Shown here: piece by piece, positions 1-64,000 of the stretch
Position numbering within the stretch: position 1 is the first letter of the stretch
Layout of the letters: each line of letters opens with the position of its first letter
From: Branchiostoma floridae
Taxonomy: Eukaryota > Chordata > Leptocardii > Amphioxiformes > Branchiostomatidae
Length of the DNA stretch: 64,000 nucleotides
Direction: 5' to 3'
Assembly: GCF_000003815.2 (NCBI RefSeq)
Contig: NC_049992.1
Location: forward strand, 17,457,432-17,521,431
Position numbers and translations under genes: made by a program
The notes under the pieces: generated by a model
Told to the model about the DNA's origin: nothing
Database searches by the model: none
Seen by the model: the letters and a program-made list of their open reading frames with translations, nothing else

Positions 1-402
1 GCTGCTGGCAATACGGCCGTACACTATATGCCTCATGCTGCGCACGTGTACTAAAATATTTTTTTTCAAATTATGTAGTTCTCCTGTTATATTTCCAAAA
101 CGCCTCTGACCGAGCAGTTTGTAGGGACGCTATAGGTGATGATCTTTATTTGCATGTTCCTGTCCATATGGGATTAATTTGATTGATGTTAAAGGCTATT
201 AGTAAGTATTATTGCATGTAATTATAAAGGGCAACATAGATGACGTTAAAAATAGCCATGACCATAGTTTGTGCATATTTTGTAATATGTACACTTTCAT
301 ATTTAGTTTGGAACAATGACCCTGACATTACTTATAATTTTTGTCTGATACTCATATTGTTTATTATGAAAAAATTCTTTACATGGGCTTTTTTTTTTAC
401 AG
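1..402 (+). other. Intron upstream of the first visible receptor exon
   Basis: AT-rich sequence with no coding signal, ending in a long pyrimidine tract and AG at 401-402, a good splice acceptor. The reading frame that appears to open at 240 runs through this intron and does not resemble a receptor before position 403, so a start at 240 is rejected. The exons encoding the extracellular ligand-binding domain must lie to the left of the window. Confidence 0.75.
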
Positions 403-2839
403 GAATCACTGGTCAAAAGTTCAAATTCAGCGCCGTGGGTGACGGGCCTCCGAGGTACAAGATCCTAAACTACCAACAGATATCTGATGGCGTCTATGAA
501 TACGTGCCGGTCGGGTCTTACAGTGAGGGACTCGACGTCAACGTTAGCATGATAAGATTCAGACTCGACAACGAGTCCTATCCAGATTCCTTCTGCAGCA
601 AGGATTGTGGCATCGGTGAGATGAAGAGTTTGCAAAACGAGGCGTCGTGCTGCTGGATCTGCATCCCGTGCCAAAAGTATCACATCCTAGTGGACGAGTT
701 CACTTGTGAAGAGTGCGAGCAAGGCAAGATTCCAGACGAGTTCAAGAGGCAATGCCTGAACGTCTCTCTACATTACTTGCAGCACAGCAGTCCCTGGGCG
801 ATTGCTCCGATGACCTTCTCAATCTTCGGCATCGTCAGCACGACTGTAATTCTATCCATCTTCATCCACAACGCAGAGACGCCGGTAGTAAAAGCGTCAG
901 GTAGAGAACTCAGCTACGTGCTGTTCGCTGGAATCTACTGCTGTTTCTTCATGACGTTTGTTCTGATTTCCAAACCGTCCAAGTTCGTCTGCGGCCTCCA
1001 GCAGGTCGGGGTGGGCTTTTGCTTCTCGATGTGTTACACCGCGCTGCTCACCAAGACCAACAGGATCGCCAGAATCTTCAACAGAGCGAAACGTTCCGCC
1101 AAGAGACCGAGCTACATTAGTCCTAAGTCACAGCTGCTGATAACGTTAGGACTAGTGGGCGTTCAAATTCTCATTTCCGCAATATTACTCTTCACAGCCC
1201 CTCCCATCGCGAAGCCAGACTTTCCATCGCGGGAACAGGGCCAGCTCGTCTGTAGCGCCGTTCTGGACGGCTCCTTCATGATAGGATTAGCCTATCCTAT
1301 AGCACTCTTTATCCTCTGTACTTTTTACGCATTCAAGACCAGGAAGATTCCAGAAGCATTCAACGAAGCAAAGTTTATTGGTTTCACGATGTACACTATC
1401 TGCATCATATGGCTGGCATTCGTACCCATCTATTACACTACAGCGAGCAATATCGAAGTGAGGACTGCTACGATATGTTTCACTATCAGCATGAGTGCAG
1501 CGGTCACTCTGGCGTGCATCTTCCTGCCAAAGGTCCATATCATAGTGCTTCATCCAGAGAAGAACGTCAAGCTGAGAAGAATGACGTGCGCCAGAAGACA
1601 GAGCTTCTACTCACTGCAGGGTACTTCAGAAAGTAAGTCGCCATGTGCGTTCACCTTAAAAAGCTATCATCAAGTATTCTATGAAGCAATGTTACATGTT
1701 ATAGACGTGTGCACTTTGACATCGTACATGAAGAATAAACCTGATACACACGACAAATTATAGATTAGGTACTTGGTGAGAAGGATCGACCGTTTTTCTT
1801 CAGCACTGAAAGGCAACCTTGTGACCTGGGGTTAAGGGTCACATGGTCACGTGACAAAAGAGTGTGTAAAAGGGGGCGGTGGTGGCATTGGACGTGGCTA
1901 ATGATGGAAAGTAAGATCTGATGTTTAGCGCCTGATGCTTGACATGTTTCGTGTAATGTCTTGTTTCAGAATGTCCTTTACTGTTTCCCTTTAGCTACAG
2001 CCACAGAACTCGCTCTGGCGAGACGGAGGTCCAAGATGAACATGTGTCCCAACTGTGGCGCTCCTATTCCCTTAGCCGTGGCCAAATCCTTAGTGGACAA
2101 AGCTATGAAGAGCAAGGAGAAAGAAGAAAGAAATGCTGCAGCTGGGGGACGTAATCGACGCGCGGTGAAGTTTAAGATGCCAATAGACGGAGAGAATGCT
2201 GTTGCCTCCAGCAGTTCTCGTAGGAACCCACTTGGCACAACTGTGAGGAAGCGGGGTGCGTTTCGGTCGCGAAGGTTCACACCTCCCGAACGTTCCACTG
2301 TGGAAAACAAAGAATCCGTAGAAGATGCTGCCCCACCCACCGTAGAGATAGACATAGCAAGAACTCCAGAGAAATCAAAAGAAGAGGCGCAGGTTACATC
2401 ACCAGAAGAAGGCTCTGAAAAACAGCCGCTATCAGTAGAAATAGAAACAGAAACAGAACCTGGCAAACCAGAAGTTCCCAAAAGCTCACCTCCTCATGAC
2501 AGCCCATTGGCGTCGTCTCTTCACGAGGAACAAGAAGTCTCGGTTTGTATGGAGCTCTCCACGGCAGGACCATCAGGATCAGGGAGTTCAACCACAACAG
2601 AAGAGGTGATTGCCAACCACCATCCTCCTGTTGAACCAGATTCCGAGACAGAGGATGACACTCAAACAAACTGTGTGGCGACAAACAACACCGCACCAAA
2701 GGACAAAGACTACAGGATGGCGCTTCAGGAAGAAATCAAATTCGCACCGGAGGAAGAGTCAGGGTTTCCACTGGAGGAGAAGTCGGACATAAATTGTACT
2801 CCGGAGCTGAGTCATATCATACAAGAAGCTACTTGTTAG
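403..2839 (+). CDS. Metabotropic glutamate receptor-like class C GPCR, C-terminal part (two exons)
   Basis: Partial gene: exon 403-1632, intron 1633-1994, exon 1995-2839 with stop TAG. The first exon holds the end of the ligand-binding module, the cysteine-rich linker (CSKDC, CCWIC, CEEC at about 595-725) and all seven membrane segments. Family hallmarks are PVVKASGRELSYVL (TM1-2 loop), TKTNRIARIF (second intracellular loop), FNEAKFIGFTMYTICIIWLAF (TM6) and PKVHIIVLHPEKNV after TM7. The receptor would sit in the plasma membrane and couple glutamate or another amino acid to G proteins. It mixes features of vertebrate group I, II and III receptors, so I do not assign a subtype. The intron is placed at GTAAGT (1633) and the AG at 1994 because only acceptors at 1995 or 2001 keep the phase; 2001 is an alternative. 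The 280-residue cytoplasmic tail is acidic, low complexity and unlike vertebrate tails; it begins with a CPNCGAP motif. Confidence 0.9.
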
Positions 2840-4160
2840 TAGTGACTATACTTTTAATAATGTGTTCAGTTTAGTAGCAAAATTGAACATGGATCTATTA
2901 CCCTCATGTTTTCTTTCGATAGTTTCAAAGGTAGAGGTTAGTTTGCTTTTTCTTTCTGGTGATAACTGTATGTCACTCGTAAGGAATGTATTCTTCACTG
3001 CTGCTTTCACGTTAAAGCTTTTTTTTCAAAGTTGACCCGGAAAAGCAAACACGTGTTACCCTAAATCTAAAACAATAAGAAATAGTCCCATGAAAAAAAA
3101 TCATATACACAGATGAAATGTTTTTTCTCTATTGTTAACGAAATCAGTGACGTATTGTAATTAGAATATACGAGTTTCAAGTCTCACGGTGCCATTTTAG
3201 GTCAAAGGTCATTGGGTACTCCAACTAACCTTTTATCTAAAATGGCGCAATGAAACGGAACTCGTGTATAAATGTTAACGTTGTTTATAAAACAGAAATT
3301 GTTGCTTTGCCAGTGCTACCACGGATGCAAAATAATGTTCAGATTTTCAATGGCAGCATGGTTCTTATTATTTTTTTGCCGATGGCATATTTGATGATGT
3401 TCGTATATGTTCGTGAAATGTTAAAGACGTCGTCCTGTCATTCTTCAATATGTTGACTATATTTCATTGAGATTATACGTTGTCCTAGATGTATTAGACC
3501 GTGTTGACTCAATTATGTTGATGACATACAATAAGAACACCAAAACCCACGAGTACGTCCAAAAAAACGAATTGGAAAAAAATTGTCTTCGGCATGAAAT
3601 GTTAAAAAATGACTAGTCAAGCTCACTGAGTATGGTGTACCAAAACATATTCACTTTCGTTCTTTCACATCTTCCGTCTCTTTGGAATTCTCTTTGGCAT
3701 TTTAAGTTATCAATACAGGTTTTCCGATATTTTGTTTTTAAATTTATTACATGAATTTAGTTTTTTTGCATGCGATTTACAGTATTGTCGAAAACATAAT
3801 TATTGATGCACTCGAGAATGTCATCTTTTGATTCAATCAACATGGTCTTACATAAAAGCACGTGGTGCTATCATTACAATGTCTATAGATACCACAGTCT
3901 ATGGTGTTGGGTGTTCATTCAAAAGCAGAATGGGAAGAAAATACAGCTTATATGTAATATACATTGATATCGTCTGGAAACAAACATAGAGAATGGTGAT
4001 GTTGTTGGGATTGAACGAATATCAAAGATACCTTGGTGAAAATGTATGTTTTTGGATTAGCCAATGGCATTCGTTCCAACTGTTTGCTAAGATCTAAAGT
4101 CTAACATCTTATCAATGTCGCACTGTAAAAGCTAACCTGGCATCCAGTCTATCGTCATTA
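2840..4160. other. Noncoding, probable receptor 3' UTR and downstream sequence
   Basis: AT-rich sequence after the receptor stop codon, with many stops in all frames and no recognisable domain. Part is likely 3' UTR, but no single AATAAA signal stands out close to the stop. I see no RNA gene. Confidence 0.5.
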
Positions 4161-4332
4161 GGCCGAGATTTCTTCGGGACAGAGGGAGCTCTGTGCCGCC
4201 TGGATAATCTTTTGCACCCGGTGGTGTTTTTGTATGGTGTCCGATTAATCTCCTACTGCGGCCAGCAACTCTATCGGGTGCATAAGATTACACCGGCGGC
4301 GGAAAGCTTCCTCTGTCCCGAAGAGAACCTAG
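4161..4332. repeat. Foldback (MITE-like) palindrome
   Basis: The left half (TTCTTCGGGACAGAGGGA near 4170, then GGATAATCTTTTGCACCC) is reverse-complemented in the right half (GGGTGCATAAGATTACACC, then CCTCTGTCCCGAAGAGAA near 4310-4326). The whole 170 bp can fold back on itself. There is no coding potential; it is probably a small non-autonomous DNA transposon. Confidence 0.8.
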
Positions 4333-4344
4333 GCAATCCACGTT

Positions 4345-5480
4345 AGGCTAAAAGCCAAGTAACATACTAAAGTCGGCCAGAATTCTTCATAGTTTTTCAT
4401 ATCTATTTCCTCCACATCATGAGAAATAGGTTGTGTACTTTTGTTCGCCGAATTTGCAGGTGGCATTTGTATGTTTAGTAGCAGCATATTTTACTTTATC
4501 ACCAAATGGCATACAAATTCATCGACCTGGATTTTGAAACTTTAACAAATGTCATTGACGCTGCACAAAATCTGTACAGTATACATTAAGACATGCAACT
4601 TGTCATTTAAAGTATTGCTTTACTTTTCTTGCGAATGCTTCACGGTGCACAAAGATCAAATTACGTGCAGTGAACGAACAATAAAATTAATTCTAAAGAG
4701 TTAAGAATGTTTGTAAATGTGACCTATTCTGTGAAAGGTGCTCCCAGTTATCAAATTTTATTCTTTACTTTATAGTTACATGATTCAATGATCAATGTTG
4801 TTGACATGATGTTAAATGGTCTTGTCGTCCGTCGAATTCTATGATGTCAACAGTTCTTGTGACGTATCGTTTGTGGTGATATTGAACAGGAATTACCAAC
4901 ATAAAGAACTTCTGAAAAAAATCATTTTGTAAGAGAGCTATTTTTGTGTGTAACATGCAGCAATGTCGTCTCATGTATAAGCAATGTATAAAAGGAAGAT
5001 GTTGCTATTTCATAAGCCATTGGAAATTACTGTGAACGTTTTATTAGAATCACTGGAGACATTTTGTTCCATTATCTTAGAATGTAACTGAGGGACCATA
5101 CAGTTTTTGTACATTTGAACTCAAACCATTGTTATACATGTTTGTGGCACATTGTGAGCAAACGTGAGTTGTGAAGCTCTGTTACGGGGGTGTCTCACTG
5201 GATTGCGGCACGTTAGTGGTACCATTGCGTCCCAAATTCAAACTGCGTTACTATTGACTGTTGTTATCATAGTGCACCAACCATGCAAAACGTATGACTA
5301 AACGGCCCAAAAGCAAATCATAGAAATATCAAGTTTTGTTATGGATAAAATTTGAGTGCTTTGCAAATTACTTTACCACAGAGAGGTCGCCAATGTGAGA
5401 TACCCATCTTAGTGTTGAGTTAGTCTATTACTTTGTATTCGTATTATTATATTTAATCTCAGCGAAAACTTTGATCTGGT
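4345..5480. other. Noncoding, nothing recognised
   Basis: AT-rich sequence between the receptor and the old alkaline phosphatase 3' flank. The short open frames, for example on the minus strand at 4792-4974, have no domain or codon-use signal. Confidence 0.5.
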
Positions 5481-5485
5481 CGTTT

Positions 5486-6860
5486 GGAAAGTGTTTTTAA
5501 TAAACTGTTCTCATGCTATGTGGTATTTTTCATAATTTTGCCACATAATATGATAATAGGGTAACGATGCAACAGATATCCGTATCCTGATTGGGCTATG
5601 TTGATTTGATTATATGAATGACATCCGTGCATCAAATTTTAAACTATACTGTAAATTGTACAACGCAGGTATGAAATGAACACAACATTTGTACCCCGTG
5701 CATTGAAAAGAACTATCGAATTTCAATGTAAATCCAAAACTCAAAGAAAATGTGAAAGAACAAATTTAGAAAATGATTTCGTTCTGTATACCCTAGTCTG
5801 TGTGTTCAGTCGTTTGTTCCCCCTACCTGATTGAACTCAAAACATGTTTTGCACGTTTAGGGGTTCCCATCAAATCCCAGAGGATGCCATCCATATAAAA
5901 TCAACATGGCTTTACAATACTAAACAAAATACCTATAACACCTATAAAATCCCTGACATAAGTATGATTGTCACCACAGTTTAGAGAAAATACCTGAACA
6001 GTTATATAACCAGCATATACTATTGACATAAGAAACCTCATGATTCCGACCGTACTACATCTGCGGCAGATCTTAGTATTAAGTAACCATTATTAGTTTC
6101 CAGATACAAGTTTCCTGGACCGATCACGAAATGTAAGATATCATTAATACCACAACAAGCCATAATTATGCCTCTTGGCGTTTCTGCACATATTATGAAG
6201 AAACAAAAGCTAAGTAGAAATATATCTAGAACATAAGATAAAAGAATATCAGGGGGTATAAAAGTCTCAGAGAACACAGTTTTTTTGCCAATGGGCATTT
6301 ACATGACTAAGAACCACAAGGTGGGGAGCTTCGAAGCCTTAACATTTATTTTGAAGTTTAGGGTATAATCTGCAAAATAGCGGAGGTCATGACATAGCGG
6401 CCGACGCACAGGCAGTGCCCGGTAACAGTACCAAAGCGCAAGTTCAGGCCGACCGAAGAAATATCTTAATCCAACCTATACAGTCTCACCACTGATGTAT
6501 TATTTCACCATTCGGCACAGTTTTCACCTCGCTGTACACACGTGTTGTGCATAGCAGAATTACTACGGCCTTTTCAACGGGTGTGACGCACTACTTTATA
6601 CGTAATTCCTATGGATAATGGGGATCGCGGATGGATACTGTGCTCTGAGACGTTAACGCAGTCACGTTTGGGACGGCAGCAATGCCACCTAGCGGAAAAG
6701 TAGCTCATTACGCCCAGATAAAGGCAGTTGTCGAAAGTTATCAATACGTAGCTGGCGGGATATGTTTACTTTCAAATAATACATCTCATTCCTTGGTTAT
6801 CATAATATTATTCAATTTTGAATTTGTCATTTGGAACAAACATTGGGCTGCAGTAAAGAG
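5486..6860 (-). other. Displaced 3' flank of alkaline phosphatase copy 1
   Basis: Several stretches match, in the same order, the sequence downstream of AP-2 (38628-39380): the TTTGGAAAGTGTTT block at 5485 against 38636, the CACATATT...AAGAAACAAAAG block at 6188 against 39067, the CACCTAGCGGAAAA block at 6684 against 39209, and TTTGGAACAA at 6830 against 39368. The similarity is patchy and moderate. I infer that this is the AP-1 3' flank, pushed away from its gene by the retrotransposon at 7.5-14.4 kb. Confidence 0.65.
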
Positions 6861-6871
6861 GGTATCTCACT

Positions 6872-6995
6872 TACTGTCCAAGAAGAGGTTAGGCTCCGGC
6901 TTTGACACAGCAAGATACAATACAATTAGAAAGCCCGATAAAAACGTTAAAAAACAGCCGGGGCCTAATATAATATAACCTCTGCTTGGAGAGTA
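6872..6995. repeat. MITE family A, copy 1 (internally deleted)
   Basis: The ends TACTGTCCAAGAAGAGGTTAGGCTCCGGC and CCTCTGCTTGGAGAGTA are those of the longer copies at 18163-18335 and 63657-63869. The inner AGAAAGCCCGATAAAAACG motif is present on one arm only, so one arm is mostly deleted. Confidence 0.8.
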
Positions 6996-7500
6996 TTCTC
7001 ACTGGGCTTTACCTGTTTGCGAAAATCATTCGCCAACTGGTTACAAACAGGCGCCAATCAGCTAAAATTCATCGCCATCTATTGCCAATCAGCGCCATGC
7101 CGATTTGTCGCCTGACATTGCGTTTTGTTTAAGTCACATAAAAAAAAGAAAACGCGAATAGGCGCCAAACAGACGCGACAACTGCAAATTTGTTTTTGCT
7201 GAATCTTAATCATTGCACATTTAGCTTTAGATTTAGAAGTAACACTGATAACCAATGAATTCATCTTGTATGTTATTGGGAGCAAATGTGCGGATGTGAC
7301 ATAACCCCCCCCACGGCCATTTTGTTCGTAGAGGTAACGTATTTTACCCGTGCGTCTCATGTCAGTGCAACCGCAAGGGCAAATTTGTCTAAATTATTTC
7401 TAAAATTCTGAAATTTGCTGCAAAAATTTGTCGTAAAAAGGCTCGAACCAGTGAGATACCAGCTAAACATACCAAACTAATGCAGACCCATTGAATTTAT
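6996..7500. other. Noncoding between MITE and retrotransposon
   Basis: Holds repeated short words such as GCCAATCAGC and a CCAGTGAGATACCAGCT tail near 7449 that resembles the end of MITE family B, possibly a relic of it. No gene is supported. Confidence 0.4.
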
Positions 7501-7688
7501 AGAGAATTAAGAGATGGCGGACGAGTACGGTCACGCAACACGAGGTCTCCGGTTTTGATTCTATATTGAAGGTGTTAACGCTACAGGAAGTGAGTTATCG
7601 GAACTTTATACTAATTCTATATATACATCGCATATTCTGTATATGATTTGGAGATTTTGAAGACTGTTAGGAGAACTTTAATTGTAAA

Positions 7689-9642
7689 ATGGGTGACCAC
7701 GCCGAGGACCACGCCAAAACCCACGCCAAGACGCCGAAACGCAAGACCCCGGGTACGAAGTTCTGGAATGTCAACCTGAACCAACTTCCCGCGGACGAGT
7801 CTCTTGCCTTCGACTACGAAGACCAAGATAAATCCCGTTTCTGTGGGGTTAAACTGCGGTCCAAACAGCTGGACAAATGGATCACAGCCCACAAGGACGC
7901 TTTCAACGAAACGTTTGAAAGGACCAAGGAGACAACTGTCACCTGGAAAAGCACACCTGGCATTACATGTATGACGGTCCAGACCACCACAGCCACAAGG
8001 AAGTCAGGTAAAAGTCTTCTCTTTGTACATTTCTATCACAAGAAACACGGATTGATGGTACAAGGGCAATGCACCAAGTGGTGGATGAACATTTTGTATC
8101 CTGAACTCTTAGTCAACATAAACGCCCAAGTAGATATGCAGACAAGGTCAACAATCAAAGATGGCGTCCTACGCGTCAGGGACGCCATAGACAACTTTCC
8201 TACGGTAACGCTAGAATCGACTACACCAAAGCAAGTCTTTAATAGCAGTGTCCATGAAACACCAACTTTACCCAAGTGCGCCAATCCTCGAAACCTACAA
8301 GATCTGCAAGCACCCGTAAGTGAAGATATGGAAGAAGAGATACAGATTGTGTTTGATACAAGCGCAAAACATAGCGGGAACATAGAAGTGCCCGTAAGTA
8401 GAGATGCGGAAGATCAAGGGCCGGGTAGGATTGAAAAACGCGCCAAACAGGTCTCTGATACTAAGAATGGCGAACAAAGTGAGCTTACAACAAAAGCCGT
8501 AGATATGCCAAACTTAGCGCGGTTGACTGCGGTTGAGAAATCCCAGAGAATCAGCGATGCTGCTTTTGGCGATTTACAGAAACAGTTTGTCGACATGACT
8601 CATAATCTTCACGCGCTACGGGATGAGCTGCTTACAAAAGAACGGGAGAGGGAAGAGTCTCAAACCAACATGCTTAAAGAACTGTCCACTAAAGTTGAAG
8701 CAGCACAGAAGTCACTAGAGAGCCACATCAAGAAGGTAGTCAACAAATTACAGACCAACATCTGTCATGTCCAAAAAGATCTAGTGTCGCAAAGAGAGGA
8801 GCTAGCGAAAGAAAAAAACACGACAGTTCAAGAAATGACAATAGAGCGGAACATCTGGATGGAGAGGAATCGTGGCTTGTCCATCAAAGTCGACGCCTTG
8901 TCTGCATCGAATGCAGAGTTGCAGCAAGCCATCACAATTCAAGACTCAGAACTTCAGTATTTGTTTGATAGGTTAAAACAGATTGAAGAAAACCGTACCT
9001 GCCGAGGTTGTACAAAACCAACACACACGGACATGCAAAACTTGAACAACGTGCATGACAATGACATCCCTGGCGACAAACAAGATAACAATGCTGCTAC
9101 CAACCAAACCATTGTCAAGCAGATTGCAAACATGCTTCCCTCTGCCCATGACAATGCAACAATTGCAACACAGAGCCGTGAAGTCCCTTCACCAGCCACG
9201 AGTGTGAAAGAGTCGGCAACTAACACTAGTACGGGAAGTCAGCATCAAAGGTACGAAGTGAGAATTTTTGCGGACTCCATCTTCAGAGATGTAGATGTGA
9301 ACGTGCTTTCAATGGAAGTCCACGAGATTGGTCAGACCAGCACAGTGACAGCAGCCATTGACTGTATCAAACAAATCACGACTCGACAACTCAGCAAGTT
9401 ATACTTCACATCGGTTCCAACGATNNNNNNNNNNNNNNNNNNNNNNNNNNNNNNNNNNNNNNNNNNNNNNNNNNNNNNNNNNNNNNNNNNNNNNNNNNNN
9501 NNNNNNNNNNNNNNNNNNNNNNNNTGACTCAGTCAGTACAACCCTGAACAACACCCGCAGACTACTGGAGGTGACCAAAGCATCGTTCCCTAAAGCGCAG
9601 GTAGCAGTCTCACAGGTCCTCCAGAGGGGATTAAATGAGTAA
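7689..9642 (+). CDS. Retrotransposon ORF1 protein, N-terminal and central part
   Basis: Opens at ATG 7689 with a basic, lysine-rich start and stays open until the gap at 9425. Residues about 300-435 are rich in E, K and Q in heptad-like spacing and should form a coiled coil, as expected for an RNA-binding trimeric ORF1p. A CRGC motif follows near residue 438. From about residue 515 (EVRIFADSIFRD) the sequence looks like block I of an SGNH esterase, known from CR1-type ORF1 proteins, with Ala where Gly is usual. After the gap, 9525-9642 continues the esterase in a frame that ends at TAA 9640. The gap length is unknown, so the frame across it cannot be judged. Confidence 0.8.
9425..9524. other. 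Assembly gap (100 N) inside ORF1
   Basis: Exactly 100 N, a placeholder of unknown true length. It falls in the esterase-like part of ORF1. Confidence 0.98.
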
Positions 9643-10246
9643 CTCCACACTCAATATCAACATCAAGAACTATAACCAAGAAGTTCTGAATCTGTCTAGG
9701 AGTGGCAACTTCAAGTACATCAAACACCGCAAACTGACACAGGACAGGCATCTCTACCTCCGCGACCAGATCCACTTGTATAATAGAGATGGCACCAAGA
9801 TGCTTGTGTCGGACGTCAAGCGTACCCTGTACCCAGCACCCGGGCCTGGGGCTGGGAGACAGTCACCCGTCTGGACAGATACACAGGCTGCCCGTCTTCC
9901 TGTCAACCAGTGGACGCCCATGCAAAACGGACCTTCTTTTTCGCGCTCTGTTCCAGTTCCAGTCATGAGGTCTAGGAAGCCACCTTACCAGCCGCCCACT
10001 GTGAAACCAGCACATAGGAACACTTCGGTAGGAACCGGGCAAGCTGCACCTGGCTTGTCGAAAGGAGTGAACATCGGAGTTCCCGGCCAGCTTGGACCGA
10101 CTACAAAAAGCAGGAACACAGTCAGCGGAAACGGACAAGTCGCTAGGCCCGCCTGGTTAAAAGCTGGCAAGTTCGGACATCCCGGCCCACAGTGGAAACA
10201 GCTAGGGAACCGACTTCGCAAAGTTTGGAACATTCTTTTATCTTAA
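9635..10246 (+). CDS. Retrotransposon ORF1 protein, C-terminal part in a shifted frame
   Basis: The ATG at 9635 overlaps the stop of the preceding frame by 8 bases (TAAATGAGTAA). The first 65 residues continue the esterase: RDQIHLYNRDGTKML at about 9762-9806 is the D-x-x-H block that supplies the last catalytic residues of SGNH hydrolases. The remaining 130 residues are proline-, glycine- and arginine-rich and basic, suggesting nucleic-acid binding. I read this as one ORF1 split by a one-base indel near 9637, rather than a separate gene; termination-reinitiation at the overlap is a weaker alternative. Confidence 0.7.
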   Translation: MSNSTLNINIKNYNQEVLNLSRSGNFKYIKHRKLTQDRHLYLRDQIHLYNRDGTKMLVSDVKRTLYPAPGPGAGRQSPVWTDTQAARLPVNQWTPMQNGPSFSRSVPVPVMRSRKPPYQPPTVKPAHRNTSVGTGQAAPGLSKGVNIGVPGQLGPTTKSRNTVSGNGQVARPAWLKAGKFGHPGPQWKQLGNRLRKVWNILLS

Positions 10247-10536
10247 AGTTGGCCATATGATTCTACACGACCACCAAGGTAAACCTTCATGAATTGTTAC
10301 ATTTAACCCTATTACTATACATACGGACCATGTACCGCTCATTTAGAGAGACTCCATCATTGTGTACAAATACTATTCATGACTGACATGTATCATTGAT
10401 AGCTTGAATACTTGTTTATTGATATGATGATATAGTTTAAGTCTTACTTGAATACTTGTTTATTGATATGATGATATAGTTTAAGTCTTACTTCTTGTAG
10501 CTATAATGCACCTTCAATATCTTTATCTTCAAGGAC
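10247..10536 (+). repeat. ORF1-ORF2 spacer with a 44-bp tandem duplication
   Basis: The 290-bp spacer has no coding potential. Positions 10403-10446 are repeated exactly at 10447-10490 (unit starting CTTGAATACTTG and ending AAGTCTTA). Confidence 0.9.
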
Positions 10537-13500
10537 ATGGAGAAAAAATCTGCGCTAGTTTTCTCAAGTTGGAATATCCAAGGTAGTGTTAAGAAGAAGT
10601 TTAGCGAGGAAGAGTTTTGTAATTACTTTAGAAATAGTGATATTGTTTGTATACAAGAAACCTGGACAGACAATTATGTAGATTTTCAGTTTCCAGGGTA
10701 TAGTTTGTTTAGTAGTAATAGATGTAGAAATAAGAGGGCAAAACGTAATTCGGGTGGGGTTGCGACTATTTTCAAAAGTTCGCTCAGAAAGGGGATTAAA
10801 AAATTAGAGAGTAGTTCAGTCGACAGCATTTGGTGCAAACTTGACAAAAAATTCTTTGGACTCGAAAAAGACCTATTCCTTTGCAACATTTACATCCCTC
10901 CTGAATCCTCAAATTCCATACAAGTTGACCCATTTGATACATTATCCATTGATATCTGCAAATTCTCCAATCTTGGCGACATAATCATCCTAGGGGATTT
11001 CAATGCTAGAACAGGATCTGTTTTGGAAACCTACTTTAGTATTGATTCCCCGGATGACCCCCTGACAAAATATGTTTTAGATACAAAGAAAAGGAATAAT
11101 AGAGATTTTAAAGTAAACAATTACGGTCAACGCCTCATAGAATTGTGCTCGTCGGCTGATTTGACCATCTTGAATGGCAGATTCGCGGGGGATCTGAAAG
11201 GTGATTTTACATGTTACCATTATAATGGTTCAAGTGTGGTGGATTATTGCATCACTCAAAGGTCGATGTTAGCCGATATACAATATATGAATGTAAATTC
11301 TATATCGCCATTCTCCGATCACTGTCACATCTCTTTCTCACTGTCTACAAAGCACTCTCCTCTAGTCCTGAAGGAGGATAGCCAATGTTATGATCCTAAA
11401 CCAACACAATTTACTTGGACTGACGAATCCAAACAATTATATTTAGATACTATAAACAACAAAAACACGCGTTCAAAACTGAGGAATTTCTGCAACAAAA
11501 CATTTCACTCGTCAGAGGAGGCCGTAACAAGCTTCACTGAAATTTTATTAGATGTTTCCAAAAGCTCTCTTAGAATAAGACGTAACATACAAAACAAGAA
11601 AAAGACACAAATCAAAAAGAACAAAATTTGGTTTGATCAAAATTGTTGGTCCCTACGTCATAGAGTTAAAAGATTATCTTTAGAACTGAGGAAAGAACCA
11701 TGGAAACAAGAAACCAGAACGAAGTACTTCACAGCCTTGAAAGACTACAAAAAAATTATAAAACATTCTAAACGGAATTATAAAGCCAATCTATTACGTG
11801 ATCTAGAAACATTAAATGAGAAAAACCCCAAACAATTTTGGTCATTGTTCAATACTCTTGATAAGGAAGTAAACGGCACAAAATATAGCGGTAATATAGA
11901 TCCTAATATCACAAGTAAAGAATGGATAGAACACTTTCAAGGATTAAATAATCTGGTAAAAAACAATGATTTTGACAGTACTTTTGAAAAAAGTGTCACT
12001 GATTCTCTTAAACATCTAGATAAAAACACTTCAAATTCATTAGATTACCCTTTCACGACACCAGAAATTATGAATGGTTTGAAATCACTAAAATCTGGAA
12101 AATCATGTGGTATTGACTCTATCTCAAACGAGATGTTGAAATATGGGGCAGAAAAGATATGCGAACCACTGGTCATTCTCTTTAATACAATCCTTTCCAA
12201 CAACAAGTTTCCATCTAACTGGAACACAAGCATCCTTACACCAATTTTTAAATCTGGCGACAAATCTAATGTAGATAATTATAGAGGAATCGCTATCTCA
12301 AGCTGCCTATCCAAATTGTTCACATTCCTTTTAAATAGTCGCTTACAGAAATTCGTTGAAAGCAATTGTCTGCTAGCCGACACTCAATTCGGATTCAGAA
12401 GAAAGTGCCGAACCTCTGACAATGTACATGTATTTATCCTGAAAGCTCTTATTGAGAAATATATTGAAAAAAAGAGAGGGAAATTATATGTTTGCTTTGT
12501 TGACATGAAGAAAGCGTTTGACAGTGTATGGCGGGATGGTTTATTCTACAAATTGTTAAATTATGGTGTTGGCGGCAAATTCTTCAATGTATTGCAATCC
12601 ATGTACCTCAATGTTAACTATACTGTCAGACTACAAAATGGCCTGTCAAGCCCCTTTGTTTCCACATGCGGAGTAAGACAAGGCTGCAATCTCAGCCCAT
12701 TATTATTCAATATTTTTATTAACGACTTACCTCAATGCTTTGATGATAAATGTGATGCCGCAATTTTGAATTCTAAATCACTCAACTGTCTATCTTGGGC
12801 AGATGACTTAGCCTTGATCTCATTGTCGAAAGAGGGGCTTCAGAATTGTATCAATAACCTGGAAGCTTATTGCAACGAATGGAAATTAAGGGTCAATGTA
12901 TCCAAAACGAAAGTACTGCTTTTTACAAAAGGTTCTATTAACAGATTATCAAACAAATTCTATATATATGGCAAAGAAATACAAGTAGCCGACAGTTATA
13001 CTTACCTTGGTATTCCCCTGACTTCTTCGGGAAAGTTTAAAGCAGCCAGGAAATATTTAAAGACTAAAGCCATGAGAGCTTTATTCAAATTGAAGTCACT
13101 TTTATTCTCTGAAAAGAACATTCCAATTCATTTAGGAATGAGCCTTTTCAACAAGTTTGTACTGCCTATTCTACTGTACGGAGCCGAACTCACATGTTTT
13201 GACCAAACTTCTAAAACAATCAAAATTATTGTATCAAAACAAATTCCAGAATCTTCACCCAAAACTGTTTTCTCTTCCTTTTTAAACAAACTCCATTTAG
13301 AGGGAGATCTTCCTGCAACTGTTAGAAAGAGTGTGTCTTCGGACCTCACTCATACTTACGTCATCCATTTTAAGAAAAGATCAGACAAGGATAGATTATT
13401 GAGACTGGCATCAGGAATGAAATTAGAAAATGACAACTTCGCAATTGAAAACATACGACTTCCTTCACATATTAGTATCCCAGAATTTGATACCATTGAC

Positions 13501-14280
13501 ATGAATTTCCAAAAATTTTTACTTGGAGTACATGCAAAATCATCAAATGACGGCATCCGTGGTGAGTTAGGATCATTTCCTATTTCGATCAACGCTGAGA
13601 TACAATTAATCAAATACTGGCACCGTCTAGCAAACTTACCCGAAGATTCTTTACTACGTGAAGCATATGATGTTGTACTTTCCGGTGAATACGATTGGAC
13701 AAATCACGTAACTGACATTCTCAACTATAATGGTTTTGGGTATGTATGGACAAACCCGAGGTTGTATCATGTTAATACGCTAATCGACCAATTACGACTC
13801 CGTTTACAGGATATATACATTCAAGAATGGCATTCTTCTATCCAGAATAACTCAAAACTTTCTATTTATTCTACGCTAAAGGAAAGATACGGACAAAAGA
13901 AGTATCTTTCGAATGTACACAATTTCGAACTTCGTAGAGCAATTACAAAGATAAGAATCTGTAGTCACAAACTAAATATAGAAGCCGGAAGATATTCTAA
14001 AATTCCCCGTGACCAGAGGTTTTGTCCATTCTGCCCAAATGAGATCGAAGACGAACGTCACTTCGTTATGGAATGTTCTCGATATGATGATAAACGCACA
14101 GAGCTGTTCACATTACTTTCCACTTCCTCTAAAGACTTTGCTACTCTCTGTTCGATAGATAAATTCAAGTACATTCTGGGAAGCGATAATCCACATTGTG
14201 TACAAGTAGGCAAATATATCCACGATTGTTTATACCGTAGAACCAATAGTGTAAATGACATGCTAAACCCTTTATGTTGA
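10537..14280 (+). CDS. Retrotransposon ORF2: AP endonuclease / reverse transcriptase
   Basis: Uninterrupted 1247-residue polyprotein that would nick the target and copy the element's RNA. Endonuclease (residues 1-265): SSWNIQG, QETW, IYIPP, GDFNAR at about 153 and SDHCHI at about 260 are the catalytic blocks of the exonuclease III-like fold. Reverse transcriptase (about 560-830): NYRGIAIS, QFGFRRKCRTSDN, FVDMKKAFDSVW at about 655, GVRQGCNLSPLLFNIFINDL and the active-site WADD at about 754 (Trp in place of the usual Tyr or Phe). C-terminus (about 1150-1200): CPFC...HFVMEC, a zf-RVT zinc knuckle. The ATG at 10537 is chosen because the endonuclease begins eleven residues later. An intact frame of this length suggests recent insertion. 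Confidence 0.95.
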   Translation: MEKKSALVFSSWNIQGSVKKKFSEEEFCNYFRNSDIVCIQETWTDNYVDFQFPGYSLFSSNRCRNKRAKRNSGGVATIFKSSLRKGIKKLESSSVDSIWCKLDKKFFGLEKDLFLCNIYIPPESSNSIQVDPFDTLSIDICKFSNLGDIIILGDFNARTGSVLETYFSIDSPDDPLTKYVLDTKKRNNRDFKVNNYGQRLIELCSSADLTILNGRFAGDLKGDFTCYHYNGSSVVDYCITQRSMLADIQYMNVNSISPFSDHCHISFSLSTKHSPLVLKEDSQCYDPKPTQFTWTDESKQLYLDTINNKNTRSKLRNFCNKTFHSSEEAVTSFTEILLDVSKSSLRIRRNIQNKKKTQIKKNKIWFDQNCWSLRHRVKRLSLELRKEPWKQETRTKYFTALKDYKKIIKHSKRNYKANLLRDLETLNEKNPKQFWSLFNTLDKEVNGTKYSGNIDPNITSKEWIEHFQGLNNLVKNNDFDSTFEKSVTDSLKHLDKNTSNSLDYPFTTPEIMNGLKSLKSGKSCGIDSISNEMLKYGAEKICEPLVILFNTILSNNKFPSNWNTSILTPIFKSGDKSNVDNYRGIAISSCLSKLFTFLLNSRLQKFVESNCLLADTQFGFRRKCRTSDNVHVFILKALIEKYIEKKRGKLYVCFVDMKKAFDSVWRDGLFYKLLNYGVGGKFFNVLQSMYLNVNYTVRLQNGLSSPFVSTCGVRQGCNLSPLLFNIFINDLPQCFDDKCDAAILNSKSLNCLSWADDLALISLSKEGLQNCINNLEAYCNEWKLRVNVSKTKVLLFTKGSINRLSNKFYIYGKEIQVADSYTYLGIPLTSSGKFKAARKYLKTKAMRALFKLKSLLFSEKNIPIHLGMSLFNKFVLPILLYGAELTCFDQTSKTIKIIVSKQIPESSPKTVFSSFLNKLHLEGDLPATVRKSVSSDLTHTYVIHFKKRSDKDRLLRLASGMKLENDNFAIENIRLPSHISIPEFDTIDMNFQKFLLGVHAKSSNDGIRGELGSFPISINAEIQLIKYWHRLANLPEDSLLREAYDVVLSGEYDWTNHVTDILNYNGFGYVWTNPRLYHVNTLIDQLRLRLQDIYIQEWHSSIQNNSKLSIYSTLKERYGQKKYLSNVHNFELRRAITKIRICSHKLNIEAGRYSKIPRDQRFCPFCPNEIEDERHFVMECSRYDDKRTELFTLLSTSSKDFATLCSIDKFKYILGSDNPHCVQVGKYIHDCLYRRTNSVNDMLNPLC

Positions 14281-14380
14281 TGTATCCATACCTATAGATA
14301 TCCATATATATGTGTTTAGTTGTACTGTTAGTAGATGTTATACATGTAGACCTTACGAAAGTCGCTGTACTTTTGTCGTG

Positions 14381-17300
14381 TCAATAAAGATTACTAATGA
14401 TAATAGTTTTGAGTAGAAGCAGGGTGATGAGGAGAGTGAACCCGCTCCAGGTGTGTTGGTTTCCAGCTGAGGCAGTGCAGGGCTGGGTACGGGAGGTGCG
14501 GCACCTCTCCTGGAAGGTGTTGAAGGTGTTATTCATGAGTTATTTTATCACATAGCTCGCAGTGTAAACATACGTTTATTATATGGACGCGTTTCTAATT
14601 AAGAAACCCACAGAAAATGCTTTACCGTTACACGGAGCAACTACAACTTGCATACCGCTTCCAGCGTGTGACTGCATCACTCAAAGCTTGGCATCAGCTT
14701 CCAACAGGATTTGACCCATTCCTGACGTCACACGCAGAATGCAATAAGGTTACACCCAGCAACTACAGCTTACACTCCCCTTCTAGCGTGCGACTGCGGT
14801 ACTCAAAACCTTATATCAGCTTCAAATAGCCTTTGACTAATTCCTGACGTCACGAGGACAGTACAGCAATGTTCACTAATACCACGGAAGGTCACATTTG
14901 AGTCTCTACAACATTTTAGCTATTCTAGACTTGTAGAAGCCCTGGCCTTTTTTAAGTAAATATTGGAGAAATTTTATGTTGATCAGACAGCACAGGGCGC
15001 AGGCTTTCAGATTTGGTTAAAAAAACATACCACAAGGCACTACCTCGACAAGATAATGAGGTCTTAGCATGAAAGTTCATCTGTGTTGGTAAATGACATT
15101 GAAGAAAAGACTAAACTTTACGTAACCAACACCAAGTTAGATTTGGACTTACCCTAAATTTTCAGCCGACTCCGTCAGCCTTGTTCACGGAATGGACCCG
15201 TCTGCTGTAGCTTCCGGACGTGACGTCAGGGACACACGACTACAGCAGAGACGGGGGGCGACACAGGTTATCTGGCATTTACGACCCTACGAAGCTACAG
15301 CAGACGGGTCCATTCCGTGAACAAGGTTGACGGAGTCGGCTGAAAATTTGGGGTAATTCCCAATCTAACTTGGTGTTGGTTACGTAAAGTTTAGTCTTTT
15401 CCACAAGATAATNNNNNNNNNNNNNNNNNNNNNNNNNNNNNNNNNNNNNNNNNNNNNNNNNNNNNNNNNNNNNNNNNNNNNNNNNNNNNNNNNNNNNNNN
15501 NNNNNNNNNNNNTTATAACCCATTGCTCCCGAGTAATGTGACATTTCAGAAGCAGTGTCTTGCTCATTCTGGAGTTGATCAGTTAAAGATTAGGGTAAGT
15601 CCATTTTTTTGGTAATTACAGTTCAACTTTGATCAATAAATATGGTATGCTAGTCAGTAACAAGCAAGATTGGGGACAACAATGGATTCTGACCGGAATC
15701 CATGTTTTTCCGCAGTGTTGTATTACCTGTGTTGACTCCTGTGAGGTTCTGTCTTCCTTCTTGTCTAAATCCAGGACCGTTTCCGTACAGGATGTTCGTG
15801 AATGGCATGCCATCCAGGACGTCGTTGTCATCACTTTCGGGTACAATACCTGTACAAGAAAGGACCAATTGACATTGGTTAAAAAGTCATTGGTCCTATT
15901 CGATTCATGACAAGCATTGCTGTCCTATCATTGTGCTTGTAAATGTGGTTGTATGGGTGAGGCAAAGACCACAGATGTATTTCAAAGGCATTCTGCTAGG
16001 GGTCCTTGCTGAACCAGTATTAAGGACAAATGTGTAAACGTATCTTGACGCCGTTGTGCGAATGACATTTTAGGTACTTTCTTCCATCCTATATATTACG
16101 TTGGTGTTTGAAGGTATCACGAGATTTTAAGTGGTACTCCACTACAGTGCCGTAGAAAACCACAGATGTATTTCAAAGGCATTCTGCTAGGGGTCCTTGC
16201 TGAACCAGTATTAAGGACAAATGTGTAAACGTATCTTGACGCCGTTGTGCGAATGACATTTTAGGTACTTTCTTCCATCCTATATATTACGTTGGTGTTT
16301 GAAGGTATCACGAGATTTTAAGTGGTACTCCACTACAGTGCCGTAGAAAACCACAAGGAAGCCTATTAAGTAAGTTGACATATCTATCCGTAGAAGAAAT
16401 GGGGGGGGGGGATAAATTAATTACATTCTGTGAAGTTGAACATAAAACGACTATCATATTTTACCCAAAATAGGTGTTCCTCTGGGCGCGTACCCTCCGA
16501 AACCAAACATATGGGAGTGGTCTGCCGTCACAGTTATCAGGGTTTCATCAAGGTCAAGCATGTTCTTTCCCACGGCGATGGCGTCATCAAAAGCTATGAC
16601 GTCATGTAGCGCATGCGCTGCCTTGCTGTCATGGTGGCCAAGGTCAATCTTGGATCCTTAGTAAACAGTTGGAAAACATCTGTGTGAGATTTCTTACTCG
16701 TCATAAACGCACTCTTGACAATAGAATCTCATCTATGTTGAAAGGTGACATGGCATGTGACTAAAATAGGTATCTTACTAAAGCTGGGGCACGTTGGCGT
16801 GATTTGGTAGGTCGCTTGATGAATTTTGTGGATTATAAAAAATCTTTTACGCTTTGTGTGTATTCTTGTCATTTTAGTCATACGTGTACGTTTTCATGAT
16901 ATTCGATCCCATCATGAAGTAAAGGGTTAAACATAAATTCAATTCTAAACACCGCCAGCGTATCGTAGGCCAGTGAGATACCCGCTTAAAGCGTGTGTTC
17001 TAGCTCGTAAAATAATAGGAGGGTGGTGACCTTGTCGATGTGNNNNNNNNNNNNNNNNNNNNNNNNNNNNNNNNNNNNNNNNNNNNNNNNNNNNNNNNNN
17101 NNNNNNNNNNNNNNNNNNNNNNNNNNNNNNNNNNNNNNNNNNCGTTGCCTTATTAAAAACCGCCGCTTGGCAATAATTAAAGGAGCCTTACCCTCCACCA
17201 ATAGGAAGAAACCTTTGGGATTTTTGGTCAGGATCTGAAGGGCCTTGGTTGTCATCTCGGCGATGGTTGGTTCCCCTGCTGTGTCGTTCACGGTGTCGAG

Positions 17301-20300
17301 GGAGTACTGCATGTGGCTTGGCTCGAAAAGGCCTAAAGTGAGAAAGAAGACTTTACTGCAATTAAAGCCTAAATCATATTTAAACAAACAACGTCTCTAT
17401 CAAGAAAAATTAATGCACGCTATCCCGTTACACAATACGCTATCCCGTTACACAATACCTGACGTGTTAAAGCAACGATAACAAAAGTTTCTTTTTTTTT
17501 AAAGAAATGTGACAAATCAGTAGGGGATAATTAAATTCTTCTTTTGCTTTCCCTGTGTCGTTGGAATAAATTGTTCAAATTGTATTTTCAATACGTTGGG
17601 AAAGAAGGTAACAAATGAAAACAAGACAAGTGCTTCTAGAAAGTTAGTGTACAACAAGGGTATTCACTAAGCATAGGTTACGGTCCACGACCTAATATTG
17701 GCCGCATGCAAAAGGAACACGACGTCAACATCACGTCCACTCCCTCTATCCAAGCATAGGCGGTAGGCCAAGGAATTGTTGTCGGATCCCCCATGCTTTT
17801 ATACTGCCTGGATGATGTTACGAGTGTGGCTCTAAAGGAAGTACATATACTCGGGATCACCCGAGCGGGTGCCGAACGTCGGCGAGTTCCGAACGAAGGC
17901 ACCCGAAGGTAGGCGACCAGCACTAGAAGGTCGCCTTCGAGCGGAGCGTGATTTTTCCAGTAAGGAGGGTTAGCTCTGCTCTAAGGATGACCGGAAGGGC
18001 TGACGGGGGCCTTTTATGAGCGCAGCGGGGTGCCATTATCTGGTGGATCGGTGCCTTTGAAATGGCTTGAGTGCCAGTTTCGTTGATTTTGGCACCACTG
18101 TACTGTATTTCCTCTTTGTTGCAAAACAACAACAACAACAATTCCGAGGCCTATTGCCCATGATCCAAGCAGAGGTTAGGCTCTGGCTGTTTTTTTTAAA
18201 CTTTTTTTTTAGTATAGTCGCTTTAATCGGGCTTTCTAATTTGTACTGTATCTTGTATGGTCAAAACCTAACACAGCAAGACACAATACAAAATAGAAAG
18301 CCCGATAAAAACGACTAAAAAACGCTTGGAGAGTAAGCCACTTCCAGCCCCAAACAAAATCCCAGATTCTAAAATACGAAAAGAAAATCATGTTTGTACA
18401 TTTCTTCTGCCCGGCGCGCTCGCATATGTAGTATCTATGAGGCACTTTGAATTTGCTTCTGAATACGGATCATTGCTTTGATTCATGCACAACGTTCACC
18501 TTATATTGTCTGATGAAATGTTAAATTACAGAGATGTTGATCTTTATTTACCCATGAGAAAGTCCGTCTCTGCCGGATCGACCTGGTCGAACTCCGCCTT
18601 CCTCCAGACGTACCGCGCGGCGGCACCTTGTTTCCCGTCCTGCCACTCCTGGATCAGATCACGGCCGTCCGTCCGGAAACCGGTTTGGTCCGGATATTCC
18701 GGATCCGACTGGTTGGTAGTGGTGAAATAGGCCCTCCCACCGCCAAGTATGACCTGTTAAAACAAAAATGTATTTCAGAATACATTTGGTTTATGGATAT
18801 GTCAAAACCCCGTCTAAAAGGACACAATTAAGAGTCATTGCATGAGAAAACCAGGCAAAACCAGGCAGAGGTCGGAAGATGGGGGTCAGCCAAATCCGCT
18901 CATATTTTGCATGTGGGATAGGTGGGTGGAACCTTCACCAACCATACAATTAAAACTTCTCAGGTATCTTTGGTTATGGAGTTCTGGGATCCCCCTTTGG
19001 GACCCCAAAAAATCAAGGCATTTTGAGCTGAAATTTGTGAAAATTCTGATCCCTGTCCTGGTAATATTAGAAACAGTATTTACCTACGACTTTGATTTCC
19101 AGATACCCTAAGTACAGTAGTTTCTTACCACAAAATCTGGGGCCTTGGCATTGACATTGAAAGGGTGAACAAGGGGGTTATCAGAACCATTAAAATGTAA
19201 ATTTTGCCATCGTTGAATTTTAGCCATTTTTAGAGGCCTTTTTCTCAAGTGAGCGGTGGTTTTGGAGAATGATTTTAATGTTGCTGGATAGAGGAACATG
19301 TGGTTATTCAGAAACAGTTGTCGTCTAATTGGGACATAGATAATGTCAGTCGTGACTGGAGGATCTTTATGGAGTGTTCTGGGATTTTTTATTACAATAA
19401 ATCAGGTAATGACATCTTACTATGGGGGATGTCATGGGTAGATTTGTTGTTTTATGAAGTAAACACAATAGATTATTATAATAGATACTAGGAGCGATTA
19501 CAGATATAGACATGGGCTCCATATGGGCGTTTTAAGGATCTTCAAATATGATTTTGCATGCTGATTATAATCAAAATTTGATTGCTGTTCTCTACTCTGT
19601 TTGCTAAAAGTTACCATATTGAAACACTGTTTACATGATATATTACTACTCATTTAGTAACGAGAAAGGCTATGTATGGGGTTTTTCAGAATTTTACGTA
19701 TAGTAATAATTAGCTACATACAGGTCTTACTGGTGTAGACTTGATATGTTTACAAATTTTAAAACAAGACTAATGAAGTTGTTGGTCATTAAGCATTCCT
19801 TTTTGCTAACTAATGAACTTCTTAAGTTTTCATCAACAGCTATGTACATACTTTAACTGCCCTGCATTGATAAGATGTTAAGGATCAGTGAAATAGAAAA
19901 TAATTCTACTTAACTTGTATTTATAACTACAAGTCTAATTCCCTTTTGTTACTTAAACATGCATATGATAGTCACTATGTATATATTATACATGTATAAC
20001 ACATGCCAATGTGTCATAAAACTGGAACAGACATGTGCTGTAAGGAGAGCAATCTCAGTCTTGACAAGTACAAGTGCTCACAATGGTCTCCAGTGAAGTT
20101 ACATAGGGGGCTTTTCTGGACTTAGGTCCTGTTACAGGCAAGTGGAAATGTTCAGCAATACACCTCAGTTCTGTCAGCTTCAATGAATTCAGTCCTTTCG
20201 ACTTCGCACGTTCACAGATGTTGATTGTCTCGAACGTTAGAGGATGGCTGTAGTCAATATTTTGATAAACAGTGTCCCTGAGGCCTTGCCACTCCGTTTC

Positions 20301-23300
20301 AGTCTCCATGGATTCAACGTCCTCTTCGGATACCAACTCTGGACTTTCTTGTCGCCTCTGTGCAGCAGACAGCCTGGCAAAGTAACTACTGATCTGTTTG
20401 GCTGTTCTCCACTCTGTAGGCTGGAAGAGAGCTCCCCATCAGTACCCCTTGCATGCTGCATCTGCTGAGCAGCCTGTGCACCATCAGCTTTCTGTCCAGA
20501 TCTGGCCCCTTGATTGAAAATGTCGGTAAGATATGCTTTAGCCCTGTCTGACATTTTCTGTCCACGCTTGAACGTCCGGAGTGCCCATCCTTCACTGACA
20601 TGATAGACTTGAGAGGGTTCTTTGGGGCCAGCTTCTCCTTCGACTAGCTGCTGCTGCTGTACCCCTAGCTGTCCTTGAGCTATGCCCGTGACCGCCTGTG
20701 CCCATTGTTTCCGGATTCTATCATAGCTGGATTCTCTTTCCAGTTCTTTATGGTGAGTTCCGACATTCAGATGTTCGTCCAGCTCACCGGCTGAGTGGAA
20801 TGACGCCACGCATCCTGTCTCAGGGCAATGGAAAAGGGACTTAGCACCACCGGCCGTTGACGTTGCGATGTGGCTTGCATGTGGTTGCGAGGGACCAAAC
20901 GGTACTTTGATGTTGAGGGTTCCGGGATGCACCTGTGGGAGCGAAGTGGTTGTTACGATTTCACCTTCCCCAATATTGAAGGATTTCCAAACTCTGACAC
21001 CTTCCTCCACAAACTCGAAGTTATTCCATGATTTGACTCCTTCCCAACTTAGCACCTGATGCTCTTTGGCTGGAACCATCTGAGCAACTGCTATTCTGCA
21101 ACCCTTTATTCCGCCATGCGACTCCAGGGCGTCCTTCATGTCCTCCGCAGTTATGACATCATGCTTTTCATTCACGTAACGGCGAATATGCGTCTTCATA
21201 GACGCAATTTTTCGGTCGCAGATGTCCTTGCCAGCCTGCGGATCGGAAAAGTCATACCGTAGAACTGAAATACCCGTTCTCTCGCCAATCATTGGCAGAG
21301 ACAACAGAAGTGGACCACAATGGTAACATCCCGCGTTGTCCGATCTGAGGAATGCTTTTGACAGCACGGGGTTCTCGGTCTTGATGGTCTGGAGGACATT
21401 TTCCAAGATGGCTGATATGGATTGCCAGTCCTGTCGGCAGCTGTTAAAGATGTGCACAAAACACTCCACATCATACCGCCCCTCGTTTCCTTTGGTGATA
21501 ACTGATGTCACGTGCCAGCTCCTCCCGCGTTTGCCGAAAAACTCAGCCATGTGCTCGCGGTATTTCAACGGAAGGAACTTCATGGCCCAATCAGAGATGA
21601 TGAGAGCTGTTTGATTGTCTAGATGCTGCAGTGCTGATTGTTTTCCAAGCTCCTGATTGACCGCACGTAACATGTGTGCCTTCCAGTTGTAAATGGCTGT
21701 TGATGAATGACCGAAGGTGAAACTCAGGCGATTCTTGTGCTCGTCTGTTAAAAGACCTTGTTCCATCATGTTCTGTACTTCTTTCAGGCAACAGTCTATG
21801 TTTGCACACCTGTCACAGGCAACATCATGGTTGTGGTCACAATTGCCAGCAAATGTTTCCTTACTCTTATCGCTGAGGGCGAACACTATGCAATGGTCAC
21901 GGCATCGGTCTTCAACCTTGACATGTGTCTTGTAGTCGGTTTTCAGGTATCGTTTCGCTGCTTTTAGGCTCTGCTTGGTAGTATTGGCCCAGGGTACTGG
22001 TGCGCCACTCTGAACAAGGGCATCCACGATGTCACACAATGCATCGAAGGCCTCTGCTCCCTCGGTGGAAATGTAGTCTAGACCTTGGAGGGATGTTTGT
22101 TTCCTTGCAGCGCACACCTCTATGATCTTGAAGAGGGTGCGCTCTTGCAGCGGTTGGAAGTTAGTGCTGCTGCAGTATTGATTGTACTGTTGAATGATCC
22201 GAGACGGGATTAGGGTCCGGATAGCAGCAGGTATGGTGATCTTCTCGCCTGAATCAAGTGTCATTGTCTTCGTCCCATATGCAACGTCCTGCAGTAGGTG
22301 TGGCTGGGTCAGGAATGCAAGGAAATAATCCGTCTTGACAGGGCTTAGTCTTGTCCTATATATAGGTTGTTGTTCAATGGGTTTTCCCGGCCCTACCTCT
22401 GCTGCGTGCGCTCTCGCTTGATCAATTCTCCACTTCGTTAGTCCAGGGATAAGATCTTGCAGCTCCTGCTTGGTGTAGTCATCCGCAAAGAGGGACAAGA
22501 TTTGCTGCTGAGTCTGCCACGTGCTGGCTTGCTGGTATGCTTTCACCAAAGTGACCACCGTTTGGTGGTCCCACATCTTCTTTTTGAGGGGGGGGTTCTT
22601 CAGAGAAGGGCGGTGCTTGCACCAGGCTACGCCACAGATCTGTCTCCTGGCCCGGAGCAATAACGCTCATTGTCGCTCTTACTACGTATACCTCCTTCGT
22701 TTTCTTGATATAATAGTTTTGCTGTCTCTCTGTCACTTCCTTCCAGGGGGTGTTCAGACTGGAGCGAAGAGGGCTGATCCTCCCCTCGGATATGTGGTCA
22801 ATAGCTGTATTGAGTGCTTCTCTGTTCTGTTGCTGGTGGTGTTGTTCATCTACCCAGACACTGGTGTCGGCCTCTCCATTACTAGTAGTACTGCTACTCT
22901 GTGATTCAAACGTCACCTCAGCTGCTGGGGCTTCCGAGATTGTTGATGATGACTCGCTATTCCTCTGCAGTGCGATCTCGTGCATGTCTTGGGGACTGGA
23001 GCATACATTTGCTGTCGCTGCAGAAGCCACTGTTTGCGATGGGGGCCCCATGGAACTTTCTGGCTCTCGACTTGGTCCTGGTTGGTCAGAAGTCATCACT
23101 GGCGGGAGTCCTCCCGTTTCAGCACCTGTTGTACCCTTGGACTGGCGTTTTCTACATAGATCGCATATCGCAGAGCCAGCCGGTACTACTGTGTTATAGC
23201 TATTGTACAGCTGAATAGATAGACCAAACGACACACGTCTGGGATTTTTTAGGGCCACGCTCTTTCCCTTGTGCTCCGGGTGAGCACAAGTGTATCTCTT

Positions 23301-26300
23301 TCCTCCGGCCCATTGTGTACCTAGGCCAAACCGATGTTTTGGGCAAACAGTCAGTTTGCTTTTTTCCTCCTCCGAGAGATTGAACCTACCCGATCTGTTC
23401 AGAATCAGGTTCTGCTCTGTAATATCTGCCTGCCCCTGTCCACGTCCACTGAGACCTAGGCTGAATAGGTACTGCGTTACGTCTCTCTTGCAGGCAGTTA
23501 CTGGTATGACAGATATATCTGACGGAGAGTAATGTGAAGAACCACACTCTGACTCCGGGCTTGCAAACGTGCAACTCATTGTTTAGCAACCTACACGAAG
23601 GACACAAAACCGTATAAACTACATGGAATAAATCGGCCATACATGAGAACTCTCAACACACATTTGCAGTAAAATGCAAGACTTACATTGTAATACATGC
23701 AACTGACCCCTGAAGGTTCAATAGAAACACTGTGAGATGTCACAATAATGGGAATGTCTCCGTTCATTCTTAACTATTCATGAATTATTATGATGTACAC
23801 TTACTAAGGGCTTAATTACGATGAAAGTAAAATGCTGGAACCTTACCCTTGTGTATGGTTGTTTCAAAACTCCAAGTTTTCCTGTGAATTCTGGCCTCCA
23901 CTCATCTGGTGGTGCCTTTGGGGTTTTTAGAGTGTCTTAACATTCTCTTGAATGGCCATTTGAATCAGTGGAAATACAAAAAAGTGCCCTTAGCAAAGAG
24001 TAAAAATACCTTAGACAAACGACTGTGTTAGTGGACAATGAAATTCAAAGCTAATGTGTATTTTGTCAACATATCTGTGCCCAAAACCCATAGAAAACCC
24101 CGCGTTAGGTAAAGAGGTCATCAGATCCTTATCTTTATAGCATGACCCCAATCGTCTGGGTCAAACCTTAGAATAACAGAACAAGGCACAGTTTCTGACT
24201 GGGGGAAATGAGGGAGGGTTTAAATTACACCAAGACTTGCTCATTGTCATCTATCCAGCACGCTTTCGTACTGGAAATAAGGAGCAGCTAAAGTGTTCCT
24301 TTTCTTGATGTAAAAGATATGTTGGAAGAAAAGTCATAAAGAAATCAGTTGTCTTATCTTAGAATTTATTCATTCTTTTTTTAGTTTTAAATTTATGATT
24401 TATCTGCAAAAAAAACGGACATGGCAACGATTTTGCTTTTCTTATTTCTACATTGATAATCCCAGGTCCTAATTCCAAGAAGAACGTTTGAAAAACATTG
24501 AAATGAAGCGCTGTTTGTTCACAAAAAAGTTCACAAGAAATGCAGGTCACACTATAGGCACAGTTATGAAAATAGCTAGTTTGCATTTGGAAAACCCCAT
24601 GCAGGGCCGTCTGGAGTTGTCGGATAGAGTGATAATAATAATGATAAGCTTTACGTCTTCTTGATTAGTAACAATGTTGCTTTTTACTATAGAAGCTTGA
24701 ATAGCTACCCTACCGAAACTGGCTTCTCAGCATTTTATTGACGAAAAACCGACACATCCTTGTAACGACACACTATATCATCGAGTATATGTGGCCCAAC
24801 TGGAGGACAACTGTTTTTGAACGACATGTTCGTCTCTCCAGCAACGTTAAGGGGTGGGGGGGTGGGGGTGGGGGTGGGGAGTTAAATTAGTTGTTGTTAA
24901 AGAAAAGAAAAGTATACATGTATTTAGTAAGAGCTAACATCTGTTCAATAACTTAACACATTAAGTCTGCGCATATAGGACAAATGCAGTATCACTACTA
25001 TATCAGATAAGTACAATTTTGCAAAACCCCATACACAGCCTTGTCATTGACTGCGTAGTAACAGGACCGTATATACAGCGTAACTTTTAGCAAACGGAGT
25101 AGAGAACAGCAATCAAATTTTGATAATAATCAGCATGCGAAATCATATTTGAAGATCCTTAAAACCCCCATATGGAGCCCATGTCTATATCTGTAATCGC
25201 TCCTAGTATCTATTATAATAATCTATTGTGTTTACTTCATAAAACAACAAATCTACCCATGACATCCCCCATAGTAAGATGTCATTACCTGATTTATTGT
25301 AATAAAAAATCCCAGAACACCCCATAAAGATCCTCCAGTCACGACTGACATTATCTATGTCCCAATTAGACGACAACTGTTTCTGAATAACCACATGTTC
25401 CTCTATCCAGCAACATTAAAATCATTCTCCAAAACCACCGCTCACTTGAGAAAAAGGCCTCTAAAAATTTTGAGCTGAAATTTGTGAAAATTCTGATCCC
25501 TGTCCTGGTAATATTAGAACGAGTATTTACCTACGACTTTGATTTCCAGATACCCTAAGTACAGTAGTTTCTTACCACAAAATCTGGGGCCTTGGCATTG
25601 ACATTGAAAGGGTGAACAAGGGGGTTATCAGAACCATTAAAATGTAAATTTTGCCATCGTTGAATTTTAGCCATTTTTAGAGGCCTTTTTCTCAAGTGAG
25701 CGGTGGTTTTGGAGAATGGTTTTAATGTTGCTGGATAGAGGAACATGTGGTTATTCAGAAACAGTTGTCGTCTAATAGAGTTAATTCCAGTTGTGGCGGC
25801 CATGTTGGATTTCCGGGGTCATCCGGGGTCATGGCACCAGAACGAGACTGCAGGTGGTACCAGCTGGGCATTCTACTATATAGGCTGTATTGCAGACATA
25901 AGTATGCCATCTTCGGGAGTGCATTTCACCCCTCTAAGGTTAACAACTGCACAATATATGCCTGTTATCTATAGAAAATACTGTTTTGGAAATTTGAACT
26001 TGATTTTGGTGATATTTTTTATTAATTTTTCACATTTTTTGACGGGTGACCTGAGAACAATTAATGTCAGTGTTTATATCCTCCATGTGTGCTGTGTATC
26101 GGTATCTGTGATTAAAACCTACAAAAACATGGAAATATCGGGGTGACAAACCTTTTGGTAGAAATTTAGAAGACATTTGGCTGTTATTCTGATGATTTCT
26201 AGATGCCAAGAACCGTTCTGCAAACTCCGCTCTATGGGAAAATCCTGCGGCACTCAATGGGGAAGGCGGTGTATGTACCGGGTGTGCTCCTTTACTTGTT

Positions 26301-29300
26301 TCCCAATTTATCTGACAGTGTTTTTATTGTTTTATTTTAGTTTAAACAACATACCCCGTAAGAAAAATGTCCACATGTTGTATAACATTGTGGGATGAAA
26401 TGTAGCAGATTGTTTACTGTTGTTTTTGCAATTTTTTCAATGCCAAGGTGGGAAAAAAAAACATAACTTTGATTATAAGTGCCAGCGGAGGAGGGATTGT
26501 AGCCTGAGTGTCATCCTAGGTAGCTTACCGGGCTCCCATACTCACCCCTCACAAACCAGAGGGGTGAGTATGAGAGCCTCCGTAACCAACTAGGATAATA
26601 CTCAGGCTAGAGTCGACCCTCACATTACTCTAAAAACCGGACTTCATGCCAGTTTCAGATCAGTGTGGGTGGAAATGTGACAGAATTTTCACAGACGCTG
26701 CGAACATCTGTTAAAAAAACTACGTATTACTAAGTTCTATCACCAATTTACCTCTTCCACTGACGATAAAATTTACGTTTTTCTCCACATTGGCATTGAA
26801 AAATCCCTAACAGAAAAAAATCTGCTACATTTCATCCCACAATTTTATGGACCCAACATGTGGAATTTGTTGTGTAGGGTTATGTTGTTTAAACTAGAAT
26901 AAAACAATGAAAACATGATTTGGGAAGAAAGCAAAGGAGCACACCCGGCATGACATTCCCATAGAGAGTAGTTTGCAGAACGGATCTTGGCATCAATACA
27001 TCATCAGAACAACTGCCAAATGTCTTCTAAATTTCTACCCGCAAAGATGTCATCCACATATTTTGTGTATTTGTAGGGTTTTATCCCAATAGTAAACCTA
27101 CTATATCACAGTTACCAATACAAAGCACTCATGGATGATATAAACACTGACACTAATTGTTCTCAGGTCACCCATAAAAAATGTGAAAAATTGATTAAAA
27201 AATATCACCAAAATCAAATTCAAATGTCCCAAACAATATTTTCTATATATAACAGGCATATATTGTGCAGTTGTTAACCTTAGAGGGGTGAAATGCACTC
27301 CCGAAGATGGCATACTTATGTCTGCAATACAGCCTATATAGTAGAATGCCCAGCTGGTACCACCTGCAGTCTCGTTCTGGTGCCATGACCCCGGATGACC
27401 CCGGAAATCCAACATGGCCGCCACAACTGGAATTAACTCTATTAGACGACAACTGTTTCTGAATAACCACATGTTCCTCTATCCAGCAACATTAAAACCA
27501 TTCTCCAAAACCACCGCTCACTTGAGAAAAAGGCCTCTAAAAATGGCTAAAATTCAACGATGGCAAAATTTACATTTTAATGGTTCTGATAACCCCCTTG
27601 TTCACCCTTTCAATGTCAATGCCAAGGCCCCAGATTTTGTGGTAAGAAACTACTGTACTTAGGGTATCTGGAAATCAAAGTCGTAGGTAAATACTCGTTC
27701 TAATATTACCAGGACAGGGATCAGAATTTTCACAAATTTCAGCTCAAAATGCCTTGATTTTTTGGGGTCCCAAAAGGGGATCCCAGAACTCCACAACCAA
27801 AGATACCTGAGAAGTTTTAATTGTATGGTTGGTGAAGGTTCCACCCACCTATCCCACATGCAAAATATGAGCGGATTTGGCTGACCCCCATCTTCCGACC
27901 TCTGCCTGGTTTTCTCATGCAATGACTCTTAATGTGTTTTTGTTAACCTTTATGATTGTTGAAAAAACGTGTGTCCATAACCATTTTCTGCACTAATTAT
28001 CATCTGGACAGGTAGTAATAAACTACATTGAAGTAATCATATAAAACGCCCCTCAAATTCTCTGGCTAAAAAATGCCACCTAGCGACTTTTGTAAAACTA
28101 CAGAAAAGATTCCCATGCATCCTTTACTTACGTTTATAAACGGGTTGTCCTGAACAAGTTGTAGGGCGATATCGGTGCACCCAAGGGCTTGTGCGTCGGT
28201 AGGGACTTTGCCGTCATGTTCCCACGCCCTGAATGTGAAAGGTAAAAAATTCAAAACATTTTCTATCATCTGGTCGGCGTTATCCATGTGGATGTCTTTA
28301 TGAGGGGTGCCTAAGCATTCGCACGAACCCTATGAAATTCGTACGAATATTATGTGATACGCACGAACCACTATGCAAAAACGCACGAATATTATGAAAT
28401 TCGCACGAATCACTATGCGAAAACGTACGAATTTTATGAAATTCGCACGATTCACTATGTGACACTAACGAACACTATGTGATTCGCACGATCCTTATGC
28501 GAAACCAGCGGCCGGGAGGAGGCATGATTTTGATCGTTTCTACCCGTGATATTTATATTTCAAGGCATGCAATGGACATTTACCGTCGCAAAGATGTATT
28601 TGATAGCCTGTGAGCTACTGTTTTGCTTCATTTCGGCGTGTTACATCGTATTTTCCGTCGCCGAAGCGGCGAAGCCGCCATCTTGAAAATCCCGCTCCGT
28701 CTGTCACGTGACCCCGGCAGTGGTTACGCAATTTCGCATAAGGATCGTGCGAATCACATAGTGTTCGTGTGTGTCACATAGTGATTCGTGCGAATTTCAT
28801 AATATTCGTGCGTTTTTGCATAGTGTTTCGTGCGAATTTCATAATATTCGTGCGTTTTCGCATAGTGATTCGCGTGTATCACATAATATTCGTACGAATT
28901 TCATAGGGTTCGTGCGAATGCTTAGGCACCCCTGTTTATCAAGGATCACGATGTTGCGAACTCTCGAAGTTTTGGGGAATCACGCGTGGTTTGGCAAATC
29001 ACGCGTGATTCCACGAGACCTAGAGAGGGAAGAGGTAACAAACTGCAGCACGTCACCGGAACGTACTGCGCCTGCGCGAAAAGTATAGACATGCTAAACC
29101 TTGCTAAACCCCCGGTTTACTAAAGGGCCGCATTTAAGAAAGTACGTGCGTATATAAGGGTGAAATCCCGTGTACGTTTTACATGAAACCATGTCTCTAA
29201 CATATATTGTGCAACAAGCGGGATTTCAATGCAACGTTGACCAAACCAAGCCCCAAACCACCAGGGTTCGCGCAGGCGCAGTACGTTCCGGTGACGTGCT

Positions 29301-32300
29301 ACAAACTGCTACATTTGCACCACTATTTATTCTGTTAACCCATTGGTCCGATAGGGATGACGTCACTTCCGGTTACCAGGTATATATAGAGGTGCACACC
29401 TGAGCACAACGTGCATGCTGCCAGATTCCCCGACCACGTCTGGGTCCACACTCCGCCGGCACCGCCGAAGCAAACATGTCCAAGCTGAAGATGCCGACAG
29501 GAGGTTTGCGTTAGTTTCAGCGCCCAGTGACGGTCGGTCTGGGACGCCGAAGGGACCTCGAGGGTTTAGCGGTATCGCTGGGTCGGCGTACGGGGGACGT
29601 TGGTCCCCCGGAAGGTTTGACGAGATATTCTGTGTCTCCTCGTGTTTTCAATTACCGTGTGTGCTTTCAGGAGTGCAGAGTACCGTCCTTGTTCTTGCCG
29701 TGCTGGACACCTGGAATTCTGAGGGCCGGCTGTATTGTTCTAACATTTACATTTCTGTCGCGTATTCGTATGTATGAGCTTTTAGCGGCTCGGGGGAGGA
29801 TGGCCGCCTTACACCATTTTTCGTTTTACAGCTTCAATTTTTTTTTCCTAGGCCGGGTCGAGTTTAGGACGTTTTTAGTTCACGCTGGTGTTCTGTTCTG
29901 CGTGGAGCTGAGTGATTCTTGTGTGGTTTCGTGACCTTGTGTATGTTTTTAGCAGCGTTCGACAGCAACATCCAAGCAGATAGTTGGTGCCCACGTGGCA
30001 AGCCGGGGGTTCTCTGAAATTCCTTTGTCGCCATGTTTTTGCATCCTTTCTATCCTCTGCAAAGGAAACCTGGGGGTGTTGGCTTTTATGCTGAGGTGTG
30101 GAGCAGAACGAGAGTTTCCAGATTTTATGTCATTTTCTGATTTCGTGAATATTTTCAGGCAGGAACAGAGGAAGACGATGGCATGGTCCAGGAGGCTGTG
30201 TTGGGGTTTTCTGCTACCATTTGTTTTAGTTTGTATGTGTATGAGTGTGCACCTGTAAGGCGTGGTGACTGAGTTGTGGACACGCGTGGCCCCAGACACT
30301 CCACGTAACGCGGCTCGCTCGCATGTGGGATCTGGGCGGTGTGGAAGTTGCGTATGTTTTAGACTTGTCTGTCTGGGACCGGACCTGTTGCCGGGCACCC
30401 GTCCCTTCCCACTGTCTCATGGTTCACGTGTTGTTCATACAGGTCTGACGCTTTCCCCCTCCAACAACAGGGATGCGCGGGACACACCACCACCCAGAGC
30501 CGGCATAAGCCACCCTCAACCTCGCCAGATGTGCGGCCTGATAGGACCCGTTGGTGGCCTGCACAAGCCTTAGCAGCAGAGAGGGCTCAAGACGCGCCGG
30601 GAACCTGTTAGCCGAACAATTAGGCTGTGATGTTTTATATTGTGAACCATGTTTTTTGTGCCGAACATAGTGCTACAAGGGACAGCGGTCAGAGGATCAG
30701 GGTCGACTGGCGCTCCAGTCCCCGACACCGCCCAGCCCCTGCCGGTCAGTTCAGCTAACCCCGCCGACAACTCAAGGAACCGTAAGTCATTTTCCCCCTA
30801 CTTTTCGTGAATAAATTTTTGACATGTCGTTCTCCAGTGCGATGGGGTGCCGCGGGATGCTGGAGGGTTAGGATCTAATCGAGCAACCCTGTTTTGAGAT
30901 TGGTCTGACCAAGAACGTCTTTGGTCTGACGCCGTTTATAGCACGGCAAGATATCGTTCAGTGCGATGGGGTTCCGCGGTAAGCTGAATGACCCCCCCCC
31001 CCCCCCCAAAAAAAAATGTGCAGTCTTTCTTCAGCTCGGTGTGACGTTATCCAGTGCGAAGGGTTTCCGCGGAAGGCTGGACGATCCGAGAAACTGTGTT
31101 CTTTTAATCCTTTTTCGTGATTTGTTGTGATATCATCCAGTGCGAAGGGGTTCCGCGGAAAGCTGGATTCTTGGAAAACCCTAAAAGTTGTGTACGCTCT
31201 TGTTTGACATTTGGCGATTTTATCCAGCGCGACGGGGTCCCGCGGAAGGCTGGATAACATGCTATGCGGGAGTGTGTAAGGACTTGGTCCGGACTGAGGC
31301 TCGGTTATAGTGTATGTGGGACACGGGCATAAGGAATGGAGTGGGCAATATGTTTTGCGTTTTTTGAAATTGTGCGCATAGGATTTTGTTGTTTTTCGGT
31401 ACATTGCGGATTTTGCCAGATGCACTAGAGAGCTCCCTTTATGGGACATCAGAAGGGCGTGGTTCCGATCCCAAAGTCGCCGAGTAGATAGGATAGCATT
31501 CGAAGAATTTTCATTCCTTCCTGTTTTCGCTCAACTTATGTACGTGGAGAAATTTAGATCGGTATTCTCGGCGTTGACTTTCCCTCAGTTTTCGAAGCGC
31601 GATTAGAGTGGGTAAACGTTGTTTTGATGAAGTTCAGAGAAGAACATGATGAAGTGTGGGGGACAAGTCGAGAGATATAAGAAAGGGATTGGATGGGTAA
31701 GGGGAGAGGAAAGGTGAGAGAGTGATGATAAGGACGGGAAGACGGGATGAAGATAGGGAGTGATTTTAACAGTTTCAGGAAGAGGAAAGGAGCGACTAGA
31801 TACCTTTGGAAAGTATCATAGTAGGGAGGCGACGAAGTGAAAGCAATTGAATGCCGGGAATAGGTAGGAGCATAACAGCCAAAGAGGGCTGGGGCAAAGA
31901 CGGCAGTTTTCCGCATCACTTCATACCGGAGGATCAATGGCGAACAGGACAAATAGGATACTATTTATTCTGTTCGCCCATTGGTCCGATAGGGATGACG
32001 TCACTTCCGGTTACCAGGTATATATAGAGGTGCACACCTGAGCACAACGTGCATGCTGCCAGATCCTCCGTCCTCGTCTGGGGCCTAAAGCGAACCCGCC
32101 CACCCAACCCTCGACATGTTCTCGCTTCGGGCGGTGCTGGGCGCCCGCTATACGGCGGGCGCATTAGCTCACAGACAACTTTAGGCTTCAGACGGCAGTT
32201 TTCCGCATCACTTCATACCGGAGGATCAATGGCGAACAGGACAAATAGGATACTTTCTCAACTGCAGAGATCACCTTGTCTGATGGTGGCAAGCAAGTCT

Positions 32301-35300
32301 AGCATAACAGCCATGCTAGGGTAACACAATGGATCTCGACGTTTTAGGGAATCGATCACGCGACTGGCCCTCCCCGAAGGAGGCCGGCCGGATGTTAAGG
32401 TGATATCTCACTGCACTTGGGGCATCGGTGCGGCACTGCGGGGTACGAAAGATGACGAATTTCAGAGATAAAGAACGAATTTTCTTACGTTTTGTGCATT
32501 CTGTTGTCTTCTAAGTCATACTTATACGTGTTACGAAAAATCTAGATTATAAAAAAAATCGGCAAAATAACAAAATCATGTCGCAGTCAACGAACCCCGC
32601 AGTGACACACCGGTGTCCCAAATGCAGTGAGATACCACCTTTAGGCGGGCTGATATAAGCGATATTTTATCAGGCTAGAGGTGAACGTCCTTTCCGTCCC
32701 ACCTGTTTGCTGCATAGGCGTATGATGCGGCGGGAGTGGCGTGGGTGATTCGTGACGTCACAACGATGCCGGTGGACTTCCCTGTCTCGAGAAAAAAAAA
32801 TTACACAATCAATATACAGGACTTTGCTTAAAATATATAGGCTATTGTTGAACTTTATCTATATATCTCTACATGTATCTACGATCTATCTATCAACATC
32901 TATATCTATCTATATCTAGCTAGCTACAGCTACAGCTATCTATCTATTTATATATAACTATCTTTCTCTCTCTCTCTTTCTAAATTTGTGTGTATATGCT
33001 ATGAAAGTTAATCCATATAATAACGAATAACATATATTACATCATGCAGAATACTATAGGCACTTTGTGTTAATGATAGTTCTAGATGTTCATTTGTCAT
33101 AGACACAAACTTTAGTTTACTTTTGTGATTCCTCGTGCAAAGTGAACGACATTAGTTAGCGCACGAAATATAGAAGCGTTACGTTAACGTTTTTTTTCAC
33201 CTTTATCCACGGCGAAACCTCTATCCGTCGCTTTTAAAAACGGGGTATTTGAGGATATCAAGTCGACGGACGGAGGTTCCAAACTGCAGTATTTTGAAAA
33301 TATTGTGACTACCCTTCGTCGACTTGATATCCCCAAATACCATATGCATGTTATGATTCAGACTCATGGACACTAACTAAGTCTCTGTCCAACAAACTGG
33401 ATGGTAACTACACACGTCTGCTTCGTTACGCTCTGAATGTACCCTGGCAGAGTCGCATCGGAAACAAAAAAAAACTGTACAACGGACTTCCCCCGATCAC
33501 TAGAACTATTTAGAATAGAAGACTGGCTCTTGCTGGCCATGTAGCACGTCAGGAGGAGATGGCTGCCAAATAAAGTTCTCCTCTGGGAACCTGAAGCGAA
33601 GAGAAAAAGGGGACGACCGAACCTGACACTTAAGAAAGTTCTGGAGGATGAGGTCGGTTTAAAGGACCACAACTTGCTAGCCGCCATGCTAGACAGAGAT
33701 GCATGGTCGGACATTGTTAATGGCACCTCATATGAGGATGAACTGAACTGAACTGTTCCAAAAACAACGGACATAGGTTACCCCGCGGTTAAAGGTGAAC
33801 TAGCGTTACCTGCAGCGTGCGCGTGTTCGAGGACGGACGTGACTTTTCCAGTTAGACTGGCGGCACAGTCGCCATAGGCCACCGTTCCGTCCACTGCTAA
33901 GGTCTCGTAGTTCGCCTTCACGCATCAATACCATGTTCCCAAAACAACAACGGGTATAGGTTACCCCGCGGTTAAAGGTGAACAAGCCTTACCCGCAGCG
34001 TGCGCGTGTTCAAGGACGGACGTGACTTTTCCAGTTAGACTCGCGGCACAGTCGTCATAGGCCACCATGCCGTCCACTCCCAGGGTCTCGTAGTTTGCCT
34101 TCACGCCTCCCAGATATGCTGTTGCGGTAGCCGCGGAGTCCCCAGTCTGACGGTCTAAGTTATACGTCTGCAACGACAACGGAAAAAGCGAAAAGTGATG
34201 TAAAAGTTACGACGTGGTCGCATTTGTAGTAGAATTTTAAAGCAGGCTGTAACAAAGCCGACCGCTGACAATACATACATACATACATAATTCATCCGGC
34301 TTTACACCGGTGAGGCACAGTCCAAAGCACAAGTTTTCCAGTATGATCCTTCATGGCAGACACTAAACTTGACCCTGACAGTCCAATGTCTCTTTCTATC
34401 ATTGTCTTTAAGGTAATGTATGGTCGGCCAACTCTGCGCCTTCCTTCTGGCAGCGAGTCCATCAGTCTCCCTGCAGGCTCGTTCCCACGAACCACGTGCC
34501 CTGCCAGGGCGAGCCGGCGCCGCCTCACCACAGATGAAATGGCTGGGAGTGGGCCGTATAGTTGCTTGTTGGTTAAACAGTCTCTCCATGAAACATTATA
34601 CACCTTTCTCAACATTTTCGTATAAGTACCATCCAATACAATAATTGAGATATGTAAGGCAAGTGCACGACAAGTGCACCTGTAAAACATAATTAAAAGG
34701 ACACACACACACACAAATTTCTCTAAAAGACAAAAGTAGGTAAATCGCCTTTTGGCGACAAATGTTTGTAGTTATAGCGACTTTTGGCGTAGAATAAGTG
34801 TTATGATAGCGCCCATTTGCATTTTCTAAAAATAATTTTTTTACCGTAGGTACTTAAGATGATAAATTAGTTCCTTTTCCCAACCAGTTGAAGGATGTCT
34901 TTGGCCAATAGTTACTAACACAGGCACGGCCCGATGGGATACCTGCTAAACGAACCACCAACGAATAAACGAACCAACGAACGAACCAACGAACGAACCA
35001 ACGAACGAACCAACGAACCAACCAACCAACCAACCAACCAACCAACCAACCAACCAAACAAACAAACAAACAAACAAGCAAACAAACAGACAAATTAACA
35101 CAACCAAACAAACAAATAGCCAGTGTTTACACAATCTCTCGCTGGCTGTGGTTAATAACCCCCCCCCCTTCCGAGACGGTGGCAACTGTAAAGCCAGCCG
35201 CTAGGAGCGCGATTTTAGTCAGGCTAACAACTAACCAACCAACCAAACTATCCAATGATTCTAACAAAACAATCAAACAAACAAGCTCACAGAAACAACC

Positions 35301-37538
35301 AAACCTTGACTAGAGCTGAGTACGGCAGTTTGTCCATCTCCAGAAGCTCCTCCTCCCCCGTCCTTCCCGCCAGCTGGCCCTTCAGGATCCTCCCCGCCGT
35401 CACAGTGGACACGCCCATCCCGTCGCCTAGAAACAGCACCAGGTTCTTGGCCACGCCCGTCCTGGGTTGGAGTTGGAGAACATCCTGTATGTCCTGCCAT
35501 GCCAGGTTGTTCCAGTAGTCAGGGCGCCTTTCCTCCTCTAGATGGGAATGAATAATAATCGATGATGTCATCATGGTCCTGTTCTATTGCAGACCTTACG
35601 AAAGTCGCTGTACTATAAGATCTATGTTTTATTAGCAGACGCCGGAGAATGTTTGTGAAAACCCAATAGGGCAGCTATATGTCTAAACAGAACAAGGGCG
35701 GGAGCTGGTGTATTGCAAACACCTATGAGTGGAGTCATCCAGAGGACAGAGGTGATCAGGCTACCGTATATATAAAGTGTCAAGATCTGTCAACACATTT
35801 ACGACCTAAGGCGTACGCAGCGGGGTAACTGAAGCAAAAAGGACAACGACAGGGGATGACAACTGATCATCTCGCATTCTTTGCGACTAACCTCTCAGCG
35901 ACTTAACTGTGTCTAAAACTATGCACGTCGCCAATAGCATCTGCGTTGTCGCAAAAAAAGGTTCCTTTGGGGGCTTTGGGTGACATCCTGGTAAAAGTTT
36001 GCTACCGAGAAAGAATTTGTTTAGATGCTAAACGACTAACAGGGCTGGACTGTTATCAAATGCCAATGAAGATCCCTTGAGGCCTGACACTGATAAAAAC
36101 CTTCTGCCACGCTGTGGCACATGGACAATGGAACTGTCATCAGTTTCGAAGCCAGACTGTTTCCAAACCCCCTCCCCAGTTAGCCTTAATGCCGGACTTC
36201 ACTACACTACAACTTACAAGCTCCTTGGCTCTAGTCTAAGGGCAAACATAACCCCGCAGGAGTGTCAACTTTGCTAGCGGGGTATATGGCTTTCCTACAT
36301 AGGGCGATATCCTCCACTAAAGTCTAAACTAAGGGGTCGGGGTCTGGCATCCAGACTATCAGTTTCCAATTCGGTCGTTAGAACGCATCAGACAGGTCAT
36401 GTATCAGGTTCGGGTCACGAGCGTAACTGATAACTGAACTGGATATTCTCCAGCTGGTTTTCCAACATTTGTACATGTAGGGTGTAGGCACTGCCACTGA
36501 AAAAGGTCCGATAGGACACGACAAGTTAAGAGAGAGATTGAAAGAGAGATTGAGAAGGGGGTGAGAGAGGGGGCGAGGGAGAATATCAAGGGGGAGGGGG
36601 GAATATCGAGGGGGAGAGGGGAAAGAGAGAGGGAGAGAAAGAGAGAGAAACATACACCTGAATACGAACGCAAACCGTGTCAGCGCCATCATCAGTAACG
36701 TCAGTTTAGATGACATAAACACCACAACATCGTTATTTTTTTTATCACGTTCGCAGATACCATAATGTTTTCGGTGTGTAACTGCAGTAGTTAAAGTACT
36801 ACAATATTCAGTGTCCATGTCATTCAGACCCTATAGGTTGCCTACCGTGACTTAGCATGTGGTAATGTCCCACAGCTGTCTCGAGGCCAACCCGGACTGA
36901 CCGTAGGTCAACATTTGACAATGCACGTATCATTTACCGCTCGTACTACTACGTACTCTAGTCTACATGCTAGTTTTTTCGACTCTAGAGCCAATATGAT
37001 CCCACACCCCCTACCACCACCCCCCACCCCGGCCCAGAGTTTATTTTCTTGTGTCTAATCGGGTCTAATTGTGGGGCATGTTGGCATAGCCAGATAGGAT
37101 TCTATAGCCAAGAGGTGTAGGCACCGGGGACGTACCACGTCCAGGCTAACTACTAGCCCGGGTGCCATCCTAGTAGTGCTCTGTACATGTAGCTGATAGC
37201 CCCGCGGTACTCTAACTAGGATGGCATTCAGTCTACGTTAATTAATACTACACACGTACGAAGGTAGAGCGCATTGATGTCAAACTCAAAGTCATTATCG
37301 ACTGTATCACAACAGGCCCCCTGGGTAGCCCCCTGTCGGACTGTCTGTGTTAGAATTTGGCCATGGAGCCGGGGAGCTAGCGCGTGTAACCCGTGGACAC
37401 AGTCTGGAATCCAGACTACATGTATACCCTTCATGTATGGCTGTGATACAAGTACATACCGGTTTGAGCCGAACAGATCAGAACCCATGCCGACCACCAC
37501 GCCGCTACAAGCACGAACTTCACCGGAGCTCCAAACAT
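14381..37538 (-). CDS. Alkaline phosphatase copy 1 (AP-1), interrupted, exon 10 not visible
   Basis: Exons on the minus strand, 5' to 3': 37460-37538 (signal peptide, ATG at 37538), 35305-35537, 33993-34167, 32703-32781, 28132-28228, 18552-18753, 17192-17332, 16465-16656, 15727-15849, [exon 10 missing], 14381-14509. All are flanked by GT/AG, and sizes and phases equal those of AP-2 apart from the first and last exons. Key residues: FLGDGMG (Zn aspartate), [12 protein letters not shown] (nucleophile Ser), EG...KIDLGHHD (Mg Glu, Zn Asp and His) and [13 protein letters not shown]. The 173-bp exon carrying the last zinc His is expected at about 15.0-15.7 kb, where a 300-bp foldback and a 100-N gap lie. 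The final exon (ERCRTSR...LLLLKTII) encodes a hydrophobic GPI-type tail, but its stop comes from the retrotransposon, giving the ending ISNLY. Hydrolyses phosphate monoesters at the cell surface if functional; it may be a decaying copy. Confidence 0.85.
14638..14853. repeat. Diverged two-unit direct repeat in AP-1 intron 10
   Basis: Positions 14638-14735 and 14758-14853 both run GCAACTACA...TTCCTGACGTCAC with similar spacing (about 120-bp period) and many substitutions. Each unit ends with a CRE-like TGACGTCA. Sequence just left (14520-14620) is still alignable with AP-2 intron 10. Confidence 0.75.
15101..15405. repeat. Foldback element with about 110-bp arms
   Basis: Arm 15101-15214 (including GTAACCAACACCAAGTTAG and CGGAATGGACCCGTCTGCTG) is reverse-complemented at 15291-15403 with few mismatches, around a 76-bp GC-rich centre. 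It sits where AP-1 exon 10 is expected, beside the gap. Confidence 0.9.
15413..15512. other. Assembly gap (100 N) in AP-1
   Basis: Placeholder gap between exons 9 and 11 of AP-1; the unseen exon 10 may be inside. Confidence 0.98.
15968..16349. repeat. Perfect 191-bp tandem duplication in AP-1 intron 8
   Basis: The unit beginning ACCACAGATGTATTTC at 15968 repeats at 16159 with no difference that I can find. The parent sequence is conserved once in AP-2 intron 8 (41157-41205, TTTCAAAGACATTCTGCTAG). A recent duplication or an assembly artefact. Confidence 0.9.
17043..17142. other. Assembly gap (100 N) in AP-1 intron 7
   Basis: Placeholder gap; the neighbouring exon 7 is complete. Confidence 0.98.
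17418..17457. repeat. 20-bp unit repeated twice
   Basis: CGCTATCCCGTTACACAATA occurs twice in direct tandem in AP-1 intron 6, close to exon 7. Confidence 0.85.
17690..18145 (+). repeat. GC-rich retroposon-like fragment with (CAA)n tail
   Basis: A stretch much richer in GC than its surroundings, ending TTGCAAAACAACAACAACAACAA. A simple (CAA)n tail at the right end is typical of a 5'-truncated LINE or a SINE on the plus strand. No domain could be recognised in translation. Confidence 0.45.
18163..18335. repeat. MITE family A, copy 2
   Basis: Inverted arms TCCAAGCAGAGGTTAGGCTC ... ATCGGGCTTTCTAATTTG and CAAAATAGAAAGCCCGAT ... GCTTGGAGAGTA. It is the same family as 6872-6995 and 63657-63869, inserted next to the (CAA)n tail and about 220 bp downstream of AP-1 exon 6. 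Confidence 0.88.
20055..23579 (-). CDS. Transposase-like gene of the long-TIR transposon, broken by frame changes
   Basis: Three consecutive minus-strand frames read as one protein. Segment 1 (from ATG 23579 to about 22590) has a zinc module: CPKH...CAHPEHKG...ICDLC. Segment 2 (about 22590-20430) carries the core; numbering within the 807-aa open frame, C/H-rich cluster [12 protein letters not shown] at about 274-285, then a probable RNase H-fold with Asp357 (ISDWAMKF), Asp441 (RSDNAG) and Asp479 (GKDICDR), 37 residues apart as in DD(35-37)D/E enzymes, then a C2H2 finger (C612, C617, H630, H636). Segment 3 (about 20430-20055) ends in TCTCQD. The first break lies in a run of eight C at 22588-22595; the second near 20430. 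I recall similar uncharacterised proteins in cnidarians and other invertebrates but no named superfamily. Probably inactive as assembled, unless the breaks are sequencing errors. Confidence 0.75.
23640..24980. other. Noncoding part of the transposon upstream of its gene
   Basis: AT-rich, no domain recognised; includes a G-rich run (GGGGTGGGGGGGTGGGGG) at about 24850-24880. Presumably holds the transposase promoter. Confidence 0.5.
25465..27946. mobile_element. Palindromic non-autonomous element sharing TIRs with the neighbouring transposon
   Basis: The sequence from 25465 matches 19021-19320 in direct orientation, then diverges (GGCGGCCATGTTGGATTTCC). The right half reads the same in reverse: 27414-27662 (+) equals 25803-25555 (-), and 27101-27472 (-) matches 25745-26120 (+). 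The arms, about 1 kb each, extend to roughly 26470 and 26750. The right end (CTCATGCAATGACTCTTAA at 27924-27942) is complete and inverts the left end of the neighbour at 18826; the left end lacks the outer 200 bp. No transposase is present. Confidence 0.85.
26500..26610. repeat. Hairpin MITE at the centre of the palindrome
   Basis: TAGCCTGAGTGTCATCCTAG ... CATACTCACCCCTC pairs with GAGGGGTGAGTATG ... CTAGGATAATACTCAGGCTA. A related TAGCCTGAGTATCATCCTAG end occurs at 47498. It either forms or interrupts the centre of symmetry. Confidence 0.85.
28304..28932. repeat. Foldback element with tandem-repeat arms
   Basis: Arms 28304-28504 and 28731-28932 are inverted copies beginning GGGGTGCCTAAGCATTCGCACGAA. 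Each arm is built of degenerate short repeats of the type TTCGCACGAAT..TATG. The 226-bp centre is unique and GC-rich. This is the architecture of Drosophila FB elements, whose arms are also arrays. It lies in AP-1 intron 4, about 75 bp from exon 5. Confidence 0.88.
29050..29302. repeat. Inverted repeat pair of about 30 bp
   Basis: GCACGTCACCGGAACGTACT (followed by GCGCCTGCGC) near 29050-29080 is reverse-complemented near 29271-29302, just upstream of the first promoter-like cassette. Confidence 0.85.
29341..29415 (+). promoter_or_regulatory. Promoter-like cassette 1 (CCAAT, CRE, ETS, TATA)
   Basis: Inverted CCAAT box (ATTGG, 29342-29346), CRE TGACGTCA (29358-29365) fused to an ETS site CTTCCGG, and TATATATA (29381-29388), in that order over 50 bp. 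A start site near 29412-29420 would be expected. Plus strand, opposite to AP-1. Confidence 0.6.
30832..31257 (+). other. Array of five conserved hairpin motifs
   Basis: Motifs at 30832-30865, 30955-30990, 31050-31081, 31135-31168 and 31220-31257 share the core TGCGA-GGGGT-CCGCGG followed by a G-rich/AG tail, closed by stems: CTCCAG/CTGGAG, CGTTCAG/CTGAATG, TCCAG/CTGGA, ATCCAG/CTGGAT and TTATCCAGC/GCTGGATAA. Stem bases change in pairs between copies (C-G to T-A; C-G to A-T), while spacers of 50-95 bp have diverged. This pattern suggests selection for structure, as RNA or DNA. Confidence 0.7.
31977..32055 (+). promoter_or_regulatory. Promoter-like cassette 2 (CCAAT, CRE, ETS, TATA)
   Basis: Same order as cassette 1: ATTGG, TGACGTCA (31996-32003), CTTCCGG, TATATATA (32019-32026). 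Spacing is identical. Confidence 0.6.
32141..32162 (+). repeat. Perfect GC hairpin
   Basis: GCGCCCGC, six-base loop, GCGGGCGC. It lies 115 bp downstream of the TATA box of cassette 2. Confidence 0.7.
32397..32642. repeat. MITE family B, copy 1
   Basis: Ends AAGGTGATATCTCACTGCAC and TGCAGTGAGATACCACCTT are inverted, with inner GGCACTGCGGGGT / CCCCGCAGTG and a conserved AT-rich middle (GAACGAATTTTCTTACGTTTTG). It lies about 60 bp past AP-1 exon 4, in intron 4. Confidence 0.88.
32870..32990. repeat. TATC/CTAT and CT microsatellites
   Basis: Imperfect ATCT repeats followed by (CT)n in AP-1 intron 3. Confidence 0.8.
33243..33341. repeat. Short foldback
   Basis: GGTATTTGAGGATATCAAGTCGACG near 33245 and its inverse CGTCGACTTGATATCCCCAAATACC at 33317-33341. 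Confidence 0.85.
33362..33751 (+). pseudogene. RTE-like LINE ORF2 C-terminal fragment
   Basis: The plus-strand translation in pieces shows the C-terminal pattern of RTE-type ORF2: [13 protein letters not shown], then [11 protein letters not shown], then [14 protein letters not shown], followed by a basic G-R-P-N region. Interrupted by stops. It ends in GAACTGAACTGAACTG, a short tandem tail as seen at RTE 3' ends. 5'-truncated insertion in AP-1 intron 3. Confidence 0.75.
33754..33931 (-). pseudogene. Partial tandem copy of AP-1 exon 3
   Basis: The unit (intron boundary ATAGGTTACCCCGCGGTTAAAG plus 3' two-thirds of exon 3) is duplicated from 33944-34110. The copy keeps the donor (GGTAAC) and 115 bp of exon but lacks the 5' part with the nucleophile serine and any acceptor at that point, so it cannot replace exon 3. 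Confidence 0.82.
34290..34640 (-). pseudogene. RTE-like LINE ORF2 C-terminal fragment, minus strand
   Basis: Minus-strand reading frame [20 protein letters not shown] ... [19 protein letters not shown] ... [12 protein letters not shown] is the conserved C-terminus of RTE ORF2. It lies in AP-1 intron 2, in opposite orientation to the fragment at 33.4 kb; the plus-strand left end has a CATA repeat (34272-34288). Confidence 0.8.
34955..35095. repeat. (CGAAC)/(CCAA)/(CAAA) microsatellite
   Basis: Tetranucleotide tracts CGAACCAA, then CCAA, then CAAA in tandem, in AP-1 intron 2. Long open frames here are artefacts of the repeat. Confidence 0.95.
35117..35226. repeat. MITE family F, copy 1
   Basis: TAGCCAGTGTTTACACAATCTCTCGCTGGCTG at the left and CCGCTAGGAGCGCGATTTTAGTCAGGCTA at the right. 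Both blocks recur at 57308-57392. The terminal TAGCC/GGCTA is inverted. Confidence 0.75.
36529..36650. repeat. Purine-rich GA/GGGA tract
   Basis: About 120 bp of almost only A and G on the plus strand in AP-1 intron 1. Confidence 0.9.
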
Positions 37539-38600
37539 GGTTTCCCGCTGTAGTAATCGGTAGGCTTCGGTCTGTACTACTACACACACGCTTCAAAACA
37601 AAGTTCTCAAATTACTCAAGGACACGTAAATGCGTCCTATGGCTTGGTCACGTTGACAAGGTTTGTTTGCGTACGTATGGGCGTGACCCGTTTAAAGTTG
37701 ACTGATGTTCCGCTTGGGTTCGGGGAAGGGATGTACAAGTGGGAGTTGACTGTGCATGCGTTAAAAATTGACCTCTACTTTTCTGAAGGTCATATCTGGC
37801 CGGGGGCGAAGAATGGGATGTAATTAGGCCCCGGGGGTTAATGATTGCGTAACGTAGGCTACCTGGAAAGGTAAAGGATAGTTAACGAACCGGAAATGAC
37901 GTATGAGTTTGTCAAACGGGAGTTTATTGCGCATGCGTCATAAATTCACCTCTACTTTCCTAAATATCGTTCCAGGCCTGGGATGGGATGGGGTGTGGCT
38001 GTAATTAGCCTGGATTCCATACCCCAACCTCAAGATATATCTTTCGTGTTGGGGTCTGGCAACATGGCTGTAGAAAGGTTCTCGAAGGCCCGTTGATCAG
38101 TGGGAGGAGAACCTAGGATTGATGACCACTCACACCCCAGGTAGCCAGCTACAACACACCACAGTTGGTCAGCAGGCTATCACAGTAGGGAATCAGCTAC
38201 GTTATGGATTCAAAAAGTACAGTTGGGGGTCTTTAACCAATCATGGCAGGGGTGTAATTACCTCCTGCTGATCCTGTGTTGTTCTATTGGTGGGGTTTTT
38301 TGCCCACTATAAGGTGCAAAATTGAGAAGAGTTCCTATCCCATTCGGCCAGACCCCTGCACGATAGATACTTGAGATCGGGCTGGGGTTTGGTAACCAGG
38401 CTAGGCTGTAATAAGCCCCCTGGGGTAAGAGATTGCGAAATGTAGGCTACCTGGAAAGGTTAAGGATAGTTAACGAAGCGGAGTTTGTGCTAGGGCTAAT
38501 CTCCGACCAAATGTACGGTTACATTTGACTACCAAGCAATATGCACGCACTCCATTTGAATGTAGGGTTATTTGCATATAGTCATTACCAACATAAAAGC
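37539..38600. other. Intergenic region upstream of AP-1, with local duplications
   Basis: Probable AP-1 promoter region, but no clear TATA box next to the signal exon. Blocks are repeated: GCATGCGT.AAAATT.ACCTCTACTTT at 37756 and 37930, and GTAGGCTACCTGGAAAGGT.AAGGATAGTTAACGAA at 37853 and 38440. No gene. Confidence 0.6.
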
Positions 38601-38627
38601 AGAATCAAAACAAACAAAGAACATGCC

Positions 38628-39385
38628 ACTGCTATTTGGAAAGTGTTTATAATAAATCATTCTCATGCAATGACAGAGGTAGTTTTTTTAGCATGACACA
38701 TGTTATAATAGGATAAGGATACAACACATACGGTGTGTTTGACTACAGAATAAAACAAAATGCCCATAACAAGTATAAAGTCATGGACATCTGTATATAT
38801 GTTACAACACTTCAAACAAGAAATAAAGTGAACACTAGCACTTGTATAATGTTAGGTTTTTTCTTTCTTTATAAATTAACGTATATATAATAACTAGTCA
38901 ATCTCAGGGTACAAACGTTTGGCAAAAGAACAAGAAGAAAATTTCTGTCGGTAAATCATTATTTGTTTGTATCAGAATCCACATTTCGACACTTTGCATA
39001 ATAAGAAGACCGATTATACCACAGCACTTAACTATGTTTCCTAAAACTACGCCTCGTAATGTCTATGCACATATTGCTAAGAAACAAAAGTTTTAAAGAA
39101 ATACATATCTAGCACGACTACAAAGAATAGGACTATATAAAATCCTATGGACAACTATCACATATCTGTAAGTGTTGTGTCACGCATGAAACTGCATACT
39201 TGCAGCAACGACACCTAGCGGAAAATTACCATAACGCCCTGATAAAGGTGGTTGGCAAGTTGCAGAGCCATCGCTTGGGTTTACTTAGTATATACAAGTA
39301 TCTCAAAGGAACTTTATTTTAAAACAATATATGATAAAATCTCTGAGACACAACTTTTATATGTAGTTTGGAACAAGAAACTGGG
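38628..39385 (-). other. AP-2 3' flank, paralogous to 5486-6860
   Basis: Noncoding sequence downstream of AP-2 that aligns in patches with the displaced AP-1 flank, marking the extent of the tandem duplication. Confidence 0.65.
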
Positions 39386-39388
39386 TAG

Positions 39389-39735
39389 GACATAAGAATT
39401 TTCTTTTACACAACCTATTTTTTTTTTCTCATCTGGTGACGTTCCGATTTCTGATCAAGTAGACATCTTCCTCAAAGCTTCTAACTGGAGTTCTGCTATT
39501 CTCGTTGCTATATATATATATATAGCCAATGTAGGTGGCGCTTTCGGGGGGAGAACACTATCCCAGACGTGGCTGGGTTTGTACCCTCCTCGAGTCGTCC
39601 CGGTTCATCACTGGGGTGGACTTCCTTATCCAGACTACTTCGAAACGTCAGCAGGTGAGAAAAAATGGTTTTGTAAAAGAAAACTCTTATGTTCTATTAT
39701 CTACCAACGTGATGAACTTATTTTCTGAAACAAGT
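39389..39735. repeat. MITE family E, copy 1
   Basis: Inverted ends ATAAGAATTTTCTTTTACACA and TTGTAAAAGAAAACTCTTAT, followed by CTACCAACGTGATGAACTTATTTTC. The inner CTTCTAACTGGAGTTCTGCT...TAGCCAATGTA block recurs at 41739-41790. Confidence 0.82.
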
Positions 39736-39810
39736 TAGAAGTATTTTCCAAACAAGTCATGAATTGGGCGTAGTAACATAGTATTACCAGACGAACCCTC
39801 ACTTATCCTC

Positions 39811-42800
39811 TCAGTTGATAATAGTTTTGAGTAGAAGCAGGGTGATGAAGACAGTGAACCCGCTCCAGGTGTGCTGGTCTCCAGCTGAGGTCTGGTTGCG
39901 GGAGGTTCGGCACTTCTCCTGAAAGGTGTAAAATGTCTCATTCATGAGTAATTTCATAACATGGCACGCTATGTTATTGTTAAACAGGTGTCTTATGGAC
40001 GCGTTCCTAATTAAGGAACCTACAGAAAATGCACCAAGGTTATTCATTCTATGTTGAGTACTATATAATGAAAAAAATGGCAACAACCTCTAACGTATTG
40101 AAATTACAAGTAAAACTTCGATATACCATGCAAGAGGCTCTTTTTCGCTGCTAGCGAACGACCAAAACCCAGGACATTTAATCTCTAACCTGGCACAAGA
40201 TAATGGAAATTGAAGTAGTTTTTAGAATGTTTGCATATGTGAGAGGAAATGAACCAACCGTGTACTCTCCTATACAGGCGGCGTACTTCATGACGTGTGC
40301 CACGTACACCTGCTCGTGCAGTCCCCGGAACAGGTGCGCCATCGGCCCGTCAGCGAACACTGACACGTCCTCCCCGCCATGACTCTCATACTTCATAGGG
40401 ACGGCCGCCTGCTGGCGGTAATTTTTGTCCGCTAGGATGACAAGGAAATGGATTTTTTTAATTGACAGTTGGTCCTTCTGGATCAACTTGAACTGTAAAT
40501 CCCAACTATAAAAAATATCCAACTTTTTGATTTTTCAAATCTTTTTCAGACAGGGCGATATAGTCTTTTTGCAATTTATGACCTACTGATTGAAGAGTCA
40601 CGTGCTTTATCTATATAACGTTACGTTACGTCACAGACACAGTGGATTACTCATTCCTTGACAAAGAGTCAGTCATTAAATCTTGGTAAGTCTAGTTTTT
40701 GTTGCCAAATACGGTTCAACTTGCATAGTAGATTTAACGGACAATAATCATTTTGATAGGCTGGATTGAATATACGCACATACACAAAGTTTTTACTTGT
40801 ACATGCAATGTATAAAGGCGCTTAATGCACCTGTTGTGCCCTCCAATTAAAAATCAAACAATGAAAAGAATTTTTCTGTAGTGCTATATCACCTGTGTCG
40901 ACCCCCGTGAGGTTCTGTCTTCCTCCCAGACTCCCTCCCGGACCGTTTCCGTACAGGATGTTGGTAAAAGGCATCCCATCCAGGACGATATTGTCATCAC
41001 TTTTGGGCACAATACCTGGACAACAAAGGATCAATTAACAGTTGATTGGTGAGCAGGTGTACATATAGTTCCTCTAAGATTAGTGGTAATCATTCTTGTC
41101 CTGTTTGTCTATCTGGTTACAAGAGTGGTTGTTCAGATAGAGCAAAGGTCGCCGATGTGTTTCAAAGACATTCTGCTAGGGGTCCTTCCTGAACCAGAAA
41201 TAAAGGTTGCGTACATTCGTTCGCGACGCCCAACGTTGAACAGAGAGGTGGGGTGACACAAGTTATCTGGAACCTACGACCCGTTGCTGCTTACCTATGC
41301 TTCTGACGTCAGCCAATGGCCTTATTAGTTTGGAATGGAAGAAGAGGAAGAAAGGGAGGGAAAACAATATGTTTCCCTTCCGTAAAGGCAAACGTAAAAA
41401 ACATAGTTTACCCAAAATAGGTGTTCCTCTGGGCGCGTACCCCCCGAAACCAAACATATGGGAGTGGTCTGCCGTCACAGTGATCAGGGTTTCATCCAGG
41501 TCAAGCATGTTCTTCCCCACGGCGATGGCGTCATTGAAGGCTACGAGGTCATTAAGCGCATGCGCTGCCAAGCCGAAATGGTGGCCAAGGTCAATCTTGG
41601 AACCTTTGTAAACAGTAGGAAAAAATAATGTGGCATACTCGTGATAAAAATGCACATTTTCAAATAAGATCTCATCCATCGATATAGGAGTTTTCTTTTA
41701 CACATCCAGTTCGTGCCTGTCAGACATGTTCCTCAGAGCTTCTAACTGGAGTTCTGCTTCTCGCCGCTATATGTAGCCAATGTAAGTGCCGCTTTTGCGG
41801 CGAGAACACAATGCCAAAACTTGTTATGTAAAAGAAAACTCCTATATCCTATGATCTACCAACCTAATGAAATTATTTTCGGAAAAATCTCATCTATGTT
41901 CAAATGTGTCATGGCATGTGACTAAAACATTTAGTAAAACGGGTATGAAAAAATATGAAATTCCCTACTTGTGATGAAAAATATCTGTTATTGAATGCAA
42001 CAAACATAAACAGGGACAAGGCGACTTGAACTAAAGCTATACAACTTATGTCAACAGCGTCGTTTATCTAATTATAAGCCCCCCCCCCCCCCACTTGAAC
42101 TGGAGCCGCAACCTCGTTGCGACCGCTCTGCGACACTGTTTCACATTTTGCATGGAATTCCAATTAGGAAGTCAAGGGTCACACAGATTCAATTAAGGTC
42201 GCAGCGAGATCGCAGCGCGATCGCCGTCTAGTGGAATGGGAGCTTTACATGTCATTTCACAAGAGCCTTACCCTCCACCAATAGGAAGAAGCCGTTTGGA
42301 TTTTTGGAAAGTATCTGTATGGCCTTGGTTGTCATCTCGGCGATGGTTGGTTCACCTGCCGGGTCGTCCTCATTGTCCAGGGAGTACTGCATGTGGTCTG
42401 GCTCGAAAAGGCCTAAAATGATAGGGGATGATTTAACTGGAGTTTAAATTTAAATTTAATAAAGATATGCAAAGTTTCTTACGAAAACAAAAACGTATGC
42501 ACGCTGGCCCCATACAAAATACCTAACATGCTATATAGCGAATGTGATAGTCAAATGTGAGGATTCTTTTACAGAACTTGAGTTGAACAACGGAACTTGA
42601 GTTTTTGGTACATTGTGGTTATAAAGAAGACCCTTATGGCTTTCTTGTGGAGAAAATTGAACGTACAGTCAGCACTGATCTCAAATTTACCCATGAGAAA
42701 GTCGGTTTCTGCCGGATCGACCTGGTCGAACTCCGCCTTCCTCCAGACGTACCGCGCGGCGGCACCTTGTTTCCCGTCCTGCCACTCCTGGATCAGATCA

Positions 42801-45800
42801 CGGCCGTCCGTCCGGAAACCCGTTTGGTCCGGATATTCTGGATCCGACTGGTCCGTACTGGTGAAATAGCCCCTCCCACCGCCAAGTATGACCTGGGCAA
42901 TGTTAACATTGAAAGGTATTTCAGAATACACTACGGCGTATGAATTTAGAGACCAACATATTTTGCCTGATCTTGTTAACCGTATAATATGGTGACGTGT
43001 GCGTATTTTTAACTATTATGTGTATTGGGTGTCGTCTGATTCCAACGTGCTGATCAATATGACGGGCAGCAATAAACAGTATTATCCGAAGTAGAGATAT
43101 TCATCAAACGTTTCGCTAAACTCCTCCCCCTCCCACACCGTAGCTCTAAAACGCCGCTAGGCGACAGTCTACAAAACTGCAGGTACAGGAGCTGCAATGG
43201 TTTCAGATTCAGGAATGATACTAGTACCCACCTTTTACTACTGCTATCGCCATTAACAATACGGTTTCTATATTTACTTACTTTTATAAACGGGTTGTCT
43301 TCCACAAGTTGTTGGGCGATATCGGTGCACCCAAGGGCTTTTGCTTCGCTCGGCATCTTACCGTCATGTTCCCACGCCCTGCCAAATATGAAAAGGTGAA
43401 ACATTTTTCTTATCTTATTAGTAATTGCAGAATTTGTCTGGTCACTGTTATCTATGTCTTTATCTAGGACACCATGGTGTAGTAAACTATTGAAGCCTCG
43501 CGGAATAACGCGATGTTTGCCAAACCACGCGTGATTCCGCGAGACCTGCTTTTAACCACGTCATTACATGATGATACTGTACAATTATGCTCGACCTATT
43601 GTGCGCCAGTTAAAATGTTCGTGTTAACAATAACAGCTACTGTGGAACCTAAGCTCTGGTTGGCTACAGGCGGAAGAAAAAGAAGAAGAAGGAAAAAGAA
43701 CACACATAGCAAAAATATAGCGGTAGCGGGAAATAGGACTTTTAATTTCGCGGTGGTTTTAAGTTCGCGGTAGCACCATAGACTGTAATCTAATACCATG
43801 ATAGAAAAATATTCGCGGTGGTTTTAAGTTCGCGGTGAACAGGTCACCGCGAAAACCGCGAACATTAATCCACCGCGAACATTTCTGCATTTACAGTATG
43901 TTTTTTTCCTATCGTAGAAAACATAAAAATATATCTCACCTGTTTGCAGCATAGGCATATGTCCCCGCAGGTGTGGCATGAGTGACACGTGCCGTAGCAA
44001 CGATGCCAACGGACTTACCTGTCAGGGGAAAATTCAAAACACACAATTAATATATATTTGTTGTTTACAAATATTTATAGGCCGTATATTAACCAACGAG
44101 CACTTACTGTTAATAGTTTTAAATGCGTATCTGTCTTGAGTAAAAACTTATTTTGAGAAAGACATGACTCTAAGGAATCATACTCAATCCGAATTCATTC
44201 AATGTGAGAAGCGACATTGTGAGAAGCGCTACGTTAGTGGCCTCCTTTGGAGACTTCTATAGTGGTGGCTATTGTGTTTGAGGGAGCGCTGAATCGCAAT
44301 TTTTAACACTAGCTAAGCTTTTCTATGCTGGGAAATGGGGTTTGGCCGAACCCAAAGCAGCCTTCCCCTAGCCTGGATACAAAATCCCAGCCCGATCTCA
44401 GGAATATATATCGTCTTTATCATGGTCTAACGCAAGAGGGGCTGCTGTAGACTTTCCTTAGGGCCAAGTTGGCCCTAGAGCCGCGTAATTTGGATGTATA
44501 GGCCCTAGAAAAGGTCTGTCATCTAGGCTACTCTTTCATAGGAAAGAGAACCTTAGCCCAAGTTGAAAATCACCACCGTCAGCGCTACGTATACCCCAAA
44601 AAATAAACGCCGTTGCTGAAGAAGTCTGTGGAGGAGGCTACTACGTTACCTGCAGCGTGCGCGTGTTCGAGGATTGACGTAGTTTTTGCTGTGAAACTCG
44701 CGGCACAGTCGCCACGAGCCACCGTCGCGTCCACTCCCACAGTCCCGTAGTTCGCCTTCACACCACTGAGATAGGCCGTGGCCGTACCTGCTGAGTCCCC
44801 CGTCTGACGGTCAACGTTGTACGTCTGAAATAACGACGGATTTGAAAAGTTACGACGCGGTCGCATTTGACGTTGAAGGTCGTAACATTTTGATGTCAGT
44901 TATACGTATCTTTGTGGTCAACATAACTTTAGTACCGGTACCTCTGGATGGATGGATTGTAATTTTTGTTGATAGGGACTGGGAAGACGAAGGTCAAAGT
45001 TGATTTTCGCCCCCTGGTATGTGACCTTGGTACTGCAGCAGGACGTTTTTTGTATCTTTTTGTTTTTGTATTTTTTGACCCGGACGTGCTGTGGTCTTGA
45101 TATTTGATAGCTTGTGATGTAAGGAAGAAAATTGGGAAAGTTTGAATCCCCTAACATCTTGCTCTGGAACTGCAGGGGCTCTTTTATAAAAATCTTCCGA
45201 GGAGAATTACTGATGAAAGGAACAACGGATTTCCATAATATCAAGTATGCTGTTATCTTAGACAAAGATGCACATATTGTTGTGTAAATTATGGACATTA
45301 GAATCTAGTTTGCATAATTAATGAAGAAAATATGTAGATTATGGCTATGGTCTTGTGCTTTGGTCTTGTTTTTAGTGCCATATAGATTGTGACATAAAGA
45401 AGACACGGTGTAGGTTTGGGCACGATAGCAGCTTGATGCATATTGACAAATATAAGCAAACCTTGACTAGAGCTGAATACGGCAGTTTGTCCATCTCCAG
45501 AAGCTCCTCCTCACCCGTCCTTCCCGCCAGCTGGCCCTTCAGGATCCTCCCCGCCGTCACAGTGGACACGCCCATCCCGTCGCCTAGAAACAGCACCAGG
45601 TTCTTGGCCACGCCCGTCCTGGGTTGGAGTTGGAGAACATCCTGTATGTCCTGCCAGGCCAGGTTGTTCCAGTATTCCGGCTGCTTTTCCTCTTCTAGAT
45701 GGGAATGCGTGATAATAATAGTAATAAATTTACCACGAAAAAACACTAAACTTTATCTAACCTAGACTAACGATAAATTGAGACTGAGAATGGACCATTC

Positions 45801-48199
45801 AACTGCTACTTTCGGGACGTGATTCCAAAAAACACGAGTTGTAAGTGCCAGTCAATCTGTGTCACCCCCCGTCTCTGTCTAGAACTTTGGGGATGAAAAC
45901 AATGGCATTGAAAATATCTAGCTTCCTTCGTCGACTTCTGGATCGGTGGCGTTTATTCTTAGGGGAGCATTAAGATTTTCAATATATGCTAAGGTTTTCT
46001 GTGTTAGGAAAGGGAGTCTTGATGCGACCAAACTCGCTTTTCCAGCATAGAGAACATTAGCCTATGTTGAAAATGTACGGGTCCTAGAGTGTGACCCCCC
46101 CCCCCCCCAAAAAAAAAAAAATCGGCAAATAATTGTCAGTTCACGAAATGTCCATGATAACTTCAGAGACTGCCACACACACAACTGGATGAGCCGGACG
46201 AAGAAGGACGGAGACAGAGAGTGACACTTATCATGGTCAGTGTAAAGGTGGTATCTGTATCTGTATCTATATAGCCGGTATAACCGCCGTTCGGCGTAAC
46301 ACACCAGCTTTGCAGGCACGCGGCGCGGCAGCAGCTGGTTATATTACACCGAACGACTGGTTACCCCTAACTTTTGCACATCTATCTGCAAGCGTTCTTT
46401 AAAACTACCAAGAGAAGATGCCCCTACTGTACTTGGTGATAACAAGTTCCACTCTACGATAGTTCTGGGAAAGTACGAATTTTTGAACACATCAATCCTA
46501 GGTTGGTAACTCTGGTATTTGAAGGCATGACTGTTTCTTGTACTGTATTACAGTAACCAAGATGGTATAGTGGTGTGCATATTTCGACCTGAAGGTAAAA
46601 TCGCAAGGGAACGCGAGCAATCCTTTTATCGCTGTGTTTCTTATCACTGTAAAAATACTCCCTGCTAGACCGCCGCTATCTCACTGCATTTGGGGCACCG
46701 ATGCCGCACTGCGGGGTTCGAAAGATACTCAAAAAATTTCATAGATAAAGAACGAATTTTCATACGTTTTGTGTATCTTGTTGTCTTCTAAGTAATACTT
46801 TTACGTATTACGCAATCTCTAAATTATTTTAAATCGAAAATACCACAACAGTGCCGCAGTGAACGAACCCTGCAGTGCCGCACTGGTGCCGCAAGTGCAG
46901 TGAGATACCACCTTAAAACTGCGGTCTAGCAGGGAGTATTTTTACAGTGATAAGAAACACAGCGATAAAAGGATTGCTCGCGTTCCCTTGCGATTTTACC
47001 TTCCGGTCGAAATATGCACACCACTATACCATCTTGGTTACTGTTATACATCTTGTCGAAAGTAAATGTTTTCTTCTTTGTGTTTGGGACTTTTGGACCT
47101 TAAGCAACACACAAACATGGGACTGAAGTGTAAGTGATACTCCTTGACCCAGATAAGATAAAAAGCATGGCATGGGTGTATGTAGGGCATTGCTGTCAGC
47201 AAACAAGGCGGTGTAGAGCACCCATAACATGAGAACTAATATGCCGTAAATAGAAAGTTATAGAATGCCAATGGTCAATAAATCTCAAAGGCAAAGAGAA
47301 AGATGTGAAAAACAAAATGAGAAATGTTTTGTTATGATAGAGAGAGAGAGACACAGACAGACAGAGAGATAGAGAGAGACAGAGAGATATTCAATGTGCA
47401 CTTGGTATTCAGACCCCGGCTGGTTGAGTTGAGTTTATTAAACTCAATAAACTCAACCCCGGCTGGTGTGTCACAGAGACATAGCGTGATACATGTAGCC
47501 TGAGTATCATCCTAGTTCGTTTTCAGAGGCTGCCATACTCAGGAGCACCCAGCTGAAAACTAACAGACAAAACTAACGACGATGATACTGACAGGCGCCT
47601 AGGCGTAAATGGAGCGAGCAAGTGGTAATGCAACACAGCTGTCTCGGGTCATTGAGTCGAACTGACCGTAAGAAGAAACTTTTACTGAGACTTTTCAACA
47701 TCTGACCGTATTAATTATTAATTATTATAGTGTACATATCTGTTATCGCTATTTAGTAGTAGTAGTAGTATTGCAGTCACACGATGCATTACAGACGGGG
47801 ATGCACCAGGTCTCCCGTCCGGGTGAATAAGGTCAATCACAGTGCAGCTGACACGGTATGGAGGTACACCAGACATCACCAACTCCAGACAGAAGGATTT
47901 TCTCCATTTCACACCGGTGGATGTCCCTTCTCTTTTACCGCTATGTGGACCGTTGAACCAGCCTGGCATAAAGCCTACTACAGCACCAGTACAATAGACT
48001 GAAGTAGTTGCCCGTAAACGTACGTTAGGGGATGCTAAAGTCATTATGGGACCGGGAACACTCACAGGCGTATCCGATCTGTATGACCTACTTACTTGAA
48101 ACAAAGTGGAAACATACCGGTTTGAGCAGAGCAGTTTAAAGTCCATGACGACAACCACACCGCTACGCTGAGAACAAACTTCACCGAAGCTCCAAACAT
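39811..48199 (-). CDS. Alkaline phosphatase copy 2 (AP-2), complete, 11 exons
   Basis: Exons, 5' to 3': 48118-48199, 45462-45694, 44650-44824, 43940-44018, 43282-43378, 42691-42892, 42272-42412, 41412-41603, 40893-41015, 40259-40431, 39811-39918; 1605 bp, 534 residues. All joints keep frame. Exon 1 is a signal peptide ([18 protein letters not shown]). Metal and catalytic residues are present: [19 protein letters not shown] (nucleophile Ser), [12 protein letters not shown] (Mg Glu, Zn Asp, Zn His), VTADHSHMF (Zn Asp, His) and ESHGGEDV (Zn His). The residue after GHH is Phe where most homologues have Glu or Asp. The C-terminus ([19 protein letters not shown]) is a GPI-attachment signal. It should be an ectoenzyme dephosphorylating small phosphate esters in homodimers. 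The donor of exon 10 (GTTGGT) is weak but the only one that keeps phase into exon 11. Confidence 0.95.
41682..41871. repeat. MITE family E, copy 2
   Basis: ATAGGAGTTTTCTTTTACAC at the left, GTAAAAGAAAACTCCTAT at the right, with inner CTTCTAACTGGAGTTCTGCT as in copy 1. In AP-2 intron 7. Confidence 0.85.
42098..42245. repeat. MITE family D, diverged copy
   Basis: Right end GGTCGCAGCGAGATCGCAGCGCGATCGCCGTCTAGTGGAA matches the end at 52500-52540; the left end is degraded. It lies next to AP-2 exon 7, in intron 7. Confidence 0.7.
43718..43898. repeat. MITE family C, copy 1 (GCGGTGG foldback)
   Basis: TTCGCGGTGGTTTTAAGTTCGCGGT ... inverted by ACCGCGAAAACCGCGAACATT ... CATTTACAGTA. Related copies are at 51113, 51725 and 53196. 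Confidence 0.85.
44286..44580. repeat. MITE family G, copy 1
   Basis: AATTTTTAACACTAGCTAAGCTTTTCTATGCTGGGAAA near the left and CATAGGAAAGAGAACCTTAGCCCAAGTTGAAAATC at the right are roughly inverted. In AP-2 intron 3, next to exon 3. Confidence 0.6.
45969..46078. repeat. MITE family G, short copy
   Basis: CATTAAGATTTTCAATATATGCTAAGG pairs with CATTAGCCTATGTTGAAAATG; the same family as 44286-44580, in AP-2 intron 1. Confidence 0.75.
46550..47044. repeat. Foldback with 124-bp arms, interrupted by another MITE
   Basis: Arm 46550-46673 (ACAGTAACCAAGATGGTATA ... CTCCCTGCTAGACCGC) is inverted almost perfectly at 46921-47044. The loop is a complete family B MITE. In AP-2 intron 1. Confidence 0.93.
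46675..46917. repeat. MITE family B, copy 2, nested
   Basis: TATCTCACTGCATTTGGGGCAC ... GTGCCGCAAGTGCAGTGAGATACC, filling the loop of the preceding foldback. Confidence 0.9.
47335..47475. repeat. GA microsatellite and small palindrome
   Basis: (GA)n with interruptions at 47338-47390, then CCCCGGCTGGTTGAGTTGAGTTTATT inverted at 47445-47468. Confidence 0.8.
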
Positions 48200-48326
48200 G
48201 GTTTTCACTTATCTGTGGTACCCGCTAAGACGTCGGTCCGCACTACAACTTTGTCTTCAACAGTTCTGTCAAATGAGCTCAAATTGATAAAGGACACACA
48301 AACACGTCTTATGTTTTGGTCACAGT

Positions 48327-48424
48327 AAGGTTAGGTGCGGTGTGCAAAGCTTTTTCCAAGCCAATGAGAAGACCGGAGAAGACAGGCTTCTTGGAAAGAG
48401 TTTTGCACACCGCACCTAACCTAT
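48327..48424. repeat. Short foldback upstream of AP-2
   Basis: AAGGTTAGGTGCGGTGTGCAAAGCTTTTTCCAAG is inverted at 48391-48424. It lies 130 bp upstream of the AP-2 start codon, so inside the probable promoter region. Confidence 0.9.
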
Positions 48425-50847
48425 ATAGCACTATGATAAATCTTTCTCCAACAAAGTCTGGGTTAAAGGTCTACTACGGAATATTTGAACAAAACAGAAA
48501 AAGTAGCTTTTCCTACTTTTTCTTTACATTGTTAGTTCAATCAACCCTAAAGCATTGCATACCAATATTCAGGGGAGATGCTGCGACATCATTGCACCAC
48601 ATAAGCACGATGTATAAAAATTGTGATCTTCTAACAAACAGATGGACAGTCGGCTGGTCACTGCCTCTGTGTTCCCTATCAGCCTGACTGCCCAGTGGGG
48701 GGCCATTTGACAGTTTCATTTGAGTACAGTAGATTAGTTTTCTGTACAAGGTTTCTTGCAGTTTTGAAGGGAATATGACCTCAGCTTGTTGAAACCCTAC
48801 TAAGGTCATGATTATATGCTATTTTACAATGATTAGATATATGGGTGTTTCCAAAGAAGAAGATCTTTATCTTTGCTCTTTGTCTGCCATGTGCCACACT
48901 GATTATCCCACCCCGGGGGACCTCCTGGCGGTTGGTTACAAACAGGAGGGTCTAATTCGGGAGGTCAACAGGTTACAGCGCGCCTAGAGCAGAATGTTTG
49001 TAGGCTTTACCTTGTATTTAAAATGTGAAATAATGGCACACAAGTGTCAAAAAGTGGTAGTAAATCTGAGATTTCTTAGTCCTAGAATATTTCAAATTTG
49101 AGCGCAAATAACTCCGTAATATACCGGAAATTATCTTGTCTAACGGGAGTTTTTTCTCCGGCTGATCTCCAAGCAGATATGGAGTTGGAAACAAAATGCA
49201 TCCGTACCATTTTTACTATTTTACAGCACTTTTAGAATTAGGGTGAGCAACTTGCAAGAAGGGATATGCTACATAAAATCAGTATCAGATAGGACCAGAT
49301 AGGGTTTATGGGTACCGGCGCAGAAAATTCTGGCACAGTTACGGTTCAGGTCCAGAGGATCAGGTCCAGGTCCGGACCTAACTTGTACCTTATTGTTTCT
49401 GAAACTTGTGAATTGATGGGGTGCCCGCTCTGAGCTAGTTCTGCAGTACCAGTTCCGACAACCAGGAGGAGTTTGAACAAAATAACGGTCAAACTGCGAA
49501 ACCTCTATTTGCACAAATTACGAGCATTAACTCATAAAGGGTTTGAAGAATCGTGACTAGTGAAGTATCAAGAGGTCTAACCTTTAGAGTGAGAATGCGT
49601 GTATTCATACAATATTTGATATTTAAAACATTTATGGAAACTTTTAACTTTTAGATAGCCTTTTAACGCTGGATGATATAGAGGATGATAAATGATGAAG
49701 ATGATGATTTAACGTTGGTTTTCATCGCATATATTTCGTTTGTTCGCCTACCCAGACCGTCTCCATACAGCCTACATATGACTTTATGATTATAGAAGTC
49801 TTGTCATTGTAAACGTCTTCATATATATCTAGTATTACTATATAAGGCCAAAGCAAGTAAATTGTATGGGTGACATCAGCACGCGCGTTAATTTTCGCCT
49901 GATTTCAGAAAAAAAACAAGATTTTTTTTTCTTCTGCAGGGATGGTCAACATGACAATAAAGTACCAGCATAAGCGAATATATTGGGTTATAGCCTAATA
50001 ATTGTACTTGTAGAAGTGACACTTGCAAGGTACCCAGGACTGTAGTTGTAGAAATGAAACATATTGGATAGTTGTAAAAGTGACACCAATATGGAAGCTA
50101 TAAGTGTGGTTACCAACTTTGATATTGGCGATGCCAGTCTACCACACTAGTGTCACTTTTTCCACACCAGTACGTGTCTTAAATACAGGAATGAATGCCT
50201 TGTTGGCTCTGATACCATGTTTTGTCCCTTAATTCTTTTTACAACAGTCCTCACAACTTTATGGTGCCTATTTTTGAAAATGTAGCCATCTTGTTTTTTT
50301 TCGCCCTATCGCACTATTTTTGTAGTCTGCAGAGGATGTCATCCATAAAATTTACTTGCTGTGGCCTAACACTATGTGCTGTATATTATTCAGTTACCAG
50401 GGTGATTGGCTAGTTGCGTAGCCCTAGCTGTATATGTTTTCTGGTAATAAACCATATCAAATCAAGGTCCTTGATCAAATTAAGCTTTTTTGTTGTTTTT
50501 TTATTGTCACTTCAGTATCAGGTTCCTAGTATAAATATCATACATACATGCCCAAGGAAAGCAGCAACGGGCATTCAATATCCCATCATTTACATACACA
50601 CTATACACATCTATACCAAGTCGATATTGTTTTCAATCTGTATACATATAGGTTTTATTTTCAAGTACATGTAAGCTAAAACGTTCAATTTCAAATTCAC
50701 ATTTTTATCATTTTTCCATACACTATAGCAGCATGTACTTATTCAGAAAAATACGCGAAAAAGTTTCTAGTTAAACTATAAGAAACAGTGTATCTCATGT
50801 ATATCTAAAAACGGATGATGGCGTGTTTTGTTCCATTCGAGTCCATA
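48425..50847. other. Intergenic, no gene recognised
   Basis: Between the divergent 5' end of AP-2 and the 3' end of the TEX55-like gene. AT-rich, with a pair of related phrases GTAGAAGTGACACTTGCAAG and GTTGTAAAAGTGACACCAAT near 50010-50090. Short frames lack any domain. Confidence 0.5.
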
Positions 50848-53800
50848 TCATTTCTTCATAGCAGCAACTCTTTTCAGCCTCTGCTTCTCGTACTCCTGAA
50901 GCTCTTCCTGCAGCGCCACTATCTCTTTCCGCAAGAACTGCAGCGGGTTGGGTGGCTTCTGGAAGACGAGTCGCTCCAGTAGTGTCTGTGTGGATAAAAA
51001 CACAACGGAAAAGGCATTCAATCAAAGGAAAATCTGACACTTTTACCGCACATTTTGTATATCTCTTTCACAACAGATGGTTCTCTAGTGATTATAATTC
51101 GTAAGAAATTTTATACTGTTAAATGGCAAATGTTTGCAAGGATTCAATTTCGCGGAAAATTGGAGTGTTCGCGGTGGTTTGAAGCTCCCGATTGAAACTG
51201 TCATGCAGGTCTGACTGTTAACGTCTTGTAAAAAAGGAAATGCTAACTGTAGTTTGAGGTAAAGATGTCACTGCAATAGACTTGAACATAAAACCAGCGC
51301 GAACATTTGCCCTTTTACGGTATTTTATGGAAAATATGTTGATATTTTCAAGCAAATCATGTTTATAAGTGCGCCGTATGTACATGTAATATAGATCATT
51401 GAAGAATACGCGACCACTAGCGTTTCTTTTACAATCTTTTGATTGAGCTTACTGACTAAGAATAATTTCTCGTTATTTGAATTGAATTGAATTGGAATTA
51501 ATCAATCAAATGCTCCGTTTCCTACGCATTATAACCACGACAGATGTCACATTTTGATGCATATCGGGAATATGAATAATTAATATCTATTCAACAGATT
51601 TCAATAAGGTGTATAATAGCGGTGACTCTGTTTTCATACAGATAAATGATAATATTTATTGCAAATTCCTGCCCGAGGGCTTATTGCAGGTAACATGAAA
51701 GGGGAAAAACAAATAGTGTAGAACAGTATATATTTTAATTTCGCGGTAGCGGGAAAAATGACTTTTCGCTGTGGATTTAAGTTCGCGGCAACACCATAGA
51801 CTGCAGTCTAATACAATAATAGAAAAATGTTCGCGGTGGTTTTAAGTTCGCGGAGAAGTGGCCATGGTCACCGCGAAAACCGCGAACATTAATCCCCCGC
51901 GAACATTTCTGCATTTATAGTGATATGTCTACTCTAGTCTAAAAGCTAGCTCTAAACGAACTGTAACTTGTTGGGTTCTTTTCCTTAGACAGTGGAAGAA
52001 GAAGGATCCCACCTTTTCTATAATGTGTGGGTTCTATGATGTTAGGAGGGATGTAGTATTATTTTTGTCTGTTAACACGGGGAATCTTTCTAGGCTCAGT
52101 GTATTTATGTATTTTCAGTCAAACTTATACGTTTTGTATGACATCAAAATTACAAAGTCATAGGTTACCGTATGCAAATCCGATTTAGATAGGTCACATC
52201 GAGGTCGCACCGCCAACGCTGACTAGTTTAATGGTAATCCATTTTTGTGAAATCCCGTTAGCTATATAGGCGCACAGAACAAAGCTGTGTAGCTTACACC
52301 CCCTTTCCACTAGGACGGCGCTCTCGCCGCGCTCTCTCTGCGACCTAAAATTTGACATGTTGCTCAACGAATTGTATCGAAAAGAAACGAATCTTTTTAC
52401 ACTTTGTGTGTTTTGTTGTCTTCTCAGACACACTTTTACGTTTTGTATGAGTGTTTTGTTTCTCAAAATATGAAAGCGAAGGTTACACATATCCTATCTG
52501 GGTCGCAGTGAGAGCGCAGCGCGATCGCCGTCTAGTGGAAAGGGGGCCTTAGTAACCCAAACTACGGACTGAGGTTAACTGAACCGTACCGGGTATTGTT
52601 TGTTGCCGGGTCCAGAGTGCCACCCTACACCATTTGGCTATAAACACGCCTTTGTTAAAGTTTGTACTATGGACGTCTGGGCAAACAAGCTCTCGGCGCT
52701 ATGTTCTGTACACGGTATATGCCAAGTAGAATACTTCAATCTACATATATAATCATGTTCAGTACAAGACTTTGCATGTTTGAAGAGAGTAAGAGTGTTT
52801 ACACCTGTGTGTGTATTATATGAAATATATGATTTCTGTATTGTTATTTCGTTGTCTAGGGTAGATTTTGTGGCCATAGCTAGTTAAGGTGGGTTTGGAT
52901 AAAAAAAGGTCTTACAATGTCTATACCTAAGCCGAAAATGTCAAACTACTACAGACTTGCGAACAAGTATCCCCCTATACGTAAAATCGAGTCTTTGCAG
53001 CGACAAATACAACACAAACACCATGTAAGTAGGTTGACAAATTATAATATTATATAGGGCTATTATATATTAAGTGCCCTGCGGTTGATATTTACACAAC
53101 ATTCTCGTTGACTCGGCTTCTGATTCTTTGTTTGCACTGGAGACAATTATTCAATATTAGCTTAGCCCCAGACTAGCAACTCAATACTTATCAAATACTG
53201 TAAAAGTGCTTTATTTGTTTGCGGGGATGCATTTTCGCGGTAGAGAAAAATGGAATTTTTGTTCGCGTGTTTTTTTTTTACGTTCCCTATTTAAACTTCA
53301 ACGCACTGTTTTACAGTAAAAGTGGGACATGTTCGCAAGGCTAGGGTTTCGCAGTGAAAAACGCCAAGACAACACCACCGCGAACATTATCCCTTTTACA
53401 ATACTATAGCTACGCGCAATCGTTGTCGTTGCTTTTTTCTCATTGAGACAGAAGTGTGGTGTTCTGTACCATAAAACACACAAAATGATTAATTATCGTC
53501 AAATCCTGAATCTATAGCATTGTTCCGTATCTATATGCTTTTCTATTGTGTATATTGAAGTTTTCTGAAATTTGAATCAAGGTATGCAATTATATGCTAT
53601 TACTATTGCACCAAAGTCATTAGAATAACGTTGCTTCAGACTACACTGTTTATTGATTGTCTACCTAACTTGTCTACCTTACTTGACCTAATTATTTCAA
53701 ACAAGAGTTTCGTTCAGTCACAACATTTACCTGGAATATGTACAGGATGCCTTTCTCTTGAACGTAGAGAATAGCGGTCTCTAGCGGGTCCTCCACGGGT

Positions 53801-54138
53801 GGTTTATACCCGACAACTTCTTGTACTCTTTTCGCCCTTCTGGACAGAATCGGCCTCGAAATCACCGCTTGCGAGGCCACGGAACGCTGCTGGCTCAGAC
53901 CGAAGTCGAGCGTTTTCGTGACTTCTCGGCTGATCACTTCGGCGGCCGTTCGCTCTTCTTCGGTTGTTTTCGGCGGCTCCGGGGCGGGTGCCGACTCCGG
54001 TACTTCGACTGTAGGTTCTTCTTTCTCTTCTGCGGGTGCAGGAACTGGTTCTTCCTCAACTTCGACTTGTGTGAGGAGAACGGGTTCGGGAATTGTCGGG
54101 CGCTGTTCGGCCACAAGGACCCCTCCAGCCGCCGCCAT
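50848..54138 (-). CDS. TEX55-like protein with RII-dimerisation-like C-terminus
   Basis: Two exons: 53731-54138 (ATG at 54138, 136 codons) and 50848-50985 (45 codons plus TGA), joined in phase 0 across a 2.7-kb intron; GT and AG are canonical. The 181-residue product has a low-complexity N-terminal half rich in Pro, Glu and Val, then VEDPLETAILYVQEKGILYIFQ joined to TLLERLVFQKPPNPLQFL, and a charged helix to the end. The pattern D-P-L-x-x-A...I-L-x-I-F-Q...L-V-x-x-K-P-x-(D/N)-P-L-x-F-(L/M) is that of vertebrate TEX55 and related RIIa/DPY-30-type docking domains, found in sperm and ciliary proteins. Role as a PKA-anchoring or ciliary protein is inferred. Extra exons in the intron cannot be excluded. 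Confidence 0.75.
51113..51323. repeat. MITE family C, diverged copy
   Basis: TACTGTTAAATGGCAAATGTTTGC ... GTTCGCGGTGGTTT ... GCGCGAACATTTGCCCTTTTACGGTA. Confidence 0.7.
51725..51921. repeat. MITE family C, copy 2
   Basis: Closely similar to 43718-43898: TTCGCGGTAGCGGGAAA, ACCATAGACTG, GTTCGCGGTGGTTTTAAGTTCGCGG, then CCGCGAAAACCGCGAACATT. Confidence 0.88.
52298..52547. repeat. MITE family D, full copy
   Basis: CCCCCTTTCCACTAGGACGGCGCTCTCGCCGCGCTCTCTCTGCGACC is inverted at 52501-52547 (GGGTCGCAGTGAGAGCGCAGCGCGATCGCCGTCTAGTGGAAAGGGGG). The middle shares ACACTTTGTGTGTTTTGTTGTCTTCT with family B, so the two families are related. Confidence 0.88.
53196..53404. repeat. MITE family C, diverged copy
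   Basis: TACTGTAAAAGTGCTTTATTTG ... inner TTTACAGTAAAAGTGGGACATGTTCGCAAGG ... CCACCGCGAACATTATCCCTTTTACAATA. Confidence 0.7.
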
Positions 54139-54990
54139 GTTGGTTTTTCGTTGCTAAGTGTACCAGGTGACCCCGCCGCAGGGGGTTTTAGGTTACCGCG
54201 AGGTGATTCGTCTTACGCGTGTCAAGATGCTAGAACAAAGGAAAACGCCCCGGTCAAGAAACTTGAGAAAAAGTCTACTTATAATGCACAGAAGCGTTTG
54301 GTAAATACTTAGGGGGTATGTTTTGAAAAGAATGTACTCGTCTATTCCAAACTGACATGCCACGGATCAAGGGGGGAGGGGGGTGTATTTTAATCAATAA
54401 CCGTTCCATCCGAAATGACAGTTTTGTACATTATTAAGTTTCAGTTTATTCATCCAGGAAAAATACATCGCCTACTGGCGTTTTTCAATACCTTCTGGGG
54501 GACCGGGAGACCCCAACATAAAATAACACTAAATCACAACAACTGAATCAAAATTGAAATCAAAGGTCAGACTTAAATAACTAAACGTCATGTGTCAACT
54601 ATTTACAATACAAATAACCCAAGATAGCTTAATATAATAATGGTAATAATAATAACAATAATAGCACATTCAGGCTGTGGATCAACTTACAATCAAAGTA
54701 ACGAACAGTGGAATTTGCATATCAATGTGTCGCTGGTAGGGCAGTGTTTGTTACAAAGTTGATTTGCAAATGAAAAATAACAGTCAGAAGAGAACATAAA
54801 TGTCAGTCTTAGCTTCAAAACATAATACAGAAATCAAATTATGTTTAAGCAGTGTAAGACCAGACTGTAAGGTTGGAACCACTCACACTGGAAAGGACCC
54901 CTTTTCTTTCCGATATCGGCGTGGTGGTTTTCTTACGTGCTTGAGATGTGACTCCTCTTGAAAACATTCTTTTGACTTTCTTCAAACATG
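54139..54990. other. Upstream region of the TEX55-like gene and intergenic DNA
   Basis: GC-rich just upstream of the ATG, with GTTGCTAAG (54151-54159), half of an RFX X-box as found at ciliary genes; weak evidence. Farther right is AT-rich sequence without a gene. Confidence 0.4.
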
Positions 54991-54999
54991 CTCAAGGTG

Positions 55000-55560
55000 T
55001 GACTCTCCTCTCAGTAACGTCCAGTTGAAGTGAATGTCCCTAACCGAAGCTAGGTACTCATTCTTACCGTCGGTTGAGGGAATACATAGTATGTGTAAAG
55101 AGGGATAGGAATACTGCCACACGACTATGGATAAGCTGCCACAAACTTCATATTGAAACAGGAAGGCATACGTACTCGTACCCCTCTGGAACAAAGGCTC
55201 TGCAAATATTGTAATTTAGATAGAATAGATGACGAACGCCATTTTGTAGTAGAGTGCAGATTGTATGCCGTAGAGAGAAATTAACGTATAAGGTTATACA
55301 AAACCAATTTCCTTATTTCATACACCTAAGTTCTGTACAAAAAATCATCTTCCTAATGCAACTAGTACTAGACAAACCATCGATCATAAAGCATATCTGC
55401 TGTTTTATCTCCACTATAACAGAAAAGCGAGGAGAAGTTGAATTTATCCAGCAATATTCTGATTTTGTATCTGTGAACTGTATCTTTTTATCATGTCTTT
55501 TTGTGACCTGTACTTAGCCCGGTGTGGCAAAAATGTGCAATAAAGGTCTTGATTCACTTG
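55000..55560 (+). pseudogene. Decayed LINE ORF2 C-terminus and 3' end
   Basis: Translation in shifting frames gives SCHKLHIETGRHT, then TPLEQRLCKYC ... DDERHFVVEC (zf-RVT knuckle, about 55170-55260), then REKLTYKVIQNQFPYFIHLS. It is the same module as at the end of the 7.5-14.4 kb element but from another family. Ends GTGCAATAAAGGTCTTGATTC at about 55551. 5'-truncated. Confidence 0.8.
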
Positions 55561-55950
55561 TCAAGTGATTTTCACAAGGACATACACACATTGTGACCTG
55601 TTAACTAGGGTTTGACCCCCAAATCCCCAATTTACATTCTACATGTATGTCAACAACTATGACCACAAAACTACCTTGCCACTAGAGTTTACTGTATTAA
55701 AGATGATGACGAACTTTTCCCGATAATATAATAGTGTGAGGAGACACAAAAAAAACGGAAAGAAATAGAGGAAAGGCTATCATGCCTTTATGGTTTCCAT
55801 GATATAGACAAGTGATTTAGTATCACCCATTTAAAAGATGTGTGAGCCGTACAGAAACTTAAAGGTCAAGGGTATCGTATAATCGAACTCCGAAACCGCA
55901 TACACGCACTTCAATATACAACTACAATGTCAAGTGGGGCCGCTCCCTTA

Positions 55951-56173
55951 AGGTAGCATTTAACTGCACTTGCACTCGAAAAATTACTCAACGAATTTCA
56001 GATATAAAGAATTTCCTTATGTTTTGTGTATTATATTGTCTCCTAATTCATACTTTTGCGTATTACGCAATATCTAAATCATACAGAAAAAAATCGGCGA
56101 AAAAATAACACAACATTGCCGCAGTGCACGACAGTGCCACACCGGTGCCACAAGTGAAGTGAGATACCACCAT
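55951..56173. repeat. MITE family B, copy 3
   Basis: AAGGTAGCATTTAACTGCAC ... AAGTGAAGTGAGATACCACC with the conserved CTTATGTTTTGTGTATTATATTGTCTCCTAA middle; left end mutated. Confidence 0.82.
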
Positions 56174-56269
56174 TAGTGCGTTCCTGTGTTCTCGTCTTTA
56201 TTGGTTTTGATTTTAATTAGGGTGTCCATTAGTGATGATACGTCACAATTCTTCCTGGAGTCCGGATGA

Positions 56270-56415
56270 ATGGTACTCATTTTCACCTAAGTGAAGTGAG
56301 AAAAGTCGTATAAAGTCTCGTTCCCAAGTGTACAAGATTGGTGACACGGCAGGGATCGAACTCAGGACCTTTTGGGCCTGAGCCTAACGCGCTGCCGATT
56401 GCGCCACGTGATCTC
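56270..56415 (-). repeat. tRNA-derived SINE, copy 1
   Basis: On the minus strand, TGGCGCAATCGGCAGCGCGT (A box) and GAGTTCGATCC (B box) mark a tRNA-like head (about 56339-56412). The body ACTTTATACGACTTTTCTCACTTCACTTAGGTGAAAATGAG is shared with 60864-60905. The anticodon arm is disturbed, so it is not a functional tRNA. Confidence 0.8.
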
Positions 56416-56958
56416 ACAACGCAGGACGCAGTCTTGGCACCCAGCCCTTTGTTCAGAGATTGTGAGTATCCTTGTGAAAGGACAACCGTCCTGAGGAGGC
56501 ATCTGATGGATGGCTTTCATCAAAAGCGATTGCAGAGCTGTTCATGCATAGGATAACTTCATCAGGCGGCAACGCCAAGGTTATGTACTTGGGCGGTTTT
56601 TCTGAGAAATGAGGCGGGGGTGGGCACTGGGGTCTCGGATGAGCTGCCATACCACCAGTTATTATAAGATGGGGATTCTTGCGTGGAGGTTGTATGGGGG
56701 TGGAGACGCTTAAACGGAAACAGCTATGGGAGTCTCTTAGGAAATAAACATTATTTCTACAAGCATTCTCCGGTGGGCTATGCGTATATGTCAAACCCAG
56801 ATTGGTTAGGGAAAGAAAGATAGCTTCAAAGTCTTCCAGCTATTGCCACATCACTCTAGTATTATGTTGTTGTAATTGTTCTGTAGTGCCTAACGTGGAA
56901 CGTACATAGGTCAGCAAAAATGTCTTGCTATTTCTGAAGCAGGGTATACAGTATCTTA

Positions 56959-57206
56959 TAGGTGGTATGGGGGCACCAGTGCGGCACTGTGCGGTTCCTT
57001 CACTGCGACACTGTTGTGTTATTTTCGCCGATTTTGTAAAAATAATTCAAATATTGCGTATGACGTACAAGTATGACTTAGTATGACAGCAAAATACACA
57101 AAACGTACGAGAATTCGTTCTTTATCTCTGAAATTTTTGACGTAGGGTCATCTACGAACTCTGTAGTGCCGCTACGGCGCCCCAAGTACAGTGAGATACC
57201 GCCTTT
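56959..57206. repeat. MITE family B, copy 4
   Basis: AGGTGGTATGGGGGCACCAGTGCGGCACTG ... CCCCAAGTACAGTGAGATACCGCC; middle in the opposite orientation to copy 1. Confidence 0.85.
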
Positions 57207-57307
57207 AAAAGAGAAGGGGTTGCTAGACCTTCCCATTTACCTGCACCCCTAGAAAATGCGACTCCCATTTTACGTCCCTTACGAAAGACGGGTGCAGCCA
57301 TAACCGT

Positions 57308-57392
57308 TAGCCTGTGTTTACACAATCTCTCGCTGGCTGCGGCGGCAATACTATAGGGCCGGCCGCTAGGAGCGCGATTTTAGTCAGGCTAC
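57308..57392. repeat. MITE family F, copy 2
   Basis: TAGCCTGTGTTTACACAATCTCTCGCTGGCTGCGG ... GGCCGCTAGGAGCGCGATTTTAGTCAGGCTA. Followed at 57423-57471 (minus strand) by CCCTGTAGCTCAGCTGGTAGCA, a tRNA A-box-like word, probably a SINE head fragment. Confidence 0.78.
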
Positions 57393-57900
57393 CCCAACCG
57401 TGAAGCCGGTTACCAAACGATTCAGTAGCTCATCTGTAAGACTGCTACCAGCTGAGCTACAGGGACATCCTCCAACTCCTGTACCATGAAGAACAGTTAT
57501 ACCAGCGGAATGGGATGCCATCTACAAGGTTAATCTCACTAGCACGGTACACCTGGTGAAAAATGGCACACATGAAGCCTCATATGCACTTAAAGAAACG
57601 CCGGCGCTCCGTGTATAGATCATACCGAGACAAGAAGACACCCAGGTACATGATGAAGAACCAGAGATGACGAGATCGCGGCCTTGACCCGATGTAGAGT
57701 GAGATGTCAGGCCCAATCATACGGGCCGGAGACGGATGTGAATGCCGGCGGCAGCGGTGCGCTGCAAACGGGATTGAACCCGAGCAAGTATCGATTGTGT
57801 TTCCTGGGGCTTAAAATGAAGCAAATATGAACTTATTGAAGGTCATACCACTTTGACAATGCAGTAGGGGTGGCCGGTAAAGAGTTTCCTCAGCTTGGCA

Positions 57901-58143
57901 AAGGTGTTATCTCACTGCACTTGGGGCACCGGTGAGGCACTGCGGGGTTCGTTCGCCACGGCACTGTTGTGTTATTTTCGCCGATTGTATATAATTCAGA
58001 TATTGCGTAATACGTTAAAGTATGACTTAGAAGACAACAAAATACACAAAATGTAAAAGAAATTTTCGTTATCTCTGAAATACGTTGAGTAAACTTTCGA
58101 ACCCCGCAGTGCCGTACCGGTGCCCCAATTGCAGTGAGATACA
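57901..58143. repeat. MITE family B, copy 5
   Basis: AAGGTGTTATCTCACTGCACTTGGGGCACCGG ... CCGGTGCCCCAATTGCAGTGAGATAC; the best preserved ends of the family here. Confidence 0.9.
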
Positions 58144-58618
58144 TTTTGTACTCCTGAATAGCAAAGTCTATACATAACGAAGCGTTTTATTCGAACGACG
58201 TTTCGTTGACCGTTGTCACTTTCCTAAGGGAAATTCTGACTGGGTCACTTTGCACTGCAGCTGTAGGTGTCGCTTATTACAGATGCGGTCCCAAACGCAA
58301 AACGTCTTTATATATAACGTTACATGGATAGTTAATGTGGTGTGAACAGATTGGTAGTGGGGCACCTTATAAAATTGCTTTCGCCAAAAAAGGTTATGTT
58401 TATACGTGCGTTTGTGTGTGCGTGTTTCCAACGTAACTCACGAAGCGTTGGGTGTATCCTTATATCTTATGTTATCTGGTAGAGTTGGGAAAGCAAATAC
58501 TTGTTCCTGATTTTACTTCTTGTGTGTATGTGTGGGTGTAGGGGCAATTTTATAATGTTTTAGATACCCCATCTTGGTGATTTACAATTTACAGATAGCT
58601 AGGTTATCTGAGTGCAAG

Positions 58619-58718
58619 NNNNNNNNNNNNNNNNNNNNNNNNNNNNNNNNNNNNNNNNNNNNNNNNNNNNNNNNNNNNNNNNNNNNNNNNNNNNNNNNNN
58701 NNNNNNNNNNNNNNNNNN
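58619..58718. other. Assembly gap (100 N)
   Basis: Placeholder gap in intergenic DNA. Confidence 0.98.
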
Positions 58719-60290
58719 TAACCTCTTCAGTTTTGGTCAGATTTGTCTAAGTGGAATTTGAACAAGAAAATACAGTGCTTTTTAAGTGTACTTGACATGC
58801 AAAAAAAATACCCAGTCATCTCGTACACTGAGACCTTTTACCACGCCACTGTACATATAGATAGCTATCAGTACAATAAGCTACTATTGAGGCCAAACTT
58901 ACAACACTTCTTCCCCGTCCCAAGAGCTAATCCACCACACAAAAATCACGGTCAATAGCTCTTCCGATAGAAGATATATCAAACTCGGAAGTCCTGCTGC
59001 AATGCCGTAGGAAGCCGCAGGGGGCCAATTACCGAAATTGACCTTTGCTTTCTTAACATCTATACACCTATCAAAATATCATGAAGATGTATTCACAGGT
59101 TCCTAATATATGTGTATGAGTTATGCTGTTTACGCATAAGCACACAAACAAGCAAATTCCTCTTCTGAGTCATAGGAAGCAGATTTGATGCCCATTATTG
59201 ACCTTAAACTTTGTATTCCCAGACACCTACCAAACTACCGAATATCAAGAAGATCCATCAGCGCGATCTCAAGTTATAAGGCAACGCAGCCAAAGCACAA
59301 CGGATAATATAACCTCCTTGATGAAAATAATAATTTCAATTACCCAACAGTGTTTATGTATTTACATTTTACGTTAGTATGATTTGCAAGTTTACGATGT
59401 GTTCTACATTTAAAACCTGCGCTAACAACTTTATTCTTTAAGCAAACATAAAGTCATCCATTTGCAAAATCATATCCGAAGGCTAATTGCATGAACATTC
59501 TCAAAAGAAAACGAAAGAATACATAACACTAACGTCTACTCAACTGAAGGTTGTATTATAGTTCGATTTGACATCTTGTTAGAAGGCAGTGAACTGTCCC
59601 ACATAATGGAAGTATATATGAATGGTTTATTTGACATAAAGGGTCACATACAAAAACATCACACTTGCAGTCATAAGACTGAATTGCGGTGAACGTTTAA
59701 CAATTATCATCTTCACTACAACACGGTATAACAGGGTTAAAAGTGAGAAACTCTGTTGTTACAATAGAATCAAAAACATAATAAAGATATTGAGGATTAC
59801 TTGATATTGCACTTTAAAATATTGAACGTCAATATTGCACAAGAAGAGAAATCCAACAATTCGGGTATTTACAATACATGGGTTTTGTAAGCAAAAACGT
59901 AGTCTTGTGGTGATGTCCTAGATAGTAAACGCTCGGTGAAATAGTAGTGACTGTTTGGAATGATCCGTTTCTTTTACATGCTAGGTACGTTTAAAATCGA
60001 TATTTCCACAGTCCTATTCCGCGGTAAATTGCCTCAAAACGATTTTAACCACAAGGTTAGATATTCCTTTTTTACTTGTGCAGTTACGACTTGTCCGTCT
60101 GAGCCGAAAAGCTTCTGTGTACTTCTGATTATCTTTTTTGGGATACGTCAAAGAGAAGACGTGAGAAGAAGACATAACATAAAACCCTACTCGTCCTTAA
60201 CCTTTTAAAAGTATCGATGCACGTTCCATTTTTATTTTTTTTATTTATCACTCGTTTGGCTGATGTTACAGTCAGCCATGGTTGCCAAAC
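58719..60290. other. Intergenic, no gene recognised
   Basis: AT-rich, many stops; the short frames at 58743-58958 and 59960-60208 have no recognisable domain. Confidence 0.5.
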
Positions 60291-60297
60291 TACCCAT

Positions 60298-60540
60298 GGC
60301 TGTTGCAAAGGGTCTACCGAAAGTGCGAAAAGGAACGAAAAGGAACGAAAAGGAAAGGAAAAGGGACGAAAGGGAACGAAAAGAAAGTGCGAAAAGGAAC
60401 GAAAAGGAACGAAAAGGAGCAAACGTTCCTTTTTGTTCCTTTTCGTTCCTTTTCGCTCCTTTTCGTTCCTTTTTGTTCCTTTTCGCTCCTTTTCGTTCCT
60501 TTTCGCATTTTCGGTAAACCGGTTGCAAAGGGCTGGCATT
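60298..60540. repeat. Inverted satellite of GGAACGAAAA units
   Basis: About ten imperfect 10-11-bp units AAAAGGAACG (60327-60422) are followed at once by their inverse CGTTCCTTTT (60424-60507). Outer sequence GCAAAGGGTCTACCGAAAGTGCG is also inverted at 60503-60530. Long frames reading K-R-N-E-K-E-R are by-products. Confidence 0.93.
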
Positions 60541-60863
60541 CGGAAAGGAATACAAATACATTAGATAAAATAAAATAAAAACAAGCACAATAACACATAA
60601 AATTACACCAAGAACAATAGAAGGTATTTGCCTAAAATTACTAACTGCTGAGCTAAAATTTCGTCTTAAGTACTACCTCTATTAGATTTTTAGTACATTC
60701 CAGACTAACCGCCTCATGGCGTAACACACACACACAAAAGTTTGCATTGATGAAGCGTTACAATCTGTTTTGTTTGATTCACACTGGTAATAAGTTCCCT
60801 TACTTATATTGATAAGTGTTGTTAACGTGCTTAAGGTTATCCTCAAATACGGGACCAAAGTTT

Positions 60864-61015
60864 AACTACTCATCTTTACCTGAGTAAAATGAGGAAATTT
60901 GTGTAAAGTGCCTTTTGTAACGGCACAGCGTCGACGGTATGTATGTAAGGAGATTCAAACCAAGAACCTCTGGGTCTTGGGCCAAACGTCCCAACCTTTA
61001 CGCAAAAACGACAAC
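60864..61015 (-). repeat. tRNA-derived SINE, copy 2
   Basis: Body CTCATTTTACTCAGGTAAAGATGAG (minus) and B-box-like GGTTTGAATCTCC; aligned with the copy at 56270-56415. Degenerate A box. Confidence 0.7.
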
Positions 61016-61019
61016 AAAA

Positions 61020-61762
61020 TGTGTGTAGTATATTTGCATGTGTATGATATTTCGATATTTATAAGCCGTTGTACCTGAAATAAAGAAATGAAAAGAAAAA
61101 GACATCACCCACTTACTCACATTGTAATAACGTTGAGCTATTTCAAGTAAAATAATTCAGTCACTTTTGTTCTAAATTGGTCAAACAATTAAAGATGAAA
61201 GTTTCACAGTTTTGAATCTATCTAATATTTGTTGGAAACATTTTCGTTGAAAAATCCATTTGTTATGCAAGGTGGCTTTTAGTGTAGGTATATTCTCTGA
61301 CAGTGCAAAGTAGTCGTAATGGTTTTGTCACATCGTAATTATATTTCCAAACTAAACACAGGAAATTACGCTTACGACCTGTAATGAATGAAACGTCATA
61401 TAGCATATCATATAATTCCTTAGTGTCTGTTTCGTACTCACGAGAACCCACTTAAAGCAACGCACTTAGACAAAGTGTCTCTAAAACGCAGGAAATTGTT
61501 GTGTTTTGCGTTTTAATGAGGTCATTTTTCCTGACCTAATTCGTGTCGTTATAGAAGATGGATAAGCTTACCGGCATTGGCAAACAAAATGCCATCACTC
61601 ATAGAGTGACAGGGTTGGTTTAAATCTTCATTACGCTCATTTGTAAATCCTGGTGCCAATGATCTGCTCTGTGAGTCCATCCACACGGCATTCCAAGGTG
61701 TGATGAGGGCCCGTTTCATAATAGCTCGGCAAGCTTAAACGAAGATATTTGCCTTGAGAAAA

Positions 61763-61818
<56 letters not shown>

Positions 61819-62860
61819 TGAGAGGGAAAGATGTTAAAACGTTTAGCAACCTAAACGGATACTTCTATTGCAAGAAAGAGAGTGGAGTAAGATAAAAAGG
61901 GAGAGAGAAGGGGTGGACAGGAGAGAGAGATAGAGAGAGAGAGAGATTGTGTGTACCGTGCATTGTCGATGGTTCTACGGATGATACAACGTATCTCATC
62001 GTTTTCGAATAATGATGCTGCTTACACTGAGTCACCGAATCATTGAACATACCCATCACATGACTCTGAGTCTCTGACTCACTGTAACTATGAATAATGC
62101 CATCGATGAAGGCTAGACATCGAGGAAATAAGATATGCCAAAAAGCAGTTAATAAAGCAACTGGCTATAATTTATGACTAATGCCAACCTTCCCTCAACC
62201 GAGACGGGGGCCGATACCGACCGCCAAGCACCTTTGACCCTTTGCTGACGTCACACTTCCGGTACGAGTGTTTGACTTAGGCTTTGAGTCATTTTGTGTA
62301 CGGATATAAGGTTTCAAAATTGTAACATAACAACATGAGTGCGTGTGCATTTTACGCGCTTTAAACGTTGAATTCAATTGGCTTTCTATCCAGCGTTTTA
62401 TGCCAATCAAAGAGCCATTAACGTGCTTTAGACAAGTGTTAGAGAAGGGATTCCAGGCTATAATGGAGTGTTTTGGCTACCAGACAGTGTCTTGAGATGC
62501 GACGTTCGCTCTGTCATGACGCGACAGTTAATTATAGCTCCGGCAATCGCCGCTGCAACGTGCCTGCTATCAAGAACGTCGGCAAGTGGGTATGATCCAG
62601 CACCCTAATGGATAATTGGCTGTCACGAGCTCTCAGAGAACTTATGGCGGTGCATTTTATACCTCTCCACGACATGGAACACAACGTGGAGAGAAAGGCT
62701 AAAATCTGCCATTACAGAAGCTGCTTGTGATGAGGGTATCAGTAGCAAAGCATTTGTGTGGTGGTTTCACACCGCATTGTAATAGATAACATTCTGTTTT
62801 CAAAACTGTAAGATTCTGGTCTGTCAGTGACATTATTTTTTCCCGGATCCCATGCATGGT
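61020..62860. other. Intergenic with GA microsatellites
   Basis: (GA)n tracts at 61768-61815 and 61921-61945. The other sequence shows no gene or clear repeat. Confidence 0.6.
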
Positions 62861-62869
62861 ACAAGCTCA

Positions 62870-63095
62870 AATCCCAGCTGCTTGATCATTTGGATACAAT
62901 TCCTTGAATCTGTGGGTCAGAGTTCGATCCTATGGTCGGCCCTAGCTCGGACATGTTGTAAAGGATTGCATTCGTCATTTTGGATGGTGTTGTGAAGGCG
63001 GCGGTCTCGTGTGTGAGGAAGGTTCTGATGTAAACCTCAAGCGTCAAACCTCTGCGCATCAAAGAGCTCAACACAGGTTCTGAAGAAGAGAAGGT
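62870..63095 (+). repeat. SINE-like fragment
   Basis: GAGTTCGATCCTATGG (62931-62946) is a B box, followed by TTTGGATGGTGTTGTGAAGGCGGCGGTCTC and GCATCAAAGAGCTC, the kind of body seen in tRNA-derived SINEs of marine invertebrates. A box weak. Confidence 0.55.
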
Positions 63096-63656
63096 GTGAC
63101 CAGGTATGTTTAAGCACAGGTTATTAACAGTAGACATATATTCTATTGTGAATATCTGACATGTGCGTTTAAACATGTCACTATCTCGTAGAGTGGGCTT
63201 GAGGAATGTCGCCGAGATTTAACAAGCCTACTACAGTCTAATGGGCACACCTGGGGCAATTTCCGTCGTATTGAGGTCACCTGAGTAAACACCGAATGTC
63301 AGTTACTCCAGACCTAGGCCTTTTCAAGTTTGTCCCGCCTATTGTTCGTTCCTCGCAGTTCAGCTCCTAGATGCGAATAGAGAGTAGTTCCATCCAATGA
63401 TAATCACGTAAAAGATGAGACGCACAACTAACGTTAAAAAACCTCGTCCTGCTGAACCCGTTTATATTCGGAATGGACATATTTAACTCTTGTCATGCTG
63501 AGCTGTATTGTTATGAGTTTTGGGTATTTCTCATGTAAAAGTTGCTTACCAATACAAAACCCATCGAATGGGGGAGTAAATCAGCAACAGCAGCACAGAA
63601 CAGGTCAAGTTTTTCTTATCTTATGAAGCCATCAGCTCTGGGAGGTTAAATTGGCC

Positions 63657-63869
63657 TACTCTCCAAGCAGAGGTTTGGCTCCGGCTGTTTTTTTAACGTT
63701 TTTTTAGCCGTTTTTATCGGGCTTTCTATTTTGTCCATTTTTAGAGAAGTACGCCAGCCAAAGGTTAGGTTATGACACAGCAAGATATAGAAAAAAATAG
63801 AAAGCCCGATAAAAACGACTAAAAAAACGTTAAAAAAACAGCCGGAGCCTTACCTCTGCTTGGAGAGTA
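63657..63869. repeat. MITE family A, copy 3 (most complete)
   Basis: TACTCTCCAAGCAGAGGTTTGGCTCCGGCTG ... AGCCGTTTTTATCGGGCTTTCTATTTTG inverted by AAAATAGAAAGCCCGATAAAAACG ... CAGCCGGAGCCTTACCTCTGCTTGGAGAGTA; 213 bp, no coding capacity. Confidence 0.92.
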
Positions 63870-64000
63870 AGATTGGCCAACAAATAGCCAGTAGGACAAG
63901 GGTTAACTTAAAAGACCATGGTCACCTCGAATGCACGCCTACCATATATACCACCATATACCTACTTAGTACCATATATACCAGACTATATTATTTAGCC

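Follow-up and report, generated by a model that had tools for sequence, protein, structure and literature searches.

Within the 64,000 nucleotides of Branchiostoma floridae DNA analysed here (the window), a 507-residue open frame at 240-1760 carries class C GPCR domains (7tm_3, NCD3G), and a 1257-residue open frame at 10507-14277 with endonuclease and reverse transcriptase (RT) domains is of the non-LTR retrotransposon type. Fold-back repeats are found at 25467-27750 (646-nt arms, 97% complementary) and at 28303-28933 (arms of 202 nt that are 95% complementary and contain ATTCGCACGAA-type subrepeats), and a 183-bp unit is present in two direct copies with 91% matches at 33763-34106. The subject of this report is an array of five hairpin motifs spanning 30823-31257, together with the 2.93-kb non-autonomous split-direct-repeat (SDR) element copy (29322-32254, plus strand) that contains it; an earlier note on this DNA saw the array but missed the enclosing element.

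The pattern CAGYGCGANGGGKTNCCGCGGNANGCTG finds the five motifs at 30823-30864, 30947-30988, 31040-31081, 31126-31167 and 31213-31254, with copy-to-copy spacings of 124, 93, 86 and 87. It was derived from these same copies and thus has zero mismatches there by construction; at up to three mismatches it finds no other site in the 64 kb and none in 100 shuffles, so that the five motifs reported earlier stand, and stand alone in the window. A covariance model (R1), whose training set comprised the window copies and other copies, recovers all five with E-values between 3e-16 and 2e-13; the only other match under E 1 is the minus strand of copy 5 (E 0.2). Hairpins 1, 2 and 4 (30830-30867, 30954-30991 and 31133-31170, all plus strand) are placed by pattern, covariance model and pairing by array position, hairpin 2 having T-A at a C-G stem position. 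Hairpin 3 (31047-31084, plus strand; pattern, covariance model and folding) has a lowest-energy fold that differs, and hairpin 5 (31220-31257, plus strand) is placed by copy listing, covariance model and folding. The architecture combines an outer stem of 9 bp with an inner GCG/CGC helix, which the earlier description lacked, a loop of 9 nt and, on the 3' side, a bulge of 5 nt. The stem change TCCAG/CTGGA versus TTCAG/CTGAA that had been pointed out is confirmed, with copy 2 as its carrier, and the 9-bp stem of copy 5 is likewise found (TTATCCAGC/GCTGGATAA). The loop core, previously described as constant, is nearly invariant, with exceptions in copy 3 (GGGTT) and copy 5 (CGCGA). The earlier wording that structure and not sequence is maintained is thus not borne out, as the loop itself hardly varies in sequence and it is the closing stem that changes in paired fashion.

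The element has the order A1 - interior - B1A2 - spacer - B2, i.e. two pairs of direct repeats in plus orientation, and its limits were set by alignment to genome copies and by the ends common to 14 complete copies. The terminal repeat A1 (29322-29447) is 94% identical to the internal repeat A2 (31960-32085), and the internal repeat B1 (31898-31962) is 100% identical to the terminal repeat B2 (32190-32254), whose right end is GGATACT; B1 and A2 are joined via GGATACTATTT, as seen from repeat comparison and from the junction in copies. TATA boxes lie in plus sense in both A1 (TATATATAG, at 29381) and A2 (at 32019). All 14 complete copies (the window, L009, L010, L013, L014, L015, L016, L017, L018, L019, L020, L022, L024 and L028) start with CTATTT, end with GGATAC and have GGATAC joined to TATTT at the inner junction; the base after the terminal GGATAC is T in 13 of them and A in L017. 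Copies that are cut, interrupted or too diverged for both ends to be read (L011, L012, L021, L023, L025, L026 and L027) were omitted from this count. Target-site duplication was sought by script in five copies and found in none, L017 having been trimmed one base too short in the script but giving an identical outcome by eye, and the flanks of the other nine, inspected by eye, share 3 bp in L015 and 2 bp in L020, with no common length and in a manner compatible with chance. A 26-base pattern for the B1/A2 junction gives 61 genome matches against 0 for the control. Among the matches listed on C2-C7, 26 of 27 were compared with the exact hairpin motif (C7:25020368, beyond the listed motifs, was omitted), and 21 of the 26 lie 618-822 bp from it; three more at 905-1025 bp are apparently B2 ends belonging to these elements, one lies 10.2 kb from a motif, and for the last the distance is 430 kb.

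Two further features of the interior deserve mention. A block at 30310-30500 (plus strand) is the most conserved interior block of the element, at 85-95% between four subfamilies versus 76-91% in 40-column windows on the hairpins, which are thus not its sole conserved part. At about 30196-30200 the window copy is without a segment that measures 179 bp in L017 and 179-238 bp in eight copies, and that in seven of the eight starts with AAGATGGCGA, which we take to resemble a YY1 site. An intron was ruled out for the 179-bp segment, which is bounded by GAGGC microhomology and not by GT-AG.

Hairpins of this kind are dispersed through the genome. A 21-base form of the motif, with up to two mismatches allowed, matches 315 times in 513,431,437 bases, compared to 6 for a reversed control pattern; the 100 exact matches listed (to C7:17,993,596) fall into 28 clusters, and among these 22 hold three to five motifs. 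Twenty regions around motif clusters were taken for comparison with the window, giving 106 motif instances in all with one cut instance omitted. Diverged arrays of five to seven copies occur at L001, L004, L006 and L027 within shared near-identical blocks (parts of which read N) and adjoin a minisatellite of ~40 bp. The exact motif occurs in no stretch of the viral or prokaryotic contigs searched, similarity searches against phage records (with 30400-31700) and plasmid records (with the element) led to the rejection of both relationships, and membership in an Rfam family was ruled out by a covariance-model search of 30500-31600, which gave no match at E up to 10. A limited literature search on DIRS-type tyrosine-recombinase retrotransposons and packaging signals found no described counterpart of the array.

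The 102 instances with at most two mismatches reduce to 62 distinct 54-mers and 51 distinct 44-mers, and among the latter 91.3% of cells are paired under the hairpin structure. Pair 8-37 is CG in 40 sequences, UA in 11 and broken in none; pair 9-36 and the inner helix pair 14-26 each show one double change (CG to AU and CG to UA, respectively), pair 12-33 varies between UG (37) and CG (14), and pair 6-39 has five double changes yet is unpaired in 18. More copies with covarying stems thus exist, as the earlier note had anticipated. None of 500 shuffles matched the observed percent paired, the number of double-change cells or the covariation score, and controls with the structure slid along the alignment pair in 26-47% of cells. 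Against this, the number of pairs with a double change was matched in 145 of 500 shuffles and the number of pair types in 393, i.e. neither is above chance, and a slide by +1 gives 5 double-change pairs versus the 4 observed; the independent double changes are perhaps as few as three to five. Among representative copies, six have an intact hairpin 2 (the window, L014, L015, L018, L022 and L024; in L025 it is broken up by an insertion), and in all six that hairpin shows the UA state. This state also occurs at hairpin 3 of L027 and at hairpin 4 of L018. Its presence at different array positions means that the switch arose at least twice, or once with subsequent conversion.

RNAalifold, unaided, returns the same eight core pairs, and all eight form in 99 of 106 instances. 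The folding energies of window hairpins 1-5 are ordinary (shuffle z-scores of -0.65, -1.88, +0.41, -0.30 and -2.52), hairpin 3 favours another fold, and the minus strand of hairpin 5 folds just as well as the plus strand, all of which count against an RNA signal. On the plus strand G-U accounts for 68 of 612 cells compared to 13 for A-C, which would be G-U on the opposite strand; the difference favours a plus-strand RNA, and it counts against this reading that a single pair supplies 37 of the 68.

Constraint on the hairpins was gauged in 20 copies sorted by hand into six subfamilies (L027 was dropped), with the surroundings taken as the aligned stretch that runs from some 250 bases 5' of the array to 300 bases 3' of it. 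Of the 15 subfamily pairs compared, 14 show differences of 2.6-8.9% in the hairpin cores and of 21-42% in the surroundings; in the closest pair, A-A2, the values are 1.5% and 4.6%. Within subfamilies too the hairpins are less diverged than the surroundings, with core-to-rest ratios of 0.51 (seven copies), 0.47 (three), 0 (four), 0 (two), 0.21 (two) and 0.89 (two), a result from small counts that weighs against the RNA-signal reading. Simple tandem duplication with random mutation, which the earlier note had named as an outcome that would overturn its view, fails to explain the difference between cores and surroundings. Since the hairpins have diverged far less than the flanking DNA, they may be a recognition handle for the machinery that copies the element.

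The window element has no reading frame of 200 residues or more, the longest frames in six element copies are of 138-192 residues, and nine frames, among them each copy's longest, had no Pfam family match at E 0.1; a protein-coding origin was rejected on these grounds. The idea of a coding signal 5' of the array was likewise rejected, since L022 and L024 do not agree in codon-position bias and a stop interrupts L024 where the L022 frame is open. The split-direct-repeat layout is known from Ngaro-like and PAT-like tyrosine-recombinase retrotransposons in the available portions of three papers (PMC4157794, PMC9210276, PMC8547959), and Ngaro-like elements of amphioxus, one with a distinct repeat arrangement, are on record in the available portion of a fourth (PMC2632668). 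With the Ngaro/PAT type (DIRS order) the window element shares the A1...B1-A2...B2 repeats, the lack of a consistent target duplication, and one B/A junction as a fixed crossover core. Unlike that type it has no recognisable Gag, RT, RNase H or tyrosine recombinase frame, and the five-hairpin array goes unmentioned in the portions of PMC8547959, PMC9210276, PMC4157794 and PMC2632668 that were available. A similar repeat pair occurs 3' of the recombinase in four recombinase loci of this genome (L049, L051, L052 and L041); its two copies are exact, in direct orientation, 67-95 bp long and separated by 346-1075 bp. The ends of the element are unlike these B repeats, whose position 3' of the recombinase frame implies the same plus sense for the element. 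Because no coding frame is recognised, the element is filed as a non-autonomous SDR element and not as a full Ngaro/PAT-type member; from its sequence it is taken to be a non-autonomous split-direct-repeat retrotransposon of Ngaro/PAT-type layout. An LTR retrotransposon was rejected, as neither two whole terminal repeats nor a 4-6 bp target duplication is present.

The family presumably owes its mobility to proteins supplied by a tyrosine-recombinase element. Two genome searches gave at least 51 and at least 87 recombinase matches. Among the matches listed, the 56 recombinase places on C1-C7 are all more than 24 kb away from any exact motif listed, a comparison in which two adjacent fragments were merged, C7:22179835 lay beyond the listed motifs and some stretches read N. 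In 16 loci from coding elements with a recombinase, the best match of covariance model R1 had E 0.99 and is not a confident copy, and among the recombinase loci examined no coding element carrying the array hairpin was found; both results count against an RNA signal. A 1087-residue frame beside the L023 copy was rejected as the partner, its endonuclease and RT domains being those of a non-LTR element.

A coding element represented by L042 and L038, with RT and recombinase above the Pfam cut-off and RNase H only below it, does have a hairpin array of its own. In L038 (1100-1600 in oriented coordinates), and also in L043 and L044, five units of ~108 bp lie 3' of the recombinase frame, and three units can form hairpins of the type AGTAC[AACTAGAACGTCT]GTACT, AGTAT[AACTAGAACGTTT]ATACT or a mixed form. 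This array resembles that of the window in its five units and in the paired change AGTAC/GTACT to AGTAT/ATACT, and differs from it in having another loop, 108-bp units and no match to R1. No split direct repeats of at least 12 exact bases were found between the two examined sides of L038/L042. A relative of L038, L039, has seven near-identical hairpin units, so that arrayed hairpins lie 3' of the recombinase in two of the 13 loci scanned (L037-L041, L045-L052); a later 157-bp tandem array of L041 contains a weak repeat hairpin, and the other ten loci gave none. The scan covered at most the first 2,400 downstream bases and called for an exact 8-mer, one loop length and three copies, settings at which no more than three of the five hairpins in the window are detected at a time. 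A general association of hairpin arrays with recombinase elements is suggestive only.

Upstream of the array, a splice-donor-like GTAAGT (30782-30787, plus strand), a putative splice site, belongs to a GTRAGTC that is present in seven of seven aligned copies (the window, L014, L018, L022, L024, L025 and L001). It precedes the first hairpin stem by ~40 nt, and conservation breaks directly after it in the manner of an exon end. The sole AATAAA of the window element, at 30810, is also 5' of the array and, if used, would end the RNA early in this copy, which counts against an RNA signal; it is absent from the other five copies aligned there. Some retroviral packaging signals lie 3' of a splice donor. 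The opposite case, a signal upstream of the donor, is described for RSV in the available part of PMC5035971.

Given what was observed of the element's anatomy, of its copies across the genome and of how its hairpins pair and are constrained, we tentatively propose, giving it somewhat less than an even chance, that the array is a multivalent cis-acting RNA-protein recognition signal of a non-autonomous SDR family, with packaging as the first and export as the second function. A plus-sense RNA would be transcribed from the A1 TATA box and would display four to seven copies of one hairpin; a partner protein, most likely Gag or RT and less likely a host export factor, would bind these multivalently and so select the element RNA for packaging and reverse transcription. 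More speculatively, since the array comes after the donor-like GTRAGTC, it would mark unspliced RNA only. The earlier interpretation is partly supported, with packaging or protein binding as putative roles. It is a rather doubtful further step that the protein-less element keeps a bulged-hairpin array 3' of a donor in order to capture the proteins of a coding partner, the L038 array being the same device with another key. Retroviral packaging signals and the CTE/RRE offer an analogy only, in their compact or repeated RNA structures within unspliced RNA; the window array differs in having neither an Rfam match nor a known protein.

The main rival to a packaging-type signal is a constitutive RNA export or stability element, by analogy to the CTE, through which a host NXF1-type adaptor would export unspliced RNA with no need of a partner protein. 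Retroviral export elements do serve unspliced RNA (PMC4829213, in the part available), and a stem with an asymmetric bulge, repeated several times after a conserved splice-donor-like site, is what such an element might look like; however, the Rfam search gave no match and the loop is not tied to any known factor, and we consider this explanation unlikely, though well worth keeping in view. That the array is a tandem duplication with little or no function, its likeness due to recent duplication or gene conversion, has a parallel in the tandem array of no known function 3' of the L039 recombinase (98-bp units, 97% matches), but the conservation lies in the hairpins and not in the spacers, and positions in the array have recognisable counterparts from one subfamily to another, which makes it improbable.

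Sites that act as DNA, bound by the recombinase or a host factor, would account for the single orientation within each array and for the strong sequence conservation. The excess of G-U over A-C cells favours instead a single plus strand, and the inferred crossover core is located at the B1/A2 junction and the termini, more than 0.6 kb from the array, so that the recombination signal entertained in the earlier note is unlikely and DNA-level sites in general are quite improbable. Dimerisation of the RNA by kissing loops through the palindrome CCGCGG, which most copies keep, appears more improbable still, as the fifth letter is A in 4 of 62 distinct sequences, single rows break it at three other places, and three of its six letters belong to the supported inner helix.

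How tyrosine-recombinase retrotransposons choose their own RNA may, to judge from a limited literature search, be undescribed. An SDR family that encodes no protein and has kept a hairpin array through six subfamilies thus provides a small and testable candidate for such a signal.
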